A stretch of DNA of 64,000 nucleotides, taken from positions 1-64,000 of the forward strand of contig NZ_AUFL01000004.1 of the NCBI RefSeq assembly GCF_000426485.1, given 5' to 3'. This DNA is from Indolivaga capnocytophagoides DSM 22835 (GTDB lineage: Bacteria; Bacteroidota; Bacteroidia; Bacteroidales; Dysgonomonadaceae). Below the pieces are notes generated by a model. It was given only the letters and a program-made list of their open reading frames with translations. It ran no database searches and had not been told where the DNA came from. The translations under genes and the position numbers were made by a program. This document shows, one piece after another, positions 1 through 64,000 of the stretch (its first letter is position 1; every line of letters starts with the position of its first letter).

Positions 1-80
1 AGACTACGACGTTGATAGGCTACAGGTGTAAAGGCAGTAATGTCATAGCCGAGTAGTACTAATTGCCCGAAACTTTTTCG
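1..80 (+). rRNA. 23S ribosomal RNA, 3' end (partial)
   Basis: The first 80 bases match the conserved 3' end of 23S rRNA, including GACTACGACGTTGATAGGCT and the closing GTAGTACTAATTGCCCGAAA. The gene enters from the left edge on the plus strand, and a 5S gene follows about 95 bases later, so this is the tail of an rRNA operon. The exact 3' end is uncertain by several bases. Confidence 0.92.
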
Positions 81-172
81 TCAAAACTTCGCCTGTGTAA
101 CAGGTTTGCTACATACAAATTTTTAAAGACTTGTTCTTTTACATCACGTCTTAATATATAAGATCAAAGATA

Positions 173-284
<112 letters not shown>

Positions 285-296
285 TTTAAAGACAGG

Positions 297-330
297 AAGT
301 CCTGAGTAATTTTTTACTCGGGACTTTTTT
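297..330 (+). terminator. Rho-independent terminator of the rRNA operon
   Basis: AAGTCCTGAGTAA pairs with TTACTCGGGACTT (one G-U pair) around a short T loop, followed by a run of T. It sits 12 bases after the 5S gene and ends the rRNA operon. Confidence 0.85.
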
Positions 331-352
331 GTTAATACTAGTTATTTGTGAT

Positions 353-808
353 ATGATAATAAGACAATACAAAAAAGAAGATCAAGAATCTGTTTTATCT
401 CTGCTTGAAGGAAATACACCAATCTATTTTGCTGAAGAAGAAAAAGATGATCTTATCCTTTATTTGGATAATTTTTCTGATAATTATTTCCTATTTGAAA
501 AAGAAAATGTAATACTGGGATGTGGAGGTTATAATTTGACCGAAGATATGAGGACTGCTAAGATCTCTTGGGATATAGTTGACTATTCTTCTCTAGGTAT
601 GGGGATTGGAAGTAAACTGATGATTTATAGATTGAATAAAATTATAAAGATACCTTCGGTTGAGAAGGTTTCCGTAAGAACATCTCAGCTAGTTTACAGA
701 TTTTATGAACGGTTTGGACTTATTTTACAGGATGTTGTCCCTGATTATTGGGCAAAAGGATTTGACATGTACCGTTTGGAGTGTAAGTCCGACAAACTTA
801 TTTTATAA
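353..808 (+). CDS. GNAT family N-acetyltransferase
   Basis: A 151-residue protein of the GNAT acetyltransferase fold, which moves an acetyl group from acetyl-CoA to an amine; the substrate is not predictable. It begins MIIRQYKKEDQESV, the usual first strand and helix of the fold. A GMGIGSKL stretch (about residues 83-90) corresponds to the acetyl-CoA pyrophosphate loop (Q/RxxGxG/A). The C-terminal part, with VYRFYERFGL, is the usual last helix. I chose the ATG at 353 over the TTG at 329, because that TTG lies in the T run of the rRNA terminator. It is a single gene between the rRNA operon and a convergent TPR gene 3 bases away. No promoter match was seen. Confidence 0.8.
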   Translation: MIIRQYKKEDQESVLSLLEGNTPIYFAEEEKDDLILYLDNFSDNYFLFEKENVILGCGGYNLTEDMRTAKISWDIVDYSSLGMGIGSKLMIYRLNKIIKIPSVEKVSVRTSQLVYRFYERFGLILQDVVPDYWAKGFDMYRLECKSDKLIL

Positions 809-811
809 CTG

Positions 812-1633
812 TTATTTACAAAGAAGCAGGTAATTTTTTATTAATTCCTGATCTGCTCCTAGTTCTTGAGCTTTTACAAAATCTTGTTTAGCACTTAATT
901 TATCGTATTGCTGAAGATAAAACTGACCTCTTAATATATACAATAAAGCGTCTTCGTAGCCAAGCTGTTTGGCTTTATTTAAGTCATCTTTTGCTCTGGA
1001 TAGCTTTTTCTGTTGGAGATAGCATTCAGCTCTATTAACGTAAAATACCGGTTGGTTTTTATACTTGTATATTAAATCTGTATATTTTTCTTCTGCGGCA
1101 TTCCAATCACCTTTATTTTTAGAGAGAAAAGCCATACTACTCAGTGCCTGTACATTGTTAGGATTAGTTTTTAAAACCTGTTCAAAGTCGGTTTCTGCTG
1201 CTAGAAAGTTTTTTTCAGATAAGAAGATCAGGCCTCTGCTGTAGAGTGCATCTACATTGTCAGGATCGATAGAAAGAATTAAAGTATAATCTCGTTTAGC
1301 AGCTTGTAGGCTATCTAATTCGCAAAGTAGGGCTGCTCTGTTTTGCAGAGCAAATACAGCTTTTGGAAATTTGCCTAATGCAGAGTTATATGATACTAAA
1401 GCTTCTTCTTTTTTTCCTAGTTTCCGTTGTATAGTTCCTAAATTCGAAAGGAGAAGAATATTTCCTTCATTTCCAGGTTCTTTTCGCATAGCTTCTTTCA
1501 AAGTAACTTCGGCAGCTGCATAATCTTTTGCTTCGAGATAATCCATTGATTTAGAAACAAGTTCTTCATAGGTTTGAGAAAACGTTGAAAAAGATGCAAA
1601 AAGTGCTATAACTAAAAGGAAATATCGACTCAT
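812..1633 (-). CDS. Secreted tetratricopeptide-repeat protein
   Basis: A 273-residue protein with an N-terminal signal peptide (about residues 1-19, ending FSTFSQ) followed almost entirely by TPR helical pairs. Recognisable repeats include AKDYAAAEVTLKEAMRKEPG, DSLQAAKRDYTLILSIDPDN and EKNFLAAETDFEQVLKTNPN, with the usual A/G, Y and P positions. TPR domains are protein-binding scaffolds; no catalytic domain is present, so the role is probably assembly or adaptor work in the periplasm. It is monocistronic and convergent with the GNAT gene. The partner cannot be told from sequence. Confidence 0.85.
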   Translation of the reverse strand: MSRYFLLVIALFASFSTFSQTYEELVSKSMDYLEAKDYAAAEVTLKEAMRKEPGNEGNILLLSNLGTIQRKLGKKEEALVSYNSALGKFPKAVFALQNRAALLCELDSLQAAKRDYTLILSIDPDNVDALYSRGLIFLSEKNFLAAETDFEQVLKTNPNNVQALSSMAFLSKNKGDWNAAEEKYTDLIYKYKNQPVFYVNRAECYLQQKKLSRAKDDLNKAKQLGYEDALLYILRGQFYLQQYDKLSAKQDFVKAQELGADQELIKNYLLLCK

Positions 1634-2064
1634 TCTAAAAATTTATTTGTAAATTTACTTCAAGTAATGTGGTAGACCTTTTTGTTGACATTGTAAGCAT
1701 AATAAGAACAGTTAGTTATCATTTTGAAATGAAATGTTGAACTCTATCTGTTACTTAATATCAGTACAAATGTATGCTATAATATCTGTATATTATTAGT
1801 ATATCTTTATAATTAATCATAATAAAGAATTAAAAATACTATATATAGCATCCATTTATCTATATATTAAATCTCATAATATATAGTGGAAATATGTGTT
1901 GTAGAACACTTTTTTTTTGGTGTGTTGACAAATTGAGATAGCTACTTTTACAGTCACAAAGCGATTAATAGATAAAAGAATATTTTCTTAATATAACTTG
2001 CTGATGTGTGGTTATATACATGTATTGAATATGATCTAATAATGTAAATTTAAAATAAAAGGAA
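1634..2064. other. Gene-free AT-rich gap between the TPR gene and galM
   Basis: These 431 bases separate two divergent genes. No open reading frame or RNA gene was recognised. A minus-strand -7-like box (CAAATGTA at 1767-1774, read in reverse) and a weak plus-strand candidate (TTG 1925-1927, TACTTTTA 1943-1950) are the only promoter hints, and both have poor spacing or a poor -33 element. CTGTTACTTA at 1748-1757 matches the core of the repeat described at 4703, 8511 and 62993. Confidence 0.5.
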
Positions 2065-3144
2065 ATGAATAAGTACCCTGAAAAAACAAAATCCGGTTTA
2101 ATTGTGTCTGATTTTGAAAAAGTAATAGATGGAAAACATACATCTCTTTATGTTCTTCAAAATAAAAATGGAGCAGAATTACTTATATCAAACTATGGAG
2201 CACGTATTGTCTCCTTGATAGTTCCTGATAAAGATAACAATTGGATTGATGTTGTAACGGGGCATAATAATATCGAAGAGTATCTGAACTCGGAAGAGCC
2301 TTATTTCGGAGCTGTATGCGGACGTACAGCTAACCGTATAGCCAATGGTAAGTTCACTTTAGAAGGAAAAGAATATACATTAGCTGTGAATAATGGGCCT
2401 AATAGTTTACATGGTGGTTTGAAAGGTTTTAATTCTGTTGTATGGGGGGCAACTCAACCCGAACAAAATACATTGATCCTTACCTATTTGGCAAAAGATG
2501 GAGAAGAAGGATTTCCCGGGAATTTACAAGTAACGGTAACTTATACTTTAACAGATAAAAATGAGGTAACTTTAAAATACGAGGCTAAAACAGATAAAAC
2601 TACTATTCTGAATTTGACTAACCATGCATATTTTAATTTGTCAGGAGCAGGAGATGCTTCGGTTGCAGACCATCTGTTGACTATATATGCTGAAGAGTAT
2701 CTGCCTACTGATGATACTGCAATACCTTATGGAAAGCCTGAAAAAGTAGTCGGAACGCCCATGGATTTTACAGCAAATCAATCTATAGGTTCTCGTATAA
2801 AAGATGATTTCCAACAGCTTATCTGGGCAAGAGGATATGATCATACATATATCTTGAATAAAAAAGGAGAAAAATATGATTTGGCTGTTAAATGTTATTC
2901 ACCCAAGACAGGTATAGAAATGGATGTGTATACCGATCAGCCTGGAGTTCAACTGTATACAGGTAACTGGATGACCGGAAATTTTATAGGTAAAAACGGA
3001 CAAAGATATCCTTCACAAAGTGCTGTATGTTTCGAAACTCAGCATTATCCGGATAGTATTCATAATCCGGAATATCCTTCAATAATTTTAAAACCGGAAG
3101 ATAAATTTGAAAGTATTACAACTTTTGCTTTCTCTGTAAAATAA
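2065..3144 (+). CDS. galM: Aldose 1-epimerase (mutarotase)
   Basis: A 359-residue galactose mutarotase, which interconverts alpha and beta anomers of aldoses such as galactose and glucose in the cytoplasm. Catalytic residues known from the family are in place: His116 in NSLHGG, His188 in NLTNHAYFNLSG and Glu324 in CFETQHYPDS. The substrate arginine lies in GRTANRIANGKF (about 86-97). There is no signal peptide, so a cytoplasmic enzyme is likely; some Bacteroidota paralogues are secreted lipoproteins. An MFS sugar permease follows 123 bases downstream on the same strand, and transketolase and rpiB come next, so the block points to hexose uptake and entry into central metabolism. Length is normal for the family. 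Confidence 0.93.
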   Translation: MNKYPEKTKSGLIVSDFEKVIDGKHTSLYVLQNKNGAELLISNYGARIVSLIVPDKDNNWIDVVTGHNNIEEYLNSEEPYFGAVCGRTANRIANGKFTLEGKEYTLAVNNGPNSLHGGLKGFNSVVWGATQPEQNTLILTYLAKDGEEGFPGNLQVTVTYTLTDKNEVTLKYEAKTDKTTILNLTNHAYFNLSGAGDASVADHLLTIYAEEYLPTDDTAIPYGKPEKVVGTPMDFTANQSIGSRIKDDFQQLIWARGYDHTYILNKKGEKYDLAVKCYSPKTGIEMDVYTDQPGVQLYTGNWMTGNFIGKNGQRYPSQSAVCFETQHYPDSIHNPEYPSIILKPEDKFESITTFAFSVK

Positions 3145-3167
3145 TTAAAGTTGTATGCCTGTATAGT

Positions 3168-3235
3168 TTGGTAGTGAAATAACGAAAGTTTTTTGCATTA
3201 TAATATTAATTATCAAATACTTTCTTTTACATAAT
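3168..3235 (+). repeat. Dispersed intergenic repeat, copy upstream of the sugar permease
   Basis: TTGGTAGTGAAATAACGAAA followed by TTTTTT, and then TATCAAATACTTTCTTTTAC, align in order with TTGGTAAGTGAAACAACCAA and TAAATACTTGCTGTTACTTA at 62944-63014. The two stretches lie in the same order about 40 bases apart, each directly upstream of a gene start. Confidence 0.5.
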
Positions 3236-3267
3236 AACCCTATAATATAATAATAAAAACAAATCTT

Positions 3268-4605
3268 ATGACCATTAATGAACCCCAAAAGCAAAGTGGA
3301 AATGCCGTTGCAATAGTAACGATGATTTTCCTTTTTGCGATGATCTCGTTTGTTACAAATCTAGCAGCTCCTATTGGAGTGATTTGGAAAAATCAACCGG
3401 CATTTGCAGGATCTAATTTCCTTGGAATGCTAGGTAATTTGATGAACTTTACTGCTTATCTGTTTATGGGTATACCAGCCGGTAAATTATTAACAAAAAT
3501 CGGTTATAAAAAGACAGCACTTATTGCTATTGCAGTAGGGCTTCTTGGTGTATTCACTCAGTTTTTATCAGGAATAGTTGGTGTTGGTTCCGACCTATTA
3601 GGATTACCTGCTAACTTTTATGTTTACCTGTTAGGTGCGTTTATTGCCGGGTTTTCGGTATGTATGCTTAATACAGTGGTAAACCCAATGCTTAATCTTC
3701 TTGGAGGAGGTGGTAACAAAGGAAACCAGTTGATTCAATTAGGTGCTACATTTAACTCATTAACAGGAACATTGACTCCTATGTTTGTGGGTGCCTTGAT
3801 CGGGACAGTAACTGCAAATACTGCTATTACAGATGTGAATTCTGTATTGTTTATTGCAATGGCTGTTTTTGCTGTGGCTTTTGTTATCTTGTTCTTTGTT
3901 CCAATCAGAGATCCTCATGAAAAGAAAGCTACTGAAAAACAAGTGTTCGAAAATAGCCCTTGGAGTTTCCGTCACCTGGTATTTGGTGTTATCGGTATTT
4001 TTATTTATGTAGGTATCGAAATCGGTATCCCTGGAACACTAAATTTCTATTTGTCGGATGTATCTGATAAAGGTGCAGGCTTAGATCCTTCGAGTGCTGC
4101 AAGTATCGGCGGATTCGTTGCCGGAACTTATTGGTTCCTGATGCTTGTAGGTCGTTTCTTCGGTGGTATGATTGGCGGTAAGATCTCTAGTAAAACGATG
4201 TTGACAGGTGTATCTGCTCTTGGGCTTGTATTAGTAGCTTTAGCTATTTTTATACCTAAAACAGTAACATCTACTATGCCTGTATTTACCGGAGAGTCAT
4301 TTGAGATGACACAGGTTCCGTTAAGTGCTTTATTACTGGTATTATGCGGATTATGTACTTCTATTATGTGGGGAGGTATTTTTAACCTTGCTGTAGAAGG
4401 TTTAGGTAAATATGTACCTGCTGCATCAGGTATCTTCATGATGATGGTAGTTGGTGGAGGTATACTTCCATTATTCCAAAACTGGGTAGCCGACAAAGTT
4501 GGGTACATGGGTAGCTACTGGGTAATATTTATCGGACTTGCATACTTGTTATTCTACGCTTTGGTAGGTTCTAAGAATGTAAATAAAGATATACCGGTAG
4601 AATAA
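3268..4605 (+). CDS. MFS sugar permease (FucP/GluP-like)
   Basis: A 445-residue inner-membrane transporter with about 12 hydrophobic segments. It resembles the sugar/proton symporters that lie beside galM in Bacteroidales, and GAPIGVIW-like first helix residues, NxxNxT (NLMNFTAY) and GATFNSLTG in the middle fit that group. By context it imports galactose or glucose for the mutarotase encoded upstream; the exact sugar is inference. The start ATG at 3268 precedes a short cytosolic tail and the first helix. A rho-independent terminator follows at 4630. The upstream spacer (3168-3235) contains a copy of the dispersed repeat also found at 62944-63014. Confidence 0.85.
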   Translation: MTINEPQKQSGNAVAIVTMIFLFAMISFVTNLAAPIGVIWKNQPAFAGSNFLGMLGNLMNFTAYLFMGIPAGKLLTKIGYKKTALIAIAVGLLGVFTQFLSGIVGVGSDLLGLPANFYVYLLGAFIAGFSVCMLNTVVNPMLNLLGGGGNKGNQLIQLGATFNSLTGTLTPMFVGALIGTVTANTAITDVNSVLFIAMAVFAVAFVILFFVPIRDPHEKKATEKQVFENSPWSFRHLVFGVIGIFIYVGIEIGIPGTLNFYLSDVSDKGAGLDPSSAASIGGFVAGTYWFLMLVGRFFGGMIGGKISSKTMLTGVSALGLVLVALAIFIPKTVTSTMPVFTGESFEMTQVPLSALLLVLCGLCTSIMWGGIFNLAVEGLGKYVPAASGIFMMMVVGGGILPLFQNWVADKVGYMGSYWVIFIGLAYLLFYALVGSKNVNKDIPVE

Positions 4606-4629
4606 TCGGATCTTAAGATAAAAAACAGA

Positions 4630-4664
4630 AAACTGCGTGTGATATTTTCATACGCAGTTTTTTT
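4630..4664 (+). terminator. Rho-independent terminator after the sugar permease
   Basis: AAACTGCGTGTGA pairs with TCATACGCAGTTT (one G-U pair) over a 5-base loop, followed by a run of T. It closes the galM-permease unit. Confidence 0.9.
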
Positions 4665-4724
4665 AGGTCTTATACTTATTGCTTTATCAATAAGCTGTGT
4701 TATTAAATGCTTGCTGTTACTTAT
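4664..4724. repeat. Dispersed intergenic repeat, partial copy
   Basis: It starts with a degenerate AGGTCTTATACTT half of the GGTCTnAGACC palindrome and ends with TTAAATGCTTGCTGTTACTT (4703-4722). The latter differs at one base from the copy at 62993-63012. It lies in the 391-base gap between the permease and tkt, which otherwise holds only the terminator and the tkt promoter. Confidence 0.5.
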
Positions 4725-4921
4725 ATATAAAATTTATGAGAAATAATTCATATAAAAGTATTTACAGAAAGATTATATTTATCTTGTTGACCGATAATGC
4801 TTCGACATGAAAAGTAATGCATTCTTAATTTACAATAACAATGAAATAATTACTCTAAAGCTGTGATTTTTCTTGTTTTATATGTTATATTTTGCTTATT
4901 TTTGTAATAGGTGTATTAATG

Positions 4922-4952
4922 TTTGTTTTACACTTATTTTTTATTACTTTTG
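4922..4952 (+). promoter_or_regulatory. Promoter of tkt
   Basis: TTTG at 4922-4925, exactly 19 bases, then TACTTTTG at 4945-4952: a full match to the Bacteroidota vegetative promoter (TTTG-N19-TAnnTTTG). Transcription would begin near 4959, which excludes the long upstream reading frame and supports the ATG at 4997. A second -7 match, TATTTTTG, lies at 4897-4904. Confidence 0.75.
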
Positions 4953-4996
4953 AAATAAATAACTCTAAAATAATTAGCGTACTTATCTTTTTAATC

Positions 4997-7027
4997 ATGA
5001 ATGACATAAAAGTACTTAACAAAGCAGCTGATAATATACGTATCCTGGCTGCGTCAATGGTAGAAAAAGCTAAATCAGGACACCCCGGAGGAGCAATGGG
5101 GGGAGCAGACTTTATCAATGTACTGTTTTCAGAATATCTTGTATACGATCCCGAAAATCCAAGATGGGAAGGGCGTGACCGTTTCTTCTTAGATCCGGGA
5201 CACATGTCTCCGATGCTCTATTCTACATTAGCTTTGACCGGAAAATATACGATGGAGGACTTACAGCAGTTCCGTCAATGGGGTAGTATAACTCCGGGCC
5301 ATCCTGAATTGGATTTAGATCATGGTGTTGAGAATACTTCCGGACCTTTAGGTCAGGGACATACATATGCAGTAGGAGCTGCCATCGCTGCAAAATTTTT
5401 ACAGGCGCGTTTAGGTGAAGTTATGAATCATACGATATATGCATTCATTTCTGATGGAGGTGTTCAGGAAGAAATTTCTCAGGGAGCAGGTCGTGTTGCC
5501 GGACATTTAGGGTTAAGTAACCTAATCATGTTTTATGATTCGAACGGTATTCAGCTATCTACAAAAACAAAGGAAGTAACTGACGAAGATGTAGAAGCTA
5601 AATATAAAGCTTGGGGTTGGCATGTGATTTCTATTAAAGGAAATGATGCGGCTGAGATCAGAAAAGCCTTGGATGAAGCTAAACAAGAAAAATTACGTCC
5701 GACTCTGATTATCGGCCATACCATAATGGGTAAAGGTGCCGTTAAAGAAGACGGATCAAGTTTCGAAGATCAGACTGCTACTCACGGTATGCCGTTAGGT
5801 GAAGCCGGAGCAAGCTACGAAAAATCAATAGAAAACTTAGGTGGAGATTCAAAAAATCCATTTGTAATCTTCTCTGAAGTTAAAGAGCTTTATGCAAGCA
5901 GAGCTAAAGAACTAAAAGCCATAGTTGGAGAAAGATTAGCCGCAAAAGACAAATGGGCTGCAGCTAATCCTCAATTGGCTGAAAAATTGCAACGTTGGTT
6001 TTCAGGGGAAGTTCCTCATATAGATTGGGCAGGCATTCAACAAAAGAATGATATCGCTTCACGTGCCGCATCAGCTGCCGTATTAGGGGTATTGGCCCAG
6101 AATGTTGAAAATATGATTGTTGCATCTGCCGACTTATCAAATTCTGATAAGACAGACGGATTCTTGAAATATACTCATAGCCTGAATAAAAATGATTTCT
6201 CAGGAGCTTTTCTACAAGTAGGTGTTTGCGAGTTGACAATGGCTTGTTTATCAATAGGTATAAGCTTGCATGGAGGTGTAATTCCTGCGTGTGCAACATT
6301 CTTTGTATTCTCTGATTATATGAAACCAGCTATCCGTATGGCGGCATTAATGCAACAACCTGTGAAATTCATCTGGACGCATGATGCTTTCCGTGTCGGA
6401 GAAGACGGACCTACTCATGAGCCAGTAGAACAGGAAGCTCAATTGCGTTTGATGGAGAAATTGAAAAACCATCATAATCAGAATTCTATGTTGGTTTTAC
6501 GTCCGGGAGATGCTGTAGAAACTACTGTAGCTTGGAAACTGGCAATCGAAAATACATCTACTCCTACGGGCTTGATTTTCTCTCGTCAGAATATTAAAAA
6601 TCTTCCGGCAAAAGGTTCTCGTTATGAAGAAGCTTTACAATCGGCAAAAGGTGCTTATATTGTGCAGGATTCTCAAAATTATGATGTAATTTTGTTAGCA
6701 TCAGGATCAGAAGTCTCAACTTTAGTTGACGGAGCTAAACTTCTAGAAGCAGATGGAATCAAAACAAGAATTGTATCCGTTCCTTCGGAAGGTTTATTCC
6801 GTAATCAGCCTAAAGAATATCAAGATTCGGTATTACCGGCTGATAAAAAGAAATTCGGATTGACCGCAGGCTTACCTGTAAATCTTCAGGGATTGGTCGG
6901 TGACAGCGGAAAAGTCTGGGGACTTGAAACGTTTGGTTTTTCTGCTCCTTATAAAGTGTTGGATGAAAAACTTGGCTTTACAGGAGAGAATGTATACAAT
7001 CAGGTGAAAGATTATCTGAAAAAATAA
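4997..7027 (+). CDS. tkt: Transketolase
   Basis: A 676-residue thiamine-diphosphate enzyme of the non-oxidative pentose phosphate pathway. It moves two-carbon ketol units between sugar phosphates. The N-terminal domain has KSGHPGGAMGGADF and the cofactor-binding SDGGVQEEISQGA; the central pyrimidine domain has the SADLSNSDKT region; the C-terminal domain ends at the stop. The frame is open upstream to 4892, but the ATG at 4997 (MNDIKVLNKAADNIRILAASM) matches the family start and the promoter at 4922-4952 would place the transcript start after 4892. rpiB follows 85 bases downstream, a natural pentose phosphate pair. Length is normal. Confidence 0.96.
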   Translation: MNDIKVLNKAADNIRILAASMVEKAKSGHPGGAMGGADFINVLFSEYLVYDPENPRWEGRDRFFLDPGHMSPMLYSTLALTGKYTMEDLQQFRQWGSITPGHPELDLDHGVENTSGPLGQGHTYAVGAAIAAKFLQARLGEVMNHTIYAFISDGGVQEEISQGAGRVAGHLGLSNLIMFYDSNGIQLSTKTKEVTDEDVEAKYKAWGWHVISIKGNDAAEIRKALDEAKQEKLRPTLIIGHTIMGKGAVKEDGSSFEDQTATHGMPLGEAGASYEKSIENLGGDSKNPFVIFSEVKELYASRAKELKAIVGERLAAKDKWAAANPQLAEKLQRWFSGEVPHIDWAGIQQKNDIASRAASAAVLGVLAQNVENMIVASADLSNSDKTDGFLKYTHSLNKNDFSGAFLQVGVCELTMACLSIGISLHGGVIPACATFFVFSDYMKPAIRMAALMQQPVKFIWTHDAFRVGEDGPTHEPVEQEAQLRLMEKLKNHHNQNSMLVLRPGDAVETTVAWKLAIENTSTPTGLIFSRQNIKNLPAKGSRYEEALQSAKGAYIVQDSQNYDVILLASGSEVSTLVDGAKLLEADGIKTRIVSVPSEGLFRNQPKEYQDSVLPADKKKFGLTAGLPVNLQGLVGDSGKVWGLETFGFSAPYKVLDEKLGFTGENVYNQVKDYLKK

Positions 7028-7083
7028 AGTTTCAGCTCGCTCTGCTTGTTGATTCTCTTGGTAAGTATATCATTAATATAAAT

Positions 7084-7097
7084 AGGTCTGTGACCTT
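7084..7097. repeat. GGTCTnAGACC-type palindrome
   Basis: AGGTCTGTGACCTT, a copy of the dispersed palindrome (consensus TAAGGTCTnAGACCTTA), centred 15-30 bases upstream of the rpiB start codon. Confidence 0.5.
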
Positions 7098-7112
7098 AAA
7101 ATAGAATTAAAG

Positions 7113-7580
7113 ATGGCTGCTTCACTTTCATTATTTTCGCAATCAGAGAAACCTATAGGTATCTGTAGCGACCATGCAGGATTTGAAATGAAATCGTACC
7201 TGATATCTTTATTTGAAGAAAAAGGTATAGTGTATAAAGATTTCGGAACATATTCGGGCGAGAGCTGTGACTATGCCGATTTTGCACATCCACTAGCGAT
7301 TGCTGTCGAAAATGGAGAATGCTATCCCGGTATCGGATTATGCGGAAGTGGTAATGGTATCAATATCACATTGAACAAGCATCAGGGAATACGTTCGGCT
7401 TTGTGTTGGACTGAAGAAATCGCAGGATTGGCACGTGCTCATAATGATGCTAATATTATTGTCCTTCCTGCCCGATTTATTTCGGAAGAGGAAGCGTATA
7501 ATATTCTGGTGAAATTTTTGAATACACCGTTCGAAGGTGGGCGGCATCAAAAACGTATTGATAAGATTCCTGTAAAATGA
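7113..7580 (+). CDS. rpiB: Ribose-5-phosphate isomerase B
   Basis: A 155-residue member of the RpiB/LacAB family, interconverting ribose 5-phosphate and ribulose 5-phosphate. CSDHAGFEMK (about residues 18-27), the acidic YADFAHPLA stretch and GLCGSGNGINITLNKHQGIR (about 73-92) with the catalytic cysteine are the family marks. The C-terminal RHQKRIDKI is also typical. The first 13 residues (MAASLSLFSQSEK) extend beyond the usual start, but no closer ATG precedes the core. It follows tkt on the same strand, so the pair supplies pentose interconversion. A GGTCT palindrome lies just upstream and a terminator at 7602 follows. Confidence 0.94.
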   Translation: MAASLSLFSQSEKPIGICSDHAGFEMKSYLISLFEEKGIVYKDFGTYSGESCDYADFAHPLAIAVENGECYPGIGLCGSGNGINITLNKHQGIRSALCWTEEIAGLARAHNDANIIVLPARFISEEEAYNILVKFLNTPFEGGRHQKRIDKIPVK

Positions 7581-7601
7581 TAGACTTCTAAGGATATGTT
7601 T

Positions 7602-7638
7602 AAGGAGGGATAGCTAACAGCTATTCCTCCTTTTATTT
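7602..7638 (+). terminator. Bidirectional terminator between rpiB and the convergent gene
   Basis: AAGGAGGGATAGCT pairs with AGCTATTCCTCCTT (one G-U), followed by TTTATTTAT; the complementary strand has an A/T tract too. It can end both rpiB and the minus-strand gene whose stop lies at 7637. Confidence 0.85.
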
Positions 7639-8374
7639 ATAACCAGAATATAGCTGCTTGAATAACAATATTTAAAGGTAACAGCCAATATATCCAGCTC
7701 ATGGATATTCCACCTAATAAAATACCCGAAATAAATTTGTGTACTTGTATATAGAGGATATAACTAAGAGAGCGGGTATCCTTTTTTTCGCTTAACTCTG
7801 TGTGCATAGTCTGAAGGAAATCACCAAAAGGTATCTTGCTTAAGATAAAAATTATAGCTTTCTGTACATATTTGGGAAGCTTTTTACCATATACTTCCAG
7901 CATCAGGCTGCCGATATTGAGTGATTTATGTATGTTTTTTCCGGAAATCTTATTTCCTCCTGATATCACTATATCTATTATTTTCGTACATATTTTCTGG
8001 AAAAAAGGTTCTAGAAGTTTGTAGCATACCTCGATAGTATTCATCAGCAGGTATTTATATGTGAAAATAAAGGAGATAATCACAAAGATTGTACCTATAA
8101 TAAATGATAATACGGCATAACCGTAATGACCGCTTTCGGATTCAGTTAAATATCTTAGTAGGTGAAAACCAAAAAATAAAAGATTTATAATGCCGAATAA
8201 AATAAAAGCTAAAGCGAACAGCTTTATAGCCTTGACACTCTGTCTGGCTCCATCTTTTAAAAGTTTGGAAAGAGAAAATGACCTATTGTCGTTGTTATCG
8301 AAATTGTTGGGAACTGAAACATTAGAGTCTGTTATTTTAATGTTATTATCTGATGAATTTTTAGCGTGGTTCAT
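7637..8374 (-). CDS. Orphan integral membrane protein
   Basis: A 245-residue protein I do not recognise. The first 40 residues are polar and asparagine/aspartate-rich. Hydrophobic segments lie near residues 50-73 (FALAFILFGIINLLFFGF), 84-108 (YAVLSFIIGTIFVIISFIF) and 212-245, where the last two helices end at IFWL. The central third is amphipathic and lysine-rich. No catalytic motif was seen. It stands alone, convergent with rpiB. A -7-like box is present on its strand at 8398-8405, with a GGTCT-type palindrome across the place where the -33 element would be. The gene looks real: its length, signal-like helices and codon use match neighbours. Confidence 0.65.
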   Translation of the reverse strand: MNHAKNSSDNNIKITDSNVSVPNNFDNNDNRSFSLSKLLKDGARQSVKAIKLFALAFILFGIINLLFFGFHLLRYLTESESGHYGYAVLSFIIGTIFVIISFIFTYKYLLMNTIEVCYKLLEPFFQKICTKIIDIVISGGNKISGKNIHKSLNIGSLMLEVYGKKLPKYVQKAIIFILSKIPFGDFLQTMHTELSEKKDTRSLSYILYIQVHKFISGILLGGISMSWIYWLLPLNIVIQAAIFWL

Positions 8375-8397
8375 TTTAGGGAAGTGTTGATTATGGT

Positions 8398-8405
8398 CAA
8401 ATATA
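8398..8405 (-). promoter_or_regulatory. Putative -7 box for the orphan membrane gene
   Basis: Read on the minus strand this is TATATTTG, matching TAnnTTTG, 24 bases upstream of the start codon. No TTTG lies 19 bases further upstream; that position is occupied by the palindrome at 8426-8440, so the site may be controlled by whatever binds there. Confidence 0.4.
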
Positions 8406-8425
8406 TAAGAAAACCATGAGAAATT

Positions 8426-8531
8426 AAGGTGTCAGACCTATTTATTTATGAATAATCACAGGTAAACGTGTTGATATACTTGTTAACTAGAAGATTTGTT
8501 TACTGTATATATAAATACTTGCTGTAACTTA
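8426..8531. repeat. Composite dispersed repeat: GGTGTCAGACC palindrome plus TAAATACTTGCTG motif
   Basis: AAGGTGTCAGACCTA (8426-8440) is a near copy of the dispersed palindrome, and ATAAATACTTGCTGTAACTT (8511-8530) is a near copy of the second motif, about 85 bases downstream. The same order is found at 48519-48614 and 62921-63014. It lies within the 413-base gap upstream of the lysozyme gene. Confidence 0.5.
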
Positions 8532-8634
8532 AATATTCTAATTCACTCACAGTATTTTTGAATAAGCCTTAAAATATTACCTTTGTCAGTATCAAGCAGC
8601 ATAAATATTTTTATCTATATATAGAGCGTAGATA

Positions 8635-8749
8635 AGTTAACAGTCATTAGTTATCAACTGAAAAGGTAAAAAGTAACATCTGAAAAATTGTACATTGATA
8701 ATGTAACCTTTGTTACCTTTTCGAAATAAAACATTGATGACTGTTAACT
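8635..8749. repeat. 115-bp palindromic element with perfect 13-bp inverted ends
   Basis: AGTTAACAGTCAT (8635-8647) is perfectly repeated in inverse as ATGACTGTTAACT (8737-8749). Inside, GAAAAGGTAA (8660-8669) pairs with TTACCTTTTC (8713-8722), and TACAT/ATGTA (8691-8705) can close the loop. The element is non-coding and MITE-like in shape. It contains GTAACCTTTGTTAC, which recurs at 47586 and, with one change, at 47685. No clear target duplication was seen. Confidence 0.55.
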
Positions 8750-8787
8750 GACAACTGTTTATTGTTCGGCTTAGTTGAAAAGTAAAA

Positions 8788-9537
8788 ATGAAACGGAAAA
8801 AATCAAAAGATAGATTTAAGGTCATAATATGTATAGCAACTATGATTGTAGTATGCTTATCTTTAGGCTATTTTTTTTATAAGAAAAATAAGATGTCCAA
8901 TACTTTTGATAAGAGTAATAAATATTCGGTGAGAGGAATAGATGTATCACATCATAATCCGATACTGAATTGGATCGAAGTAAAAAATGAGGATATTAAT
9001 TTTGCATATATAAAAGCAACAGAAGGGATAACCCATGATGATCGCAATTATCCTTATAACTATAAATTGGCGAAGGAAAATAATGTGAAAATAGGTTCGT
9101 ATCATTTCTATAATTTCGGAGTTTCGGGGCGTGAACAAGCGAAGCATTTCATCCGAATCGCTAAATGTGAGCCAGGCGATTTGATACCCGCTATAGATGT
9201 TGAACATTCTCCGTTTAATCCTTATAGTAAAGATACATCGTTTGTGAGATCTGTTATTAAAGAGTTAAAGATTATGGAGCGTGAAGTGTATGAGTATTAC
9301 GGTGTACGCCCTATGATTTATACAAACATGGATTGTTATAAGCTTTATATAAAAGATCATTTTCCAGACAATCCTGTATGGATAAGCAGTTTGAATAAAG
9401 AGCCCGGAGACGATGTCGGTAATTGGGTAATATGGCAATTTTCGCATCACGGAAAGCTTGCCAGCCATGATGGAGACATAGATCTCAATTATTTCAGATA
9501 TACGATTGACCGATTAAGTGAAATATGTATGCCATGA
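8788..9537 (+). CDS. GH25 lysozyme (N-acetylmuramidase), membrane-anchored
   Basis: A 249-residue glycoside hydrolase family 25 protein, which cleaves the MurNAc-GlcNAc bond of peptidoglycan. A lysine-rich start and one hydrophobic helix (about residues 12-31) form a signal anchor. The catalytic domain begins VRGIDVSHHNP, with the conserved aspartate, followed by FAYIKATEG and PAIDVEHS with the DxE catalytic pair, and ends near NYFRYTID. Its stop overlaps the start of a secreted S41 protease gene, and LemA and DUF3137 genes follow, so it probably belongs to an envelope-remodelling cluster. It could serve wall turnover or attack on other cells; the sequence does not decide. Confidence 0.9.
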   Translation: MKRKKSKDRFKVIICIATMIVVCLSLGYFFYKKNKMSNTFDKSNKYSVRGIDVSHHNPILNWIEVKNEDINFAYIKATEGITHDDRNYPYNYKLAKENNVKIGSYHFYNFGVSGREQAKHFIRIAKCEPGDLIPAIDVEHSPFNPYSKDTSFVRSVIKELKIMEREVYEYYGVRPMIYTNMDCYKLYIKDHFPDNPVWISSLNKEPGDDVGNWVIWQFSHHGKLASHDGDIDLNYFRYTIDRLSEICMP

Positions 9538-10532
9538 TGAAAAATTTACTGATTATATTATTTCTGGGATTCACTTTTTCCTCGTGTTTTCATGAAGAAG
9601 AATATGAAAATTCAAAGCAGGGGAATTTCGAACTTTTATGGAAGATAATCGATGAAAAATATTGTTTCTTCGAATATAAAAATATTGACTGGGATGAAGT
9701 TCACGACCGCTATGCTGCCCGCATAACCGAAGATATGCCTCAGGAATCTTTTTTTGATGTATTGGGTGAAATGTTAGCTGAACTTAAAGACGGCCATGTG
9801 AATCTGATCGCCAATCATAATATAAGCCGTTATTGGAAATGGTTTGAAGATTATCCCGATAATTTTGATGAGAAAATACAGAAGAATTATATCGGAACGG
9901 ATTATTCGATTGCAGGAGGAATGAAATATAAAATACTGAATGATAATATAGGTTATATATATTACGGAAGTTTTTCGAGTGGAGTAGGAGAGGCCAATCT
10001 TGACCAAATCCTAAGCCGAATGGCAATTTGTAATGGTATAATCATAGATATACGTGATAATGGCGGAGGGTTGATCTCGAATGCCGAAAAAATAGCAAGC
10101 CGATTCTTTGAACAGAAAACTCAGGTCGGATATATAATGTATAAAACGGGAAAGGGGCACAATAGTTTTTCTAATCCGTATCCGCGCTATATAAGTCCTT
10201 CATCAAGGGTCAGATATCAGAAGAAGGTAGTGGTAGTGACGAACAGAAGCTGCTATAGTGCTGCCAATGATTTTGTAAATGCAATGACATATGCTCCTAA
10301 TGTAACTATTATAGGAGATAAGACCGGTGGTGGTAGTGGTTTGCCCTTCTCCTCGGAGTTGGTGAACGGCTGGTCGGTACGTTTTTCTTCTTCACCTATG
10401 CTGAATGCTGCAAAAGAACATATCGAATTCGGAATTGATCCGGATATTAAAGTCGATATGACGAATGACGATATGTCGAGAGGTTTAGATACAATACTCG
10501 AAACTGCACGAACATTCTTAAATAATAAATAA
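9534..10532 (+). CDS. S41 family peptidase, lipoprotein
   Basis: A 332-residue C-terminal-processing-type serine protease. The N-terminus MMKNLLIILFLGFTFSSC is a lipoprotein signal with the lipobox ending at cysteine, so the enzyme is membrane-tethered outside the cytoplasm. The core carries GIIIDIRDNGGG, the family strand before the active site, and VVTNRSCYSAANDF with the catalytic serine in YSAA. I see no separate PDZ domain; the region before the core is short. I chose ATG 9534, which forms an ATGATGA overlap with the lysozyme stop; ATG 9525 and 9537 are alternatives. The overlap suggests translational coupling. The substrate is unknown. Confidence 0.87.
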   Translation: MMKNLLIILFLGFTFSSCFHEEEYENSKQGNFELLWKIIDEKYCFFEYKNIDWDEVHDRYAARITEDMPQESFFDVLGEMLAELKDGHVNLIANHNISRYWKWFEDYPDNFDEKIQKNYIGTDYSIAGGMKYKILNDNIGYIYYGSFSSGVGEANLDQILSRMAICNGIIIDIRDNGGGLISNAEKIASRFFEQKTQVGYIMYKTGKGHNSFSNPYPRYISPSSRVRYQKKVVVVTNRSCYSAANDFVNAMTYAPNVTIIGDKTGGGSGLPFSSELVNGWSVRFSSSPMLNAAKEHIEFGIDPDIKVDMTNDDMSRGLDTILETARTFLNNK

Positions 10533-10560
10533 TTCAAAATAACTCAAACAAATTTATAAT

Positions 10561-11121
10561 ATGACACTTTTATTTATTCTTATACCGATTGCAATTGTAG
10601 TTTTAATAATTATAAGTATCCGTAATGGTCTTATAGCTAAAAAAAATAAGGTTGAGTATGCTAATGGGGCGGTAGACGCTATGTTTAAACAACGTTATGA
10701 TCTTATTCCTAATCTGGTAGCTTCGGTTAAACAATATATGCAGCATGAGAGCGGAGTATTAGAGCGTTTGGTTCAATTACGTTCGCAAGCACAGCAGCCT
10801 AATTTGAGTGATCAGCAACGAAATTCATTGAATAAAGAACTGGATCAGGCTTTCAAGTCTTTTAATATTTCAGTCGAAAATTATCCTAATTTGAAAGCCA
10901 GCGAACAGTTTACAAAATTACAATCTTCGTTAAACGAATGCGAAGGTCAATTAGCTGCTGCCCGTCGCACCTACAATGCTGCTGTAATGGAATATAATAA
11001 TGCGATAGAAATGTTTCCGTCGAATATCTTCGCGTCTCAAATGGGATACGTCCGAAAGGAAATGATAGAAGCAGCTGAACAGGAACGTATAAATCCGAAT
11101 GTCGGGAATCTGTTTCAGTAA
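10561..11121 (+). CDS. lemA: LemA family protein
   Basis: A 186-residue LemA protein. One N-terminal transmembrane helix (about residues 2-20) is followed by a helical bundle that starts with the characteristic RNGLIAKKNKVEYANGAVD and KQRYDLIPNLVASVKQYM. The later NxxVEYNNAIEMFPSNIFA stretch is also standard. LemA proteins are widespread and poorly understood, with proposed roles in envelope assembly or stress. It begins 28 bases after the S41 peptidase and is followed 37 bases later by a DUF3137 gene, a pairing known in many bacteria. Length is normal. Confidence 0.92.
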   Translation: MTLLFILIPIAIVVLIIISIRNGLIAKKNKVEYANGAVDAMFKQRYDLIPNLVASVKQYMQHESGVLERLVQLRSQAQQPNLSDQQRNSLNKELDQAFKSFNISVENYPNLKASEQFTKLQSSLNECEGQLAAARRTYNAAVMEYNNAIEMFPSNIFASQMGYVRKEMIEAAEQERINPNVGNLFQ

Positions 11122-11158
11122 ACTTTGCTCATCCGAAGAATAGAACAACAACTCAACT

Positions 11159-12157
11159 ATGGAAAACGAATCTTTATTAACTAACCTGAATCTGCGGGTA
11201 GATGATCTCTTATTTAATTTACGGTATATATTAGAACCTATAGAAGAGCAGCGGGTTGAAGTGAAACGAAAGACGAAAATCTTTTGGAGTATACTTCTGT
11301 CTTTGTCTTTTCTGATTGTATTAGCCGCTTTATCGGGCTTTCTTATTATTCTGTGGGCGTTTATAGCTGTCTTTATCGGCGGAATCGTGTGGTATGTCAT
11401 GTGGATATCTCCGATGGAGAAGATGATGAAAAATTCCTTTTATGAAAAAGTAGTTCCGCATATAATATCAGAATTTTTATCAGATTCATCTTTTTCAATT
11501 GATAGTTGCATTTCCGAATCGGACTACAATAAATCGGATATATACAGAAAAGGAGTAGACCGTTATTCCGGAGACAATTTAATATGGGGGATATTGGGAG
11601 AGACTTCTGTTCGTTTTTCAAAACTTCATACCGAATACAAAACTGAAAGACGGGACAAGAATGGAAATACGAAAACCGATTGGTCTACAATATTTAAAGG
11701 TGTTTTTTTAGTGGCTGATTTTAATAAGAATACTAAAGGGAAGACTTATATACTAAAGGACAGTGCAGAAAAAATACTCGGAGGTGTCGGACGTTGGATG
11801 CAGGATAAATTCGGTGCTTCGGGACGAGGTGAAATGGTATATCTCGAAGATTCGATATTTGAAAAAGAATATGTGGTTTATTCGACTGATCCTGTCGAAG
11901 CTCGATATATACTGACCCCATCTATGCAGGAATGCTTTATAGAACTGTCTCGATATTTCGGCTCAGGAAATGTCTCTGCATCTATTATTGATGGACATGT
12001 GAGCCTGGCTTTGTCCGGTAGAAACAAGCTGTTTTCATTTGCCGGAAATAAGAATCTGACTGATGCTTTAACAATCAGGTATTATGCCGAAAACTTATTA
12101 CAAATATTGAAAGTTGTAGAGATATTAAACCTAAATACGCGTATCTGGGGACGATAA
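11159..12157 (+). CDS. DUF3137 membrane protein
   Basis: A 332-residue protein of the DUF3137 family, usually encoded next to lemA. Two adjacent transmembrane helices lie at about residues 42-82. The rest is a soluble domain with FKGVFLVADFNK, a phrase typical of the family, and the SPMEKMMKNSFYEKVV stretch after the helices. The biochemical function is unknown; the repeated pairing with LemA suggests a shared membrane complex, which is inference. It closes the four-gene run begun by the lysozyme. rpsP follows with its own promoter. Confidence 0.85.
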   Translation: MENESLLTNLNLRVDDLLFNLRYILEPIEEQRVEVKRKTKIFWSILLSLSFLIVLAALSGFLIILWAFIAVFIGGIVWYVMWISPMEKMMKNSFYEKVVPHIISEFLSDSSFSIDSCISESDYNKSDIYRKGVDRYSGDNLIWGILGETSVRFSKLHTEYKTERRDKNGNTKTDWSTIFKGVFLVADFNKNTKGKTYILKDSAEKILGGVGRWMQDKFGASGRGEMVYLEDSIFEKEYVVYSTDPVEARYILTPSMQECFIELSRYFGSGNVSASIIDGHVSLALSGRNKLFSFAGNKNLTDALTIRYYAENLLQILKVVEILNLNTRIWGR

Positions 12158-12192
12158 GCAATGGGCTTATTGAATTTATCACAGATAATAGG

Positions 12193-12222
12193 CTGTATAT
12201 ATAAAAGTTATTCTTAACTTTG
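12193..12222 (+). promoter_or_regulatory. Promoter of rpsP
   Basis: TAACTTTG at 12215-12222 matches the -7 element TAnnTTTG exactly; 19 bases upstream stands GCTG (12192-12195), a partial -33 element. The start codon is 52 bases downstream. Confidence 0.6.
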
Positions 12223-12273
12223 CATCCGCTAATAAATAATTATGCATTAATTAAAAATTAACAAGAAAACAAA

Positions 12274-12819
12274 ATGGCTACAAAGATCCGTTTACAAAGA
12301 AGAGGACGTAAAGATTATCCTTTTTATCAAATCATTATTGCAGATAGCAGAGCTCCACGTGATGGTAAGTTTATTGAAAAGGTTGGTTCATACAACCCAA
12401 ACACTAATCCTGCTACAATTACGTTAGACTTCGACAGAGCTTTGTACTGGATGCAAGTTGGTGCACAACCAACAGACACAGTTCGTAACATTCTTTCGGC
12501 AGAAGGTGTTCTTTTGAAGAAACACTTGTTGGGTGGTGTTAAGAAAGGTGCGTTCACTGAAGCTGATGCAGAAACTAAATTCCAAGCATGGAAAGAAACT
12601 AAAGGCAAAGCTGTTGATTCAGAGAAGAGCAAAAATGCAGAAGCTGCTGCAAGTGCTGCAAAAGCACGTCACGAAGCAGAAGTTGCTGCAAACAAAGCAA
12701 AAGCTGATTTAGTTGCTCAGAAGAAAGCGGAAGCTGCTGCTGTTCAGGCAGAAGCTAGCGCAGAGGTAGAAGCTCCGGCTGAACCTGCTGCAGAAGCAAC
12801 TCCAGAAGCAGAAGCTTAA
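12274..12819 (+). CDS. rpsP: 30S ribosomal protein S16 with alanine-rich tail
   Basis: A 181-residue S16. The core (about residues 1-85) begins [20 protein letters not shown] and contains [10 protein letters not shown] and [18 protein letters not shown], the known rRNA-binding face. The remaining 95 residues extend well beyond the E. coli length (82). They form a charged, alanine-rich helix ([20 protein letters not shown]) ending in a proline/glutamate tail, which is common in Bacteroidota S16. The codon use of the tail is GCT/GCA-rich and looks ordinary for a ribosomal gene. A strong terminator follows at 12860. Confidence 0.96.
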
Positions 12820-12859
12820 TCTAAGCAAAGAAAAAATATATAATTACGATTATATATTA

Positions 12860-12903
12860 CCAAAAGAAGAGATTCAAATTATTTGAATCTCTTCTTTTGG
12901 TTT
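12860..12903 (+). terminator. Long-stem terminator after rpsP
   Basis: CCAAAAGAAGAGATTCAAA pairs perfectly over 19 bases with TTTGAATCTCTTCTTTTGG around a 3-base loop. Because it is symmetrical it can also serve the convergent lipoprotein gene that ends at 12922. Confidence 0.85.
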
Positions 12904-12921
12904 ATGATTTGTATAAGATTT

Positions 12922-13206
12922 TTACTTTCTTTGGTCTTCAGTTTCTTTATACCATTTATAAAGAGAGTTATCTGCAAATTCGAATATCCAATGGAATTTG
13001 TACATATCTTTATATTCGATAGTTTCATATTCCTTATTATTTTCATAAATTTTGCCGCTTGTCTGGTAGTCTTGTCCCATCAGTGACACTACTTGTTCTT
13101 TTGTCATTCCTAACTCAATTTGCTTAAGAGCCGAATTATACGTCTTTAGTCCGCCGCATGCACTCAATAGAGTCATAACAAAGAATGCTAATAGTACTTT
13201 TTTCAT
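12922..13206 (-). CDS. Small lipoprotein with SmpA/BamE-like fold
   Basis: A 94-residue lipoprotein: MKKVLLAFFVMTLLSACGG is a signal with lipobox LSAC. The mature part has IELGMTKEQVVSLMGQDY, the phrase shared by SmpA/OmlA/BamE-like small outer-membrane lipoproteins, followed by a short beta region (WIFEFADNSLYKWYKE). It is too short and too divergent to be called BamE itself. It is monocistronic, with a -7 box (TATATTTG on the minus strand, 13230-13237) 24 bases upstream of the start. Convergent with rpsP. Confidence 0.8.
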   Translation of the reverse strand: MKKVLLAFFVMTLLSACGGLKTYNSALKQIELGMTKEQVVSLMGQDYQTSGKIYENNKEYETIEYKDMYKFHWIFEFADNSLYKWYKETEDQRK

Positions 13207-13309
13207 AATTTAATTTATTGTTTATTCTTCAAATATAAACAAAGCAAATAGTTTATAGTTCATGATTTTTTAGCTTTCGATATGTAGTTATGTCTTTTCG
13301 TATGATTTC

Positions 13310-15154
13310 TTAGTCGTAAAAGTCCTGTAACTGATTGCGGTATGCCGAAAATATTTTCGATTTGGATAGAAAACCCACGTATTTACCTTTGTCTACTACC
13401 GGAAGATTCCACGATTGTGTAGTTTCGAATATATCCATTACTTTTTCCATACGTGTATTTACTTCTATACATATTGGAACCGAAGTCATGAGATCCGAAA
13501 TAAGTGTAGTATCATATAAACTGGTCTCGAATAATTGTGGTCGTATATTATCTATATAGACGATACCTTTTAATATTGAATTATGATCTATTACCGGAAA
13601 TATATTTCTTTTGGATGCAGTAAAACTTTCGACAAGGTTTCTCAAAGTATAATCGGTATATATTGGTATAAAATCAGTTTCTATCAAATCGTTTGTCTGC
13701 AAAAGAGTTAATACTGCTTTGTCTTTATTGTGTGTAATTAATTCGCCTCGTTTAGCTAAACGGTCTGTATAAATCGAATTAGGCTCTGCCAGCTTTGATA
13801 CTACAAATGAAAATGCGGCTGTAAGAGTGATAGGTAAGAATAGATTATATCCTCCTGTCGTTTCGGTTATCAAAAAAATGGCTGTTAGCGGGGCGTGCAT
13901 AACTCCGGCTAATACACCAGCCATACCAGCAACTACAAAATTCTTATTACTAACCGAGAAAAAAGGAAACATATTAAAAACTGTGGCTATAATATAACCC
14001 GATACTCCTCCCATAAAAAGAGAGGGTGCGAATATACCTCCGACGCCTCCGCTTCCTGTCGTGATAGCCATTGCTATGACCTTGAATATCATAACAAGAA
14101 ACAGGAAAGTTATCAATAGATAGATATTCTTTTGTGTTCCATAAAAGAAACTACTATTGACCAATTCGTGAGATTGTCCGGTAAGAATCATATTCAGAGC
14201 TTCATACCCTTCTCCGTATAATGGGGGCAGTAAGAATATAATGATCCCGAGTATAGTACCACCAATAACAAGTTGACGTATCGTTCCTGAATATTTGCCT
14301 GCGGTTTGCTTTCTTCTGAATCTTTTTAGCTTAATGTCATAGACTATATATACCTTTCCTAAAAGATCGATCCAGTTCTCGATCTTCTTAGTTCCTTTTA
14401 CAAAATAGAGCGAAATTACTCCGGTTATCAGCCCTAACAAGATGTAGAACGGTAGGTTGTGTATAACCAAAGGATCCATTACTGTAAAGGAAAAAGCAGC
14501 CCCGTCTCTTAAGAATAGCCACGATACAGCTGTTCCTGCTACCGCCGATATTAAAAGGGGAATAATAGACCATGTGGTTAGGTCTATCATTAGTATTTCA
14601 AGTGCAAATACAACTGCTGCAACCGGAGCCGAAAAGATTCCCGCTGTTGCTCCTGCCGCACCACATCCAAGGAGCAGAGTCGTTGTTTTGTAATTGAGCC
14701 TGAAAAAACGGCTGATATTAGATCCTATTGCCGATCCGCTTAATACAATGGGGGATTCCAATCCTACCGACCCCCCGGAACCTACAGTCAATGTAGAAGC
14801 AACAAGAGACGAATAGGTATCCTGTAGCTTTAGTTTACTCGATTTTTTAGATATTGCATATAGTATACGGGTGATTCCCTGCAGCCTTTTTTCTTTAAGA
14901 ACCAGACGGACAAATAATACAGTCATAACCAGTCCGAAAAAAGGAAATGCAAAATATACAATACTCACAGAATGGATATCGAGGCTTCGAATCAATAAGC
15001 GGGTCATGAAAAATACCATGTTTTTCAGAATAACGGCTGCAAACCCCGATAAAATACCCACAATAAGACTTAATAATAAGATAAGCCGTTGTTTCGGAAT
15101 CTTTTCGGAAATATTCCGGATCCATTCGGTGCAATGCCGTAATCTGTTTATCAT
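13310..15154 (-). CDS. clcA: ClC chloride channel/antiporter with CBS pair
   Basis: A 614-residue ClC protein. The membrane part (about residues 20-455) carries the ion-filter motifs GSGGSVGLESP, GIFSAPVAAVVFALEIL and GSGGVGGIFAPSLF, and the HAPLTAIFLITE helix. The first filter reads GLESP rather than the usual GREGP, but the gating glutamate is kept. The C-terminal 150 residues form two CBS domains that usually sense nucleotides. It moves chloride, perhaps in exchange for protons; which mode applies is not certain. It has its own promoter (15213-15242) 110 bases after the trehalose fusion gene, so it may be co-regulated with, but need not depend on, that gene. Confidence 0.93.
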   Translation of the reverse strand: MINRLRHCTEWIRNISEKIPKQRLILLLSLIVGILSGFAAVILKNMVFFMTRLLIRSLDIHSVSIVYFAFPFFGLVMTVLFVRLVLKEKRLQGITRILYAISKKSSKLKLQDTYSSLVASTLTVGSGGSVGLESPIVLSGSAIGSNISRFFRLNYKTTTLLLGCGAAGATAGIFSAPVAAVVFALEILMIDLTTWSIIPLLISAVAGTAVSWLFLRDGAAFSFTVMDPLVIHNLPFYILLGLITGVISLYFVKGTKKIENWIDLLGKVYIVYDIKLKRFRRKQTAGKYSGTIRQLVIGGTILGIIIFLLPPLYGEGYEALNMILTGQSHELVNSSFFYGTQKNIYLLITFLFLVMIFKVIAMAITTGSGGVGGIFAPSLFMGGVSGYIIATVFNMFPFFSVSNKNFVVAGMAGVLAGVMHAPLTAIFLITETTGGYNLFLPITLTAAFSFVVSKLAEPNSIYTDRLAKRGELITHNKDKAVLTLLQTNDLIETDFIPIYTDYTLRNLVESFTASKRNIFPVIDHNSILKGIVYIDNIRPQLFETSLYDTTLISDLMTSVPICIEVNTRMEKVMDIFETTQSWNLPVVDKGKYVGFLSKSKIFSAYRNQLQDFYD

Positions 15155-15212
15155 GGTTGTCTATTGTTCAAATATGGTGTTGTTAATAAACCGGTATGAA
15201 ACCATTTACTCA

Positions 15213-15242
15213 CAAATATATAAGATTCTACGACAAACACAA
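15213..15242 (-). promoter_or_regulatory. Promoter of clcA
   Basis: On the minus strand TTG (15240-15242), 19 bases, then TATATTTG (15213-15220), matching the Bacteroidota consensus. The start codon is about 50 bases downstream of the predicted transcript start. Confidence 0.65.
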
Positions 15243-15264
15243 GACTTTACAGAGCTACTTGTGT

Positions 15265-17433
15265 TTATGCTCCGGTAATTCTTTTCAGGAAAGGAGTGAC
15301 TAATGATTGTGCCGGAAGGTTATATTTGGCAATATCGGATATGCGTCCGACTTTTATAGTTACACTATCTGAGGGCAGCACGGCAAACATATCTTCGTCA
15401 GTGGTGTCGTCTCCTATTGCCATGATAAAATCATACTTATCCTGACTCATCAGACGGAGCGTTTCACTTCCTTTGTTGTAATCGGATGATTTTATCTCGA
15501 TAACTTTATTTCCTCTCATTATTTGAAGGTTGAGACGAGAACAGGGATTAATCAGTTCTTTTATCAGCTGATTAACTCTTAGATCGGCCAGCCAGGTATC
15601 TACTGCTCTGTAGTGCCATACTAAAGCAGTCTTTTTTTCTTCGATTTTAGAATATGGAGTTTTCTTAGTTGTATGTTTCAGTATGTTCATTACTTCATCA
15701 TCCCATACTATTTCCTGTAGATTGCTATGCCATACACCGTTTTCTTTGTAGTATACACCGTGTTCGGCTGCAAGTCCGATGTTCAGTTCACCGAACCATT
15801 TATCGAGAGTTTCACTGTTTCGCCCGCTGTTTATAATAACCTTATTCTTCGGATCATCGGATAACTTAGCTAAGAGTTTCAGTAAATCTTCTCTCGGATA
15901 TGCTTCTGTCGGATCTTTGTAAAACGGCGATAAAGTTCCGTCATAGTCGAATATGATTAGTCTTTTTGATGCGTTTTTATAAGAATTCTGAATGATTTCA
16001 ACCTGATTATTGTCTATGACCTTAGCATATCTGTCATTATTGTGGTCTTTAATTGTTTTAAGCTCTGATATAAAATCAGAAGCCCATTGTTCGACTGTTT
16101 GAGTAGATACAATTTCCTGCAGTTTTTTTAGCTTAACAAGCTGTTTGTTAACTGGCATTTCGAGGGCTTCAATAATCCCGTCTTCAATTTCTTTTGTATT
16201 ATTGGGGTTTACGATGATTGCATCGGATAATTCAATGACAGCTCCAGCCATTTCACTTAGAATTAACACACCGGGTTTGTCTCTTTTAGCTGCAATATAT
16301 TCTTTTGCAACCAGATTCATACCGTCTCTAAGGGGTGTAACAAGTGCAATATCGGCAAGATGGTACATCGCTGTTAGCTCTTCGAATGAAAAAGCCCTGT
16401 AAAAATAGTAGACAGGAGTCCAGCTTAATGTAGAATATTTACCGTTTATTCCACCGATAAATTCATTGATCCTTGTTTTTAGTTTTGCATATGTATCGAC
16501 AGTATCACGAGAGGGAACAACGATCATGACCAAAGATACCTTTCCATGATATTGGGGATTGTGTTTCAGAAACTTGATAAAGCCTTTTAACCTCTGAATG
16601 ATTCCCTTACTATAATCGAGCCTGTCCACCGATAAAATCAATTTATTGCTTCCGAAACCTTCCCTGAGTTGTTTAGCTTTTTCCTGTACTTCGGGACGAA
16701 GTATGGCATCGTGAAATAAATTGTAATTAATTCCCATCGGAAAAGCGTCTACTTCAACAATTCGGTCTTCAAGTTGGATTTCATCCAGGACACATTCATG
16801 CCCTAGTACCCTGTATACTGCACTCACAAAATGCCGCATATAATCGTATGTGTGAAAAGCGACCAGATCAGCACCCAGCAGACCTTTCAATATCTCGGCT
16901 CTTTCGGGTAATACCCTAAACATTTCATAGGACGGAAAAGGGATATGATGAAAGTATCCGATACTTACATCCTGTATTTTTTCACGAATCATAGCAGGCA
17001 GCAGCATCAGTTGATAATCCTGTATCCATACAATATCTCCCGGCTCAATGATTTTGAGAGCAGCTTCGCAGAACAAGGCATTTACTTCTTTATAAGCTTC
17101 CCAATAACTATTGTTTGAGCCCATGTACGAATAAAAATAGTGACAAAGAGGCCAGATTGTACTATTACTGTATCCTTCGTAGTAGTTTTTAATTTGGGAA
17201 GGAGTGAGATAAACCGGATGAAAGTTAAGATCTTCCATTTGATTGTCGATTTCGGCTTTTTTATTATCATCATTGATATGTAAACCCGGCCATCCCAACC
17301 AATGTTTTTCGCGTTTAGTAACTAGTGATCCGAGACCTGTTGCAAGTCCTCCTTCACTTTTGATCAGTTTAAATTCATTTTTTTCCTCAACAATTTTCAG
17401 AGGTAATCTGTTAGATATAATGATAATTTTCAT
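15265..17433 (-). CDS. otsAB: Trehalose-6-phosphate synthase/phosphatase fusion (OtsA-OtsB)
   Basis: A 722-residue two-domain enzyme. Residues 1-460 are a GT20 trehalose-6-phosphate synthase: it opens IIISNRLP, then has GGLATGLGSL, WIQDYQLMLLP, SVDRLDYSKGI and the C-terminal LRDGMNLVAKEYIA. Residues about 490-722 are the HAD phosphatase, with nucleophile motif IIFDYDGTLSPF, the INSGR motif and AIGDDTTDEDMF. Together they make trehalose from UDP-glucose and glucose 6-phosphate. The fused form is common in Bacteroidota and eukaryotes. A GH15 hydrolase is divergently encoded and a ClC channel follows, consistent with a stress or osmotic role. Both active sites look intact. Confidence 0.95.
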   Translation of the reverse strand: MKIIIISNRLPLKIVEEKNEFKLIKSEGGLATGLGSLVTKREKHWLGWPGLHINDDNKKAEIDNQMEDLNFHPVYLTPSQIKNYYEGYSNSTIWPLCHYFYSYMGSNNSYWEAYKEVNALFCEAALKIIEPGDIVWIQDYQLMLLPAMIREKIQDVSIGYFHHIPFPSYEMFRVLPERAEILKGLLGADLVAFHTYDYMRHFVSAVYRVLGHECVLDEIQLEDRIVEVDAFPMGINYNLFHDAILRPEVQEKAKQLREGFGSNKLILSVDRLDYSKGIIQRLKGFIKFLKHNPQYHGKVSLVMIVVPSRDTVDTYAKLKTRINEFIGGINGKYSTLSWTPVYYFYRAFSFEELTAMYHLADIALVTPLRDGMNLVAKEYIAAKRDKPGVLILSEMAGAVIELSDAIIVNPNNTKEIEDGIIEALEMPVNKQLVKLKKLQEIVSTQTVEQWASDFISELKTIKDHNNDRYAKVIDNNQVEIIQNSYKNASKRLIIFDYDGTLSPFYKDPTEAYPREDLLKLLAKLSDDPKNKVIINSGRNSETLDKWFGELNIGLAAEHGVYYKENGVWHSNLQEIVWDDEVMNILKHTTKKTPYSKIEEKKTALVWHYRAVDTWLADLRVNQLIKELINPCSRLNLQIMRGNKVIEIKSSDYNKGSETLRLMSQDKYDFIMAIGDDTTDEDMFAVLPSDSVTIKVGRISDIAKYNLPAQSLVTPFLKRITGA

Positions 17434-17574
17434 AATTCACTCGAATATGTAGTTGTCTGTATGCGAAAAGGTCGAAAGATCGGAATGCTTTCCGGATGTA
17501 TATTTTAGTCTGTATAGACGTCTCTTAATGCTAGGTAATAACAGGTCGTTATTGATTTCAGGAGAGACAATAAG

Positions 17575-17625
17575 CAGGTCTGAGACCTTAAATCTTATCG
17601 CATAGAATAAATACTTTACTCTATA
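17575..17625. repeat. GGTCTGAGACC palindrome with adjacent AAATACTTTAC motif
   Basis: CAGGTCTGAGACCTTA (17575-17590) is a near-perfect copy of the dispersed palindrome; AATAAATACTTTACTCTATA follows about 20 bases later and resembles the second motif. It sits between the divergent trehalose synthase and GH15 genes. Confidence 0.5.
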
Positions 17626-17707
17626 AACGTAAGAAAGGTGCATTGTGTTCAATGTGCTGATTTTTGAACTTATCCGAAAGTGCGTTTCGGAATAAAAAAC
17701 AATTGAT

Positions 17708-19501
17708 ATGAAAGACTTAGACTATGGTGTGATAGGTAATTGCAGATCAGCGGCTTTAATCTCAAAGTATGGGAGTATCGACTGGCTCTGTCTGCCTGAT
17801 TTTGACTCTCCTTCAATTTTTGCAAAATTATTGGATGAACGAAAAGGCGGATCGTTCGCTATCGAGGTAGATGACTCGTATATGATCACTCAGGAATATA
17901 AACCGGGAACGAATATTCTTCAGACCAGATTTGAGTCGGTTGACGGTGTTTTCGACCTGTTGGATTTTATGCCGAGGTACAGAACTACCGATAACACTTA
18001 TTATATGTCTCCCGAATTGTACAGGTTTATTAAGCATGTCAGTGGGAAACCCCGCTTTAAAGTTATATATGATCCTGTCATGAATTATGCCCGGGAAGAG
18101 GCTGTTTTTTCGAAAAAGAATAATTATATAAGAACATCTTCGAAGTCAAAGGATATGGATAATGTTTATTTGTATTCGAGTCTCGATTTTGATACGATTT
18201 TAAATAGGGAAGAAGTTGAGCTTACAAAAGATGAATTCTTATTTCTTTCATATAATCAAAAGCTGGTAACAGTTGATCTGAACAGGGTAAGGCTCGAATA
18301 TCAGCGTACAAAAGTATATTGGCTCAACTGGAGTTATCGATCTAAACGTTTCGATACTTACGGCGATAAGATTGCCCGAAGTTTGTTAGTCTTGAAATTG
18401 ATGTCTTATCAGTCTTCAGGTGCTGTATTAGCTGCTCTGACAACGAGTATTCCCGAAACAATCGGAGAGGTGAGAAATTGGGATTATCGTTTCTGTTGGA
18501 TCAGGGATGCGTCGATGTCAATAGAAACTCTCCTTAAAATGGGACATCCTAATGCAGCTGGGCGTTTTCTAGGCTTTATCAAGAGCATATTAAAACTGAA
18601 ATACGATCAATTCCAGATCATGTATGGAATAAGGGGAGAGCGTACTCTTACGGAGGAGGTTCTTCCTCACTTGTCAGGTTATGGAAATTCACGTCCGGTT
18701 CGTATCGGGAATGCTGCTTACAACCAGAAGCAAAACGACTCGTTAGGATATTTGATGGACGTTATATACAGTTACTACCAGTATTTTCCGGGTAACCTCG
18801 ATGAAGTCGAAGAAATGTGGGAGATTGTTCGTAATATCGTAAAGACAGTGATGTCTGAGTGGCGTAACAAAGATCAGAGTATTTGGGAATTCCGTAATAT
18901 AGAAGGGCATTTCGTTTTTTCCAAAGTGATGTGCTGGGTAGCTTTAGACAGAGCGATTAAGATTGCTAAGTTGCTGAATAAAGATGATTATGCGGCAGTG
19001 TTGGAAGATGAAGCCAATAAAATATATGACGATGTTTGCACTAACGGATGGAATGAGGAACTGCAAAGTTTTACGCAGGCGTACGACAACTGCGATATGG
19101 ATGCCTCTTTGCTATTGATGGAGCAATATGGTTTTATTTCAGCTGAAGATGAGCGTTATATAAAAACAGTGAAATGTATTCAAAAAGAATTGTCACACGA
19201 AGGGCTTATGTTCAGATATAAGAATCATGATGATTTCGGAACACCTTCATCTTCATTCACTATCTGTACTTTTTGGATGGTGAGGGCTTTGTTCGTTATC
19301 GGGGAGAAAGAAGAAGCTCTGAATTTATTCAATCAGTTGATGACTTATTCAAATCATGTAGGGTTGTTTAGTGAAGACCTCGATTTTTGTACAAAGCGTC
19401 AATTGGGCAACTTTCCTCAGGCTTATTCTCATTTAGCACTTATAAATACAGCAGTTCTTTTCTCTTGGGAAAAAACAAATTCTCAGTTTTTGAGACCATA
19501 A
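17708..19501 (+). CDS. GH15 family glucoamylase- or trehalase-like hydrolase
   Basis: A 597-residue glycoside hydrolase family 15 protein. The N-terminal beta domain starts DYGVIGNCRSAALISKYGSI, a hallmark of the prokaryotic branch, with WLCLPDFDSPSIFA. The (alpha/alpha)6 barrel carries RNWDYRFCWIRDASMSIET, with substrate-binding residues, and ends with QLGNFPQAYSHLALINTA. The family covers glucoamylase, glucodextranase and trehalase. There is no signal peptide, so it acts in the cytoplasm. Its place next to otsAB favours trehalose breakdown, as known for GH15 trehalases in actinobacteria, but glycogen or maltodextrin remain possible. A terminator follows at 19509. Confidence 0.87.
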   Translation: MKDLDYGVIGNCRSAALISKYGSIDWLCLPDFDSPSIFAKLLDERKGGSFAIEVDDSYMITQEYKPGTNILQTRFESVDGVFDLLDFMPRYRTTDNTYYMSPELYRFIKHVSGKPRFKVIYDPVMNYAREEAVFSKKNNYIRTSSKSKDMDNVYLYSSLDFDTILNREEVELTKDEFLFLSYNQKLVTVDLNRVRLEYQRTKVYWLNWSYRSKRFDTYGDKIARSLLVLKLMSYQSSGAVLAALTTSIPETIGEVRNWDYRFCWIRDASMSIETLLKMGHPNAAGRFLGFIKSILKLKYDQFQIMYGIRGERTLTEEVLPHLSGYGNSRPVRIGNAAYNQKQNDSLGYLMDVIYSYYQYFPGNLDEVEEMWEIVRNIVKTVMSEWRNKDQSIWEFRNIEGHFVFSKVMCWVALDRAIKIAKLLNKDDYAAVLEDEANKIYDDVCTNGWNEELQSFTQAYDNCDMDASLLLMEQYGFISAEDERYIKTVKCIQKELSHEGLMFRYKNHDDFGTPSSSFTICTFWMVRALFVIGEKEEALNLFNQLMTYSNHVGLFSEDLDFCTKRQLGNFPQAYSHLALINTAVLFSWEKTNSQFLRP

Positions 19502-19508
19502 AAATTAG

Positions 19509-19546
19509 AAATAGCCGACTATTTAAATGAATAGTCGGCTATTTTG
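19509..19546 (+). terminator. Terminator between GH15 and the convergent PepSY gene
   Basis: AAATAGCCGACTATT pairs perfectly with AATAGTCGGCTATTT over a 6-base loop, followed by TTG. A/T flanks on both sides allow use in either direction. Confidence 0.85.
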
Positions 19547-19570
19547 TTCATCTTGATAAGCTTAGACTAA

Positions 19571-19583
19571 AGGTCTGAAACCT
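19571..19583. repeat. GGTCTnAGACC-type palindrome
   Basis: AGGTCTGAAACCT, one mismatch from symmetry, directly after the stop of the PepSY gene. Confidence 0.45.
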
Positions 19584-20686
19584 TATTTTTTCTTTTTTCG
19601 TTTGCTCCACCAGATAAAGAATCCTGTAACAGGAAGACTGCTCGCTATAAGACCTCCCATAAAAGTAACAAACTTGCCTAATTGTCCCATCCAGTTACCC
19701 ATATGTAAAACCCATACCGCATTCTCTATTTTTTCGTGTTTTAGTACACTTTCCTGCATCTTGATTTCTTTACCAGAATAACGGTCATAGTAAAAATATT
19801 CAGGAGATTGGGCGCTTTTCAATCCGATACGGTCTGCTACACGTCCCATGTAATACCCACTCGAATCAAGCTTATAAGTATTAAATTGAATTTGATCTTT
19901 ATCGGGATATCTTTCGAAAGTATATTGGATTAATGAGTTGATATCGGCGGGTTGTTTTCCTTCCTGATATTTAGGCATCTTTTTCTGCCATTCGTGAGAA
20001 GTTTCTGCTCCCGATATCTTCATTAATGAATCCGATAATGGCTCAAATGCAATCAATAATCCTGTTAATGATAGAACTAACATAATTATTAAAGCATAAA
20101 AGCCTAAAACTTTATGCAGATCGTAGTTTAACCTTTTAGCAGTAGATTTGAATTTTATTTTTAGAGAAGCATCTCTTGTTTTTTTGTTCCACTTTTTTGG
20201 CAACCATAGCACAATTCCTGTAATCAACTCTATAATGAATATAATCGTTGCAATATCTATAATCCACTGGCCGGTTTTACCTAGCAGTAAAGAATTATGG
20301 AGGTGAGCGGTTATATAAAAGAAATAAATGGTGTTATCGTCTTTTAATATCTTGCCCGAATATGGGTCGATATATATCATACTTAAACCTTCGGTACGGC
20401 TGAATGTATTGAACCGGACGCTTCGCTCTGGATCTTTATATCCGACCATATAGCTGATAGCTTTACTGCGTGACGGGTATTCTTTCTTTATAATATTGAT
20501 GAGTGAATCTACAGGCAGACGGGTGTCCTTTACTTCTTTTACATATTTGGCATCACCTGCCGATAAGTCCATTATCTCGTCGCAATAGACGATAATTGTA
20601 CCTGTAATGCAGACAAAGAGTACAATAAGAGCCGAAATAAGCCCCGGCCATAAGTGTAACCACGATATTAGTTTTTTTGTTGTCAT
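19583..20686 (-). CDS. PepSY-associated transmembrane protein (putative iron-siderophore reductase)
   Basis: A 367-residue inner-membrane protein of the PepSY-associated TM family. Helix 1 follows KKLISWLHLWPGLISALIVL; two further helices lie at about 140-160 and 190-215, and the last at about 340-360, ending in a basic SKRKKKK tail. Conserved histidines in WLHLW, TAHLHNSLLLG, DLHKVLG and WVLHMGNWMGQ fit haem or metal handling proposed for related reductases (FoxB, FegB type). It is the last gene of a unit after the TonB receptor and esterase, 13 bases after the esterase, which supports a role in releasing iron by reduction; that role is inferred. Confidence 0.82.
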   Translation of the reverse strand: MTTKKLISWLHLWPGLISALIVLFVCITGTIIVYCDEIMDLSAGDAKYVKEVKDTRLPVDSLINIIKKEYPSRSKAISYMVGYKDPERSVRFNTFSRTEGLSMIYIDPYSGKILKDDNTIYFFYITAHLHNSLLLGKTGQWIIDIATIIFIIELITGIVLWLPKKWNKKTRDASLKIKFKSTAKRLNYDLHKVLGFYALIIMLVLSLTGLLIAFEPLSDSLMKISGAETSHEWQKKMPKYQEGKQPADINSLIQYTFERYPDKDQIQFNTYKLDSSGYYMGRVADRIGLKSAQSPEYFYYDRYSGKEIKMQESVLKHEKIENAVWVLHMGNWMGQLGKFVTFMGGLIASSLPVTGFFIWWSKRKKKK

Positions 20687-20699
20687 AATATGATCTGTG

Positions 20700-21788
20700 T
20701 TATTTTAGATTTCCCGATTTAGCTTTATCCAAACTTGCTTTGGCATTTTTACTGTCTGGATAATTATTCAGATTGTATTCGAATATCTTGATAGCGTTCA
20801 TCTTTTGATCTACCGATAGAGCGTATTTTCCTATATTATCAATCAGTGATTCATCCGGAATAAATCTGTATCCTAGTTTTTCTGATAGTTTTTTGTATTG
20901 CTCTTCTATTATTTGAGGTTCGTACGGAATCTTTTTCACAGGAAGGGTTATTCCTTCGAAAATATATCTCAGGGCATCAAACATGCCCGGTATGATAATT
21001 GTCCCGTGATCCTCATCCTCATAGTATTTCCAACCTGTATTCAGATTATTATTGGGGGCAGAATTCAGTATTTCCTTACAAAACTGATGAATAGTTTTGG
21101 AATGTTTCTGTTCGTCATCGGGTTTGTCTTCATCTTTAGCCATTGCAATATAAAGAGACCTCTTATCGAAGTTCTTAGACTTCCATATATTTTGCGCTTC
21201 ATTATATACCTTTCGGTTATCCCACCATAGGCTCGGGTCTAGTACTACATACGCATCGAATGATGTTGTTTGGTGTACTAAGGTATTCATTGCGTAAAGT
21301 CCACCGAAGGAGTGCCCTATGAGTATATTGTATCCCGAGGTGCGGTAAGTTGAATCTATTAAAGACCTCAATTCCCCTGTTAAGAACTTAGTAAAGTTAT
21401 CACTGCCTCCACTGTTGGTAAACATATCTTTACCATTGTGTTTCAATAAAGACCGGGATGGTGTAAGATCACGGGTACGGTCTGTATTTGGGATGCCTAC
21501 AATGATGCATTCGGGCATATTATTATACATACCACGAGTGAATGTTTGCTGTATTCCAACCAGAGCCTGAAAGTTTTTATCTCCGTCTAATAAGTAAATT
21601 ACAGGATATTTTGCTTTTCCGAATGAAGGATCGCTGTATTCCGGTGGAAGGTATACCCAATATGGCCTGTCTTCGTTGATAGTGGGAGAGTGCATCGAGT
21701 ATTTATAACCTATATTGATTGCTTCCTGCGAATATGTTTCAAACAGAAAGAAAGTACCAATGAGTATAAGCAGAAGCTTTAGTTTCAT
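20700..21788 (-). CDS. Secreted alpha/beta hydrolase (esterase D / siderophore esterase-like)
   Basis: A 362-residue hydrolase with a signal peptide (about 1-20, LFETYSQ). The fold is that of the Fes/IroE/esterase D group: PYWVYLPPEY, PVIYLLDGDKNF, and the nucleophile elbow LIGHSFGGLYAM. A catalytic aspartate probably lies in VVLDPSLWWD and the histidine in YEDEDHGTI. The last 60 residues resemble a short TPR-like helix pair (KIFEYNLNNYPDSKNAKAS). It lies between a TonB siderophore receptor and a PepSY protein, so periplasmic cleavage of an ester-type siderophore is the likely job. Exact substrate unknown. Confidence 0.85.
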   Translation of the reverse strand: MKLKLLLILIGTFFLFETYSQEAINIGYKYSMHSPTINEDRPYWVYLPPEYSDPSFGKAKYPVIYLLDGDKNFQALVGIQQTFTRGMYNNMPECIIVGIPNTDRTRDLTPSRSLLKHNGKDMFTNSGGSDNFTKFLTGELRSLIDSTYRTSGYNILIGHSFGGLYAMNTLVHQTTSFDAYVVLDPSLWWDNRKVYNEAQNIWKSKNFDKRSLYIAMAKDEDKPDDEQKHSKTIHQFCKEILNSAPNNNLNTGWKYYEDEDHGTIIIPGMFDALRYIFEGITLPVKKIPYEPQIIEEQYKKLSEKLGYRFIPDESLIDNIGKYALSVDQKMNAIKIFEYNLNNYPDSKNAKASLDKAKSGNLK

Positions 21789-21809
21789 ACAATTTTTTAT
21801 TAGCTATAA

Positions 21810-21844
21810 ATCGTCCGGCGTTGAATATTTTCAGCACCGGACGA
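21810..21844 (-). promoter_or_regulatory. Hairpin between the TonB receptor and esterase genes
   Basis: ATCGTCCGG pairs with CCGGACGAT, and inner GTTGA with TCAGC (one G-U), around ATATTT. Read on the minus strand the stem is followed by only a broken T tract, so it could be a leaky terminator that lowers esterase/PepSY expression relative to the receptor, or a processing stem. Confidence 0.55.
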
Positions 21845-21860
21845 TTGTTATTATTAAAGT

Positions 21861-21877
21861 TAAGGTCTCAGACCTTA
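21861..21877. repeat. GGTCTnAGACC palindrome, best copy
   Basis: TAAGGTCTCAGACCTTA is a perfect 8-1-8 inverted repeat placed just downstream of the TonB receptor stop codon. It is the reference copy for the dispersed family. Confidence 0.6.
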
Positions 21878-21881
21878 GTTA

Positions 21882-24257
21882 TCAGAAGCGATAAGTGATG
21901 TTTGCAAGGAACTGTCTCGGGGATTGTGTTTCTCCGTAATAGTCTCCTAACCAATATCTTTTATCTGTGATATTATTTAGCTTAGCTCCGATTCTGAAAT
22001 TGGAATATTCATAAAAAACAGTGGCATCGAGTTTTCCGTATCCGGATACTGTAATACTGTTTTTTGCATCCAGAAAACTGCTGCTCGCAAAGTTTCCTCC
22101 AAGACCGATACCAAATCCTTTTAATGTTCCATTCAGAATTTTCTGGCTGATCCAGAAGTTTCCAAGATGTTTGGGTGTTGCGATATCTCTTTTTCCGTTA
22201 GCATCGCCTTTTTCGAACTTGTTATCGTTGAAAGCATATCCTATAATGATGTGCATCCCCGGCAGAGGGTTTGCAATGACATCCATTTCGAAACCTTTAC
22301 TTATCTGGGTTGCGTCCTGTACACTGTAATTAGTTGCAGTAGATCCTTCGGGAGACGCAATTGAACGAATTCTGTCTTCCACCTTTATATGATAAAAACT
22401 AATAGTACTGTTTAGTTTCTTATCAAAGAATTCCAGTTTAAAACCTCCTTCCCACTGGAAGGCATGTTCGGGTTTGAAGGGTTTGATTTCACCTTCGGGA
22501 TTAGCTATTGCAGGTCCTTTGTTTTTAAATCCGTTCATGTAATTTGCAAAGATAGAAGCTTTATCTTTTACTACTTGATAGACAATCCCAAATTTTGGAG
22601 ACCAAGCCGATTGCATATAATTGTTTTGCACATCATCAAAGCGGTCGAAACGTACACTCGCCATAACATCCAGTTGTTCAGTGATATTAAAAACATCCGA
22701 AACATAGGCACTATATGTTCGTGTGAAACGTTTGTTTGCAGATGGTTTATTAGCACTTGCCAGCTTATTGTTATATTGGTCGAGGAAAATAGGAGCATCT
22801 TGCCCATGTAAGCCTATGTTTCCTGTTGTATTGCCATTCAGACTCTTATCATATGGATTAAGGGTCGAACGGGTGTCACTTGTTGTTAAACGAGTATAAT
22901 CTAATCCGACAAGAACTCTGTTTCTGAATTGTCCGAGGTAAAAATCACCGTTGAAATTTTGTTGTAATTGTTGTGTCGTAAATACACTTGGTATGTGCAT
23001 CATACGTCTGCGCAGACTGTCTTTTGAATACACATCAAGAAAAATATAGTTCGCATCGTTGTCTGTACGTGCATATGAACCTAAAGTCTGCGATGTCCAG
23101 TTCTCCGAAATTTTGTATTTGACCTCACCGAATACATTTAATACTTCGGCTTTACTGGTTACATCATTTGATGCAAAGGATTTATCCCAATCCCAGTTCA
23201 AATCATTTAAGTTTGAAATAATTCCGCTGCTAGGGTTGATGTAAGCTGTTGTACGGTTCGATTTGAAATATTCGGCATCAACAGTAACTGATAACCTTTC
23301 GCTTGCATTATAAGTAATGGTAGGCGCAACCATAAAAGTTTTATTGATACCATAATCTTTATACGAATTCTCTTTGTGTAATGCTGTATTTACACGAAAA
23401 AGGACTTTTCCTTCGTTATCGAGCGGGGTATTATAATCGGCAGTAACACGGCCTAATCCCCATGCTCCGGCTGTGAATCCTACTTCTCCTGATTTTCCGT
23501 CATGAGCTTTTTTTGTTACTCTATTAACAAGGCCTCCATACGAAATAAGGTTTGTTCCGAATAATGTTGCAGACGGACCTTTGATCACTTCGATGCTTTC
23601 GAGATTAGCAGGATCCGACAATGATACATAATTTGTTGCCATACCATTACGGATAGATCCTGCTCCGTCCGCTCCAGCGAAGCCACGTAGACGCATTGCC
23701 AATCCTGTACCTCCTGATCCGACACCTAATGTTGCTCCAGATACACCCGGGGCTGAAGTCAGTACATTCTTAAAATCAACCGCGATCTGCTCACCCAGCA
23801 GTTCTTTTGGTATTACTGTATATACCTGAGGATTCTCGAGGTTTTTGACAGGCATACGGGCTACATAATCAGATTTTTTTTGAGCGAATTTGGTAATCAT
23901 ACTATTAACCACAACTTCGTTCAGGGCATTGGCTCCTAAGTCGAAAGTAATGTTGCCTACATTTACTGTTTTTCCGGCTTCGACTTTTACGGGCATTTCC
24001 TGGGTCTTGTTGCCCATATATGAAAATAGTACGGTGTAGCTGCCTTCGGCTACTTTAATTGCAAACTTACCGTTCTCGTCAGAGTAATCTCCTTTGCTGT
24101 TATTTTTGATGGATATCGATACCATCTCTATAGGAGTGCCTTCATTCGTTACAATTGTACCGGTAATTGTTCCCGTGTTCTGGGCTTTTACCATGATACA
24201 TGTCAATAAGAATAACAAACTGATTGTCATTCTGCATGCGACTTTTTTTAAGTTCAT
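21882..24257 (-). CDS. TonB-dependent siderophore receptor
   Basis: A 791-residue outer-membrane receptor. Signal peptide about 1-25 (VKAQ). A CarboxypepD-regulatory-like domain (about 28-108, GTITGTIVTNEGTPIEMVSI) precedes the plug (about 125-270, with VEVIKGPSATLFGTNL-like residues and GGLVNRVTKK). The 22-strand barrel ends with the terminal phenylalanine (LANITYRF). The barrel contains phrases of the ferrichrome/ferric-coprogen receptor group such as EGGFKLEFFDKKLNSTISFY and LDATVFYEYSNFRIG. It brings a ferric siderophore into the periplasm using TonB energy. It starts a three-gene unit with an esterase and a PepSY protein, preceded by a good promoter. Confidence 0.94.
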   Translation of the reverse strand: MNLKKVACRMTISLLFLLTCIMVKAQNTGTITGTIVTNEGTPIEMVSISIKNNSKGDYSDENGKFAIKVAEGSYTVLFSYMGNKTQEMPVKVEAGKTVNVGNITFDLGANALNEVVVNSMITKFAQKKSDYVARMPVKNLENPQVYTVIPKELLGEQIAVDFKNVLTSAPGVSGATLGVGSGGTGLAMRLRGFAGADGAGSIRNGMATNYVSLSDPANLESIEVIKGPSATLFGTNLISYGGLVNRVTKKAHDGKSGEVGFTAGAWGLGRVTADYNTPLDNEGKVLFRVNTALHKENSYKDYGINKTFMVAPTITYNASERLSVTVDAEYFKSNRTTAYINPSSGIISNLNDLNWDWDKSFASNDVTSKAEVLNVFGEVKYKISENWTSQTLGSYARTDNDANYIFLDVYSKDSLRRRMMHIPSVFTTQQLQQNFNGDFYLGQFRNRVLVGLDYTRLTTSDTRSTLNPYDKSLNGNTTGNIGLHGQDAPIFLDQYNNKLASANKPSANKRFTRTYSAYVSDVFNITEQLDVMASVRFDRFDDVQNNYMQSAWSPKFGIVYQVVKDKASIFANYMNGFKNKGPAIANPEGEIKPFKPEHAFQWEGGFKLEFFDKKLNSTISFYHIKVEDRIRSIASPEGSTATNYSVQDATQISKGFEMDVIANPLPGMHIIIGYAFNDNKFEKGDANGKRDIATPKHLGNFWISQKILNGTLKGFGIGLGGNFASSSFLDAKNSITVSGYGKLDATVFYEYSNFRIGAKLNNITDKRYWLGDYYGETQSPRQFLANITYRF

Positions 24258-24297
24258 TCTTTACTGATAAATAGATTAATACTTCCTAAAACCTCGC

Positions 24298-24328
24298 CAA
24301 AGGTATTTTAATTAAAGAATGTAAACAA
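24298..24328 (-). promoter_or_regulatory. Promoter of the siderophore receptor unit
   Basis: On the minus strand TTG (24326-24328), 20 bases, then TACCTTTG (24298-24305). The predicted transcript start is about 34 bases upstream of the ATG. No clear Fur box was recognised beside it. Confidence 0.68.
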
Positions 24329-24393
24329 TCGCAATAAATTATTAAAATAAGTATTCTGGATACCTATTAATATGTACGAAAAGAGCTGTTTTT

Positions 24394-25275
24394 CTATACT
24401 TCGATGTTGAATAAATACTTTACGGCAAGTCCGATAATAAAACTAATGAAAGCTACTCCAAGACTGATGGATACCATTTCGATAAAACGTTTTCTGAACG
24501 AGTAACCTTTGGCTATGGCCGTATAGTAGTTGAAAGCTGCAATGATAAGTATCGCTGCTATAAGTGTCAAAGAAAGTGCTATGTATACGTTGCTTAAAAT
24601 AAGGTAGGGTAGTATAAGTATTATAACGGTTAGTATATATGCGATACCTGTATAAACGGATGCTGTAATTGGTTTTATTTCTCCGCTATTTTCAGTTTTT
24701 GTGGATAGATATTCTGATCCCGCCATTGAAAAAGCTGCCGCAATACCTGTAATGATGCCTACAGATGCAATCATCTTTGAGTTTTGCAGACCGAAAGTTA
24801 GCCCTGCAAGTACTCCGGTCAGTTCTACTAAAGCATCATTCAGTCCCAGTACTACCGATCCCAGATAGCCTAAAGGCTTGTCTTTTATTAAATCGATCAG
24901 TTGTTGCTCGTGATCATCTTCATCAAATTGTATATTCTTTGCTTCCGGTACGATTTGAGAAAGTTTATCGTAATTAAGGGCGGCATTCAGCTCGTTGCGT
25001 TCCATCAGTTTTATGCCGAATGTTAATCCCAGATAGCGTACTATATTTGAGTAGAGCCATATTTTTAGCTTGTTAGGCTTTACTATTTCATGTGTGTACG
25101 ACTGCCAGATAGCTGCATGTCCTCTCTCTTGTGCTGCTATTTTCTGTATCACAGCTTTGTTGTGCTCATCTTTGATAAAAGATGCTATGCTTTCGTATAT
25201 ATGGGCTTCAGTAATTTCGCTGCGCTGTTCGGCGAGTAATATTTTTTTTAATTCGGGACTTATGTTGTTATTCAT
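24394..25275 (-). CDS. Ferritin-like/VIT1 family iron (or manganese) transporter
   Basis: A 293-residue membrane protein in two parts. Residues 1-130 form a rubrerythrin-like ferritin domain: LLAEQRSEITEAHIYESIA and AAQERGHAAIW carry the glutamate/histidine metal ligands. Residues 150-293 form the VIT1/CCC1 transporter with GSVVLGLNDALVELTGVLAG, SMAGSEYLSTK and three more helices. The family moves Fe2+ or Mn2+ out of the cytoplasm. The frame is open to 25401, but ATG 25275 (MNNNISPELKKILLAEQRSE) matches the family start. It lies next to the siderophore genes, so uptake and overflow of iron appear side by side. Confidence 0.87.
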   Translation of the reverse strand: MNNNISPELKKILLAEQRSEITEAHIYESIASFIKDEHNKAVIQKIAAQERGHAAIWQSYTHEIVKPNKLKIWLYSNIVRYLGLTFGIKLMERNELNAALNYDKLSQIVPEAKNIQFDEDDHEQQLIDLIKDKPLGYLGSVVLGLNDALVELTGVLAGLTFGLQNSKMIASVGIITGIAAAFSMAGSEYLSTKTENSGEIKPITASVYTGIAYILTVIILILPYLILSNVYIALSLTLIAAILIIAAFNYYTAIAKGYSFRKRFIEMVSISLGVAFISFIIGLAVKYLFNIEV

Positions 25276-25420
25276 TGCGACAATTTTTATTTCAATTATG
25301 TGTTGTTTAAATTTTCTCTTAATAAACAAATCAAGACAAATGGTTGTTTTATGTTTTTTAATAATTAGTGACAGAAAATATTTAATGATGTATTTTCTCA
25401 TACTTACTAAATCAATAAAA

Positions 25421-25433
25421 AGGTCTGGAACCT
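25421..25433. repeat. GGTCTnAGACC-type palindrome
   Basis: AGGTCTGGAACCT, a degenerate copy of the dispersed palindrome, 16 bases upstream of the rhodanese start codon. Confidence 0.42.
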
Positions 25434-25448
25434 CAAATAATAATTAAG

Positions 25449-25742
25449 ATGTTTAAAAGGATTAACGAACAACAAGCCAGAGAAAAGTTAAGTATTTCGG
25501 GAGCCGTTTTATTAGATATACGAGATGCCGACAGTTATAACGCAGGACATCTCCAGGATGCGATTCATCTGACAAATGAAAATGTGCAGAATATTATTAC
25601 GGAAACAGATAAACAGCTGCCTGTATTAGTGATGTGCTATCATGGGAACAGTAGCCAGAGTGTAGCTGCATACCTTAGCCAGCAGGGATTTACTGATGTA
25701 TATAGCATAGATGGTGGATATGAAGGCTGGTCGGGTGAGTAA
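25449..25742 (+). CDS. glpE: Rhodanese-like sulfurtransferase, GlpE type
   Basis: A 97-residue single-domain rhodanese. The active-site loop CYHGNSSQS (cysteine at about residue 65) and the final YSIDGGYEGW are nearly the same as in E. coli GlpE. ALLDIRDADSYNAGHLQDAI-like residues at the N-terminus give the other conserved side of the fold. It transfers sulfane sulfur from thiosulfate to a thiol or cyanide, in the cytoplasm. It stands alone between the VIT1 gene and a MarR regulator; a large symmetrical stem follows at 25778. Length fits GlpE. Confidence 0.87.
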   Translation: MFKRINEQQAREKLSISGAVLLDIRDADSYNAGHLQDAIHLTNENVQNIITETDKQLPVLVMCYHGNSSQSVAAYLSQQGFTDVYSIDGGYEGWSGE

Positions 25743-25777
25743 TAGCTGTAGACTTTAATTGTTTTTTTATAAAACCT

Positions 25778-25817
25778 AAAAAAGATATTGGTTGAATGTT
25801 CAACTAATATCTTTTTT
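25778..25817. terminator. Long symmetrical stem: terminator and possible MarR operator
   Basis: AAAAAAGATATTGGTTGAA (25778-25796) and TTCAACTAATATCTTTTTT (25799-25817) are inverse copies with a single G-U mismatch over 19 bases, with a T run after and an A run before. It should terminate glpE and could act in both directions. The central GTTGAATGTTCAAC is a perfect palindrome lying just upstream of the marR -7 box, the usual place for a MarR operator. Confidence 0.65.
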
Positions 25818-25821
25818 TTTG

Positions 25822-25829
25822 TAATTTTG
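25822..25829 (+). promoter_or_regulatory. -7 box of the marR-efflux operon
   Basis: TAATTTTG matches TAnnTTTG; the start codon is 24 bases downstream. The -33 region is poor and overlaps the symmetrical stem at 25778-25817. Confidence 0.6.
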
Positions 25830-25852
25830 TCCTCTGAAAAAATTAGGTTATT

Positions 25853-26281
25853 ATGATAATGCAGGATTTTGTATATACATTGCTTATGGTGCAATCGACC
25901 TACAGGCAGGCTATATATAAAGAAATTAGGGAATGCGGAATTGATGTATCGTTTGAAATGCTGCATATTCTCAGGAGGCTATATATGCAAGACCGTATAA
26001 ACCAGCAAGAACTCGCGGCATTGGTATATAAGGATAAATCGAACCTTTCTTATCTTCTGAATAATATGGAAAAACGCAATCTTATAAAGCGTATTTCGGA
26101 TGAAGGTGATAAAAGGAACAAACTAGTGGTATTGACTGATGAGGGAAAGGCTAAGAGCGAATTAATACAAAAGATCGTGGATTCGGTATATGTCAAAATA
26201 GAAAAGAATATAGATGTATCCAGAATGGAAAGGTGTGTAAATTATTTGAGAGAATTAAATGGCTTAATCGGTAATGAATAA
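25853..26281 (+). CDS. MarR family transcriptional regulator
   Basis: A 142-residue winged-helix regulator. The DNA-binding part runs from about residue 32 to 100: LHILRRLYMQDRINQQELAA, then the recognition helix region DKSNLSYLLNNMEKRNLI and the wing RISDEGDKRNKLVVLTDEG. Dimerisation helices lie at both ends. It is the first gene of an efflux operon and overlaps the TolC-like gene by 8 bases, so it almost certainly represses that operon until a toxic ligand binds. A palindrome that could be its operator sits at 25791-25804. Confidence 0.9.
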   Translation: MIMQDFVYTLLMVQSTYRQAIYKEIRECGIDVSFEMLHILRRLYMQDRINQQELAALVYKDKSNLSYLLNNMEKRNLIKRISDEGDKRNKLVVLTDEGKAKSELIQKIVDSVYVKIEKNIDVSRMERCVNYLRELNGLIGNE

Positions 26282-27590
26282 AAGTGTATTAGGAGCTATT
26301 ATCGTATTTTTTTTATTGATACCAGGAACAACAGCTTATACCCAAACAACTTATAAACTAACTGTATCCGAACTTTTTGATAAAGGTTTGGAGTATAGTT
26401 TGACAATCAAGTCGTCGGAACTGAAAATCAGAATGGCAGAAGACCGGGTTTCTCTGGCGAGGAATAAACTGCTGCCGGATATTCAGGTAAGCGGTCAGTT
26501 TGGCTATGTCGGACCTTCTTCGATATTGAACCGCGATTTGTCTTTTCTCAAACATACAGATGCTCCCGATTGGAAACAAAACTATCAATTGGCTGCTGTT
26601 CAGCCATTGTATCAGGGCGGGCGTATTAGAGGAAATATAGAAAAATCGGAACTGGATCAGGAAATCGCACAACTGAGTCTCGAAAAGGATAAATCGGGAC
26701 TTAAGCTTTGGCTGATGGGTAAATTTCTGGATTTGTATAATTTTTACAAACAAAGAGCCAGCTATGAGCTCAACATCCAAGAGGCTCAAAGACGATTGCA
26801 GGATATCCGAAAGATGAGGGAAGAGGGAATGATCACAACTAACGATGTTCTTCGCTCCGAAATACAATTATCGAATTACGAATTGTCGTTAAAAGAGACT
26901 AATAACAACATTATACTAGTATCTCAGCAGTTGTCCATTGTTATGGGAATGAATGAAGATTTGATCTTCGAACCCGATCTGATCTTTTCAAAAACGGAGG
27001 AGAATCTGCAAGGAATAGAGGATTACATCCAATCTGCATATGAAAAATATCCGGATATGAGGATAAGCAAGACGAGTCTTGATCTGGCCCGAAATAATCT
27101 GAAAATAACTAAAGCCGATTTTTTACCTGCTTTGTCTTTACAGTTCGGCAATACTTTTCAGCGTCCTATACCAAATACTTCACCGGTGCAGGATTTATAT
27201 CTGAATTCGTGGGGATTGACATTAAACCTGTCTTACAAAGTTTCGGCATTGTTTGACCGGAAGCATTCATTGTCATCAGCTAAAACCCAAATCAATCTGC
27301 AGGAAATGGCTGAGGAGCAACAGCGACAGAATATACGGACAGGAGTGAAAGCCGCTTATTTGAAACATCAGGAAGCTCTTGATAAAGTAAAGGTGCTGGA
27401 GCATTCACTGAATCAAGCGAATGAGAATTACCGTATTGTAAATAAGAAATATTTCAATCAGCTGGCTATTTTAACTGACCTTCTGGATGCAAATACAGTC
27501 CAATTGAGCGCAGAACTGCAATTGGAAGCTGCCCGTACAAATGTAATTTATACTTATTACCAACTGCTTAATATTAGTGGTAATCTGTAA
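26274..27590 (+). CDS. TolC family outer-membrane efflux protein
   Basis: A 438-residue TolC-like channel subunit. A signal peptide (about 1-24, TAYTQ) is followed by two repeats of the outer-membrane efflux protein domain with long helical hairpins (for example DIRKMREEGMITTNDVLRSE and KKYFNQLAILTDLLDANTVQ). Homotrimers span outer membrane and periplasm. The start ATG lies within the end of marR (8-base overlap), which suggests coupled translation. The membrane fusion protein and MFS pump follow after a 154-base gap. Lengths and order match tripartite EmrAB-TolC systems. Confidence 0.92.
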   Translation: MNKSVLGAIIVFFLLIPGTTAYTQTTYKLTVSELFDKGLEYSLTIKSSELKIRMAEDRVSLARNKLLPDIQVSGQFGYVGPSSILNRDLSFLKHTDAPDWKQNYQLAAVQPLYQGGRIRGNIEKSELDQEIAQLSLEKDKSGLKLWLMGKFLDLYNFYKQRASYELNIQEAQRRLQDIRKMREEGMITTNDVLRSEIQLSNYELSLKETNNNIILVSQQLSIVMGMNEDLIFEPDLIFSKTEENLQGIEDYIQSAYEKYPDMRISKTSLDLARNNLKITKADFLPALSLQFGNTFQRPIPNTSPVQDLYLNSWGLTLNLSYKVSALFDRKHSLSSAKTQINLQEMAEEQQRQNIRTGVKAAYLKHQEALDKVKVLEHSLNQANENYRIVNKKYFNQLAILTDLLDANTVQLSAELQLEAARTNVIYTYYQLLNISGNL

Positions 27591-27744
27591 GGGTTGTTTG
27601 ATATAGATTTATCTATAGGTATAAAAGTTAAAATAGGGGAAGAAGGTAACCGATAAAAAAAGTGTTTTTAGTGTGTACTTTGTAACCTTTTTTGTTTAAT
27701 TGACTGAATTGCATAGTTTATAAAATTTATTTGTAACGTCATAT

Positions 27745-28845
27745 ATGGATATAGAAAAATCTGAAATAGAGGAAAAATTACAACAACAACGCATTTATAA
27801 AAAGTTACAGAGCAAAAAGAAACGAAATCTGTTACTAAATATAATAACTATTGTGCTGGCTTTGGCAGGTATTGTTTGGGCATGTAATATATTTCTGCGT
27901 TATTACGAGTATGAGATAACAAACGATGCCACAGTCGAACAATATGTCTCGCCCGTAAACAGCAAGGTGCAGGGATATATCAAAAAAATAAATTTTACAG
28001 ACCATCAGTATGTACATAAAGGAGATACATTACTGGTGATTGATGATCGTGAATTTCAAATTAAATTGCTTGATGCTGAGGCTGCGATGAAAGACGCTGA
28101 AGCATCAGCCGAAATATTATCATCTACAATTAATACAGCTGCGGCAAATGTTGCTGTTTCTCTGGCGAACATAGAAGAAGCAAAAGCCCGTTTGTGGAAA
28201 TCGGAGCAGGACTATAACAGATATAAAAACCTGCTGGCCGCCGATGCTGTGTCTCAACAGCAATTCGATCAGATGAAGACCGAATATGAGGCTATGAAAG
28301 CCCATTACAATTCATTGTCGAAACAACAGGAGTCTGTCAGATCCGTATCATCAGAAACTCAGAAAAAACGAAATAGTACAGAGGCGGCGATAGCCCGGCG
28401 AAAATCCGATTTGGCTATGGCTGAGCTCAATCTTTCGTATACGGTTATTACTGCTCCTTACTCGGGATATGTAGGGAGGAGAGCTTTGGATGAAGGTCAG
28501 TTGATACAGGCCGGACAGACTATAACCAATCTGGTGAAAGGCGAAGATAAATGGATTATTGCTAATTACAGGGAAAAGCAGATTGAGAATATATACATCG
28601 GTCAGATGGTAAATATCAAGGTTGATGCAATTAAGGGTAAGGTATTTAAAGGAAAAGTAACGGCAATATCGGAAGCTACCGGATCTAAATACTCATTATT
28701 ACCGACAGATAATTCTGCCGGCAACTTCGTGAAGATACAACAGCGTATTCCTGTACGTATCGATTTTGTTGATGCAAGCAAAGAGGACATGTCTAAACTA
28801 AGAGCGGGTATGATGGTTGAAACAGAAGCTATATTAAGAGAATGA
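27745..28845 (+). CDS. HlyD/EmrA family membrane fusion protein
   Basis: A 366-residue periplasmic adaptor with one N-terminal membrane helix (about residues 30-50). The lipoyl halves are formed by VSPVNSKVQGYIKKINFTDH-like residues near 70 and ITAPYSGYVGRRALDEGQLI near 230-250, on either side of a coiled coil. The C-terminal beta barrel contains GQMVNIKVDAIKGKVFKGKV. It links an inner-membrane pump to TolC. The MFS pump gene overlaps its stop (ATGA). The 154-base gap before it contains GTAACC-type sequence but no clear promoter. Confidence 0.92.
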   Translation: MDIEKSEIEEKLQQQRIYKKLQSKKKRNLLLNIITIVLALAGIVWACNIFLRYYEYEITNDATVEQYVSPVNSKVQGYIKKINFTDHQYVHKGDTLLVIDDREFQIKLLDAEAAMKDAEASAEILSSTINTAAANVAVSLANIEEAKARLWKSEQDYNRYKNLLAADAVSQQQFDQMKTEYEAMKAHYNSLSKQQESVRSVSSETQKKRNSTEAAIARRKSDLAMAELNLSYTVITAPYSGYVGRRALDEGQLIQAGQTITNLVKGEDKWIIANYREKQIENIYIGQMVNIKVDAIKGKVFKGKVTAISEATGSKYSLLPTDNSAGNFVKIQQRIPVRIDFVDASKEDMSKLRAGMMVETEAILRE

Positions 28846-30452
28846 GCCAGCAGGCAAACATAGCGGCTGCTCCCCAACACTTCAGAGAATGGGTTCCTAC
28901 ATGGCTCAAAGCTGTGGTAGCCCTTTTTATCTTGTTCCCTGTTATGCTCATAAATGGCGCATATACAGGTAGTAGTGTCGATATCTCCAGCTTTCTGGGA
29001 GTATTGTCCGAAGATATTAACATGGCTTACTTTGCGGCATCGGCAGGTATGGCTATATCGTATCCCATAGTACCTATTTTGAGACCTGTGGCTACCACCA
29101 AAACAATTATACTGATTGTACTATTTGCCCAATTGGGGCTAAGTTTTATCTGCGCTACAACTACATATGTAGAGGTATTGATTGTCTGCAGCTTTTTTAT
29201 TGGGTATTTCAAAGGGTTTTCTCTTATAGAGATCATTTCTATTCTGATGCCCACTGTGACACCCAGTGGTACACGTAATGAATTTTATTCTAAATTTTAT
29301 CCCATATCTCTTATTATAGGACAGTTATCTCTGGTATTGACCGCCGAGTTTGCATACAATTATCAATGGCAGCATATGTACTATTTTATGATTGTTTTGT
29401 TGCTTATTGCTATGCTTCTGGTAGTGGTGTTTATGGCTTTCGGCAGACGACTTATCCGCATACCTTATAAAGAGATTGATTGGTATAGTTTCTTTCAGGC
29501 ATCGTGTGTAATGATGGCTATAATTTATGTCTGTACTTATGGGAAAACTAACGATTGGTTTGCCTCACGGAATATTATAATTGCAACGATAAGTATTCCT
29601 GTTTTAGGATGGATGTTTATCCGCCGTCAGCTAATGTCTGATAAACGCCCTTTTGTGGATATGAGTGTTTTGAAGAACCGGAACTCGGCTGTGATGTACT
29701 TGTTTTCGTTCTTCATGATGTTTATGGCTTCGTTTACCACATTGTCGTCGGCATACGTTACATCTGTCTTGCGTTTGGATGCGACTAAAGCTAATGAGCT
29801 GTATTTGTATATGATTCCGGGTATTGTGATCGGTGGTTTTGCGTGCTACTACCTCTATCGCAGAGCTATACGCATGGCTTGGCTGTTGTTTATCGGATTC
29901 TCCTGTTTTACACTTGCTATTGCTCTCCTGTACTTTAATGTACAGCCAGAAGGAACATACGAAGATTTATATTTGCCTATGTTTCTTAAGGGTATCGGAA
30001 TTGTGATATTGTATGTTGCCATAGGTGTATACGCAATTCAGGGGCTTGAGCCAAAGCAGTTGATATATAATGCTTTTTTCATTATCTGTTCCAGATCAGC
30101 TTTAGCTCCAGCGGTAGCTTTAGGTATAATGACAAATTGGTTATATCGGTTGCAGCAACAAAATCTATCTGTGCTGTCTGAGTCTGTAGATGCTTTGAAT
30201 CCTTATGCTTCGAGCTTATACACTCAAAGTTATTCAAGTTATATAGCCAAAGGTTTGAGCATAGAGGAAGCAAAACAGATGGCTCTAAATACTTTGTACG
30301 GAAAAGTACAGATACAGGCGACTACCGTCAGTATAAAAGAAATATTAGGATATATGCTTATCATCGGGATTGTTATATTGGTTGGCATATTGTTATACTT
30401 CTTCAAATACAGAGCTGTGAGATTAGTGAAAGTTGGACAGGATTTGAGTTGA
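28842..30452 (+). CDS. MFS drug efflux pump (EmrB-like)
   Basis: A 536-residue MFS transporter with about 14 hydrophobic segments, in the size range of the drug:H+ antiporter-2 group. Its first helix follows WVPTWLKAVVALFILFPVML. A conserved phrase GRRLIRIPYKEIDWYS marks the middle loop, typical of Bacteroidota EmrB-like pumps. The start ATG overlaps the stop of the fusion protein. The substrate is unknown; likely a hydrophobic toxin or antibiotic. With the TolC-like and EmrA-like genes it makes a complete tripartite pump under MarR control. Confidence 0.88.
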   Translation: MSQQANIAAAPQHFREWVPTWLKAVVALFILFPVMLINGAYTGSSVDISSFLGVLSEDINMAYFAASAGMAISYPIVPILRPVATTKTIILIVLFAQLGLSFICATTTYVEVLIVCSFFIGYFKGFSLIEIISILMPTVTPSGTRNEFYSKFYPISLIIGQLSLVLTAEFAYNYQWQHMYYFMIVLLLIAMLLVVVFMAFGRRLIRIPYKEIDWYSFFQASCVMMAIIYVCTYGKTNDWFASRNIIIATISIPVLGWMFIRRQLMSDKRPFVDMSVLKNRNSAVMYLFSFFMMFMASFTTLSSAYVTSVLRLDATKANELYLYMIPGIVIGGFACYYLYRRAIRMAWLLFIGFSCFTLAIALLYFNVQPEGTYEDLYLPMFLKGIGIVILYVAIGVYAIQGLEPKQLIYNAFFIICSRSALAPAVALGIMTNWLYRLQQQNLSVLSESVDALNPYASSLYTQSYSSYIAKGLSIEEAKQMALNTLYGKVQIQATTVSIKEILGYMLIIGIVILVGILLYFFKYRAVRLVKVGQDLS

Positions 30453-30518
30453 ACAAATTAATATATTTTTTGTTTAATTAGGGAAACAACATATTCCGGT
30501 TTCTTAAAAACAAATAAA

Positions 30519-31316
30519 ATGAAAAAAATATTACTTTCAACATTAATCCTTGCATCAACATTTTCGTTATTTGCGCAGACTGAGCCTGCATATAAAAAGG
30601 GAAAATTCTTCGCTTTCTGGGGATGGAACAGGAGTCATTATACAAACTCTACCATTCATTTTACCGGAGATGATTATGATTTTAAATTATACAGAGCCGT
30701 TGCACATGATAAGCTGAGTCCTGTTAGTTATCATAATTATTTGCAGCTGGATCGTATAACTATACCTCAGACCAATTTCCGTATAGGTTATTTCTTTAAA
30801 GACAATATGGCGATCAGCATCGGTGTAGACCACATGAAATACGTAATGGATCAGGATCAAACAGTAAAGGTCTCGGGAACCGTTCCTAAAGAATTTCAGG
30901 ATAGAGTTCAGGATGGACAGATAAAACTTACTGACGATTTCCTTACATTCGAACATACTGACGGTCTGAACTATATCAATGCCGAGTTTGAATATTATCA
31001 TAATTTCTACAAGAATGGAATATTAAAAATAAACGGATTAGTTGGAGGTGGTGCTGGCTTTTTACTACCCAAATCCAATGTTAAACTGTTTGATCAGGAA
31101 CGTCATGATAAGTTTCATCTGGCCGGTTTTGGTTTGAACGGTAAAGTTGGTGCTGATGTATTGTTGTGGGATTTGTTTTTCCTGCGTTGCGAAGGTAAAG
31201 AAGGTTATATCAATATGCCAAGTATCCGCACAACCTATGATAAGAGCGATAAAGCATCTCAGCATTTCTGGTTTGCCGAAATCGATTTTCTATTTGGTTT
31301 TGCATGGCATTTTTAA
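30519..31316 (+). CDS. Outer-membrane beta-barrel protein of unknown function
   Basis: A 265-residue protein with a clean signal peptide (about 1-20, STFSLFAQ). The mature part alternates polar and hydrophobic residues in many short strands, and ends in aromatic residues (FLFGFAWHF), the pattern of small outer-membrane barrels. I do not recognise a named family. It follows the efflux pump by 66 bases on the same strand and could be read with it, but the break and its own terminator (31343) leave this open. It might be a surface or lipid-related barrel. Confidence 0.65.
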   Translation: MKKILLSTLILASTFSLFAQTEPAYKKGKFFAFWGWNRSHYTNSTIHFTGDDYDFKLYRAVAHDKLSPVSYHNYLQLDRITIPQTNFRIGYFFKDNMAISIGVDHMKYVMDQDQTVKVSGTVPKEFQDRVQDGQIKLTDDFLTFEHTDGLNYINAEFEYYHNFYKNGILKINGLVGGGAGFLLPKSNVKLFDQERHDKFHLAGFGLNGKVGADVLLWDLFFLRCEGKEGYINMPSIRTTYDKSDKASQHFWFAEIDFLFGFAWHF

Positions 31317-31342
31317 GATAAAATACTTTGAAATTAAGCATA

Positions 31343-31380
31343 GGAGGAAGCTTTCTGCGGAAGATTTCCTCTTTTCTTTT
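31343..31380 (+). terminator. Terminator after the barrel protein
   Basis: GAGGAAGCTTTC pairs imperfectly with GGAAGATTTCCTC, followed by TTTTCTTTT. It separates the barrel gene from the acetyltransfer pair. Confidence 0.65.
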
Positions 31381-31412
31381 ATCTATATAGTGAAAAAGAT
31401 CATATTTATACT

Positions 31413-31433
31413 TATTTTTGCCTCGCAAAAATA
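31413..31433 (+). promoter_or_regulatory. -7 box and overlapping 9-3-9 inverted repeat upstream of the MBOAT gene
   Basis: TATTTTTG (31413-31420) fits the -7 element. The same bases form the left arm of a perfect inverted repeat, TATTTTTGC-CTC-GCAAAAATA, running across the expected transcript start. A repressor bound there would block RNA polymerase. Confidence 0.5.
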
Positions 31434-31458
31434 TTAGGGATCAAACGATTATATATAC

Positions 31459-32877
31459 ATGTTATTTAGTAGCATATTCTTTCTGGGTTTCTTTTTACCA
31501 ATATCGATACTCTCATATTTGTCAACTCCCCGGAAATACAGAAATATAACACTTCTTTTTCTGAGTTTGTTGTTTTACGCATGGGGAGAACCGAAAATGG
31601 TCTTTGTTATGCTCTTTGTAGTTATAACAAACTATTTTTCGGGTATACTTATAGCCAAAGATTATCGAAAGATTGGAATGTGTATATCGATACTAACGAG
31701 TATGGGTACTTTGGCTGTTTTTAAATATACAAATTTTGCTTATGATTCTTTTACAACTCTAATAACCGAGTTAGGCATAAGCTATAGTTGGATGTCTATT
31801 CCTCGAATAGCTTTACCGGTAGGGATCAGTTTCTATACATTCCAGACATTATCTTATAATATAGACATCTATCGGAATAATATTAAGCCATGTTATAATC
31901 TGATTGATTTTGCGACGTATGTCAGTTTCTTTCCTCAATTGGTTGCTGGACCCATTGTCCGATTTACAGATGTCAGGGAGCAGCTCGGTTCGAGAGGAAC
32001 TAATCTCGATAACTTCGCATCGGGTATAGAGCGGTTTATATTAGGGCTTGCCAAAAAGGTAATCATCGCCAATAACTGTGCTTATATAGCAGACCTTATA
32101 TTCGATTTACATCCTAAGTATGTGTCGGTAGGAAGTGCTTGGCTTGGGATAACTTTTTATACTTTACAGATATATTTCGACTTTTCGGGATATTCCGATA
32201 TGGCAATCGGGCTTGCTCGTATATTTGGTTTTCGTTTTCAGGAGAACTTTAATTATCCGTATATATCCAATTCGATAAAAGAGTTCTGGAGACGCTGGCA
32301 TATTTCATTGTCATCCTGGTTCAGAGATTATCTTTATATTTCGCTCGGAGGAAACCGAAAAGGTAAATATAGAACTTACATTAATCTTTCGATTGTTTTT
32401 ATCGTAACGGGCCTTTGGCATGGTGCCAGTTGGAATTTCATTATATGGGGTATTTGGCATGGGCTTTTTATTGTATTGGAGCGTATGGGGGGAGATAAGA
32501 TTTTGGAAAAGACTCCAAAACCGATACAGCATATTTATACATTGTTGGTAGTTATGATAGGGTGGGTGTTCTTCCGATCGGCTAATTTGGAAATGTCTCT
32601 CTTGTTCATTCAAAATCTTTTCGGAGGATTATCTACTGATCAAGTTGTGTTTCATATGGCAGATTATCTTACAGTTCACCATATTATAATTTTATCATTT
32701 GCTTTGTTGTTTTGCTCTCCGGTTTTTCCTGCTTTCAGAAATAGATTATCCGCATATATGGTGGAGCATACTTATATTGAATATATATATTATGTGTGTC
32801 TGCTGTTGTTATTGATTTTCCTCATAGCGGCTGAAACAATAACGACATTTACTCCATTTATTTATTTTAGATTCTAA
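31459..32877 (+). CDS. MBOAT family O-acyltransferase (AlgI-like)
   Basis: A 472-residue multi-pass membrane protein of the MBOAT family, group of alginate acetyltransferase AlgI and DltB. The catalytic histidine is in GLWHGASWNFIIWGIWHG (about residues 316-333). SFYTFQTLSYNIDIYRN and FPQLVAGPIVRF near the middle, and YFDFSGYSDMAIGLARIFGF, are conserved phrases. It passes an acyl group across the membrane to an SGNH partner that modifies an extracellular glycan or protein; the partner is encoded 4 bases downstream. The modified substrate is unknown, since no glycan genes are adjacent. Confidence 0.93.
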   Translation: MLFSSIFFLGFFLPISILSYLSTPRKYRNITLLFLSLLFYAWGEPKMVFVMLFVVITNYFSGILIAKDYRKIGMCISILTSMGTLAVFKYTNFAYDSFTTLITELGISYSWMSIPRIALPVGISFYTFQTLSYNIDIYRNNIKPCYNLIDFATYVSFFPQLVAGPIVRFTDVREQLGSRGTNLDNFASGIERFILGLAKKVIIANNCAYIADLIFDLHPKYVSVGSAWLGITFYTLQIYFDFSGYSDMAIGLARIFGFRFQENFNYPYISNSIKEFWRRWHISLSSWFRDYLYISLGGNRKGKYRTYINLSIVFIVTGLWHGASWNFIIWGIWHGLFIVLERMGGDKILEKTPKPIQHIYTLLVVMIGWVFFRSANLEMSLLFIQNLFGGLSTDQVVFHMADYLTVHHIIILSFALLFCSPVFPAFRNRLSAYMVEHTYIEYIYYVCLLLLLIFLIAAETITTFTPFIYFRF

Positions 32878-32881
32878 AATT

Positions 32882-33973
32882 ATGAAACCGAAATATCTGT
32901 TTGTCATATTATTTGTGATAATTATCTCAATACCGACATTATTCCTCCCATTTTATGAGTCTTCTACAGCCTCGGAAAATAGAGCGAAAGATAAATTTCC
33001 GGGGTGGTACACGCTGTATACATATCCGGTTTTGTTTATACGGAAAGTTGATGCTTTCTACAAATCTAACTTTGCATTGAGGAATCATTTGTATAACTTT
33101 TATAAATACCTTAAATGGGATATCTTAGGAGAGAACCCTTTTCCGAATGAGGTGGTTGTAGGTAAAGATGGCTGGTTGTTTCCCGGTAACAAGTCTTATC
33201 ATAATTATGACCAATCCTTGGGAGTCGTTTCCGATATAGAAGAACGTATGGATAGTACATGCAGCAAAATGCTGGCAATGAAAATTTTCTGTGATTCCCT
33301 TGGTATTGATTTTTATTTGGCTATAGGTCCGGATAAGGCGTCTGTGTATCCCGAGATGCTACCGATAAAGCCTCTAACGGTAGGGAAAACAAAAGATGTT
33401 GTCAAACGGAAACTGAAGGGATTTCATGTTAATGTCATAGATATGAGTGATTATATATTGGAACAGAAAGATGGACAGAAGCTTTATTTTTATAAAACCG
33501 ATACTCATTGGAATCATCTGGGAGCATATTTGGGTACTCAAAGGTTGTTAGATGAAATAAGGAAGAAATACGATGTGGGAGCTATTGACCTGAATGATTA
33601 TCAAGTAAAAGATACAGCCGTGTTTACTATGGACTTATCTCGCCAGATAGATGTTCTGATGAAAGAATCTTATTCCGTATTTAAGAAACAAAAGGATGAC
33701 TATACAAAAACGATAAGGTCTATGAACTACGATGGCTGGGATGTCCCCTTAGAGGAAACGATAAATGTAAAAAGAGAAAGTAAATGTGTGGTATTCAGGG
33801 ATTCCTACTTTCAAAATATGTATGATTATTTTTGCAATAATGTAGGTCATGCCGTTATCGGTGTTCAGCGGTTTGACAGGAATCTTATATTAAAAGTTCG
33901 TCCGGATTTTGTTGTATTCGAGTTAGTGGAGCGTCGTTTATTGGATTTTGATCCAAATGAATTTTATCTATAA
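32882..33973 (+). CDS. SGNH-like acetyltransferase, AlgJ/AlgX-related
   Basis: A 363-residue protein with one N-terminal membrane helix, the rest outside. It belongs to the AlgX/AlgJ-like SGNH group: VVGKDGWLFPGN near 98-109, FYLAIGPDKASVYPEMLP, the DTHWNHLGAYLGTQRL Asp-His motif (near 203-218) and the nucleophile serine in VVFRDSYFQNM (near 304). It takes the acyl group from the MBOAT partner and places it on the final acceptor. It starts 4 bases after the MBOAT stop, so the two are co-translated. A terminator follows at 33978. Confidence 0.88.
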   Translation: MKPKYLFVILFVIIISIPTLFLPFYESSTASENRAKDKFPGWYTLYTYPVLFIRKVDAFYKSNFALRNHLYNFYKYLKWDILGENPFPNEVVVGKDGWLFPGNKSYHNYDQSLGVVSDIEERMDSTCSKMLAMKIFCDSLGIDFYLAIGPDKASVYPEMLPIKPLTVGKTKDVVKRKLKGFHVNVIDMSDYILEQKDGQKLYFYKTDTHWNHLGAYLGTQRLLDEIRKKYDVGAIDLNDYQVKDTAVFTMDLSRQIDVLMKESYSVFKKQKDDYTKTIRSMNYDGWDVPLEETINVKRESKCVVFRDSYFQNMYDYFCNNVGHAVIGVQRFDRNLILKVRPDFVVFELVERRLLDFDPNEFYL

Positions 33974-33977
33974 AAAG

Positions 33978-34010
33978 AAAACCAGACTCTCGAAAGAGCC
34001 TGGTTTTTTC
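33978..34010. terminator. Convergent terminator
   Basis: AAAACCAG-A-CTCT pairs with AGAG-C-CTGGTTTT over CGAA, with T on the plus strand and T on the reverse strand. It can serve both the SGNH gene and the minus-strand thioredoxin-fold gene. Confidence 0.8.
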
Positions 34011-34014
34011 ATAC

Positions 34015-34521
34015 TTACATGGTTTCTTTTTTCAAAATTTCATTCAATTTAGCAGGTGTGAGATTCATTGCCATGATGACTCCTTTTTCGTCAATCAGGT
34101 AATTTTTAAAACCTCTTCCCAGTTGATACTTTTGATAAAGCTCCGAACCGCTACCTTTTGTTTCCTGAAACTGGTATGTCTTATCGATTCCATCCATACT
34201 TAATGTCTTTTCGAAGATCGCCTTGTTTTTATCAAAAGCCACGGAAATCATAACCAGTGGACTCTTGTCTTTTTTTAACGAGTTCCATAAAAGAACATTT
34301 TTCATGTGTGAGTCGGCATCATATGCCGCCCAAAAGCTTACCAATACTTTTACTCCCCTTAAATACTTAAGATCAAGTTTATTGCCCTCGTTATCACTTA
34401 TTTTTAACTCGGGCATTAGGTTTCCTGGATATATACCTTCTGAAACCTTCGAAGTTCTTGTTGTGTAGGACGAAGTGATCAACACTATCCCAACGAGCAA
34501 GAAGCACTTCAAATACTTCAT
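34015..34521 (-). CDS. Exported thioredoxin-fold protein lacking active-site cysteines
   Basis: A 168-residue TlpA/redoxin-like protein. The N-terminus is a signal peptide (about 1-22). The mature part shows the fold of TlpA-like proteins: PELKISDNEGNKLDLKYLRG, then VLVSFWAAYDADS (61-71), where the FWATWCGPC active site would be. Both cysteines of CxxC are replaced, and the only cysteine is in the signal peptide (residue 6). It cannot therefore act as a disulfide oxidoreductase. The gene is not decayed: it is full length with a near-perfect promoter (34647-34677). Role unknown; perhaps a binding or scaffold protein. Confidence 0.8.
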   Translation of the reverse strand: MKYLKCFLLVGIVLITSSYTTRTSKVSEGIYPGNLMPELKISDNEGNKLDLKYLRGVKVLVSFWAAYDADSHMKNVLLWNSLKKDKSPLVMISVAFDKNKAIFEKTLSMDGIDKTYQFQETKGSGSELYQKYQLGRGFKNYLIDEKGVIMAMNLTPAKLNEILKKETM

Positions 34522-34646
34522 AAAATAATATTTAGGTTACTACTAAAGCTATATCCACAGAATCTCTCCATAGATTATAACTTCTCCGATTCTCGGAAAA
34601 AACAGTCCTACTCTAAGGATCTGCTATGCTTATTATTTTAGCGGCA

Positions 34647-34677
34647 CAAATATACACTACTTTTTTCTGATTTCAAA
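34647..34677 (-). promoter_or_regulatory. Promoter of the cysteine-less thioredoxin-fold gene
   Basis: On the minus strand TTTG (34674-34677), exactly 19 bases, then TATATTTG (34647-34654): a full consensus match. It predicts a leader of about 120 bases. Nothing else was recognised in the 278-base gap to the carbonic anhydrase gene. Confidence 0.75.
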
Positions 34678-34799
34678 CCTAAGAGCATAACTATACTTTA
34701 CATGTTAAAGAACAAATTCTTTGCTGAAAAGGTTTTGACACAGATATAGATTTTTTCTAATAGTGTGTTTTTAACAATCAAAGTAAGACGAAAATAGGA

Positions 34800-35453
34800 T
34801 TATTCAGCGTTGCCCGTGATATCATAAATCTCTTTAATCTTATCCAGTTCTCTATCCAAATCGAAATATAAATCATGAAGACGTGCATCTTTGATGTCGA
34901 ATACCCATCCTGCAACTTTCGGATAGCCTTTTTCGTAATAGGATTTTTGTACTTCTCCCATTTTTATGATATTGCGGCATTGCTCATATGTATTAAGCTC
35001 TACTAGGCGTCGGTGTCTGGCTTCTGTATCATCAATAACATCCAGCTCTTTTTTATGTAGGTGATAAACATCCCGTATACTTCGCAGCCATGGGTTAAGT
35101 ATTCCGTAGTCTGATTTTTTCATAGCAGCTTGTATGCCTCCGCATCCATAATGTCCACAAACGATAATGTATTTTACTTTAAGATATTCTACTCCGTAAT
35201 TAATAACGGAAAGCACATTCAAGTCGGTCGATATTACCATGTTTGCAATATTACGGTGAATAAATACCTCCCCGGGTTTAAGGCCCATAACCTGATTGGG
35301 GTGTACCCTGCTGTCAGAACATCCGATATAGAGAAAATCGGGGTGTTGATCGGCTGCTAATAGTTTGAATAAACCGGGGTTATCGACTTTATTTTTTTCG
35401 ATCCATTTGTTATTCGCTTCGAAGATTCGGTCATATTTTTCTTGATCAGACAT
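34800..35453 (-). CDS. can: Beta-class carbonic anhydrase
   Basis: A 217-residue cytoplasmic enzyme that hydrates CO2 to bicarbonate. The zinc ligands are in YIGCSDSRV (with the Asp-Arg dyad) and CGHYGCGG. HRNIANMV, another fixed phrase, lies between them. It is a single gene upstream of and divergent from pheT. No clear promoter was found on its strand. Length and motifs match the E. coli Can type. Confidence 0.94.
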   Translation of the reverse strand: MSDQEKYDRIFEANNKWIEKNKVDNPGLFKLLAADQHPDFLYIGCSDSRVHPNQVMGLKPGEVFIHRNIANMVISTDLNVLSVINYGVEYLKVKYIIVCGHYGCGGIQAAMKKSDYGILNPWLRSIRDVYHLHKKELDVIDDTEARHRRLVELNTYEQCRNIIKMGEVQKSYYEKGYPKVAGWVFDIKDARLHDLYFDLDRELDKIKEIYDITGNAE

Positions 35454-35627
35454 ATATACGTTTTTAGTTGGGTGATAAAGATACTATTAATTGCTTTTTA
35501 TTATTTATAGTTTTTGCGGTTTTCTGTTGGTTTCTCTAATCGTTTAATGATATTGATTGTAAACAGAGCATCACATTCTACCTATAACAATAAGGCTTTT
35601 GGGTTTTTTATTACGTGATAAATTTTG

Positions 35628-35635
35628 TAATTTTG
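35628..35635 (+). promoter_or_regulatory. -7 box of pheT
   Basis: TAATTTTG fits TAnnTTTG, with only a poor -33 element. The leader of about 70 bases contains a small hairpin, AGCCG/CGGCT at 35674-35691, close to the start codon. Confidence 0.5.
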
Positions 35636-35709
35636 ACAGGCTTAAAATGAATAAAGAAAAATAATATATAAACAGCCGGATTTAAACGGCTTAGAAAGAA
35701 TTTTGGAAT

Positions 35710-38169
35710 ATGAATATTTCATACAACTGGTTAAAAGATTTTGTTGATTTCGACTTAACACCCGAAGAGGTTTCGGATGCTTTAACTTCTATTGGTCTGG
35801 AAACGGGAGGTATAGACGAAGTTCAAACAGTAAAGGGCGGACTTGAAGGTTTGGTGATCGGAGAGGTGTTGACATGTGTTGATCACCCCAATTCGGATCA
35901 TTTACATATAACAACCGTAAATGTAGGACAAGAAGCTCCACTTCAGATTGTTTGTGGTGCAGCTAATGTAGCTGCCGGGCAAAAGGTTGTTGTTGCTTTG
36001 GTTGGTACGGTTTTATATTCAGGAGAAGAGTCATTTACGATTAAGAAGTCTAAAATCAGGGGAGAGGAGTCGTTCGGTATGATCTGTGCTGAGGATGAAA
36101 TCGGATTAGGAACTAGTCATGATGGTATTATTGTACTACCTGCTGATGCAGTTGTAGGTACACTAGCCAAAGATTATTATAATATAAAAAGCGATTACGT
36201 TCTCGAAGTTGACATCACTCCAAACAGGGTTGATGCAGCATCTCATTTCGGTGTGGCACGCGACTTGGCAGCTTATCTGAAACAGAACGGAAAAGGAGCC
36301 GAATTGAAACGTCCTTCTGTTGATGGATTCAAAACTGATAATTCGAAGAAAGGCATCACTTTAAAAGTTGAGAATACAGAAGCTTGCCCTCGTTACGCAG
36401 GAGTAAGTATAACAGGTGTAAAAGTTACTGAGAGTCCCGATTGGCTGAAAGAGCGTTTGTCTATCATAGGATTGCGTCCTATAAATAATATTGTGGATGT
36501 GACTAATTATGTATTGCACGAACTGGGGCATCCGCTTCATGCTTTCGACAGCAAATACATTACAGGGGGAACTGTATATGTGAAAACTCTTACAGAAGGA
36601 ACAAAATTTACCACATTGGATGAAGTTGAGCGAACTTTGAGTGAAAGAGACCTGATGATATGCAATGACAAAGAAGGTATGTGTATCGGCGGAGTTTTCG
36701 GCGGATTAAAATCAGGAGTAACAGATTCTACTGCTGATGTTTTTCTCGAATGTGCATATTTCGATCCTACATGGGTACGTAAGACAGCTCGTCGTCATGG
36801 TCTGAATACCGACTCATCGTTCCGCTTTGAGCGAGGATGTGACCCTAACGATACATTATATGTGCTGAAGCACGCTGCATTACTCATTCAGGAAGTTGCT
36901 GGAGGTACTATCATAGGAGATATTCAGGATGTTTATCCGACAGTGATAGAAAATCCTGTTGTAGAATTGACTTATGCAAAAGTAAATTCATTGATAGGTA
37001 AAGAGCTATCAAAAGAAACCGTTAAATCAATATTAGCAAGTCTCGAAATTGAAATAAAGAGCGAAAGTACAGATGGTTTAACTCTAAGTATTCCTACATA
37101 CAGAGTAGATGTGACTCGCGAAGTAGATGTTATCGAAGATATTCTTCGTATATATGGTTACAATAATATTGAGATAGGAGAGTCGTTGAAGTCTAACCTA
37201 TCGTATCAAACACCGACTGACCGTAGTTATGATTTGCAAAATCTGATTTCTGAACAATTGACAGGAGCAGGTTTTATGGAGATACTCAACAACTCTCTTA
37301 CTAAAGAAGCATATTATACAGGTCTTAATACTTATCCCGATTCGGCTTGCGTACATCTATTAAACCCTTTGAGTGCCGATCTGAATGTGATGCGTCAATC
37401 ATTGCTGTTCGGAGGTTTGGAAAGTATAGCTTATAACCGTAACCGCAAAAACAATGATCTGAAATTCTACGAATTCGGAAACTGTTATTATTTTGATACC
37501 GAGAAAAAAGATGCAGAAAAACCTCTAAACGAATATTCCGAAGAATTTCATTTGGGAATATGGCTTTGCGGAGATTCTGTTAATAATAGCTGGGTTGCAC
37601 CTACCGAAAAATCTTCGGTGTATCAGCTTAAGGCTTATATAGAGAATGTTTTGCTTCGTCTGGGAATACCTGCCGACAAATACGAATACGAACCAGTTTC
37701 GAATGATATATACAGTTCTGCGTTGATTATTAAAACCCGTAACCGAGTTTTAGGAACATTGGGTATTGTGGCTAAAAAACTGCTGAAACAAACAGATGTG
37801 AATACCGAGGTTTTCTTTGCAGAACTTAACTGGGATGCTATGATGAAAGAGATCAAAAAGCATAAAGTTACATTTGCCGAAATATCTAAATATCCTGTTG
37901 TAAAACGAGACTTAGCTTTGCTATTGGATAAAGCTGTTCTGTTTGATCAGATTGAACGTATTGCTAGGAAATCTGAAAAGAAACTATTAAAAGAGGTCGG
38001 TCTGTTTGATGTCTACGAAGGAAAGAACCTGCCGGAGGGTAAAAAGTCTTATGCTGTGAACTTTGTATTGCAGGATGATGAAAAGACATTAACAGATAAG
38101 CAAATAGATGCCATCATGCAGAAAATACAGAAGTCGCTGGAGCAGGAGCTTGGTGCTTCTTTAAGGTAA
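35710..38169 (+). CDS. pheT: Phenylalanyl-tRNA synthetase beta subunit
   Basis: An 819-residue PheT. Domains in order: B1/EMAP-like tRNA-binding (about 40-150, HPNSDHLHITTVNVG), B3/B4 editing domain with PNRVDAASHFGVARDLAAYL (about 170-400), B5 domain (about 410-480), the catalytic-like core (about 490-690), and the C-terminal ferredoxin-fold anticodon-binding domain (about 725-819, SKYPVVKRDLALLLD). With PheS it charges tRNA-Phe. PheS is not in this window, as is usual in Bacteroidales. A palindromic terminator follows. Confidence 0.97.
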   Translation: MNISYNWLKDFVDFDLTPEEVSDALTSIGLETGGIDEVQTVKGGLEGLVIGEVLTCVDHPNSDHLHITTVNVGQEAPLQIVCGAANVAAGQKVVVALVGTVLYSGEESFTIKKSKIRGEESFGMICAEDEIGLGTSHDGIIVLPADAVVGTLAKDYYNIKSDYVLEVDITPNRVDAASHFGVARDLAAYLKQNGKGAELKRPSVDGFKTDNSKKGITLKVENTEACPRYAGVSITGVKVTESPDWLKERLSIIGLRPINNIVDVTNYVLHELGHPLHAFDSKYITGGTVYVKTLTEGTKFTTLDEVERTLSERDLMICNDKEGMCIGGVFGGLKSGVTDSTADVFLECAYFDPTWVRKTARRHGLNTDSSFRFERGCDPNDTLYVLKHAALLIQEVAGGTIIGDIQDVYPTVIENPVVELTYAKVNSLIGKELSKETVKSILASLEIEIKSESTDGLTLSIPTYRVDVTREVDVIEDILRIYGYNNIEIGESLKSNLSYQTPTDRSYDLQNLISEQLTGAGFMEILNNSLTKEAYYTGLNTYPDSACVHLLNPLSADLNVMRQSLLFGGLESIAYNRNRKNNDLKFYEFGNCYYFDTEKKDAEKPLNEYSEEFHLGIWLCGDSVNNSWVAPTEKSSVYQLKAYIENVLLRLGIPADKYEYEPVSNDIYSSALIIKTRNRVLGTLGIVAKKLLKQTDVNTEVFFAELNWDAMMKEIKKHKVTFAEISKYPVVKRDLALLLDKAVLFDQIERIARKSEKKLLKEVGLFDVYEGKNLPEGKKSYAVNFVLQDDEKTLTDKQIDAIMQKIQKSLEQELGASLR

Positions 38170-38196
38170 GATATAAGATCTCATTTGCAGATATTA

Positions 38197-38228
38197 AATA
38201 AGGTTATCCATTAATGGATAACCTTATT
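38197..38228. terminator. Bidirectional terminator after pheT
   Basis: AATAAGGTTATCCATT and AATGGATAACCTTATT form a perfect 32-base palindrome with an AT tip. It probably serves pheT and may also act on the convergent activase transcript. Confidence 0.75.
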
Positions 38229-38256
38229 GCTTATTTAACAATTTGTTAAAACAGAT

Positions 38257-38270
38257 GAGGTCTTAGACCC
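38257..38270. repeat. GGTCTnAGACC palindrome
   Basis: GAGGTCTTAGACCC, a strong copy of the dispersed palindrome, between the pheT terminator and the activase stop, followed by TTTT. Confidence 0.5.
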
Positions 38271-38320
38271 TTTTATGATTATTTCTGTAACGTTAATAGG
38301 TTTGTTAGCCATTTAATGGC

Positions 38321-41300
38321 TTACGATATCATAAAGTGCAGACGGTTTTGCAGATTTACTTCGGCGATGCCACCGTCTATATCTAGATAGAGGATATTCA
38401 TATCGGGGTACAACGTCTTCATTCGTTTTTCGACACCTTTCGCAACAATATGGTTGGCTATACATCCGAATGGTTGAATACATACAACTTTATTGACCCC
38501 CTTACGGGCATAGTGTGCAACTTCTCCGGCAATAAGCCAACCTTCGCCAAACTGATTTGACAGACTTAAAACCTCAGATGCAGCTTCGGCTTTCGCAAAG
38601 ATCGATTCAGATGGTTCGTAGAATCGGAAATTGCTCATGATCTTTTCATATTTCTTGATTTTCATATTGATAAGCTGCCAGATCACAGGTTTCAATGCTT
38701 TTTCGAAGATTGTTTCTTCTTTCAAACCGTTCTTTACGTCTTCCTTGCTATTCACAAAGAATTGTAGCAGGAAGTCTAGTAAGGGTGGGCATGAAACCTC
38801 GACTTCTTTCGACCTCAGCCATTCTGTAATATTGGCTTGAGCATAATTATTGTATTTGAGGAATATCTCACCTATTAAACCTACTTTAGTATATTGTTTA
38901 TCGTGTATCAATACATTATTGAAATCGGCGACAGCTTCTTTCAAGAGTCGGCGTAAAGTTTTAGGTGAATTCGCTCGTACGGCATCTATACCTCTTTCTA
39001 TATAGAAATCGAAGACCGATTGTGAATCTCCTTTTTTCTTTTCTCTTACGGATATAGCACTATGCATCTGTTGCAAAGCATCCGAATAGAGAACCGTATC
39101 AACGGCTATCTTAGCCAACTTCTTCCAATCAATATTAAATTGGCTTTCTTCGTTCTGATATGAATCGCCAGATGATAGAGCTATTACAGGAATGTCTCGA
39201 AAGCCGGCATTGATAAGTCCGCTCTTTATCTGAGCCAAATAATTAGTCGCACGGCATTGTCCTCCCGTTTGAGTTATAGCCAATACAATATCTTGTACAT
39301 CATATGCGCCCGATTGCAGAGTATTTATGATGTCGCCAAGTATAAGAGTCGAGGGATAACAAACTTCATTGTTCCCATACATCAACCCCAGATCGGCAGA
39401 CATTTTATTTGATTTTGGGAGATTCTCTATTTTATAACCAACTAATTCGCCCAAAGCCGGTGCGAACGGTGATAAGAAATCAGTAAACCAAGGTATCAGT
39501 ATTGTCTTTTTACGATCGTTAGCCGTATAAGGTATGCGATATCCTTTGTAATCTTCGGTGTGGGTCTTTCTTTCTTTTGTATTGATGGTTTTGAGTGATT
39601 CGACCAATGAACGTAATCTCAGCCTGATAGATCCGGGACTGGCTATTTCGTCAATACGGAGTATTGTGAGATTTTTACCTGCCTGTTTCAATATATCCTG
39701 TACCTCGTCCATAAGAAATGAATCGGGACCACAACCAAATGAGTTTAGCTGTATCAATTGAATATTGTGGGGAAGCTTAGCGACTTCCATTGCTGCTTGT
39801 ACTACACGATTTGGAAATGCCCATTGAGAAACGATATTTAATTTACCGAATCCATGACTTTCTTCTTTGCGAAACACATCGTCAGTAAAAACAAGAGCTC
39901 CCAGATCGGATAATATTTGTCCTACTTTCTGGTGGATCAAAGGATCCGCATGGTACGGACGCCCCGCAACAACGAAGGCGGTGAGATTATTATCTATTGC
40001 ATCTTGAAGTAACGCTTTTTGCTGTTCCCTCAATTGTATTTTTGTATCTGTTTTTACCTGCATAGCTTTCGCAAAGGCATGTTCGAATGTGCTTTTGCTT
40101 ATACCCAGCAAAGTTAGGTATTCGTAGCAGCCTTTTTTCAAAGCATTGTCATTGCTAAAAGTGATAACAGGCTTATCGAATGGTATTCCGTATTTTTCTT
40201 CGGGTTCAACCGAACTTCTTATTACTTCCGGATAACCGCTCACTACCGGACAATTAAATGAATTGGACGAACTACCAAATTCTTTTTCTTCCTTTGGTAT
40301 GATAGGATAAAATATACGATCCACTTTCTGTTCTATCAAAGACAGTATATGTCCGTGTACCAGTTTTGCCGGGAAACAGATGTTATCGGACATAACACCT
40401 CCTACACCTTTTTGGTATAACGGGAATGTAGACTCGGGAGAAAGTCTCACATTAAAACCCGATTCGGATAATAGAGTATGCCAGAAAGGATAATTGTCGA
40501 ACATATTCAATACACGGGGAATACCTATCGTTTTTCCCTGACGTATATTATCGGGATTTACCTTTTGATCGAAAAGTGTATCATTTTTGATATCAAATCC
40601 GTTAAATCCTCCTTTTTGAGCTGTATTTTTATTATAGAATATCTTTTCGCATTTATTTCCGGCATAACATATATTGCCGTTTTCGAATTTGAATCTCAAT
40701 ACCGAGCAGTTGTTTGTACATCCTTTACACTGTAATTCCTTACTATTGATCAAGTCCGGATTCGGTAATAACGAAAGATTATTGAAATAGGTCTTGCTTT
40801 GTTCTTTTTTCCATAAACTTTGAGCATACAAAGCTGCACCTAAAGCACCCATTAGTTCAGGATGATCTGTAGAACCGACCGATTTGCCTGATAGTAATTC
40901 CAATGCACGGTATACTGCATCGTTGCGGAATGTACCTCCCTGAACAACAATGTGGTTACCGAGTTGTTTCAGGTTTGAAATCTTCAAAACTTTATACAAA
41001 CAGTTTTTCACAACAGAATATGCCAGACCGGCAGCAATATCATCCATTCCTGCATTTTCACGCAAAGACTGTTTTACTTTCGAATTCATGAATACTGTGC
41101 ATCGCGATCCTAAGTCGGATGGATACTGAGCAATACATGCCGATTCGGAAAACTCTGTCAAAGACATATTCATTGTAGATGCGAAATTCTGTAAAAATGA
41201 ACCGCATCCAGCAGAACAAGCCTCATTCAATTCGATATTTGATATGACACCGTTTTCTGTAAATATCGATTTGATATCCTGTCCACCAATATCGAGGATA

Positions 41301-42562
41301 AAAGACACTTGCGGATCGACATATTGTGCGCCAGACAGGTGAGCCATTGTTTCCACTATGCCATAATCAAGCCCTAAAGCCGATTTGATAAGGTCTTCGC
41401 CGTAACCGGTTGCTGCAGAAGAAATAAATCGGTACGTGATGTTATTATCCTCTGCTTGTTTTCTGAATTTAGCTAGTCCCTCTACAACTTTCTTCAAAGG
41501 ATTACCTTCATTACCTCCATAGAAAGTATATAATATATTGGCTTCGGCATCCATTATTACAATCTTTGTAGTTGTAGATCCCGAATCTATACCAAGAAAA
41601 CATTCGATCTTGTCATTATTCTTGAGTTTTCTGAATTTCAGAGGTTTTATTTTTCTGTTCAGCTTCCATGTCCGATACTCGTTTTCATCTTTAAACAGAG
41701 CAGGTAAGGAATCTTTTTGTGTACTTATATTGTTCTCTGATTTAGCCAGAAGAGTATTTAAGTCGTGATATATAGTTTGCTTGCTCTCGAAGAGGGCTGC
41801 ACCCCATGCAGGAAAGTATTCCCCATTTTCGGGAACAGTGAGATCTTCTTCCGAGATTTTCAATACCGAACGAAAAGCATTTCTAAGGGCTGGAAGAAAC
41901 GTTAGAGGCCCTCCGATACACAGTATCTTAGGTGTAATGTCGCAGCCTCTGGCCAAAGTGGTTACACTTTGCAATGCTACAGCATGAAGTATTGAACCGG
42001 ATATATCGGAAACAGGAATATTTCGACTTATCAGATTTTGTACATCTGTTTTTGCAAATACTCCGCAACGTGAAGCGATAGGGTAGGTCTTTTCACAAAG
42101 AAGAGCCTTTTTTCCTAATTCTTCGGTCGAAATATTCATCAGATTTGCCATTTGGTCTATAAATGCGCCTGTACCGCCTGCACAACTCCCATTCATCCGG
42201 ATGTCAGGATGCTTGCCCTGTTTGAAAAATACCATTTTAGCATCTTCTCCTCCTAAGTCTATAAGCGTATGTGTTTCCGGATACACTTTATTTACTACTT
42301 CAACTGCGGCAACTACTTCCTGAACAAATTCGATTCCTATACGTTCGCCGATACCCATTCCTGCCGAACCTGTAATGTTTATACAGAATTCCGTTTCAGG
42401 ATAGAGAGACACAACCTTCAGAAGTTCTTCTTCGAAAGATTGCTGTATATTAGCCTGATGTCTTCTGTAAGCTTTATAAATAATCTGAAACAGAGAGTCT
42501 ATAATGACTATCTTGATAGTGGTTGATCCTACGTCAACACCCATTTTATATTGATGTTTCAT
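38321..42562 (-). CDS. Giant acyl-CoA dehydratase activase-related protein (two ASKHA ATPase domains plus dehydratase/DCCP-like region)
   Basis: A 1413-residue cytoplasmic iron-sulfur protein related to the HgdC/BadF-G activators of 2-hydroxyacyl-CoA dehydratases and to double-cubane cluster proteins. ASKHA ATPase domain 1 (1-265) has GVDVGSTTIKIVI, GSCAGGTGAF (Cys127) and SRCGVFAKTD (Cys166); domain 2 (320-585) has GIDSGSTTTKIVI, EACSAGCGSF and SRCTVF. A cysteine knot follows (Cys612, 615, 619, 632, 638). The rest holds the DUF2229 region (VMSDNICFPAKLVHGH) and dehydratase-like phrases (NSFGCGPDSFLMDEV, QTGGQCRATNY, QPFGCIANHI). It should use ATP to push electrons to low potential. The substrate is unknown. 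A TetR gene precedes it by 12 bases. Confidence 0.87.
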   Translation of the reverse strand: MKHQYKMGVDVGSTTIKIVIIDSLFQIIYKAYRRHQANIQQSFEEELLKVVSLYPETEFCINITGSAGMGIGERIGIEFVQEVVAAVEVVNKVYPETHTLIDLGGEDAKMVFFKQGKHPDIRMNGSCAGGTGAFIDQMANLMNISTEELGKKALLCEKTYPIASRCGVFAKTDVQNLISRNIPVSDISGSILHAVALQSVTTLARGCDITPKILCIGGPLTFLPALRNAFRSVLKISEEDLTVPENGEYFPAWGAALFESKQTIYHDLNTLLAKSENNISTQKDSLPALFKDENEYRTWKLNRKIKPLKFRKLKNNDKIECFLGIDSGSTTTKIVIMDAEANILYTFYGGNEGNPLKKVVEGLAKFRKQAEDNNITYRFISSAATGYGEDLIKSALGLDYGIVETMAHLSGAQYVDPQVSFILDIGGQDIKSIFTENGVISNIELNEACSAGCGSFLQNFASTMNMSLTEFSESACIAQYPSDLGSRCTVFMNSKVKQSLRENAGMDDIAAGLAYSVVKNCLYKVLKISNLKQLGNHIVVQGGTFRNDAVYRALELLSGKSVGSTDHPELMGALGAALYAQSLWKKEQSKTYFNNLSLLPNPDLINSKELQCKGCTNNCSVLRFKFENGNICYAGNKCEKIFYNKNTAQKGGFNGFDIKNDTLFDQKVNPDNIRQGKTIGIPRVLNMFDNYPFWHTLLSESGFNVRLSPESTFPLYQKGVGGVMSDNICFPAKLVHGHILSLIEQKVDRIFYPIIPKEEKEFGSSSNSFNCPVVSGYPEVIRSSVEPEEKYGIPFDKPVITFSNDNALKKGCYEYLTLLGISKSTFEHAFAKAMQVKTDTKIQLREQQKALLQDAIDNNLTAFVVAGRPYHADPLIHQKVGQILSDLGALVFTDDVFRKEESHGFGKLNIVSQWAFPNRVVQAAMEVAKLPHNIQLIQLNSFGCGPDSFLMDEVQDILKQAGKNLTILRIDEIASPGSIRLRLRSLVESLKTINTKERKTHTEDYKGYRIPYTANDRKKTILIPWFTDFLSPFAPALGELVGYKIENLPKSNKMSADLGLMYGNNEVCYPSTLILGDIINTLQSGAYDVQDIVLAITQTGGQCRATNYLAQIKSGLINAGFRDIPVIALSSGDSYQNEESQFNIDWKKLAKIAVDTVLYSDALQQMHSAISVREKKKGDSQSVFDFYIERGIDAVRANSPKTLRRLLKEAVADFNNVLIHDKQYTKVGLIGEIFLKYNNYAQANITEWLRSKEVEVSCPPLLDFLLQFFVNSKEDVKNGLKEETIFEKALKPVIWQLINMKIKKYEKIMSNFRFYEPSESIFAKAEAASEVLSLSNQFGEGWLIAGEVAHYARKGVNKVVCIQPFGCIANHIVAKGVEKRMKTLYPDMNILYLDIDGGIAEVNLQNRLHFMIS

Positions 42563-42574
42563 AATTCTTAAGGA

Positions 42575-43219
42575 TTAGAAAGTGTTGTCAGCATTGCTTG
42601 AATTGGGTCTCAGAGAATTAATCACGAATTCGATAACATATTTTTCGTGATTTTCAATGAGATTGTCATACATATTCCGAGGTATCTCAAGTAGAGTTGT
42701 AGCCATGTTCCCAAATATAAAAGGGAACATACATAACGACAGTATATTCAATAGAAAGTCGGCAGCAGGAGTTTCCCTGATTGTTCCTTTTCTGACTTCT
42801 TCCTGTATTCGTCCTTCTATTTTACTGAATGAACTGTAGGGATTCTTGTTTTTTATCCGTTGGGTCAGCCCTTCGGGGTTAAGGCTGACTTCATTCAGAA
42901 TGAAAGCTGCTATCTGAGGGTATTCGAATAACAATTCGTAGTAGGTGTGTATCCATGTTTCGATAAGTTCGAAAAAAGGCATATCCGAATGGATGGTGTC
43001 GAATATTCGTTTTGCAAGAATATCCAGAGCATCTTCAAAAATAATCTCGAAAAGATTATACTTCGATTGGAAGTAATAGTTTACCATAGCGACATTAGTC
43101 TCCGAAGCTTTTGCTATATCTCTGACACTCGTGCCTTTATAGCCATTTTTTATAAATAAATACTGAGCTTCCCTGAGTATTCGTTTCTTAACGATGTGTG
43201 AATCTTCTGTGTTAAACAT
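42575..43219 (-). CDS. TetR family transcriptional regulator
   Basis: A 214-residue regulator (if started at ATG 43219, MFNTEDSHIVKKRIL). The helix-turn-helix lies at about 15-60: ILREAQYLFIKNGYKGTSVR, then AKASETNVAMVNYYFQSKYN with the usual Y-Y-F-x-S-K ending. The C-terminal part is the variable ligand domain. Upstream in-frame starts exist at 43249 and 43273 (TTG), but they would place the coding region across inverted repeats that look like an operator. The activase gene follows 12 bases after its stop, so the two form one unit and this protein probably represses it. Confidence 0.87.
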   Translation of the reverse strand: MFNTEDSHIVKKRILREAQYLFIKNGYKGTSVRDIAKASETNVAMVNYYFQSKYNLFEIIFEDALDILAKRIFDTIHSDMPFFELIETWIHTYYELLFEYPQIAAFILNEVSLNPEGLTQRIKNKNPYSSFSKIEGRIQEEVRKGTIRETPAADFLLNILSLCMFPFIFGNMATTLLEIPRNMYDNLIENHEKYVIEFVINSLRPNSSNADNTF

Positions 43220-43281
43220 TTGTTCTAAACGGTTGTTTAACGCAAACATAGTCAAGAAAAATGAATTAAACAAGTGTTTAA
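43212..43281. promoter_or_regulatory. Repeated TTAAACA/TGTTTAA half-sites at the TetR start
   Basis: TTAAACA-AG-TGTTTAA (43266-43281) is a perfect 7-2-7 inverted repeat; a second pair of the same half-sites lies at 43212-43218 and 43234-43240. Paired half-sites at a TetR gene start usually mark autoregulation. Confidence 0.55.
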
Positions 43282-43295
43282 TGTCATAAAAAAAG

Positions 43296-43335
43296 AAAAA
43301 CGCAGTGTGATTAATTGATTATCATGCTGCGTTTT
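43296..43335 (-). terminator. Terminator after kdsB
   Basis: AAAACGCAG pairs with CTGCGTTTT with an inner TGAT/ATCA pairing; on the minus strand the stem is followed by TTTTTCTTTTTTT. It separates kdsB from the TetR gene. Confidence 0.8.
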
Positions 43336-43360
43336 GTGTATATTTATTCTTGATTTATAC

Positions 43361-44107
43361 TTAAATGTTAAGCAGTTTTAAAGCCTTTTCCATATCATCG
43401 GGAGTATCTATTCCTATTGTCTCAACATTGGTGTATCCAACCTTAATCTTGTATCCATTTTCGATCCATCTCAATTGTTCGAGCGACTCGGCGAGTTCCA
43501 ACGAAGACTGTGGTAATTCTGTTATTTTATTCAGAATATCTACACGGTATGCGTACATTCCTATGTGTTTGTAGAATGTATGTTTGTCGAGCCATTCGGT
43601 ATGGTGTACATCCCTGATGTAGGGAATTATGGAACGGCTGAAATAAATAGCTTCGTTATTGTTGTTGATTACGACCTTGGGCGAATTGTTATTAAATAAT
43701 GCTTCAAAGCCATCTTCTTTTTTGAAAGGCTTTACTAATGTTGCCAATTCAATATTCGGGGTGTCAAAACAGTCTTTAATAGCATTTATCTGTTCGGGTT
43801 GGATAAATGGCTCATCTCCCTGAATATTGATAATGACATCAAAGTCTTTGTTTATTTTCTGATATGCTTCTTTGCACCTATCTGTACCGCTTTTGTGACT
43901 GGCTGAGGTCATGACAGCATTTCCACCGAATGCTTCTACGGCTTCAAGTATACGAGTGTCATCGGTAGCAACCCAAACTTCATCCAATGCAAGTTTAACT
44001 TGTTCGTATACTCTTTGTATCATTGGTTTTCCGGCCATATCCGCAAGGGGTTTACCAGGGAAGCGGCTCGAACTGTATCGTGCCGGGATAATTCCTATAA
44101 ATTTCAT
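43361..44107 (-). CDS. kdsB: 3-deoxy-manno-octulosonate cytidylyltransferase
   Basis: A 248-residue CMP-Kdo synthetase. It activates Kdo with CTP for transfer to lipid A. The nucleotide-binding phrase IIPARYSSSRFPGKPLADM opens the protein; VMTSASHKSGTDR, INIQGDEPFI and KHIGMYAYRVDIL follow, all standard. It begins 4 bases after the NfeD gene, on the same strand, and ends at a terminator. Cytoplasmic. Length is normal for the family. Confidence 0.97.
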   Translation of the reverse strand: MKFIGIIPARYSSSRFPGKPLADMAGKPMIQRVYEQVKLALDEVWVATDDTRILEAVEAFGGNAVMTSASHKSGTDRCKEAYQKINKDFDVIINIQGDEPFIQPEQINAIKDCFDTPNIELATLVKPFKKEDGFEALFNNNSPKVVINNNNEAIYFSRSIIPYIRDVHHTEWLDKHTFYKHIGMYAYRVDILNKITELPQSSLELAESLEQLRWIENGYKIKVGYTNVETIGIDTPDDMEKALKLLNI

Positions 44108-44111
44108 TTTT

Positions 44112-45503
44112 TTATGCTTGTTCTTTAATTTCTACAACGTATAATTGGGAATTCTCGTATTTTATCACCTTTACCGTTTTGCCCTGTTCTATAAAACCTC
44201 TGTTAGCTACAGCATCATAATAATTGCCGTTAAGAATCACTTTTCCAGAAGGTCTTAACACTGTTGCGGCAATAGCTATTTGTCCGATAAATTGTTTCTG
44301 CTCCTCTGGTACAGAAATAAAACCTTCCTGATCACTTGTCAGTGCAATGTTTCTGAACATACTGCCTTCTTTCCCAATTCTGCTGATCAGAGAAATAATC
44401 ATAATAAAGGACATGAATATTCCGACAATAACCGTAATCAATGATTTTAATGCCTGATCGGACGAAACTCCTTCAAAATCAAGATCAACATTACCAATAA
44501 GGGCCAAAAATAGTCCTGCAGCAGTGAGTATAATACCACTGATTCCGGCAACACCAAATCCCGGAATAACAAATATTTCGAAAGCTATAAGGATCAACCC
44601 GACTACGAATAGTATAATCTCCCAGTTTTGGGCATAGCCATCCATGTATAAAGGTGTGAAATAGAGTAGGGCGGCAGTTATTGCAACGGCAATGGGCAAG
44701 CCCACTCCGGGTGTTTTCAACTCAATATATATGCCTCCTATTATGATCATGATAAGGATGCTCTGTACAATACCATTGGTAAGGAAATCTTTGATGTAAT
44801 CAAAAACAGATGGATTGTATGCTTTTAGTTCGTAATCTTGGATGCCTAAGTATTTTACAGCTATTTCTGATATATTTTCGGCGATGCCATCACAGTAGCC
44901 TACGGATAGAGCTTCTTCGGCGGTCATAGTTAATACTTTGGTTGTGTCTGGCAGAATTGCCACTTTTACTCTTTCGTCAACCATAGCTTCGGCTATTGCC
45001 GGATCTCTTTTCCATTTGGTTATAGTCACTCCGTTTTCTGTAACAGTATCTTTGCCATGGCTTTCGGCAGTAGAGCGTATTAAGGCTCTCATGTAGGATT
45101 GGTATTTATCAGGTGCTTTTTCACCTGTTCCATCCACGACTGTAGCTGCGCCGATATTCGCACTTCTGCGCATGAATATTTTATCGCAAGCAATGGATAT
45201 TAATGCCCCCGCGGATGCCGCATTGTTGTTGATAAATACATATACCGGAATTTTACTGTTGAGGATAGCTGTCCGCATCGAATCGGCTTCCGTAACATAT
45301 CCTCCGTATGTGTTCATATCAAGAACAATATAATCGGCCTTTTCTTTTTCTGCCAGATATAATCCGTTTTGCAGGTGATGCCAGGTTGTAGAACCTATTT
45401 CCTGCTTGATATTGATTTTGTATATGATAGGTGTTTTATTTTGTGCCGTAAGCTGAATAATTCCAAGTAAAAGTATAGCTAGAGTGAAGGCAATTCTTTT
45501 CAT
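44112..45503 (-). CDS. NfeD family membrane serine protease (ClpP-class)
   Basis: A 463-residue long-form NfeD protein. Signal peptide (1-20), then a ClpP-like protease domain (about 25-230) with ADYIVLDMNTYGG and the catalytic serine in NNAASAGALISIACD; the lysine would lie near the SYMRALIRS stretch. Four transmembrane helices (about 240-380) are followed by the OB-fold NfeD domain (about 390-463, GFIEQGKTVKVIKYE). Such proteases work with stomatin-type partners on membrane proteins; none is encoded here. It sits 4 bases upstream of kdsB. Confidence 0.92.
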   Translation of the reverse strand: MKRIAFTLAILLLGIIQLTAQNKTPIIYKINIKQEIGSTTWHHLQNGLYLAEKEKADYIVLDMNTYGGYVTEADSMRTAILNSKIPVYVFINNNAASAGALISIACDKIFMRRSANIGAATVVDGTGEKAPDKYQSYMRALIRSTAESHGKDTVTENGVTITKWKRDPAIAEAMVDERVKVAILPDTTKVLTMTAEEALSVGYCDGIAENISEIAVKYLGIQDYELKAYNPSVFDYIKDFLTNGIVQSILIMIIIGGIYIELKTPGVGLPIAVAITAALLYFTPLYMDGYAQNWEIILFVVGLILIAFEIFVIPGFGVAGISGIILTAAGLFLALIGNVDLDFEGVSSDQALKSLITVIVGIFMSFIMIISLISRIGKEGSMFRNIALTSDQEGFISVPEEQKQFIGQIAIAATVLRPSGKVILNGNYYDAVANRGFIEQGKTVKVIKYENSQLYVVEIKEQA

Positions 45504-45527
45504 AAACGAACCATTTGATTATATAAA

Positions 45528-45535
45528 CAAATATA
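45528..45535 (-). promoter_or_regulatory. -7 box of the nfeD-kdsB unit
   Basis: TATATTTG on the minus strand, 25 bases upstream of the nfeD start. The -33 region is weak. The folK -7 box on the other strand (45579-45586) is only 44 bases away. Confidence 0.45.
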
Positions 45536-45595
45536 ATTCAAAATATCCAATACTGTGTCTTTTCGTCAAAAATGAGTGTATATTTGTAGTCGGTT

Positions 45596-46036
45596 ATGAA
45601 AACTTATCTGGTTAGTTTAGGTTCTAATGAAAATCGGACTGAAAATATGGTTAGGTGCAGGCAATTGCTCGAATTATGTTTTCAGAGTATCGATTACTCC
45701 GATATGTTGGAAACAGAACCTGTGGGTGAAGGGTTTAAGGGGTTATTTTATAATCAATTGGCTGTGGTGTATTCGGATTTCGAATTGAAAGATATCAAGC
45801 ATAGTCTTAAAGAAATAGAGAAGCAATTGGGGAGGACTCCAATGGATAAATCAAAAGGCATTGTAATTATTGATCTGGATGTTCTGGCTGTGGATGAAAA
45901 GATTGTCAAGTCTGTAGATTTTACCCGTCCTTATATATCTTGTTTATTGTCTACTTTGCGAGTGTCACAGCATTTATCTTTTTATGAAGAGTATGTAAAT
46001 GCTTGTGTTGGTGTTAAAAAAAATATATATTTGTGA
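45596..46036 (+). CDS. folK: HPPK family protein (folate biosynthesis)
   Basis: A 146-residue 2-amino-4-hydroxy-6-hydroxymethyldihydropteridine diphosphokinase-like protein. It opens YLVSLGSNENRTENM, typical of HPPK, and has FYNQLAVVYSDF, LKEIEKQLGRTP and IVIIDLDVLAVDEK, where the DxD metal site lies. The last 40 residues are short and unusual for HPPK: the family's RxFVLxPL region is replaced by RPYISCLLSTLR. So it is a compact or divergent FolK, and full activity is not certain. A TATATTTG box ends 10 bases before the ATG, which would give an almost leaderless transcript. Confidence 0.78.
   Translation: MKTYLVSLGSNENRTENMVRCRQLLELCFQSIDYSDMLETEPVGEGFKGLFYNQLAVVYSDFELKDIKHSLKEIEKQLGRTPMDKSKGIVIIDLDVLAVDEKIVKSVDFTRPYISCLLSTLRVSQHLSFYEEYVNACVGVKKNIYL
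46003..46033 (+). promoter_or_regulatory. Promoter of the 46126 lipoprotein gene, inside the end of folK
   Basis: TTG at 46003-46005, 20 bases, then TATATTTG at 46026-46033. It overlaps the last codons of folK and predicts a leader of about 86 bases. Confidence 0.5.
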
Positions 46037-46125
46037 TCTTGGGGCTATCTGTTTTTTTTTTGAAGATGCAATAATAACAGGTAGTAATTTAGTTATTATT
46101 TTAAAAAATCAAGCACTAACGAATT

Positions 46126-46581
46126 ATGAAAAAAACAACAATCATTTATTTGCTATTAATTCTTCCTATGCTTACTATCTCTTCTTGTTCGGATGACGAT
46201 AAAGATTCTCAAACAGAAATTGTTACAGCAGAGTTTATCCTGAATGGAGGAGCAGTCTGGAAATCCCCTAAAACTGATGAAGTGATAAAGATTATCAGGT
46301 CTAAAGCAGAATTAGATGCTCTGATAGAACGTACAGATGCAACTGTAGAAATCAATTATCCCGATTTTACCAAATATTCGATATTGCTGGCAAGTGGTTT
46401 CACTTCCTATGGGGTCAGTAAAGTTGAGACTAGATTCATTAAATATAGCGATACAAAATATACATTGTTTGTGGATGTTTATACCAATCTAACCACAGTG
46501 GCCGAAGGGTACAGGATAGCAGCACTTATACCTGTATTAAATAGTAATGTAGAGGTAGATAAAAAAGCTGTTATTCACTAA
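46126..46581 (+). CDS. Hypothetical lipoprotein
   Basis: A 151-residue lipoprotein I cannot place in a named family. The signal MKKTTIIYLLLILPMLTISS ends in a lipobox cysteine followed by SDDDKD, an acidic stretch that in Bacteroidota can direct lipoproteins to the cell surface. The mature part has about 120 residues of mixed alpha/beta, with FILNGGAVWKSPKTDEV and YPDFTKYSILLASGF. Two to three beta pairs seem likely near the end. It has its own promoter and is followed by a terminator, so it is a single gene. Confidence 0.75.
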   Translation: MKKTTIIYLLLILPMLTISSCSDDDKDSQTEIVTAEFILNGGAVWKSPKTDEVIKIIRSKAELDALIERTDATVEINYPDFTKYSILLASGFTSYGVSKVETRFIKYSDTKYTLFVDVYTNLTTVAEGYRIAALIPVLNSNVEVDKKAVIH

Positions 46582-46599
46582 AATATAATCCTAAATAAA

Positions 46600-46634
46600 A
46601 ATGGATGAAGTATTTTCTTCATCCTTTTCTTTTA
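46600..46634. terminator. Convergent terminator
   Basis: GGATGAAG pairs with CTTCATCC over a TATTTT loop, with A tract before and T-rich tract after. It lies between the lipoprotein gene and the convergent DUF3109 gene. Confidence 0.8.
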
Positions 46635-47222
46635 TATTTTACCGTCTTCTTTCATCTTTTTATACTCGTCTACGGCAATGCAGAGTTCATTATACCATGC
46701 TTCACCGAATTTTCTGATTAGTGGGGTTTTTAAGAATTGGTATATTTTCAAACCCTCTTTATTACCTAGAGCAACAGCAGCTTTGCATACACTCCATCTG
46801 TGATAATTGACCGCTGTAAAGTCCCGGTATTTTTGGAGGCGGATAGGATATAGATGACACGAAATCGGCTTGTAAAAATCTGTCTTACCTTCTTTATGCG
46901 CTTTTTCTATGGCACATTTACATATGCCTTTTTCGTCGTAGTAAGTAAAAACGCAGTCTTTACCATTAACAATTGAGGTAACCATTTCTCCATCTGTATC
47001 TTTGTATGCAACCCCTGTTTTTTGTATTACCTTCTGAGCTTCGGGAGACAGGTCGTCCCAGACAAGAGGTAATATTTCTTCGAGAACTGCCACTTCTTCT
47101 TTTTCGAGGGGAGCTCCTGATTCTCCTTCTACGCAACATTCTCCCATGCAGGCGGAAAGGTCACACAAGAAATTTTCTTCTATAATGTCTAACGCTACTA
47201 TAGCATCGTCTATTTGTATCAT
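46632..47222 (-). CDS. DUF3109 family cysteine-rich protein
   Basis: A 196-residue cytoplasmic protein of the DUF3109 family, common in Bacteroidota and related to YkgJ-type metal-binding proteins. Cysteines are clustered: CDLSACMGECCVEG (about residues 19-32), then CVFTYYDEKGICKCAIEK and the PISCHLYPIR motif. Such spacing suggests an iron-sulfur or zinc site, possibly for redox or modification chemistry; the function is not known. It is transcribed alone; a -7 box (TATCTTTG on the minus strand, 47304-47311) lies 80 bases upstream and a GGTCT palindrome sits in the leader. Confidence 0.87.
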   Translation of the reverse strand: MIQIDDAIVALDIIEENFLCDLSACMGECCVEGESGAPLEKEEVAVLEEILPLVWDDLSPEAQKVIQKTGVAYKDTDGEMVTSIVNGKDCVFTYYDEKGICKCAIEKAHKEGKTDFYKPISCHLYPIRLQKYRDFTAVNYHRWSVCKAAVALGNKEGLKIYQFLKTPLIRKFGEAWYNELCIAVDEYKKMKEDGKI

Positions 47223-47243
47223 TCTGAATAATAAAATGTTTTA

Positions 47244-47259
47244 TAGGTCTAAGACCTTA
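47244..47259. repeat. GGTCTnAGACC palindrome
   Basis: TAGGTCTAAGACCTTA, a near-perfect copy of the dispersed palindrome, 22 bases upstream of the DUF3109 start codon. Confidence 0.5.
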
Positions 47260-47394
47260 GTTGATCGTCGCTGTATTTCAGCCTGTTATTGATAATCGGA
47301 CTACAAAGATAGTGAAACAGAAAGAAATGCAGAAGTTTTATCTATAAGTAAATAAGGCAAACGTATCAAATTCACATATTGTGTTTCTAGTACT

Positions 47395-47463
47395 CGTAGG
47401 GGCAAATAATTATTTGCCCGAAATGAAATAAATCTGCGGGCGAAAGATTTTTCGTCTCTACAG
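47395..47463. repeat. GGGC palindrome pair, MITE-like element
   Basis: GGGCAAATAATTATTTGCCC (47400-47419) is a perfect 20-base palindrome; GGGCGAAAGATTTTTCGTCT (47438-47457) is a decayed second one. The outer flanks CGTAGG and TCTCTACAG give a larger inverted pairing (GTAG/CTAC). Elements of this look recur in intergenic regions of many bacteria, from memory; no gene is inside. Confidence 0.55.
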
Positions 47464-47585
47464 TATGCCCAAACAATGAATATATTTCAAGGTGTTTGCT
47501 CTAATAAGTAAAATAATGTTGTAATATGCTAATGAGAAAATGTGCTAATAAAATAAGATTACTGATGGAAACGAACATAAAGCAT

Positions 47586-47700
47586 GTAACCTTTGTTACC
47601 TTTTCTTGTTAAATTTTGAATTATATGCATAATAAAAAGTGACACTATATAGAAAGGTAGCTAATACCCCGAAGTGAATATTAAGTAACTTTTGTTACCT
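47586..47700. repeat. GTAAC-n4-GTTAC palindromes, two copies
   Basis: GTAACCTTTGTTACCTTTTC at 47586-47605 and GTAACTTTTGTTACCTTTTT at 47685-47704, 99 bases apart. The first repeats the core of the 115-bp element at 8703-8722 exactly. Confidence 0.5.
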
Positions 47701-47751
47701 TTTTGAAAATCAATGATGAAAAATGAATTGCTTCCGGTTGATAATTGTTTA

Positions 47752-47782
47752 TTGATCTAATTGGCTTAATTTATTAATTTTG
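47752..47782 (+). promoter_or_regulatory. Promoter of the comB-like gene
   Basis: TTG at 47752-47754, 20 bases, then TAATTTTG at 47775-47782. The start codon is about 16 bases from the predicted transcript start. Confidence 0.62.
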
Positions 47783-47804
47783 TAGTATTGAAATAAAGAA
47801 ATAT

Positions 47805-48521
47805 ATGAAAATAGATGTTTGTTTTTCTCCTGTATTGTATCCGTATTATAAGGATAGCGGAGATACTATCGTTGTAGTGGTGGATATTTTCAGAGCAACA
47901 ACCAGTATGTGTATGGCTCTTAATAATGGGGCAAGCAGTATTATGCCGGTTGCGACTGTGGAAGAAGCCAAGGCATATAAAGATAAAGGCTATCTGGTTG
48001 GAGGAGAGCGCAACGTTGTGAAGTTTGAATTTGGTGATTTTGGTAATACTCCGTCTGAATACACAAGAGAAAAGGTTGAAGGCAGAGACGTAGTTATTTC
48101 TACAACAAACGGAACTCATGCCATTGATATGGCCGAAGATTGTTCGTGCCTTATTATCGGTTCTTTCTCGAATTTGTCGAAGGTTGCTGCATATTGTATC
48201 GAGCAGAAAAAAGATGTTTTGGTATTATGTGCAGGCTGGAAAGATAAATTTAATCTCGAAGATTCTTTATTTGGCGGCGCATTAGTAGAAGCTTTGGTTG
48301 AGAAAGGAGGTTATAATGCCCGTTTCGATGCGGCGGGTGTTGCCCTTTCTATGTGGAGGGATGCAAAACCGGATGTTATGAAATACATTGCGAACGGTGA
48401 ACATATGAAAAGGCTCGAAGATCATGGTTTAGTTGATGTAGCCCGTTTCTGTGTTACAATAGATACAGTGAATGTATTGCCTGTTTATAATAAACATACT
48501 AAAAAGATAACAGTAATATAA
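47805..48521 (+). CDS. comB: ComB family 2-phosphosulfolactate phosphatase-like protein
   Basis: A 238-residue member of the ComB family. In methanogens ComB removes phosphate from 2-phosphosulfolactate during coenzyme M synthesis. Conserved phrases are VVVVDIFRATTSM, GGERN, GNTPSEYT, ISTTNGTHAI and LVLCAGWKDKFNLEDSLFGG. No other coenzyme M or sulfolactate gene was seen nearby, so the physiological substrate in this bacterium is open. It is transcribed alone from its own promoter; a GGTCTCAGACC palindrome starts directly after the stop. Confidence 0.88.
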   Translation: MKIDVCFSPVLYPYYKDSGDTIVVVVDIFRATTSMCMALNNGASSIMPVATVEEAKAYKDKGYLVGGERNVVKFEFGDFGNTPSEYTREKVEGRDVVISTTNGTHAIDMAEDCSCLIIGSFSNLSKVAAYCIEQKKDVLVLCAGWKDKFNLEDSLFGGALVEALVEKGGYNARFDAAGVALSMWRDAKPDVMKYIANGEHMKRLEDHGLVDVARFCVTIDTVNVLPVYNKHTKKITVI

Positions 48522-48614
48522 GGTCTCAGACCCTTTTATTGCTTAGGATTGTTAGAAGTCCGGAACTTATAATGATTCGGATGCGAGATCATTAAATACT
48601 TTATCTCACTAAAT
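48519..48614. repeat. Composite dispersed repeat: GGTCTCAGACC palindrome plus TAAATACTT motif
   Basis: TAAGGTCTCAGACCCTTTT begins at the comB stop codon, and ATTAAATACTTTATCTCACT (48591-48610) stands about 70 bases later. Order and spacing match the copies at 8426-8531 and 62921-63014. Confidence 0.5.
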
Positions 48615-48648
48615 AAGTTTAGTAAGATTTTATTTGAAGGAAATTTTA

Positions 48649-48656
48649 TAACTTTG
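48649..48656 (+). promoter_or_regulatory. -7 box upstream of the pRiA4b ORF-3-like gene
   Basis: TAACTTTG, an exact -7 match, with no good -33 element. It would give a leader of about 118 bases that includes a further GGTCT-type half palindrome (AAGGTCTCTGATCTT, 48669-48683). Confidence 0.42.
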
Positions 48657-48668
48657 GCTAACCAAAAT

Positions 48669-48683
48669 AAGGTCTCTGATCTT
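48669..48683. repeat. GGTCTnAGACC-type palindrome, degenerate
   Basis: AAGGTCTCTGATCTT, two mismatches from the consensus, about 100 bases upstream of the next gene. Confidence 0.38.
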
Positions 48684-48780
48684 TTTTGTTAACTAAATAA
48701 CAGAAACATTGATAAGTAGTTATCTCTTAAGAGTATTGCCCAAAATACTTTTATTATTTAATATAATTGATTGAAAATAT

Positions 48781-49335
48781 ATGGTATTCAGATTTTTAAT
48801 GTTGTCAGACGAAGTTGAGGACTTCAAGAGAGAGATTCAGATTGATGCTGATGCAACATTCTTCGATCTCCATAAGGCTATTTTAGCTTCAACTGGATTT
48901 CAGGATGGAGAAATGACTTCGTTTTTCCTTTGTGATGATAATTGGGAAAAGGAACAGGAAATAACTTTAACCGAAATGGATACCAGTTCGGAAGAAGATT
49001 CATATATTATGTCGGAATCTGTTTTGAATGATTTTCTAGAGGATGAGAAACAGCGTCTGATGTATGTGTTTGATTACATGACGGAACGTGCCTTCTTTAT
49101 CGAACTTCGTGAGATTATAACCGGACAAGATCTGAATGAGGCCGTTTGCTCAAAATCTCAGGGAAATCCTCCTGCTCAATTCATCGATTTTAATGATTTC
49201 GAATTGAAATCAACCAGCATTGATACCGGCGAAAATTTTTATGGTGACGAAGGGTATGATCTGGATGAGCTTGATGCTGAGGGGTTTGATGGATTAGATG
49301 ATGCATTGCCTTTACCGGACGACGAGAAGTTTTGA
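48781..49335 (+). CDS. Plasmid pRiA4b ORF-3-like protein
   Basis: A 184-residue acidic protein of the pRiA4b ORF-3 fold. [36 protein letters not shown] and [15 protein letters not shown] are the family phrases. The C-terminal 50 residues are very acidic ([18 protein letters not shown]). The family has no proven activity. Its stop overlaps the miaA start (TGATG), so the two are probably translated together; this pairing may point to a link with tRNA modification or to simple operon packing. Confidence 0.82.
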
Positions 49336-50237
49336 TGAATAAACTTGTTGTTCTACTCGGACCTACCGGAGTTGGTAAAACCGAATTAAGCGTGAGTTTA
49401 GCAGAACATTGGGGATGTCCCATTATTTCGGCAGACTCACGTCAATTGTATAAGGGGTTGACAATCGGAACGGCGGCGCCCACTTCCGATTTATTAGCCA
49501 GAGTTCCTCATTATATGGTGGGGACTTTGGGTGTTGAAGATTATTATAGTGCCAGTGAATTTGAGTCGGAAGCTTTATCTCTGATTGGTGAATTGCACAA
49601 AACACATCCACAGGTTATAGCTACAGGTGGCTCGATGATGTATATTGATGCCCTCTGTAAAGGAATTGACGATGTTCCTACCATTGACGAATCTCTTCGT
49701 AAAGAGGTATATGAACTCTTTGAGAAGGAAGGCTTAGAGCCTATAAAAGCGCAACTGAAACTACTTGATCCGATCTTTTATGATCAGGTAGACCTTAAAA
49801 ATCATAAAAGGGTTATCCACGCACTCGAAGTATGCCTTATGACAGGTAAACCTTACTCTTCGTTCAGAACAAACACCCCTAAAAAACGTCCATTTGAAAT
49901 AATAAAGATTGGGTTAATGAGAAATAGAGAAGAACTCTATGAAAGGATTAATCTCAGGGTAGATCAAATGATGAAAGACGGGTTGTTGGATGAAGCTCGA
50001 AAATTTTATCTATACAGAAACCTGAATTCATTGAATACAGTCGGATATAAAGAATTATTTAAATATTTGGATGGGGAATGGAATTTAGAATTTGCCATTG
50101 AGAAAATTAAACAAAACTCCCGTATTTATTCCAGAAAACAAATGACATGGTTTAAACGGGATAATAGTATAAATTGGATAAACTTGTCAGAGAACTCACC
50201 ATCGGACGTTTTTGAAAAGGTTCTGTCATTTATTTAA
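49335..50237 (+). CDS. miaA: tRNA dimethylallyltransferase
   Basis: A 300-residue MiaA, which adds a dimethylallyl group to adenosine 37 of tRNAs that read U-starting codons. The P-loop [41 protein letters not shown] and the C-terminal [15 protein letters not shown] are all present. I chose the ATG at 49335, sharing its A with the TGA stop of the preceding gene, over the TTG at 49332. Bacteroidota often carry two miaA copies; only this one is in the window. No terminator was seen in the following 240 bases. Confidence 0.95.
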
Positions 50238-50411
50238 TATTCTATCAGCTTGTTTAGTTGTAGTATAATGTAGTAGATTGGTGGTGTTTTTATATTGTTG
50301 GTTTTTAAATCCTTATTGAATGTTTTTAGTGTTGAAGATAGAATCGTTTTTTAGTGAAAAATGATATTCTATTTAGATGGTTTATTATTAGGTTCTTCTT
50401 TTTGAATAATT

Positions 50412-50430
50412 CAGATAGATATTCTATCTG
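50412..50430. repeat. CAGATAGA inverted repeat
   Basis: CAGATAGA-TAT-TCTATCTG is a perfect 8-3-8 inverted repeat in the 237-base gap between convergent miaA and a glycosyltransferase gene. Related ATTCTATC words occur nearby (50239 and 50369 areas). It may be a weak terminator stem; no T tract follows. Confidence 0.35.
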
Positions 50431-50474
50431 TTTATATTGGAAAGATTGGAGGTCGGGATTGATGAATGCTTGTT

Positions 50475-51503
50475 CTACTCGAGCCATTTAAGATCGGAAA
50501 ATATTTTTCTCTTTTTTAAATAGAAATCGTAAAGGATACTTCCCTGATAAATAGTTTTAATGGGAGAATTTGTAGTTCGTTGTAAATTGTTATCTCGTTC
50601 TTTCACATACTCCTTTTGTATTACTCTGAATTCTCTATGAGCTTTTAATATTGCAGAAGCATTTGGCCTTTTGCCTGAAATAAGAAATTGTAAGGCTGCT
50701 AAATAATCGAGAGCTTTCCGTTGTGTGTATATCCTCTTGAATTTGTTCTCCGATAGATTCTTATATAACATCAATAGATTATTTCTGAAATTGAGGAATG
50801 TTTTTCTTGGACTTTCTTCCTGTAATGTAGCACCTCCAACATGATATACTGTTGATTCCGGCAGACATACCAGTTTTCGTCCTCTGGCATTGAGCCGCCA
50901 GCAAAGATCGATCTCTTCCATATGTGCAAAAAATGAAGCATCCAATCCTCCGGCATTCCAGTAATCCGATGACCTGATGAATAAGCATGCTCCTGTAGCC
51001 CAGAAGATTTCGAGAGGTGTATTATATTGATCGGTGTCTTTTTCTACCTGATTAAAAATACGACCCCGGCAAAAAGGATAGCCTAGTTTATCGATAAAAC
51101 CTCCGGCTGCACCTGCGTATTCAAAGCACGATTTATTGTGCTGAGCCAGAACTTTGGGTTGTATAGCAGCAACATCGGTATGTTGTTCGATGTATTGGTA
51201 TAGCGGGTCGAGCCAATTAGCGGTTACTTCTACATCAGAATTGAGTAATACATAATATTCGTGATTGAGAAGTTTTAGAGTCTTATTGTATCCATCTGCA
51301 TATCCGTAGTTCTGAGGAAGGGCTATAACTTCTAAGGTGGGATAATAAGAAGAAAGAAACTCTATGGAATCGTCAGTAGAATTATTATCGGCAATAATTA
51401 TGTCGGCAATCTCGGTATTTGTAAAATTGACAACAGACGGAAGGAACTCTTCAAGAAGTTTGCGTCCGTTCCAGTTAAGTATAACTACAGCTACTTTTTT
51501 CAT
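50475..51503 (-). CDS. Family 2 glycosyltransferase
   Basis: A 342-residue GT-A glycosyltransferase. The start VAVVILNWNGRKLLEEFLPS and IIADNNSTDDSIEFL give the nucleotide-binding part; LLNSDVEVTANWLDPL has the metal-binding DxD-like site, and FWATGACLFIRSS and CWRLNARGRKLVCLPE follow. The last 80 residues are helical and positively charged. Its start overlaps the stop of the lpxL-like gene, so it is the third gene of the mtaB-lpxL unit. Acceptor unknown; a lipopolysaccharide or glycolipid is plausible. Confidence 0.88.
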   Translation of the reverse strand: MKKVAVVILNWNGRKLLEEFLPSVVNFTNTEIADIIIADNNSTDDSIEFLSSYYPTLEVIALPQNYGYADGYNKTLKLLNHEYYVLLNSDVEVTANWLDPLYQYIEQHTDVAAIQPKVLAQHNKSCFEYAGAAGGFIDKLGYPFCRGRIFNQVEKDTDQYNTPLEIFWATGACLFIRSSDYWNAGGLDASFFAHMEEIDLCWRLNARGRKLVCLPESTVYHVGGATLQEESPRKTFLNFRNNLLMLYKNLSENKFKRIYTQRKALDYLAALQFLISGKRPNASAILKAHREFRVIQKEYVKERDNNLQRTTNSPIKTIYQGSILYDFYLKKRKIFSDLKWLE

Positions 51504-52393
51504 GAGTGTTCAACATCAGATCTTTTGTGTTTCCAACGTTTGTGTGTCCATAACCAATATGCAGGGTGTCTGAGGATCGTTCTTTCCATCTCTCTTATAT
51601 ATTTCTCGGTTATGGTAAATTCCGGTTCGTTTTTAGGATCTGCGGTTATCAAGTTTACATAGCATTTGTATTTGCCGCGTCCTGTTTTTATGATATCGAG
51701 ATAAGTAACCGAGAATCCGGTCTTTTTGGCAATACGTTCCACTCCGGTGTATACTGGTGTTTCCTGATTGAGAAAATTTGTCCAGTAATGAATGTTTGAA
51801 ACAGATGGAGTTTGGTCGGACATAAAACCGATTAAAACTTTCTTGTTTTCTTTCTTGAATTCAATCATGCTTCTGAGGGTATTGTTTTTCGGTATACTCA
51901 CACTTCCGAAGCGGCTTCTTAATTTCAGAAAGATATTGTCAAAAGCCTTGTTTTTCAGTGGTCGGTAAATTTGCCCCAAGAGAGTTCCATCGGTAAATTC
52001 CAGTGTAATAGAAGGAACCCATTCCCAATTGGCGTAATGTCCAAGAAACATGATGCAGGACTTATTATCCTCCATTAAATCCTTGACGATATCCATATTG
52101 TCAAAAGTGATTCTTTCTCTGATTTCCGAATCTGTGATGTGAAGCAGTTTGATAGTCTCTACAAAGTAATCGCAGAAATGATGGTAGAACTCTTTCTCTA
52201 TTTGCCTGAGTTCTTTTGTATTCTTATCAGGAAACGAATTCTTGAGATTGTTTCTTACCACCTTCACCCTATATCTAATGATATAATATAATGGTATATA
52301 TAATATGTCGGCAAAAATATACAGCACTTTTAAAGGTAGAAGTGCATGTAGGTATAATACGGCGTATACTATATAATATAGAATTTGGCTCAT
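51500..52393 (-). CDS. lpxL: Lipid A lauroyl/myristoyl acyltransferase family protein
   Basis: A 297-residue member of the HtrB/LpxL/MsbB family, adding a secondary acyl chain to lipid A at the inner membrane. One N-terminal membrane region (about 1-40) precedes the catalytic HX4E motif in LGHYANWEW. FMSDQTPS and GVERIAKKTGFSVTYLDI are conserved phrases; the final YWLWTHKRWK is the family C-terminal mark. It lies 8 bases after mtaB and overlaps the glycosyltransferase by 4 bases, all on the minus strand. Confidence 0.92.
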   Translation of the reverse strand: MSQILYYIVYAVLYLHALLPLKVLYIFADILYIPLYYIIRYRVKVVRNNLKNSFPDKNTKELRQIEKEFYHHFCDYFVETIKLLHITDSEIRERITFDNMDIVKDLMEDNKSCIMFLGHYANWEWVPSITLEFTDGTLLGQIYRPLKNKAFDNIFLKLRSRFGSVSIPKNNTLRSMIEFKKENKKVLIGFMSDQTPSVSNIHYWTNFLNQETPVYTGVERIAKKTGFSVTYLDIIKTGRGKYKCYVNLITADPKNEPEFTITEKYIREMERTILRHPAYWLWTHKRWKHKRSDVEHS

Positions 52394-52401
52394 TCTGTTT
52401 C

Positions 52402-53712
52402 TTATTGAGAGATAAGTGCTGTACCTTCTATATTGAGACCTCCGAGTTTTACATCACGGACAATATTTACAAGGCTTTCATCGAAATCTCTTTCTACTTT
52501 GACATAGTTTTCAGTAAACCCGTACATCTTATTGTTATGTATGCTATGTTCGAAAAGGGTTTTTCGCAATAGTCCCTTTTGTGACAGGTAGAAGTCTCTT
52601 AATTTATGATCGGAAATATCCAATAAGGCTTTACTTCTTGCATGCTTTGTTCTTGGATCTACAGCAAAATCTATTTTCAGAGCTTGAGTATTCGGTCTTT
52701 CTGAATAAGTAAATACATGTAACTGAGAGATATCAAGGCTTTCAATAAACTTACGGCCGTCTTCAAAGTATTCGTCTGTTTCACCTCTTGTACCTACAAT
52801 AACGTCTACACCAATGAATGCGTGAGGCAGTTTTTGTTTGATAATCTCCACTTTATGTCTGAATAATGCTGTGTCATATTTACGTCGCATAAGTTTCAGT
52901 ACAGCGTCCGAACCTGATTGCAACGGGATATGGAAGTGCGGCGCAAATCGTTTTGAATGGGCAACAAAATCAATAATCTCGTCAGTTAATAAGTTGGGCT
53001 CTATTGAAGATATACGATACCGGGCAATACCCTCTACATTATCAAGAGCTTTTACCAGATCAAAAAACGATTCTCCGGTAGTTCTTCCAAAATCTCCGAT
53101 GTTTACACCTGTAAGTACGATCTCTTTTCCTCCGTTTGCAGCTACTTCTTCGGCTTGTTTAACTAAACTCTCGATTGTCCCGTTTCTGCTGCGTCCACGG
53201 GCAAAAGGTATAGTGCAAAATGAGCAGAAGTAATCACATCCATCTTGTACTTTCAGAAAATAACGGGTTCTGTCGTCTCTTGAACAAGACGGTACAAATG
53301 TTCTGATATTGTTTGTTTTGGATGTATGTACTGCTCCTTTCTCCTTTTTCTTTAACTCATCCAGGTAGCCAATGATGTCAAGTTTCTGCTCTGCTCCTAA
53401 AACGATGTCAACCCCTTCTATCGAGGCAATATCTTCGGGCTTTAATTGGGCATAACATCCGGTAACGATAACATATGCTCCGGGATTGTCCTTGATCATT
53501 TTGCGTACAGCCTGCCTGCATTTCTTATCGGCAAATTCAGTCACCGAGCATGTATTTATAACGCATATATGCGCAATTTCTCCTTCACGAGCTTTGCGTA
53601 CACCAACTTCTGCCAGTTGTTTGCCAATAGCAGATGTTTCGGCAAAATTCAACTTGCAGCCAAGAGTAAGGTAAGCCGCAAGTTTATTTTCGAATATAGT
53701 ATTATCAATCAT
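52402..53712 (-). CDS. mtaB: tRNA threonylcarbamoyladenosine methylthiotransferase MtaB
   Basis: A 436-residue radical SAM methylthiotransferase, making ms2t6A37 in tRNA. The N-terminal UPF0004 domain has YLTLGCKLNFAETSAIGKQL and INTCSVTEFADKKCRQAVRK, with the second cluster's cysteines; the radical SAM site is CDYFCSFCTIPFARGRSRN (CxxxCxxC). The C-terminal TRAM-like domain ends before the lpxL gene. It is the first gene of a three-gene unit. Length and motifs fit MtaB rather than MiaB. A hairpin lies in its leader. Confidence 0.93.
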   Translation of the reverse strand: MIDNTIFENKLAAYLTLGCKLNFAETSAIGKQLAEVGVRKAREGEIAHICVINTCSVTEFADKKCRQAVRKMIKDNPGAYVIVTGCYAQLKPEDIASIEGVDIVLGAEQKLDIIGYLDELKKKEKGAVHTSKTNNIRTFVPSCSRDDRTRYFLKVQDGCDYFCSFCTIPFARGRSRNGTIESLVKQAEEVAANGGKEIVLTGVNIGDFGRTTGESFFDLVKALDNVEGIARYRISSIEPNLLTDEIIDFVAHSKRFAPHFHIPLQSGSDAVLKLMRRKYDTALFRHKVEIIKQKLPHAFIGVDVIVGTRGETDEYFEDGRKFIESLDISQLHVFTYSERPNTQALKIDFAVDPRTKHARSKALLDISDHKLRDFYLSQKGLLRKTLFEHSIHNNKMYGFTENYVKVERDFDESLVNIVRDVKLGGLNIEGTALISQ

Positions 53713-53738
53713 TTATATAAGACAGTAAAACGTTGAGT

Positions 53739-53770
53739 ATAAACCGATATATCTATTTATGTCGGTTTAT
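53739..53770 (-). promoter_or_regulatory. Hairpin in the mtaB leader
   Basis: ATAAACCGATATA pairs with TATGTCGGTTTAT (one G-U pair) over a 6-base loop. A -7 match on the minus strand (TATTTTTG, 53788-53795) would start transcription just before it, so the stem would sit at the 5' end of the mtaB message. Confidence 0.5.
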
Positions 53771-53827
53771 GTAAACTTACAAGACCACAAAAATACATAA
53801 AATGCTTAAACTTTGAAGTTAAAATAA

Positions 53828-53858
53828 TTTGCAAATATCATACTTGTACCTACTTTTG
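53828..53858 (+). promoter_or_regulatory. Promoter of the acyl-CoA ligase gene
   Basis: TTTG at 53828-53831, exactly 19 bases, then TACTTTTG at 53851-53858, a full consensus match. The start codon is about 23 bases from the predicted transcript start. Confidence 0.78.
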
Positions 53859-53887
53859 CACAAAATACTAAAGTCTGAGCAGTTTTT

Positions 53888-55549
53888 ATGATAGAAGAAA
53901 ATTTTATAAAGCTATACGAAAATAGCTTTAAACATAACTGGAGTTTACCGGCCTTAACTGACTATGGAACAAATGATACCTTATATTATAAGGATCTGGC
54001 CGAAGAAATTGCCAGACTGCATATTTTGTTTGAGCAAGTAGGTGTAAATAGAGGATCAAAAATATCTATAGTTGGAAAAAATACAACCAACTGGTGTATT
54101 GTTTATATGGCTGTGATGACTTATGGAGCCATTGTTGTTCCCATATTGCAGGATTTTCATCCTGATAACATCCAGCATATTGTAAACCATTCAGAGTCTG
54201 AATTGCTTTTTATCGGAGATTCCAATATGGAGCAGCTGGATGAAGAGCAAATGCCGGCACTTAGGGCTATATTTTCATTAAAAAATTTTGCATGTATCCA
54301 TCAACGCACTCAGTTGGATGTTGCTGCGATTTTGGGGAGCTTAGATAAAGAGATGCAACATAAATATTCGAAGGGGTTTACTACTGATGATATTATGTAT
54401 GCAGATGTCGATAATTCTGATGTTGTTTTGATTAATTATACATCCGGCACCACAGGCTTTAGTAAAGGTGTGATGTTGATGGCCAATAATCTGGCCGGAA
54501 ATGTAACTTATGCAAAAACTTTGGATTTATTGTTCAGGGAGCAACGGGTTTTGTCATTTTTGCCATTGGCTCATGCTTATGGGTGTGCTTTTGATTTTTT
54601 GTATGCTCTATCCGAAGGAGTACATACAACATTGCTGGGCAAAACACCTTCACCGAAAATATTATCGGCGGCATTTGCCGAAATCAAGCCGCATCTGATT
54701 GTTACTGTGCCATTGGTTATCGAAAAAATATACAAGAAGGCGATCTTGCCTAAACTCGAAAAACAATCGATAAAGTTGGCTCTTAAAGTGCCATTACTTA
54801 AACAGAGAGTATATGCTAAGATCAGAAAAGGCTTAATCAACGCTTTAGGAGGGCAGTTTTGTGAAGTTATAATAGGAGGTGCTGCATTAAATAAGGAAGT
54901 AGAAAGTTTTCTTTATAAGATAAAATTTCCGTTCACAGTAGGTTATGGTATGACTGAGTGCGGACCTTTGATTTCATATGATCATCATTATGATTTTATA
55001 CCGACCTCGTGTGGAAAGATATTATCTAAGATTATGGAAGTACGTGTCGATTCGGATGATCCATATAATAAATTAGGAGAGATTCAGGTACGTGGTGAAA
55101 ATGTAATGAAAGGATATTATAAAAATCCGGAAGCTACAGCCCAAGTCTTTACCGAAGATGGATGGTTAAGAACCGGAGATTTGGGTACAGTAGATGAAAA
55201 CGGTCGGATCTATTTGAGAGGACGTAGTAAAACTATGATATTAGGGTCTAGTGGACAGAATATATTTCCTGAGGAAATAGAAGCTAAACTTAATAATTTA
55301 CCTTATATAACGGAGTCTTTGGTTGTGTGCCGAGACAAAAAGCTTGTGGCACTGGTTTATCCCGATTATGAACTAATGGACTCAAATGGAGTTTCAGCAA
55401 AAGATATAGAACCGGTGATGGCAGATAATAAAGAAGCCCTGAATAAATCATTAGCCAATTATGAAATGATCTCCGCGATCCATATATATCCTACGGAGTT
55501 CGAGAAGACTCCAAAGAAAAGTATAAAGCGCTATTTGTATGATAGATAG
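53888..55549 (+). CDS. fadD: AMP-dependent long-chain fatty acid-CoA ligase
   Basis: A 553-residue adenylate-forming enzyme. Motif A5-like and ATP loop INYTSGTTGFSKGVML (about residues 186-201), the second part VGYGMTECGPLISY and the adenylation hinge GWLRTGDLGTVDENGRIYL are intact; the C-terminal lysine lies in KTPKKSIKRYL. It activates a fatty or other carboxylic acid, in Bacteroidota probably for phospholipid recycling or uptake. Cytoplasmic, no membrane segment. It is transcribed alone from a consensus promoter, with a long AT-rich stem after it. Confidence 0.88.
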   Translation: MIEENFIKLYENSFKHNWSLPALTDYGTNDTLYYKDLAEEIARLHILFEQVGVNRGSKISIVGKNTTNWCIVYMAVMTYGAIVVPILQDFHPDNIQHIVNHSESELLFIGDSNMEQLDEEQMPALRAIFSLKNFACIHQRTQLDVAAILGSLDKEMQHKYSKGFTTDDIMYADVDNSDVVLINYTSGTTGFSKGVMLMANNLAGNVTYAKTLDLLFREQRVLSFLPLAHAYGCAFDFLYALSEGVHTTLLGKTPSPKILSAAFAEIKPHLIVTVPLVIEKIYKKAILPKLEKQSIKLALKVPLLKQRVYAKIRKGLINALGGQFCEVIIGGAALNKEVESFLYKIKFPFTVGYGMTECGPLISYDHHYDFIPTSCGKILSKIMEVRVDSDDPYNKLGEIQVRGENVMKGYYKNPEATAQVFTEDGWLRTGDLGTVDENGRIYLRGRSKTMILGSSGQNIFPEEIEAKLNNLPYITESLVVCRDKKLVALVYPDYELMDSNGVSAKDIEPVMADNKEALNKSLANYEMISAIHIYPTEFEKTPKKSIKRYLYDR

Positions 55550-55577
55550 TTGGACTTTCTGTTTTGAAAAAAGATAA

Positions 55578-55617
55578 TTATACGATAAAAAAAATGAAGA
55601 CTTTTTTTATCGTATAA
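55578..55617. terminator. AT-rich symmetrical stem after the acyl-CoA ligase gene
   Basis: TTATACGATAAAAAAA (55578-55593) and TTTTTTTATCGTATAA (55602-55617) are perfect inverse copies over 16 bases with an 8-base loop. It lacks a separate T tract, so a terminator or an mRNA-end stem is the most likely role. The next gene's -7 box lies 14 bases later. Confidence 0.65.
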
Positions 55618-55630
55618 TAAAATTGTTCAG

Positions 55631-55638
55631 TATCTTTG
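55631..55638 (+). promoter_or_regulatory. -7 box of the small lipoprotein gene
   Basis: TATCTTTG, an exact -7 match with no good -33. It predicts a leader of about 85 bases carrying a GGTC palindrome at 55685-55700. Confidence 0.5.
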
Positions 55639-55684
55639 TCATGTATTTGAAGAGCAAATGAATTTAAGCTTATCAAATACCTGG

Positions 55685-55700
55685 AAGGTCAGAGGCCTTA
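55685..55700. repeat. GGTCTnAGACC-type palindrome, variant
   Basis: AAGGTCAGAGGCCTTA, a variant with the same flanks AAGG/CCTT, in the leader of the small lipoprotein gene. Confidence 0.4.
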
Positions 55701-55731
55701 ATAAACTTTATTACTGTTAAATTATAAAAAA

Positions 55732-55938
55732 ATGAAAAAAGTATTTTTATTTGCGATTGCTGTTGTAGCTATTTCTTTTGCTTCATGTTCTAATAAAGGA
55801 ACAGCTGAAAATGCATCTGCTGCTGATTCTACATCTACTGTAATTGAGGAAGTTAAAGAAGTTGTTCCATCTGATACTGTAGTTGATTCTTCGGCTGTGA
55901 TTGATGAAGTTGCTACACCTCAGGCTCCTGCGAATTAA
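55732..55938 (+). CDS. Small acidic lipoprotein
   Basis: A 68-residue lipoprotein. MKKVFLFAIAVVAISFASCS is a signal with lipobox FASC; the mature part is about 48 residues rich in serine, alanine, valine and acidic residues (STVIEEVKEVVPSDTVVDSS). It has no hydrophobic core and is probably unfolded or a surface tether. It has its own promoter and a strong terminator at 55968, so it is a real, independently expressed gene. Small lipoproteins of this type are common in Bacteroidota and have no assigned function. Confidence 0.78.
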   Translation: MKKVFLFAIAVVAISFASCSNKGTAENASAADSTSTVIEEVKEVVPSDTVVDSSAVIDEVATPQAPAN

Positions 55939-55967
55939 AAAAAATAGCATAAGATAAGCCTATTCTG

Positions 55968-55996
55968 CGCCTGCGATTTTCGCAGGCGTTTTTTAT
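55968..55996 (+). terminator. Terminator of the small lipoprotein gene
   Basis: CGCCTGCG pairs perfectly with CGCAGGCG over ATTTT, followed by TTTTTTATT. Confidence 0.92.
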
Positions 55997-56022
55997 TAAA
56001 ATAAGATTGTGTAAAAAAGTGT

Positions 56023-56030
56023 TATCTTTG
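56023..56030 (+). promoter_or_regulatory. -7 box of the polysaccharide export operon
   Basis: TATCTTTG matches TAnnTTTG, 26 bases before the wzm start codon. The -33 element is poor. It is the only promoter-like site before the eight following genes down to 62911. Confidence 0.5.
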
Positions 56031-56055
56031 TTCACTGAATTTTTAAGAACTGTAT

Positions 56056-56919
56056 ATGGATATTACAAAAGACGATCAATGGGATATCGTCATTAAGCCC
56101 AAAGAGAAAGGTTTACATCTGAATTTAAAAGAGGTTTGGCGTTATCGCGATTTGCTTAATCTTTATGTTCACCGAGATTTTATAGCTACTTATAAACAGA
56201 CAATACTTGGCCCGCTGTGGTTTTTTATTCAGCCTGTTTTTTCAACAATTATATATACTGTAGTTTTTGGCGGAATTGCGGGTATTCCAACTGATGGTTT
56301 ACCGCAACCTTTATTTTATATGGCCGGCATTTTGTGTTGGAATTATTATAGTGATTGTATGGGGCGTAGTTCCGGTACTTTTGCATCTAATGCCGGTGTT
56401 TTTAGTAAGGTGTATTTTCCTCGTTTAGTTGTTCCTATAGCGGGTTTAGCTACAGCAACAATTAAAATGTTTATTCAGTTGTTATTGTTTTTTGTCTTTT
56501 ATATATATTATGTGTTTGACGGTGCTCAGATAGGAGCTAATAGCTATGTGCTGTTATTTCCTTTTCTTATTATAATGCTTGCAGGTATTGGCTTTGGTGT
56601 AGGAATACTTATTTCATCGGTTACTATTAAGTACAGGGATATTTCTATTTTATTTTCTTTTGTAATGGGGCTACTTATGTATGTTACTCCTGTAATATAT
56701 CCATTATCGGCTATTCCCGATAAATACCAGGAGTATAAATGGATTATACAATTAAATCCGTTATCTTCAGTTGTTGAGACTTTCAGGTATGCCTTTTTGG
56801 GAACAGGTGAGTTTTCTTGGTTTGCATTAAGTTATAGTGCTCTGTTTACTCTAGTGATAGTCTTATTAGGTATCGTAACCTTTAATAAGGTAGAGCGACG
56901 ATTTGTGGATATTGTTTAA
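56056..56919 (+). CDS. wzm: Polysaccharide ABC exporter permease (Wzm-like)
   Basis: A 287-residue ABC-2 type permease. Six membrane segments lie between about residues 55 and 280. The N-terminal WRYRDLLNLYVHRDFIATYK and LGPLWFFIQPVFSTIIYTVV are the standard start of Wzm/KpsM/TagG permeases, and NPLSSVVETFRYAFLG occurs near the end. With the ATPase encoded 17 bases downstream it exports a finished, lipid-linked glycan across the inner membrane. It is the first gene of the surface-polysaccharide locus. Confidence 0.93.
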   Translation: MDITKDDQWDIVIKPKEKGLHLNLKEVWRYRDLLNLYVHRDFIATYKQTILGPLWFFIQPVFSTIIYTVVFGGIAGIPTDGLPQPLFYMAGILCWNYYSDCMGRSSGTFASNAGVFSKVYFPRLVVPIAGLATATIKMFIQLLLFFVFYIYYVFDGAQIGANSYVLLFPFLIIMLAGIGFGVGILISSVTIKYRDISILFSFVMGLLMYVTPVIYPLSAIPDKYQEYKWIIQLNPLSSVVETFRYAFLGTGEFSWFALSYSALFTLVIVLLGIVTFNKVERRFVDIV

Positions 56920-56936
56920 ATTAAAGGAAAAAGAAA

Positions 56937-58223
56937 ATGTCTAATATAGCAATAGAATTTGAAAATATATCTAAGCAATATCGTTTAGGAACAATTGGTA
57001 CAGGTACTCTTAGTCACGATTTGAATAGATGGTGGCACGTAGTAAGAGGTAAAGAAGATCCATACTTAAAAGTAGGGGAAGTAAACGATCGAAGTTCGAA
57101 AGCAACAAGTGATTATGTCTGGGCTTTGAAAGATATATCATTTAATGTAGAACAAGGAGAAGTTCTAGGTATTATAGGAAAGAACGGAGCCGGTAAATCT
57201 ACATTGTTGAAGATATTGTCGCGTGTAACTACTCCTTCAACCGGAATAATCAGGGCAAAAGGACGTATTGCGTCACTGCTAGAAGTTGGCACAGGATTTC
57301 ATGGAGAACTTACCGGACGTGAAAATATTTACATGAATGGAGCTATTCTAGGCATGACAAAGCGTGAAATTAATAGTAAGATTGATGAGATTGTCTCTTT
57401 TTCAGGCATCGAAAAATATATTGATACTCCAGTAAAACGTTATTCTTCAGGTATGACCGTTCGTTTAGGATTTGCCGTAGCAGCACACTTAGAGCCGGAA
57501 ATTTTGGTTGTGGATGAAGTGTTGGCCGTAGGTGATGCCGAGTTTCAAAAAAAAGCCATTGGAAAGATGAAAGATGTGGCTCAAGGTGGCGGACGTACTG
57601 TGTTGTTTGTGAGCCATAATATGGGGGCAGTTCGGAATCTTTGTCAAAAAGGTATTTTGTTGGAAAATGGATATGCAACAGCTTCAGGGTCAATAGATGA
57701 GATAACAGATCTTTATTTAAGTAAAACTATCGAAAAAGAAGGCCGTTCAATTGTTTTTGAAGAGAAAAAGAAACATCCGGTAACATTAAAGGGATTATCT
57801 ATTTATGCCAAAGGCAAAGATGCTGATTGGGCATTTGATACTACTGATACGCTGATAATAAAAATAAAATATGCGGTTCATTCTTTTGTAAAGGGAGCAA
57901 ATCTTTCTTTTTCGTTATTAAGAGATGGTGTTGTCGTTTTTAAAACATGGGATATTGATCATGAAACCCATTTGTTCGAAGGACGAGAGCAAGGGACTTA
58001 TGAGACCGAATTTATCTTACCTGATTTTTTATCTATTGGGCGTTATTCCATATTATTGGAAAGCGGTCAGGTTGGTGTTGGTGTTTTTGATAGATATGAG
58101 GATTGCTTAGTTTTCGATATTGAAAATGTTTATATTGATGGAGCTGCAAAAGGATTCTCTAGAGGAGGAATTGCAAAAGTCGATATAAAATGGAATACTC
58201 AGATGGTTAGTCATAATGTATAA
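56937..58223 (+). CDS. wzt: Polysaccharide ABC exporter ATPase with carbohydrate-binding tail (Wzt-like)
   Basis: A 428-residue ATPase. The nucleotide-binding domain (about 1-260) has Walker A GIIGKNGAGKSTLLKIL, the signature YSSGMTVRLGFAVAAHL and Walker B ILVVDEVLAVGD. Residues about 275-428 form a beta-sandwich Wzt C-terminal domain, which in O-antigen exporters binds the glycan's terminal modification. That implies the exported chain is capped, in keeping with the methyltransferase gene that follows 18 bases later. Complete and intact. Confidence 0.94.
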   Translation: MSNIAIEFENISKQYRLGTIGTGTLSHDLNRWWHVVRGKEDPYLKVGEVNDRSSKATSDYVWALKDISFNVEQGEVLGIIGKNGAGKSTLLKILSRVTTPSTGIIRAKGRIASLLEVGTGFHGELTGRENIYMNGAILGMTKREINSKIDEIVSFSGIEKYIDTPVKRYSSGMTVRLGFAVAAHLEPEILVVDEVLAVGDAEFQKKAIGKMKDVAQGGGRTVLFVSHNMGAVRNLCQKGILLENGYATASGSIDEITDLYLSKTIEKEGRSIVFEEKKKHPVTLKGLSIYAKGKDADWAFDTTDTLIIKIKYAVHSFVKGANLSFSLLRDGVVVFKTWDIDHETHLFEGREQGTYETEFILPDFLSIGRYSILLESGQVGVGVFDRYEDCLVFDIENVYIDGAAKGFSRGGIAKVDIKWNTQMVSHNV

Positions 58224-58241
58224 TACAAAACTTCAGCGAAA

Positions 58242-59261
58242 ATGTTAAATAAACGGTTCAAGCAGGATGGAGTTGCTCACATACAATTGAATAAATTGCA
58301 ATGTATAGCTAAGGAGCATGTTATGCGTGATGTTCTATCCGGAAAGTATTCATTTGAAACGATAAGCTGCCCTATTTGCAACAATAAAACAGACTTCGAA
58401 TGTTTAGCAGAGAAAGATCGATATGGTCTTGATTGTCAAACCCTAATGTGTGTGAAATGTGGGTTGTTGATGACTAATCCAAGAATGAATCAGGATGCGT
58501 ATAATGATTTTTATATGAATGAATATAGACAACTTTATACAGCATCAGAGATTTCTTCGGATCACTTTTTTGAGGAACAGGTTTATCATGGGACACAAAT
58601 TTTGAGATACATTTTAGAACAAACAAATCTGAAAAATGTCTCTGATAGGAAAATTATAGAAATAGGCTGTGGTGCAGGTGGAATTCTAAAAGCATTTAAA
58701 GATAGTGGTAGTACTGTTCTCGGAATGGATTTAGGAGAAAAATATTTAAACTATGGTATTTCTAATTGGGGATTGGATTTAAGATTTGGAACAATTCAGA
58801 ATCTGACAAAGTCTGACTCTCCTGATATTATAATTTACTCTCATGTATTAGAGCATATTTTGGATTTGGAGAAAGAATTAATCCATATAAAGGAAATATG
58901 TCACAAATCGACTCTCATTTATATTGAAGTACCCGGATTACTAAATATTCATAATGCATATAACGGAGATTTTCTGATGTATTTGCAAAATGCGCATACA
59001 TTCCATTTTTCATTGAGAACATTGAAAAATTTATTTGCAAAATATGGATTTGAATTAGTACAAGGCAATGAATATGTACGAGCTATTTTTATCTTGTCGG
59101 ATAAGAGTCTTGAAAATGGAAGTATTGTGAGTAATGAATTCAATACGAATTTGCAATATTTGAAAAAAATTGAGCAACGTTATCAACACCCAGTTGTGAC
59201 GAAGGTAAAAGATAAATGTTATAATATTTTACGAAGATGTTATCATTTAGTAAAAAAGTAA
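58242..59261 (+). CDS. SAM-dependent methyltransferase with N-terminal zinc ribbon
   Basis: A 339-residue class I methyltransferase. Near residues 45-85 two CxxC pairs (CPICNNKTDFEC and CVKCGLLMTNP) form a zinc ribbon of the kind found in sugar C- and O-methyltransferases. The SAM site IIEIGCGAGGILKAF and VLGMDLGEKYLNYG follow at about 140-175; the acidic residue after the fourth strand is in HVLEHILDLE. As it follows wzt, which has a cap-recognising domain, chain-end methylation is an attractive idea but only inference. Confidence 0.85.
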   Translation: MLNKRFKQDGVAHIQLNKLQCIAKEHVMRDVLSGKYSFETISCPICNNKTDFECLAEKDRYGLDCQTLMCVKCGLLMTNPRMNQDAYNDFYMNEYRQLYTASEISSDHFFEEQVYHGTQILRYILEQTNLKNVSDRKIIEIGCGAGGILKAFKDSGSTVLGMDLGEKYLNYGISNWGLDLRFGTIQNLTKSDSPDIIIYSHVLEHILDLEKELIHIKEICHKSTLIYIEVPGLLNIHNAYNGDFLMYLQNAHTFHFSLRTLKNLFAKYGFELVQGNEYVRAIFILSDKSLENGSIVSNEFNTNLQYLKKIEQRYQHPVVTKVKDKCYNILRRCYHLVKK

Positions 59262-59274
59262 GATAATAAAAATA

Positions 59275-60150
59275 ATGAAAACTCCACAAATTATAGCTGA
59301 AATAGGATGCAATCACAAAGGGGATATTGAGATTGCAAAAGAAATGATTTATGTTGCTGCTAAATTTTGTAAAGCAGATGTGGTAAAATTTCAGAAAAGA
59401 AATAATAGAGAATTATTGTCCGAAGAAGAATACAATAAACCTCATCCTAATCCTTCGAACTCTTATGGTGAAACATACGGTGAACACAGAGAGTTTCTCG
59501 AGTTTTCTTTGGAACAGCATAAAGAACTGAAAGAGTGGTGTGAATCTAATGGTGTAGTGTATTCTACATCGGTATGGGATATTGCTTCTGCAAAAGAAAT
59601 TGTAAGCCTAAACCCTCAATTGATAAAGATTCCATCAGCATGTAATCTTAATAAAGCTTTATTGACTTATTTATGTGATAATTACGAAGGGGAAATTCAT
59701 CTTTCTTTCGGAATGACAACCCACGAAGAGGAAGAGATGATAGTACAACTGTTCGAAGAAAAGAATAAAGCAAAAAATCTGGTTATTTATAGCTGTACAT
59801 CAGGATATCCAGTTCCTTTTGAGGATATCTGTCTGTTCGAAATAAAAAGACTATACGAAACATTTGGGTCCAGAGTAAAATCGATTGGTTTTTCAGGGCA
59901 TCATTTGGGTATAGCCGTTGATTCTGCTGCTGTAGCATTAGGTGCAGAGTGGATCGAACGTCATTTTACGCTCGACCGTACATGGAAAGGAACAGATCAT
60001 GCAGCATCTTTAGAACCTGATGGGTTACGGAAGTTAGTACGTGATTGCAGAGCTGTATATAAAGCTCTGACTTATAAAAGCACTGATATCTTAAATATAG
60101 AGGAGGAGCAGCGTAAAAAGCTGAAACGTAATCAGATAAAATGGAAATAA
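59275..60150 (+). CDS. neuB: Nonulosonic acid synthase (NeuB-like), lacking the SAF domain
   Basis: A 291-residue TIM-barrel synthase that condenses phosphoenolpyruvate with a hexose or hexosamine substrate. IIAEIGCNHKGDIEIAKEMI, VVKFQKRNNRELLS, YSTSVWDIASA, IKIPSACNLN, LSFGMTTHEE, GFSGHHLGIAVDSAAVALGA and ERHFTLDRTWKGTDHAASLE are all standard. Usual bacterial NeuB enzymes are about 340 residues and end with an antifreeze-like SAF domain; here the frame stops after RKKLKRNQIKWK, at the linker, and the next gene begins 7 bases later, so the domain is absent, not frameshifted. Product could be Neu5Ac, Kdn or a relative. Confidence 0.85.
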   Translation: MKTPQIIAEIGCNHKGDIEIAKEMIYVAAKFCKADVVKFQKRNNRELLSEEEYNKPHPNPSNSYGETYGEHREFLEFSLEQHKELKEWCESNGVVYSTSVWDIASAKEIVSLNPQLIKIPSACNLNKALLTYLCDNYEGEIHLSFGMTTHEEEEMIVQLFEEKNKAKNLVIYSCTSGYPVPFEDICLFEIKRLYETFGSRVKSIGFSGHHLGIAVDSAAVALGAEWIERHFTLDRTWKGTDHAASLEPDGLRKLVRDCRAVYKALTYKSTDILNIEEEQRKKLKRNQIKWK

Positions 60151-60157
60151 GAAGAAT

Positions 60158-61333
60158 ATGTCAGTCATAGCTTTTATACCGGTTAGAGGAGGTAGTAAAT
60201 CCATACCCTTAAAAAACATCAAATCGTTTTGTGGTAAACCTTTAGTGTATTGGAATCTGGAAGCCTTACAGTCTGTTGATGTGGTAACTAAGATAATCTT
60301 AGCTACAGATTCTCAACAAATAGAGGACTGCGTTTCAGATTTTGGTTTTAGTAAAGTCGAAATATATCGTCGTTCCGCGTCTAATGCACAGGATCAATCA
60401 AGTACAGAAGATGTTATGTTGGAATATCTATCTGTTACAGATTTATCATCCGACACCACCTTTATGCTTGTACAGGCTACATCTCCGTTAACTCAGACAA
60501 ATGATTTTATCGGAGGACTGGAATTATTCAATAAAAAAGAGATAGATTCGGTGTTGAGCGCAGTACCTTTTAAGCGTTTTATCTGGAATGTAAAAGGGCA
60601 TCCTCTCAACTATGATTATAAACATAGACCCAGAAGGCAGGATTTTAATGACAGTTTTCTCGAAAACGGAGCATTTTATATCAATACTGTGGGGAATATA
60701 TTAGAATCTAAGAACCGGTTATCAGGAAATATCGGAGTATACGGGATGCCCGAATATACTTCCATTGAGATTGATGAGCCGGAAGATTGGGTTGTGGCTG
60801 AAAGTATAATGAAAGAGCATATCCTTTCAAAGATGATAGATTACAAATCTTCTGTAAAACTTTTTCTGTCAGATGTTGATGGTGTGTTGACCGATGCCGG
60901 TATGTATTATTCGGAAAAAGGCGATGAACTGAAGAAATTTAATACCAGAGACGGTCTTGCTTTCAGATTATTGAAAGAACGTGGTATCAAAACTGGTATC
61001 ATAACATCCGAAGATACTCAAATAGTAAAACGCAGAGCTGAAAAGCTTAAGTTAGATTATTTATATCAAGGACACATCGCAGGAGGTAAATTGCAAGCGG
61101 CTTTGGATATCTGTAAACAAGAAAATATTTCGATAGAAGAGGTTGCCTATATAGGGGATGATGTAAATTGTCTAGATTTATTGAGTAATGTTGGCTTTGC
61201 TGCCTGTCCCAGAGATGCAGTATCGGAGATAAAGGGTATAAAAGGTATAAATCTTCTTGACTCTAAAGGAGGAGAAGGTGCTGTCCGCGAATTTGTGGAA
61301 TATCTGATAAAAAATCATCTGCTGGCTATATAA
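60158..61333 (+). CDS. neuA: CMP-nonulosonate cytidylyltransferase fused to KdsC-like HAD phosphatase
   Basis: A 391-residue fusion. Residues 1-225 are a NeuA-type synthetase: AFIPVRGGSKSIPLKNIKSF, ATDSQQIEDC, QATSPL and ENGAFYI. Residues 230-391 are a HAD phosphatase like KdsC, with intact nucleophile motif LSDVDGVLTD (237-246), ITSEDTQ, and GDDVNCLDL (333-341). The layout equals vertebrate CMP-sialic acid synthetase. An active HAD domain here suggests that the synthase makes a 9-phosphate, removed by this protein before activation with CTP. It lies 7 bases after the synthase. Confidence 0.9.
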   Translation: MSVIAFIPVRGGSKSIPLKNIKSFCGKPLVYWNLEALQSVDVVTKIILATDSQQIEDCVSDFGFSKVEIYRRSASNAQDQSSTEDVMLEYLSVTDLSSDTTFMLVQATSPLTQTNDFIGGLELFNKKEIDSVLSAVPFKRFIWNVKGHPLNYDYKHRPRRQDFNDSFLENGAFYINTVGNILESKNRLSGNIGVYGMPEYTSIEIDEPEDWVVAESIMKEHILSKMIDYKSSVKLFLSDVDGVLTDAGMYYSEKGDELKKFNTRDGLAFRLLKERGIKTGIITSEDTQIVKRRAEKLKLDYLYQGHIAGGKLQAALDICKQENISIEEVAYIGDDVNCLDLLSNVGFAACPRDAVSEIKGIKGINLLDSKGGEGAVREFVEYLIKNHLLAI

Positions 61334-61341
61334 ATTATAAG

Positions 61342-62214
61342 ATGAAGGAAAAATTAAAATATTGGCTGATTCCTCCCGGTTGGATTAATCTGAAAGACAG
61401 ACTGATAAAAGGCAATGTCCCGATTGTTGAAAAATACTTGCCGGAGAGTGTTACTGAAAAATTGAAAGAAGTAAAAGATATTCATAAAGGAGAGAGGTGT
61501 TTTATTTTAGCTTCGGGTCCTTCTATCAATAAGCATGATCTTTCAGTTCTTCAAGGCGAAACATGTATTGCCGTCAGCCAGTTCTTTCTGCATCCGCAAA
61601 TCGAATCGATCAGGCCGAAATATCATTGTTTTGCTCCTCAGCATGAGCCGTTTGACGATACTACTAATCGCATTATCTTCGATAATTATAGAAAGTTTTA
61701 CTCGTTTCCGGTCAAATGCTTTATAGGAACAACACCGTTTACTTATTCCTATTATAATTTCTTAGCCAAGAATCCGGAATATAATGTTGATTCATATTTT
61801 ATCGATTATAGCAGAGCTGCTGATTTAAACGAACATAATTTCAGATCAAATGAAGTCTGGGATATAACAGAGCGTCCTTTCCTGATAAGAACTGTTATTT
61901 ATGAGGCTATTCAACTAGCTTACTATATGGGGTTCAAAGAGATTTATTTACTCGGAGTCGATCATGATTATTTGAAAGACGTAGGACGTGTGACAAATCA
62001 CCATTTTTACGATGATGGAAAGAGTTTTAGTGATGAAAAACATTTAGCTCAGATAACTAAAGAAGACTGGTTTTATATCTACCATTTGAGATGGAAACAA
62101 TATCGGCTGATGCATACTTATCTGCACGAACAGGGTGTATCTATCAAAAATTTAACACCTGATAGTATGTTAGATGTATTTCCTTTTTCTACATTGGAAG
62201 AAGTTTTGAATTAA
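61342..62214 (+). CDS. DUF115/MptE-like protein
   Basis: A 290-residue protein with a Rossmann-type start after a short helical region: GERCFILASGPSINKHDLSV (about 51-70). IAVSQFFLHP, GFKEIYLLGVDHDYL and the later LHEQGVSIKNLTPDSMLD are typical of DUF115 proteins found in surface-glycan and flagellar glycosylation loci. The 6-hydroxymethylpterin pyrophosphokinase-like fold suggests nucleotide binding. It may act as a glycosyltransferase for a nonulosonic acid, given its position directly after the CMP-sugar synthetase, but this is inference. No membrane segment. Confidence 0.8.
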   Translation: MKEKLKYWLIPPGWINLKDRLIKGNVPIVEKYLPESVTEKLKEVKDIHKGERCFILASGPSINKHDLSVLQGETCIAVSQFFLHPQIESIRPKYHCFAPQHEPFDDTTNRIIFDNYRKFYSFPVKCFIGTTPFTYSYYNFLAKNPEYNVDSYFIDYSRAADLNEHNFRSNEVWDITERPFLIRTVIYEAIQLAYYMGFKEIYLLGVDHDYLKDVGRVTNHHFYDDGKSFSDEKHLAQITKEDWFYIYHLRWKQYRLMHTYLHEQGVSIKNLTPDSMLDVFPFSTLEEVLN

Positions 62215-62224
62215 TATCTTTTTT

Positions 62225-62911
62225 ATGAAATACTTTATTCAGAGGGTTATACGGAAATTAGTGAACAAAATATATGGACAAGACTCACCTGTTTCTTGTT
62301 TGTTCGGGAGTACAGATGGCGATAATTTATTTTATAATAAGAATATTTGCTTTAACTCTTCTTTCCATAAAGATGCAAAGGTATATTCTAAATATACGGT
62401 TTTAGATTCTTACATTGGAAGATATACTGTTGTAGCTCAAAATGCTACTATAAGATTGAGTAATATCGGCAAGTTCTGTTCTATCGGAGCCAATTTTGTC
62501 TGTGGTTGGGGTATTCACCCAACAAATGGTATATCGACTTCTTCTATGTTCTATTCTACTCAAAAACTAAATGGTGTAACATTTAGTAAAACAGATAAGA
62601 TAAAAGAGACACTGCCAATTTATATTGGAAACGATGTTTTTATCGGGATGAATGTAACTGTATTGGATGGTGTAACAATTGGAGATGGAGCTGTTGTAGG
62701 AGCTGGAAGTATTGTTTCGAAAGATATTCCTCCTTATGCAATTGCTTTTGGAAATCCTATAAGGATACATCGTTACAGATTTGATGACCATATTATAAAA
62801 GATTTACTGCAGATTAAATGGTGGGATTGGGATACGGATAAATTGAAGGATGTAGAAGAATCGTTCTTTGATATTGAATCTTTTATTGCTAAAGCAAAGA
62901 AAGACTTATAA
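62225..62911 (+). CDS. Left-handed beta-helix O-acetyltransferase
   Basis: A 228-residue hexapeptide-repeat acetyltransferase of the CatB/Vat/NodL group. The helix runs from about residue 60 (YTVLDSYIGRYTVVAQNATI) to about 180, with YIGNDVFIGMNVTVLDGVTI and GDGAVVGAGSIVSKDIPPYA. An extra loop carrying the catalytic histidine is in CGWGIHPTNG. It would acetylate a sugar of the exported glycan. The C-terminal helices IKWWDWDTDKLKD are usual for the group. A GGTCTCAGAGC-type repeat follows 10 bases after the stop. Confidence 0.88.
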   Translation: MKYFIQRVIRKLVNKIYGQDSPVSCLFGSTDGDNLFYNKNICFNSSFHKDAKVYSKYTVLDSYIGRYTVVAQNATIRLSNIGKFCSIGANFVCGWGIHPTNGISTSSMFYSTQKLNGVTFSKTDKIKETLPIYIGNDVFIGMNVTVLDGVTIGDGAVVGAGSIVSKDIPPYAIAFGNPIRIHRYRFDDHIIKDLLQIKWWDWDTDKLKDVEESFFDIESFIAKAKKDL

Positions 62912-62920
62912 CCTAATTTT

Positions 62921-63014
62921 TAAGGTCTCAGAGCTATTTTTTGTTTTGGTAAGTGAAACAACCAAAGTTTTTTATAAACTAAAAGTATATAATTAAATAC
63001 TTGCTGTTACTTAT
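62921..63014. repeat. Composite dispersed repeat, most complete copy
   Basis: TAAGGTCTCAGAGCT (62921-62935), TTGGTAAGTGAAACAACCAA (62946-62965) and TAAATACTTGCTGTTACTTA (62994-63013) occur in order within 94 bases. The last part ends 9 bases before the next start codon. Parts recur at 3168-3235, 4664-4724, 8426-8531 and 48519-48614. Confidence 0.55.
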
Positions 63015-63022
63015 TATTCAAA

Positions 63023-64000
63023 ATGAAATTATCTATAATAACCATAAATTACAATAATTCTGAAGGTTTGGAGAGGACTATTAATAGTATTATTAATCAG
63101 TCTTTTTCCGATTTTGAATATCTTGTAATAGACGGAGATTCGACAGATGGAAGTGTGGATGTAATAAGTAAGTATTCAGAGAATATCGATTATTGGATCA
63201 GTGAATCCGATTCGGGTGTATATAATGCCATGAATAAAGGCATTAAGCGAGCTACGGGAGAGTATGTCCTTTTTATAAATAGTGGCGATCTGCTTTATAA
63301 TAATGATGTGTTGACGGAAGTCTTTAAGCATAATATCGATAATGATTTGATATATGGCGACCTTTGCCGGACTTTCCCTGATGGGCATTCCGACTTTGTT
63401 CAAATGCCTGATTTCGTAGGATGTGACCAACTGATGGAAGCGACCTTAACACATCCCACAACTTTTATTCGTCGAAGCTTATTCGAAAAATACGGGTTGT
63501 ACAGAGAGGATTTGAAAATAGTTTCTGATTGGGCTTTTTTTCTGAAAATAATTGTTTTTTCGAATGTTTCACGAACCCATCTTCCTATCGTTATCTCTAT
63601 TTTTGATATGGGAGGAATGAGTAGTTCGCAAGCTAATCTGGTACAGGCTGAACGACAAAAAGTGATATCCGAATCTTTCTCTTATGAGTTATATAATATT
63701 TACTATACTCATGGAGCCTACCGCGATTTTTATAATCATAAATTGTTTAGAGGAATAAGATCTGTAAAACATTGGGTTAAGAATATAATATCAAAAAAAT
63801 ATTGGTATGATTATATACACCGAACCCGCAAACATTCTCTTATTAAGGTATTCAATAAGAAGGTAAAAGAACAAAAAAAAAGCCCGTTATCCATACCTGT
63901 TATAATAATCAATTACAACAGATTAAAGGATCTGAAAGGACTTGTTTCATTTTTATTAGAGCGTAAACACGAGAATATTATCATAGTAGATAATAAATCT
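63023..64000 (+). CDS. Double-domain family 2 glycosyltransferase, cut by the window end
   Basis: An open frame of 326 codons with no stop before the right edge. Residues 1-230 are a GT-A domain: MKLSIITINYNNSEGLERTI, LVIDGDSTDGSVDVI, VYNAMNKGIKRATGEYVLFI and the metal-binding SGDLLY. After a helical linker (about 230-288) a second GT-A start appears, IPVIIINYNRLKDLKGLV followed by IIIVDNKS, with a different flavour from the first. So the protein has two transferase domains in one chain, suited to adding two sugars in turn. It follows the O-acetyltransferase after a 111-base repeat-bearing gap. Confidence 0.9.
   Translation, partial: MKLSIITINYNNSEGLERTINSIINQSFSDFEYLVIDGDSTDGSVDVISKYSENIDYWISESDSGVYNAMNKGIKRATGEYVLFINSGDLLYNNDVLTEVFKHNIDNDLIYGDLCRTFPDGHSDFVQMPDFVGCDQLMEATLTHPTTFIRRSLFEKYGLYREDLKIVSDWAFFLKIIVFSNVSRTHLPIVISIFDMGGMSSSQANLVQAERQKVISESFSYELYNIYYTHGAYRDFYNHKLFRGIRSVKHWVKNIISKKYWYDYIHRTRKHSLIKVFNKKVKEQKKSPLSIPVIIINYNRLKDLKGLVSFLLERKHENIIIVDNKS

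Follow-up and report, generated by a model that had tools for sequence, protein, structure and literature searches.

The palindrome and the element behind it

The window, meaning the whole stretch of 64,000 nucleotides analyzed here, has a 5S rRNA gene at 174-284 and therefore probably begins just after an rRNA operon; Rfam gave no match except 5S rRNA in the window and four sampled loci. Scattered between its genes is a short palindrome, of which a dozen dispersed copies had been listed by the original prediction, and all 12 are present at their positions (Table 1). Exact GGTCTNAGACC occurs 5 times in the window, at 17577, 21864, 38259, 47246, and 48522, and the remaining copies carry one or two mismatches. 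Is this more than composition would give? Window matches with up to 2 mismatches number 24 versus 13 expected and by themselves are weak evidence. The exact count is not weak. The genome-wide count of the consensus that had been proposed as a check lies far above its control, with 320 exact matches in the 4.38-Mb genome and 0 for the reversed pattern. The listed copies are also intergenic, as claimed. In a sample of 1.242 Mb (28% of the 4.38-Mb genome), in which coding sequence makes up 83%, the stem GGTC-N3-GACC is found 194 times between genes and 4 times within them. For other inverted repeats of the 4-3-4 form with similar composition, the median counts are 1 between genes and 5 within them.

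The reference copy had been described as a perfect 8-1-8 inverted repeat. The hairpin stands, but the full dyad does not: the central pair varies and is not kept as a pair, so the structure is better described as a 6-bp stem closed by a 3-nt loop of the type NCA. The intergenic loop types are TCA (105), ACA (32), and GCA (19).

What had escaped the original prediction is that the palindrome is usually the end of an element of about 90 nt. Alignment of the flanks revealed conserved sequence on one side only, and the resulting element of about 89 bp, AGGTC(NCA)GACCT...GTTACT, has the hairpin AAGGTC-NCA-GACCTT at its left end and ...GTTACT at its right. Its consensus is AAGGTCTCAGACCTATTTATTGCTTTGGCAAGTATAACAACAAAAGTCTGTTATAACTTTAAAATATATCATTAAATACTTTCTGTTACTTA, with a G+C content of 26%. 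A 92-column profile built from full copies found 161 copies at E<1e-3 in the 1.242-Mb sample, 160 of them intergenic and 118 running from end to end. Scaling from the sampled 28% suggests an estimated 500 to 600 copies in the whole genome. A further 101 sites have the palindrome with no recognizable tail (17 at stop codons and 34 at start codons) and are probably old, decayed, or truncated copies that have lost it.

The copies are not uniform. In an alignment of 40, inspected by eye, at least 4 subfamilies split at several linked columns and the loop type is tied to the subfamily, a pattern that would be expected if a small number of source copies had been amplified. The stem CTTTGG/CCAAAG exists in two versions through the pair 27-42 (G-C in 43, T-A in 40). 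A conserved RNA structure was considered and set aside, as covariation is dominated by the differences between subfamilies, and we claim no RNA function. A sister species carries its own element consensus. Besides the form of about 90 nt there is a longer one, with about 75 extra nucleotides after the palindrome; it was seen at L112:640-794, L118:4431, L141:7764, and L062:16877-17042, where a CGCGATTYGGCA...GCTCTCACTGC block lies between the palindrome and the CTTTGG stretch.

Table 1. Copies and remnants of the element in the window
Feature	Position	Strand	Remarks
Degenerate full-length copy	1666-1757	+	Palindrome decayed; absent from the earlier list; profile 9-92, E 1e-11
Probable tail-only remnant	3167-3230	+	Weak profile match, E 0.06; repeat D3
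Probable tail-only remnant	4688-4723	+	Weak profile match, E 0.03; repeat D4
Truncated copy	7052-7097	-	In gap 7028-7112
Copy with diverged middle	8425-8531	+	Palindrome TAAGGTGTCAGACCT to ...CTGTAACTTA; profile 1-91, weak E 0.02; both end motifs are repeats D2 and D4
5' part of copy	17529-17590	-	Exact palindrome; profile 1-63, E 4e-5
Palindrome remnant	19571-19583	-	One of the listed copies
Reference copy, palindrome-only remnant	21861-21877	.	4 nt past stop codon of TonB-dependent receptor gene 21882-24257(-)
Internally deleted 69-nt copy	25366-25434	-	Both ends present; palindrome 15 nt upstream of gene 25449; E 1.6e-8
Palindrome-only copy	38257-38270	+	One of the listed copies
Palindrome-only copy	47243-47259	-	21 nt upstream of start of gene 46632-47222(-)
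Full-length copy	48519-48612	+	TAA 48519-48521 is the stop codon of gene 47805-48521
Near-full copy	48668-48760	+	3' end decayed; profile 1-82, E 7e-5
Palindrome variant AAGGTCAGAGGCCTTA	55685-55700	.	One of the listed copies
Best full-length copy	62921-63013	+	TA 62921-62922, element AGGTCTCAGAGCT...GTTACT 62923-63011, TA 63012-63013; profile 1-92, E 2e-18

Other repeats were noticed as well. At window 8606-8765 lies another dispersed repeat, a long inverted repeat TTAACAGTCAT...ATGACTGTTAAC enclosing TGTAACCTTTGTTACCTTTTC. It matches about 25 further places in the genome, and no match is listed for relatives; related pieces are found at window 47581-47609 and 47680-47708. A repeat of 200 to 470 nt, apparently noncoding, occurs at L150:1-430 (G000:C8:1-430) and L132:6667-7136. 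Its core is 76 to 81% identical across the genus, and G005 has over 25 copies. A Y1 gene resembling RAYT lies at L176:5931-6467 in G001 and has flanking palindromes of its own, GGGATTTGCAATCCC and GGATTTGCAATCC, probably a separate REP system, and a GGGATTTGCAATCC stretch near L061 3290 in the present genome resembles them.

Ends, target sites, and mobility

The two ends of the element follow the same plan. Reading inward from TA, each has AG, 10 bases, and then TWTTTAWTG (TA-AG-N10-TWTTTAWTG). The terminal inverted repeat is weak, since just 11 of 24 positions agree between the end consensuses (shuffle p 0.013). Inverted pairs of the end motif number 48 at spacings of 80 to 99 nt, and no other 20-nt class above 250 nt holds more than 4; this concentration partly reflects the way in which the motif was obtained. 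At its foot the hairpin has TA-A in 83 to 100% of copies, and there is no GTAG-type REP tag.

Does the element move? Across 118 scored copies, flanking duplication is slightly above chance (10 4-mers versus 4.7), a signal that is expected of old copies and not strong by itself, and empty sites were therefore examined instead. G001 and G003, two species of the genus that are mostly 84 to 93% identical in syntenic stretches, provide sites with and without the element. (i) At L111:8335-8431, by local flank matching, the occupied site reads AATAATTA[AGGTC...GTTACT]TATTTAC / TATTTACAAC and the empty site of G003 reads AATAATTATTTAC / AATAATTATTTACAAT. (ii) At L113:1863-1956, in the same sense, the occupied site is AATTA[AGGTCTC...GTTACT]TAATAACC and the empty site of G003 is AATTAATAACC. 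(iii) At L102:4791-4882, the occupied ...ACTA[AGATCTC...GTAGT]TAATAATTC is matched by the empty AACTAATTACTC in L103. The first pair excludes TAA as the common duplication and the third excludes TTA, which leaves TA. Read together, the three junction pairs thus give the target-site duplication of MITEs and of IS630/Tc1-mariner-type elements. Against the model, the junctions of some occupied/empty pairs show extra bases or small deletions.

A further comparison comes from the interval that separates the gene at window 7027 from the one at 7113. G003 and G002 have no element there, while a full copy is present in G005 and a copy of 51 nt in G001, both at the same stop codon; the present genome carries a truncated copy in the opposite orientation elsewhere in the gap. 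The 51-nt insertion of G001, empty in G003, keeps both end motifs as judged by eye. Orthologous sites both occupied and empty, the mark of mobility in a MITE, are therefore at hand, and together with the TA duplication and the subfamilies they support the suggestion of a small mobile repeat, one of three readings that the original prediction had offered.

What might move the element? At about 89 bp it is too short to encode a transposase, and it has the attributes expected of a MITE in being short, present at high copy number, and free of a transposase gene. In the sampled part of the genomes, no paired end motifs surround a transposase open reading frame as they would in an autonomous long version, and the sample contains just two long DNA repeats, a 918-nt pair, which includes a 600-nt gene, and a 470-nt pair. 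DDE_3, the IS630-type transposase domain, was found in 0 of 6 genomes of the genus, which rules against an IS630 partner. Many accepted bacterial MITEs have no known autonomous partner, the presence of which is helpful but not required.

The distribution of the element is patchy. Palindrome counts in the genus are 276, 267, 40, 122, and 123, with a single 0 in a genome that is 62% complete, and are near 0 in most of the family. Records of Dysgonomonas alginatilytica and Dysgonomonas sp. HGC4 contain full or partial copies, and none was found in the non-Dysgonomonas loci that hold the 17-mer. The window presumably therefore belongs to Dysgonomonas or to a close neighbor of it. At L033:664-850 of D. 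alginatilytica, two adjoining copies share a TA junction, one of them nearly identical to L165:4128-4223 of G001.

A preference for stop codons

In 26 of 117 near-full copies, the TAA at the palindrome's own end is the stop codon of the preceding gene. Only 1.8 would be expected in that orientation, assuming that the TAs of stop codons are hit in proportion to all intergenic TAs, and about 2 copies meet a stop codon by their tail end. Where a related species allowed comparison, the stop codon is the native one at L102:9943, 14091, and 14689 (compared with G005), at L150:18221 (compared with G002), and in the window-7027 gap; at L102:8827 it is shifted by a codon relative to related species. 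TA targeting alone does not explain this preference. An entry mechanism that is directional and senses the ends of translated or transcribed regions (for example by way of an R-loop, the structure of the nascent transcript, or an RNA step) strikes us as distinctly unlikely, though if true it would explain why native TAA stops are met by the palindrome end in one orientation only. Palindrome ends also cluster 10 to 30 nt upstream of start codons, with 30 at 12 to 20 nt versus 11 expected. Insertion between promoter and start would presumably be tolerated.

Weighing the explanations

Direct observation of the copies, their ends and subfamilies, the occupied and empty sites, and the TA duplication makes it very probable that the repeat is a miniature noncoding DNA transposon, a MITE about 89 bp long that targets TA and duplicates it on insertion. 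Could it be a REP element instead, in which the palindrome is moved as single-stranded DNA by a RAYT (Y1/HUH) enzyme, often in head-to-head pairs? The intergenic placement, the hundreds of copies, the hairpin at one end, the solo palindromes, and the few inverted pairs all recall such elements, and orientation follows the replication strand moderately (152:85 by GC skew, p 1.6e-5) and is not biased overall by gene direction (69 same, 81 opposite). However, the RAYT gene that the original prediction proposed to look for is absent: Y1 transposases are missing from this genome and from G003. G001, G002, and G005 each have one weak Y1 gene, with no element palindrome (the AAGGTCNCAGACCTT hairpin) within about 2 kb, and that of G001 is flanked by its different GGATTTGCAATCC. 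Also at odds with a REP are the duplicated TA and the right end, which is fixed at a distance of 89 nt, and in its strict sense the term REP-like, used originally, does not hold; this explanation is very unlikely. The repeat might otherwise be an intrinsic terminator or a protector of mRNA 3' ends that is selected beside stop codons, a role compatible with a mobile origin. A T-rich run follows the palindrome, 24 copies begin exactly on a stop codon in sense orientation as opposed to 2 by the tail end, and palindrome-only copies persist at stops and starts. Against this, the predicted hairpin is weak (-5.0 kcal/mol), the share of copies at stops does not rise with age (11, 8, and 7 of 39 each, from young to old), 60 of 223 copies lie between divergent genes, and the copy at L102:14689 still has a strong native terminator behind it. 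This explanation is unlikely.

The two remaining options of the original prediction fare worse. A binding site, fixed in position, for an abundant regulator or nucleoid protein would suit a near-perfect palindrome with hundreds of copies and a peak upstream of start codons, but presence and absence differ between sister species that are about 90% identical, genomes of the genus carry anywhere from 0 to 276 copies, conservation spans 90 nt with subfamilies, and variation at the central bases does not preserve the dyad; such a site is highly improbable. A chromosome-organizing site of the matS, KOPS, or parS type draws on some regional structure of orientation on the closed chromosome of a relative (two-block p 0.004). 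On that chromosome (G005), however, copies are evenly spread along the first 3.7 Mb and most regions contain both orientations, and positions are polymorphic between sister species, so that this explanation can be given almost no weight.

How, then, might the MITE work? A transposase supplied in trans from elsewhere would bind the subterminal TWTTTAWTG, 12 nt inside the TA, at both ends. Judging from the structure of the element and from what is generally known of MITEs that target TA, the enzyme would be of the DDE type and would move the 89 bp into a new TA. Repeated bursts from few master copies may have followed, and copies that hit genes would have been lost. Where the TA belongs to a TAA stop codon, insertion would rebuild TAA, because the element begins with A, and such insertions should therefore be harmless to the protein. 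Most of the pattern needs no host function, although single copies may act as weak transcript hairpins or terminators.

The family rewrites intergenic regions, supplying stop codons and lying in the 5' leader or at the 3' end of many genes. Its copies can readily serve to mark recent genomic change between species. The directional taste for native stop codons is a testable puzzle in how small elements choose insertion sites or survive at them.

Comparison with known repeats

No report of this MITE family turned up when the open literature was searched by sequence and by topic. It is a high-copy family of the Dysgonomonas lineage, new in itself and of a known kind of mobile DNA. REP/RAYT systems share with it an extragenic hairpin repeat in hundreds of copies (PMC3733652), while the element here has no RAYT in the genome, lacks the GTAG tag, and possesses a second defined end and a TA duplication. 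MITEs occur elsewhere in the Bacteroidales as well: BrickBuilt and other MITEs of Porphyromonas gingivalis have IS5-type ends, GAGACCTTTGCA, the tip of which, GAGACCTT, is also in the hairpin described here, though at 8 nt possibly by chance (PMC4596501). BrickBuilt differs in being far longer and in having internal tandem repeats of 23 nt, a copy number of about 19, and different target duplications.

Two other families are closer parallels. The Correia (NEMIS) elements of Neisseria have TA ends, a length of about 107 bp, and a longer variant with an internal extra block (PMC2229807), much as the present element has its form of about 90 nt and its longer form with about 75 extra nt; the terminal repeats of Correia are 24 bp, in contrast to ends that share about 11 of 24 positions here. 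The repeat unit of pneumococcus, RUP, is 107 bp long, and its proposed mover is IS630-Spn1 (PMC2229807, PMC3049150). The likeness, drawn by description, takes in size class, A+T richness, intergenic location, about 100 copies or more, a TA target, short terminal repeats (weak in the present element), and target duplication (PMC2229807, PMC3049150), while the present element has less similar ends, a hairpin at one end, and no DDE_3 in the six genomes. By analogy, RUP and Correia are its nearest counterparts, and the element fits among the small TA-flanked bacterial MITEs tabulated in PMC2229807.

Follow-up and report, generated by a model that had tools for sequence, protein, structure and literature searches.

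A predicted PlsA-type ester-to-ether reductase in a single chain, with a linked TetR gene and candidate operators, in Indolivaga capnocytophagoides DSM 22835

Characterized relatives of the PlsA/Ger family

In the PlsA/Ger family, the sn-1 ester of a glycerophospholipid is reduced, yielding an ether that is either vinyl or alkyl (PMC9702350, PMC12838417, PMC11150832). Listeria and E. faecalis are reported to carry pls orthologues and make plasmalogens (PMC9702350), while recombinant PlsA from E. faecalis, L. cremoris, C. perfringens or Bifidobacterium gives rise to plasmalogens in E. coli (PMC12838417). The domains Act1, Act2, Red1 and Red2 are described in the Fig. 8 legend of the latter paper, which also gives single-chain PlsA as the commoner form among facultative anaerobes (PMC12838417). 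For the Bacteroidota, PlsA/PlsR homologues are reported in approximately 15% of members (PMC10191378) and PE plasmalogens in B. thetaiotaomicron (VPI-5482), whereas B. fragilis 638R, B. ovatus ATCC 8483 and B. vulgatus ATCC 8482 were negative for plasmalogens (PMC10056535). Because the word plsA is missing from the main text of this last paper, the corresponding B. thetaiotaomicron gene looks unassigned there. For Dysgonomonas, a literature search turned up no report of plasmalogens.

The protein described here is encoded in a window of 64,000 nucleotides (the whole stretch of DNA that was analysed, contig NZ_AUFL01000004.1). Its Act1-Act2-Red1-Red2 order is that of the plasmalogen synthase PlsA/PlsR of Clostridium perfringens and of the fused PlsA of Enterococcus, Lactococcus and Listeria. 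It is homologous to the Listeria protein over its full length, the two have the conserved cysteines in common, and a TetR gene adjoins in some species as it does here. In the literature, C. perfringens PlsA/PlsR is encoded by two genes, whereas the window protein is one chain; it is approximately 38% identical to its Bacillota counterparts, and its putative operator motif is seen in a subset of the Bacteroidota. Ger of Thermotoga maritima and Desulfatibacillum alkenivorans matches the window protein in family, in its two activation domains and in predicted substrate class, but its product is a saturated alkyl ether (a comparison drawn from published descriptions).

More distant systems include HadI/HadBC and HgdC/HgdAB, the 2-hydroxyisocaproyl-CoA and 2-hydroxyglutaryl-CoA dehydratases with their activators. 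These have separate subunits that act on CoA thioester substrates and are not known to be fused; they resemble the window protein in activase homology and in the fold of Red1. The double-cubane cluster protein (DCCP), in which six cysteines surround one [Fe8S9] cluster, likewise has a Red1-like fold and an activase partner, but DCCP and DCCP-R are separate proteins.

Domain architecture and conserved residues

A sequence-only reading had described an ATP-driven electron-transfer protein of 1413 residues in this window. The corresponding ORF, which opens with ATG, encodes two activase domains, a Cys4 linker, reductase 1 (DUF2229) and reductase 2, in that order:

38321-42562 (-): plsA-type gene, 1413 aa; predicted single-chain ester-to-ether reductase (plasmalogen synthase family)
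41753-42562 (-): Act1, first activase (ASKHA) domain, approximately residues 1-270; PF01869, motifs and model fold
40823-41596 (-): Act2, second activase domain, residues 323-580; PF01869, and PDB 1hux/4eht by sequence and fold
40649-40729 (-): Cys4 linker (C612, C615, C619, C638); Cys in 92/92 rows
39581-40582 (-): Red1, first dehydratase/reductase domain, approximately residues 661-994; PF09989 and fold match
38324-39550 (-): Red2, second reductase domain, approximately residues 1005-1413; hhalign to Red1 and to a separate Fusobacterium gene

Pfam identified two BcrAD_BadFG ATPase stretches (227.9 bits together) and one DUF2229 domain (PF09989, 243 bits) at residues 678-896, inside Red1. Conservation was assessed in a 92-row alignment of ORFs >3.9 kb from loci up to L102, excluding L012, L016, L091 and the split copies L018, L039, L061 and L096; as it holds the window protein twice, 91 rows are distinct. 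Fourteen of 15 cysteine positions are Cys in 92/92 rows, while C1367 is conserved in 91/92 with one gap. The cluster cysteines of Act1 (C127 and C166) and Act2 (C449 and C488, with an additional C453 within the cluster loop) are Cys in all 92 rows, as proposed for two activator-type ATPases, and the predicted "cysteine knot" corresponds to the Cys4 linker (C612-x2-C615-x3-C619 ... C638). Three invariant cysteines were counted per Red domain: C729/C771/C944 in Red1 and C1068/C1103/C1367 in Red2. Loss of the ATPase residues, which the sequence-only reading had named as grounds for abandoning its proposal, was looked for: all are kept, with the phosphate and adenosine motifs intact in both ATPase domains and both ATP sites conserved across the 92 rows.

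The activase matches 1hux by sequence (E-value: 1.1e-30). For the reductase half, the 10 best rows of the VIA fold comparison were all dehydratase, DCCP or benzoyl-CoA reductase chains (Z 10.4-14.8), with the next row at Z 7.9; the structure alignments had 54 rows each (53 of 76 complete copies plus the window protein). Specifically, Red1 matched 3o3n_B (2-hydroxyisocaproyl/2-hydroxyglutaryl-CoA dehydratase type, Z 14.8) and DCCP (Z 14.2, with 6eno at Z 14.0). The assignment of Red2 depends on hhalign because VIA-align, which spanned Red1, hardly covered it: Red1 and Red2 are tandem, mutually homologous domains (P 7.8e-7), and Red2 aligns with the separate Fusobacterium gene (2.6e-93). The "dehydratase/double-cubane-like region" of the sequence-only reading is this tandem pair. 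By sequence, a PDB profile search with the reductase half returned chance rows alone and no match to DCCP, Klebsiella YjiM as a single sequence gave no alignment to Red1 or Red2, and PF06050 (HGD-D) gave no row in the window protein at E up to 1, a weak match (17.4 bits) being confined to the Collinsella homologue.

Family membership and predicted product

Full-length homologues (98-100% coverage, 34-39% identity) were identified in Listeria monocytogenes, Fusobacterium, Collinsella and others, with the L. monocytogenes protein 38% identical across residues 8-1413. Homologues with the same Pfam architecture as the window protein were seen in Listeria, Enterococcus raffinosus, Collinsella and B. 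oleiciplenus. A tree of 42 rows places the window, Listeria and Enterococcus proteins together in a group of 33 rows (SH-aLRT 100) and sets off a more distant class (21-27% identity). The features of the PlsA/Ger family are all present: a pair of activase domains, DUF2229/Red1, and Red2 at the C-terminus, fused here. Fusobacterium Red2 is a gene of its own, consistent with the two-gene plsA-plsR layout; as the Fusobacterium gene at the PlsR position encodes a Red2 reductase, we rejected the interpretation of PlsR as a regulator. The genome encodes Psd, making PE synthesis available.

We predict with a probability of roughly 0.86 that the window protein is a PlsA-type enzyme reducing an ester to an ether in glycerophospholipids, the link to characterized PlsA running via the Listeria homologue. 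What had been a 1413-residue protein of unknown substrate becomes a specific, testable lipid enzyme, since its family is described as acting on glycerophospholipids at their sn-1 ester. The proposed one-chain, low-potential electron-transfer architecture has held up. By analogy with the family, PlsA would unite in one chain a machine that pairs an activase with a 2-hydroxyacyl-CoA dehydratase/benzoyl-CoA reductase. In it, Act1 and Act2 may form an internal pseudo-dimer that is supplied with electrons by a low-potential donor. Driven by ATP hydrolysis, single electrons would pass into iron-sulfur clusters of Red1 and Red2, and these clusters would reduce the carbonyl of the sn-1 ester in a fully assembled diacyl glycerophospholipid, with PE as the probable substrate. 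After protonation, the elimination of water would then yield a 1-alk-1'-enyl (vinyl) ether, a plasmalogen made without oxygen.

Given such a reduction, the product is probably the vinyl ether. The same machine acting on the same substrate could instead have a saturated alkyl ether as its final product, as in Ger, but this is unlikely. PlsA and Ger are indistinguishable by sequence, and two activation domains, which the window protein has, are tied to alkyl ethers in some species (PMC13274423). Homologues from Listeria, Enterococcus, Collinsella and Fusobacterium also have two such domains, and we rejected the pair as proof of Ger. The nearest relatives outside the Bacteroidota include Desulfobacterota proteins (44-47% identity, versus 37-39% for Bacillota ones), and a Ger from that group is proven to yield saturated alkyl ethers (PMC11150832). 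However, the window type is a rarity among Desulfobacterales (12 of 146 genomes); some match is present in 145, and the majority of matches are of a distant class, mostly at 24-30% identity, which may include Ger. In addition, the lipid reports for Bacteroidota concern plasmalogens.

It is very unlikely that the protein is instead a relative, likewise in one chain, whose substrate is some different ester (e.g. the O-acyl ester found in the glycine lipids of Bacteroidota) or a small molecule to which TetR responds. The window protein does fall in a separate Bacteroidota clade (five rows, support 100), and ester lipids of unusual kinds are described for the phylum (PMC10191378), but all sequence features tested, including the domains and 15 cysteines, are common to the Listeria protein, and specific positive evidence is absent. 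We consider highly improbable both an activator or stress reductase that would serve a dehydratase encoded elsewhere and the small-molecule reductase of double-cubane type to which the sequence-only reading pointed, since despite the DCCP-like fold the chain itself holds both reductase halves, PlsA-type proteins are its strongest relatives by sequence, and the genome (at 98.65% completeness) contains no PF06050 match or further strong activase. The genome also has no second DUF2229 protein, and no dehydratase or CoA-transferase gene lies next to plsA by reading of ORFs.

The linked TetR gene and candidate operators

The PlsA-type gene is preceded by a TetR gene and a putative control region:

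42575-43219 (-): tetR, candidate for a local repressor; 214 aa when started at ATG 43219 (PF00440, 42.6 bits; translation)
43226-43239 (unstranded): putative operator copy 2, TAAACAACCGTTTA, located after the promoter box and before the tetR start
43243-43250 (-): -7-like box, TATGTTTG; resembles the Bacteroidota -7 box (sequence and aligned relatives)
43267-43280 (unstranded): putative operator copy 1, TAAACACTTGTTTA, on the upstream side of the -7-like box
43297-43335 (-): terminator-like hairpin in the kdsB-tetR gap, with a run of Ts after it (folding energy -12.6 kcal/mol; z -5.0 versus 200 shuffles)

As first noted from the sequence, 12 bases separate the genes (the tetR stop ends at 42575 and plsA starts at 42562); EF1326-like TetR regulators similarly adjoin pls in facultative anaerobes. 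The listed TTG start of tetR (43273) sits upstream of the promoter-like box, so ATG 43219 is the likelier start. The consensus of the Bacteroidota -7 box is TAnnTTTG. A sigma-70 promoter scan gave a chance-level result (18 found versus 17.0 expected), as expected for a phylum that uses another promoter type.

Two copies of the motif TAAACRNNYGTTTA are present in the 64 kb, one on either side of the tetR promoter. Among 95 related loci (including the window, L004, and excluding L001, L002, L003, L012, L016, L022 and L091), 30 have a linked TetR gene; the motif was found in 15 of these 30 and in none of the 65 without one, a count by linkage that additionally excluded loci after L102. These paired palindromes and their distribution give good support to TetR control of plsA via the candidate operators, an idea that had begun as a guess. 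By family analogy, tetR-plsA would be a bicistronic, self-regulated unit, with TetR occupying both palindromes and repressing both genes when its signal is absent. A genome scan found one extra site, on contig C5, whereas the reversed control pattern gave five; as the extra site is within the control count, no wider TetR regulon is claimed.

The unit is flanked by kdsB and pheT (names from reading of the sequences). With these on either side and catabolic neighbours absent, a catabolic operon with a small inducer was rejected. The kdsB-tetR hairpin, terminator-like in form, would separate tetR-plsA from kdsB; the terminator scan passed over it, its loop being longer than the rule of the scan allows.

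This kind of enzyme is already known; what the locus contributes is a clear putative on/off switch ahead of the gene, and the regulatory news is modest. A defined operator and regulator would nevertheless give a handle on which signal controls plasmalogens in Bacteroidota. More tentatively, and with some doubt, plasmalogen synthesis in this phylum might be an inducible, dedicated one-gene switch, in which a twin-operator TetR governs only itself and plsA and releases upon a fall in oxygen or a membrane-lipid signal, altering membrane chemistry on demand in strict and facultative anaerobes alike. It has been remarked in print that the pls-linked TetR regulator is confined to facultative anaerobes; the linkage of TetR to plsA that we also found in lineages usually called strict anaerobes runs against this restriction.

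Architecture and conserved residues of the window protein

The following features of the window are considered here:
31459-33973: a gene pair which we take to resemble a membrane-bound O-acyltransferase and an AlgX-like partner
38197-38228: a perfect 14-pair inverted repeat, terminator-like, between convergent pheT and plsA
38321-42562, minus strand: plsA-type gene, a genuine ORF of 1413 codons with an ATG start
42575-43219, minus strand: tetR, a TetR-family gene 12 bases upstream of the plsA-type gene

The plsA-type protein contains two BcrAD_BadFG ATPase domains and a DUF2229 domain (Pfam), and its activase domains are assigned as acyl-CoA dehydratase activase by NCBIfam. Among activators of solved structure, HgdC (1hux, 1.1e-30) and 4eht match the second activase domain (Act2), which is homologous to the first (Act1; hhalign 4.1e-37). 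The two reductase domains, Red1 and Red2, are likewise mutually homologous (hhalign 7.8e-7), with C729 opposite C1068 and C771 near C1103. C944 may pair with C1367; this pairing is our own reading of the similar motifs SFGCGPD and QPFGCIANH, because the Red1-Red2 alignment ends before both. A search of the host genome (4.38 Mb, 98.65% complete) identified a single DUF2229 protein, a weak third activase-like match and no HGD-D protein. The sequence-only reading had proposed a self-contained machine, and this was correct: one chain carries both activases, Red1 and Red2.

AlphaFold gave confident predicted models for both the activase half (pLDDT 90.3, pTM 0.85) and the reductase half (pLDDT 88.2, pTM 0.85). 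In fold comparisons, 4eht, 1hux and MbdQ are matches for the activase half. For the reductase half the matches are 2-hydroxyisocaproyl-CoA dehydratase (Z 14.8), DCCP (14.2), BzdNO (13.8) and MbdON (12.4); they cover Red1 and hardly reach Red2. Unrelated rows score Z 7.9 or less.

Fourteen cysteines are invariant in the plsA-type alignment and a 15th has one gap (92 rows, 91 of them distinct as the window is counted twice; fetched loci L012, L016 and L091 and the split copies L018, L039, L061 and L096 were omitted). The ATPase motifs of Act1 and Act2 are invariant or nearly so in the aligned rows. In the Act2 cluster loop (NEACSxGCGSF), an extra cysteine, C453 (window position ~41206), is found in 92/92 PlsA-type rows. 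This position is threonine in all nine distant rows of the 42-row tree set described below and in the solved activators shown. Judged from the alignment, C453 may mark the PlsA type and may reflect a change in cluster ligation.

Assignment to the PlsA family and predicted product

The literature on PlsA/PlsR, the anaerobic plasmalogen synthase, fits each feature of the window protein. According to the papers cited here, plsA and plsR encode reductases converting the sn-1 acyl ester to an alk-1'-enyl ether, pls orthologues occur in Listeria, plasmalogens are reported for L. monocytogenes and E. faecalis, and in the latter the pls gene is immediately preceded by a TetR/AcrR gene, EF1326 (Goldfine, PMC9702350). 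Act1, Act2, Red1 and Red2 have been described for PlsA, and plasmalogen production in E. coli is reported with PlsA from four bacteria (PMC12838417); the chemistry proposed is two sequential electron reductions followed by protonation and dehydration (PMC8788747). Homologues are placed in ~15% of sequenced Bacteroidota (PMC10191378), and B. thetaiotaomicron is reported to contain PE plasmalogens, which were not found in three other species (PMC10056535). We found no report of Dysgonomonas plasmalogens in the open-licence papers searched. The window protein belongs to an enzyme family that is already known, here in a further genome, and the substrate, called unknown in the sequence-only reading, can be replaced by a name (PlsA-type) and a substrate class.

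The ethers made by the PlsA relative Ger (glycerol ester reductase) are saturated (PMC11150832), and two further papers state that PlsA and Ger are inseparable by sequence alone (PMC13274423, PMC11868695). In a tree of 42 rows, which carries a long-branch warning, the window protein shares a group of 33 rows with Listeria and Enterococcus, and the other nine rows, all distant, fall outside it. Given the PlsA/Ger family, we consider a vinyl ether the likely product, with a probability of roughly 0.7.

Among the matches listed for Desulfobacterales, 145/146 genomes have some match, and the PlsA type is present in 12/146, with identities of 41-50% in 11 genomes and 37% in the twelfth. Most other listed matches belong to the distant class, mostly at 24-30% identity and about 1350-1500 aa in length; examples are found in genomes G504, G515, G597 and others (L127, L128, L134-L137, L139).

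Distribution of relatives

The relatives search identified a plsA-type gene in 14/31 genomes, own genome included. All five further same-genus genomes carry it (81-88% identity), split over contigs in one (G003), and the closest named relative is from Dysgonomonas sp. ZJ279 (75-76% identity). The Listeria monocytogenes protein aligns over the whole length of the window protein (38% identity), as do proteins of Acetoanaerobium, Fusobacterium, Subdoligranulum, Collinsella and Haliovirga. This set of domains also occurs in Listeria, Enterococcus raffinosus, Collinsella and Bacteroides oleiciplenus. In Fusobacterium the protein is divided between genes of 975 and 404 aa, of which the latter corresponds to the fourth domain. 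An unfused three-gene relative was observed in Monoglobus (L022, 3995-7212), encoding an activase-related protein (Red1-like, 3.9e-35), a 2-hydroxyacyl-CoA dehydratase (Red2-like, 8.5e-20) and an activase.

A Bacteroides-centred sample gave a match in 40/149 genomes. In one genome (G479:C88) just a remnant of 61 residues, interrupted by a stop, is left, and a second genome (G335:C74) carries the gene in three pieces; this remnant and fragmented copy represent patchy loss in this sample.

The tetR-plsA unit and its putative operator

TetR linkage was scored in 95 loci plus fetched flanks with a profile built from linked TetR proteins. In 30 of these loci a TetR gene adjoins the pls gene: it is upstream and on the same strand in 22, downstream in five and divergent in three. 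In one more locus it lies elsewhere in the fetched flank. In the window, a terminator-like hairpin between kdsB and tetR and the convergent pheT downstream of plsA leave tetR-plsA as a unit. Linked loci include those of Bacteroides, Parabacteroides, Petrimonas and Collinsella, which are generally regarded as strict anaerobes, so a published remark that the TetR gene is absent from strict anaerobes is not general. The host genome encodes cytochrome bd, which is compatible with oxygen exposure and is no proof of oxygen sensing.

Alignment of the region upstream of tetR from seven loci, including the window, revealed two palindromes around a TAnnTTTG-like box. The corresponding pattern, TAAACRNNYGTTTA, has two matches in the 64-kb window, at 43226 and 43267 (shuffled window: mean 0.04, with two matches in 0/100 shuffles). 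Across the whole host genome the pattern has three sites and its reversed control has five, so an isolated site is no more than expected by chance. The weight of evidence for this putative operator is in its pairing at one promoter and its conservation. The pattern occurs in 15/30 loci with a linked TetR gene versus 0/65 without (Fisher p 1.4e-9, relatedness ignored), a comparison in which some loci are not independent because the pattern was derived from them; in one of the 15 (L090) the site falls within the TetR gene, probably by chance. Two close relatives (L009 and L023, 75-76% identity) have neither the TetR gene nor the motif, as if both had been lost together. No published account of this putative operator was found in the open-licence papers searched, and the regulatory unit is better defined here than in anything found in print. 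In some relatives, a second operator copy was observed directly before plsA in addition to the tetR-side copy (L025, 904; L027, 3932; L041, 3979).
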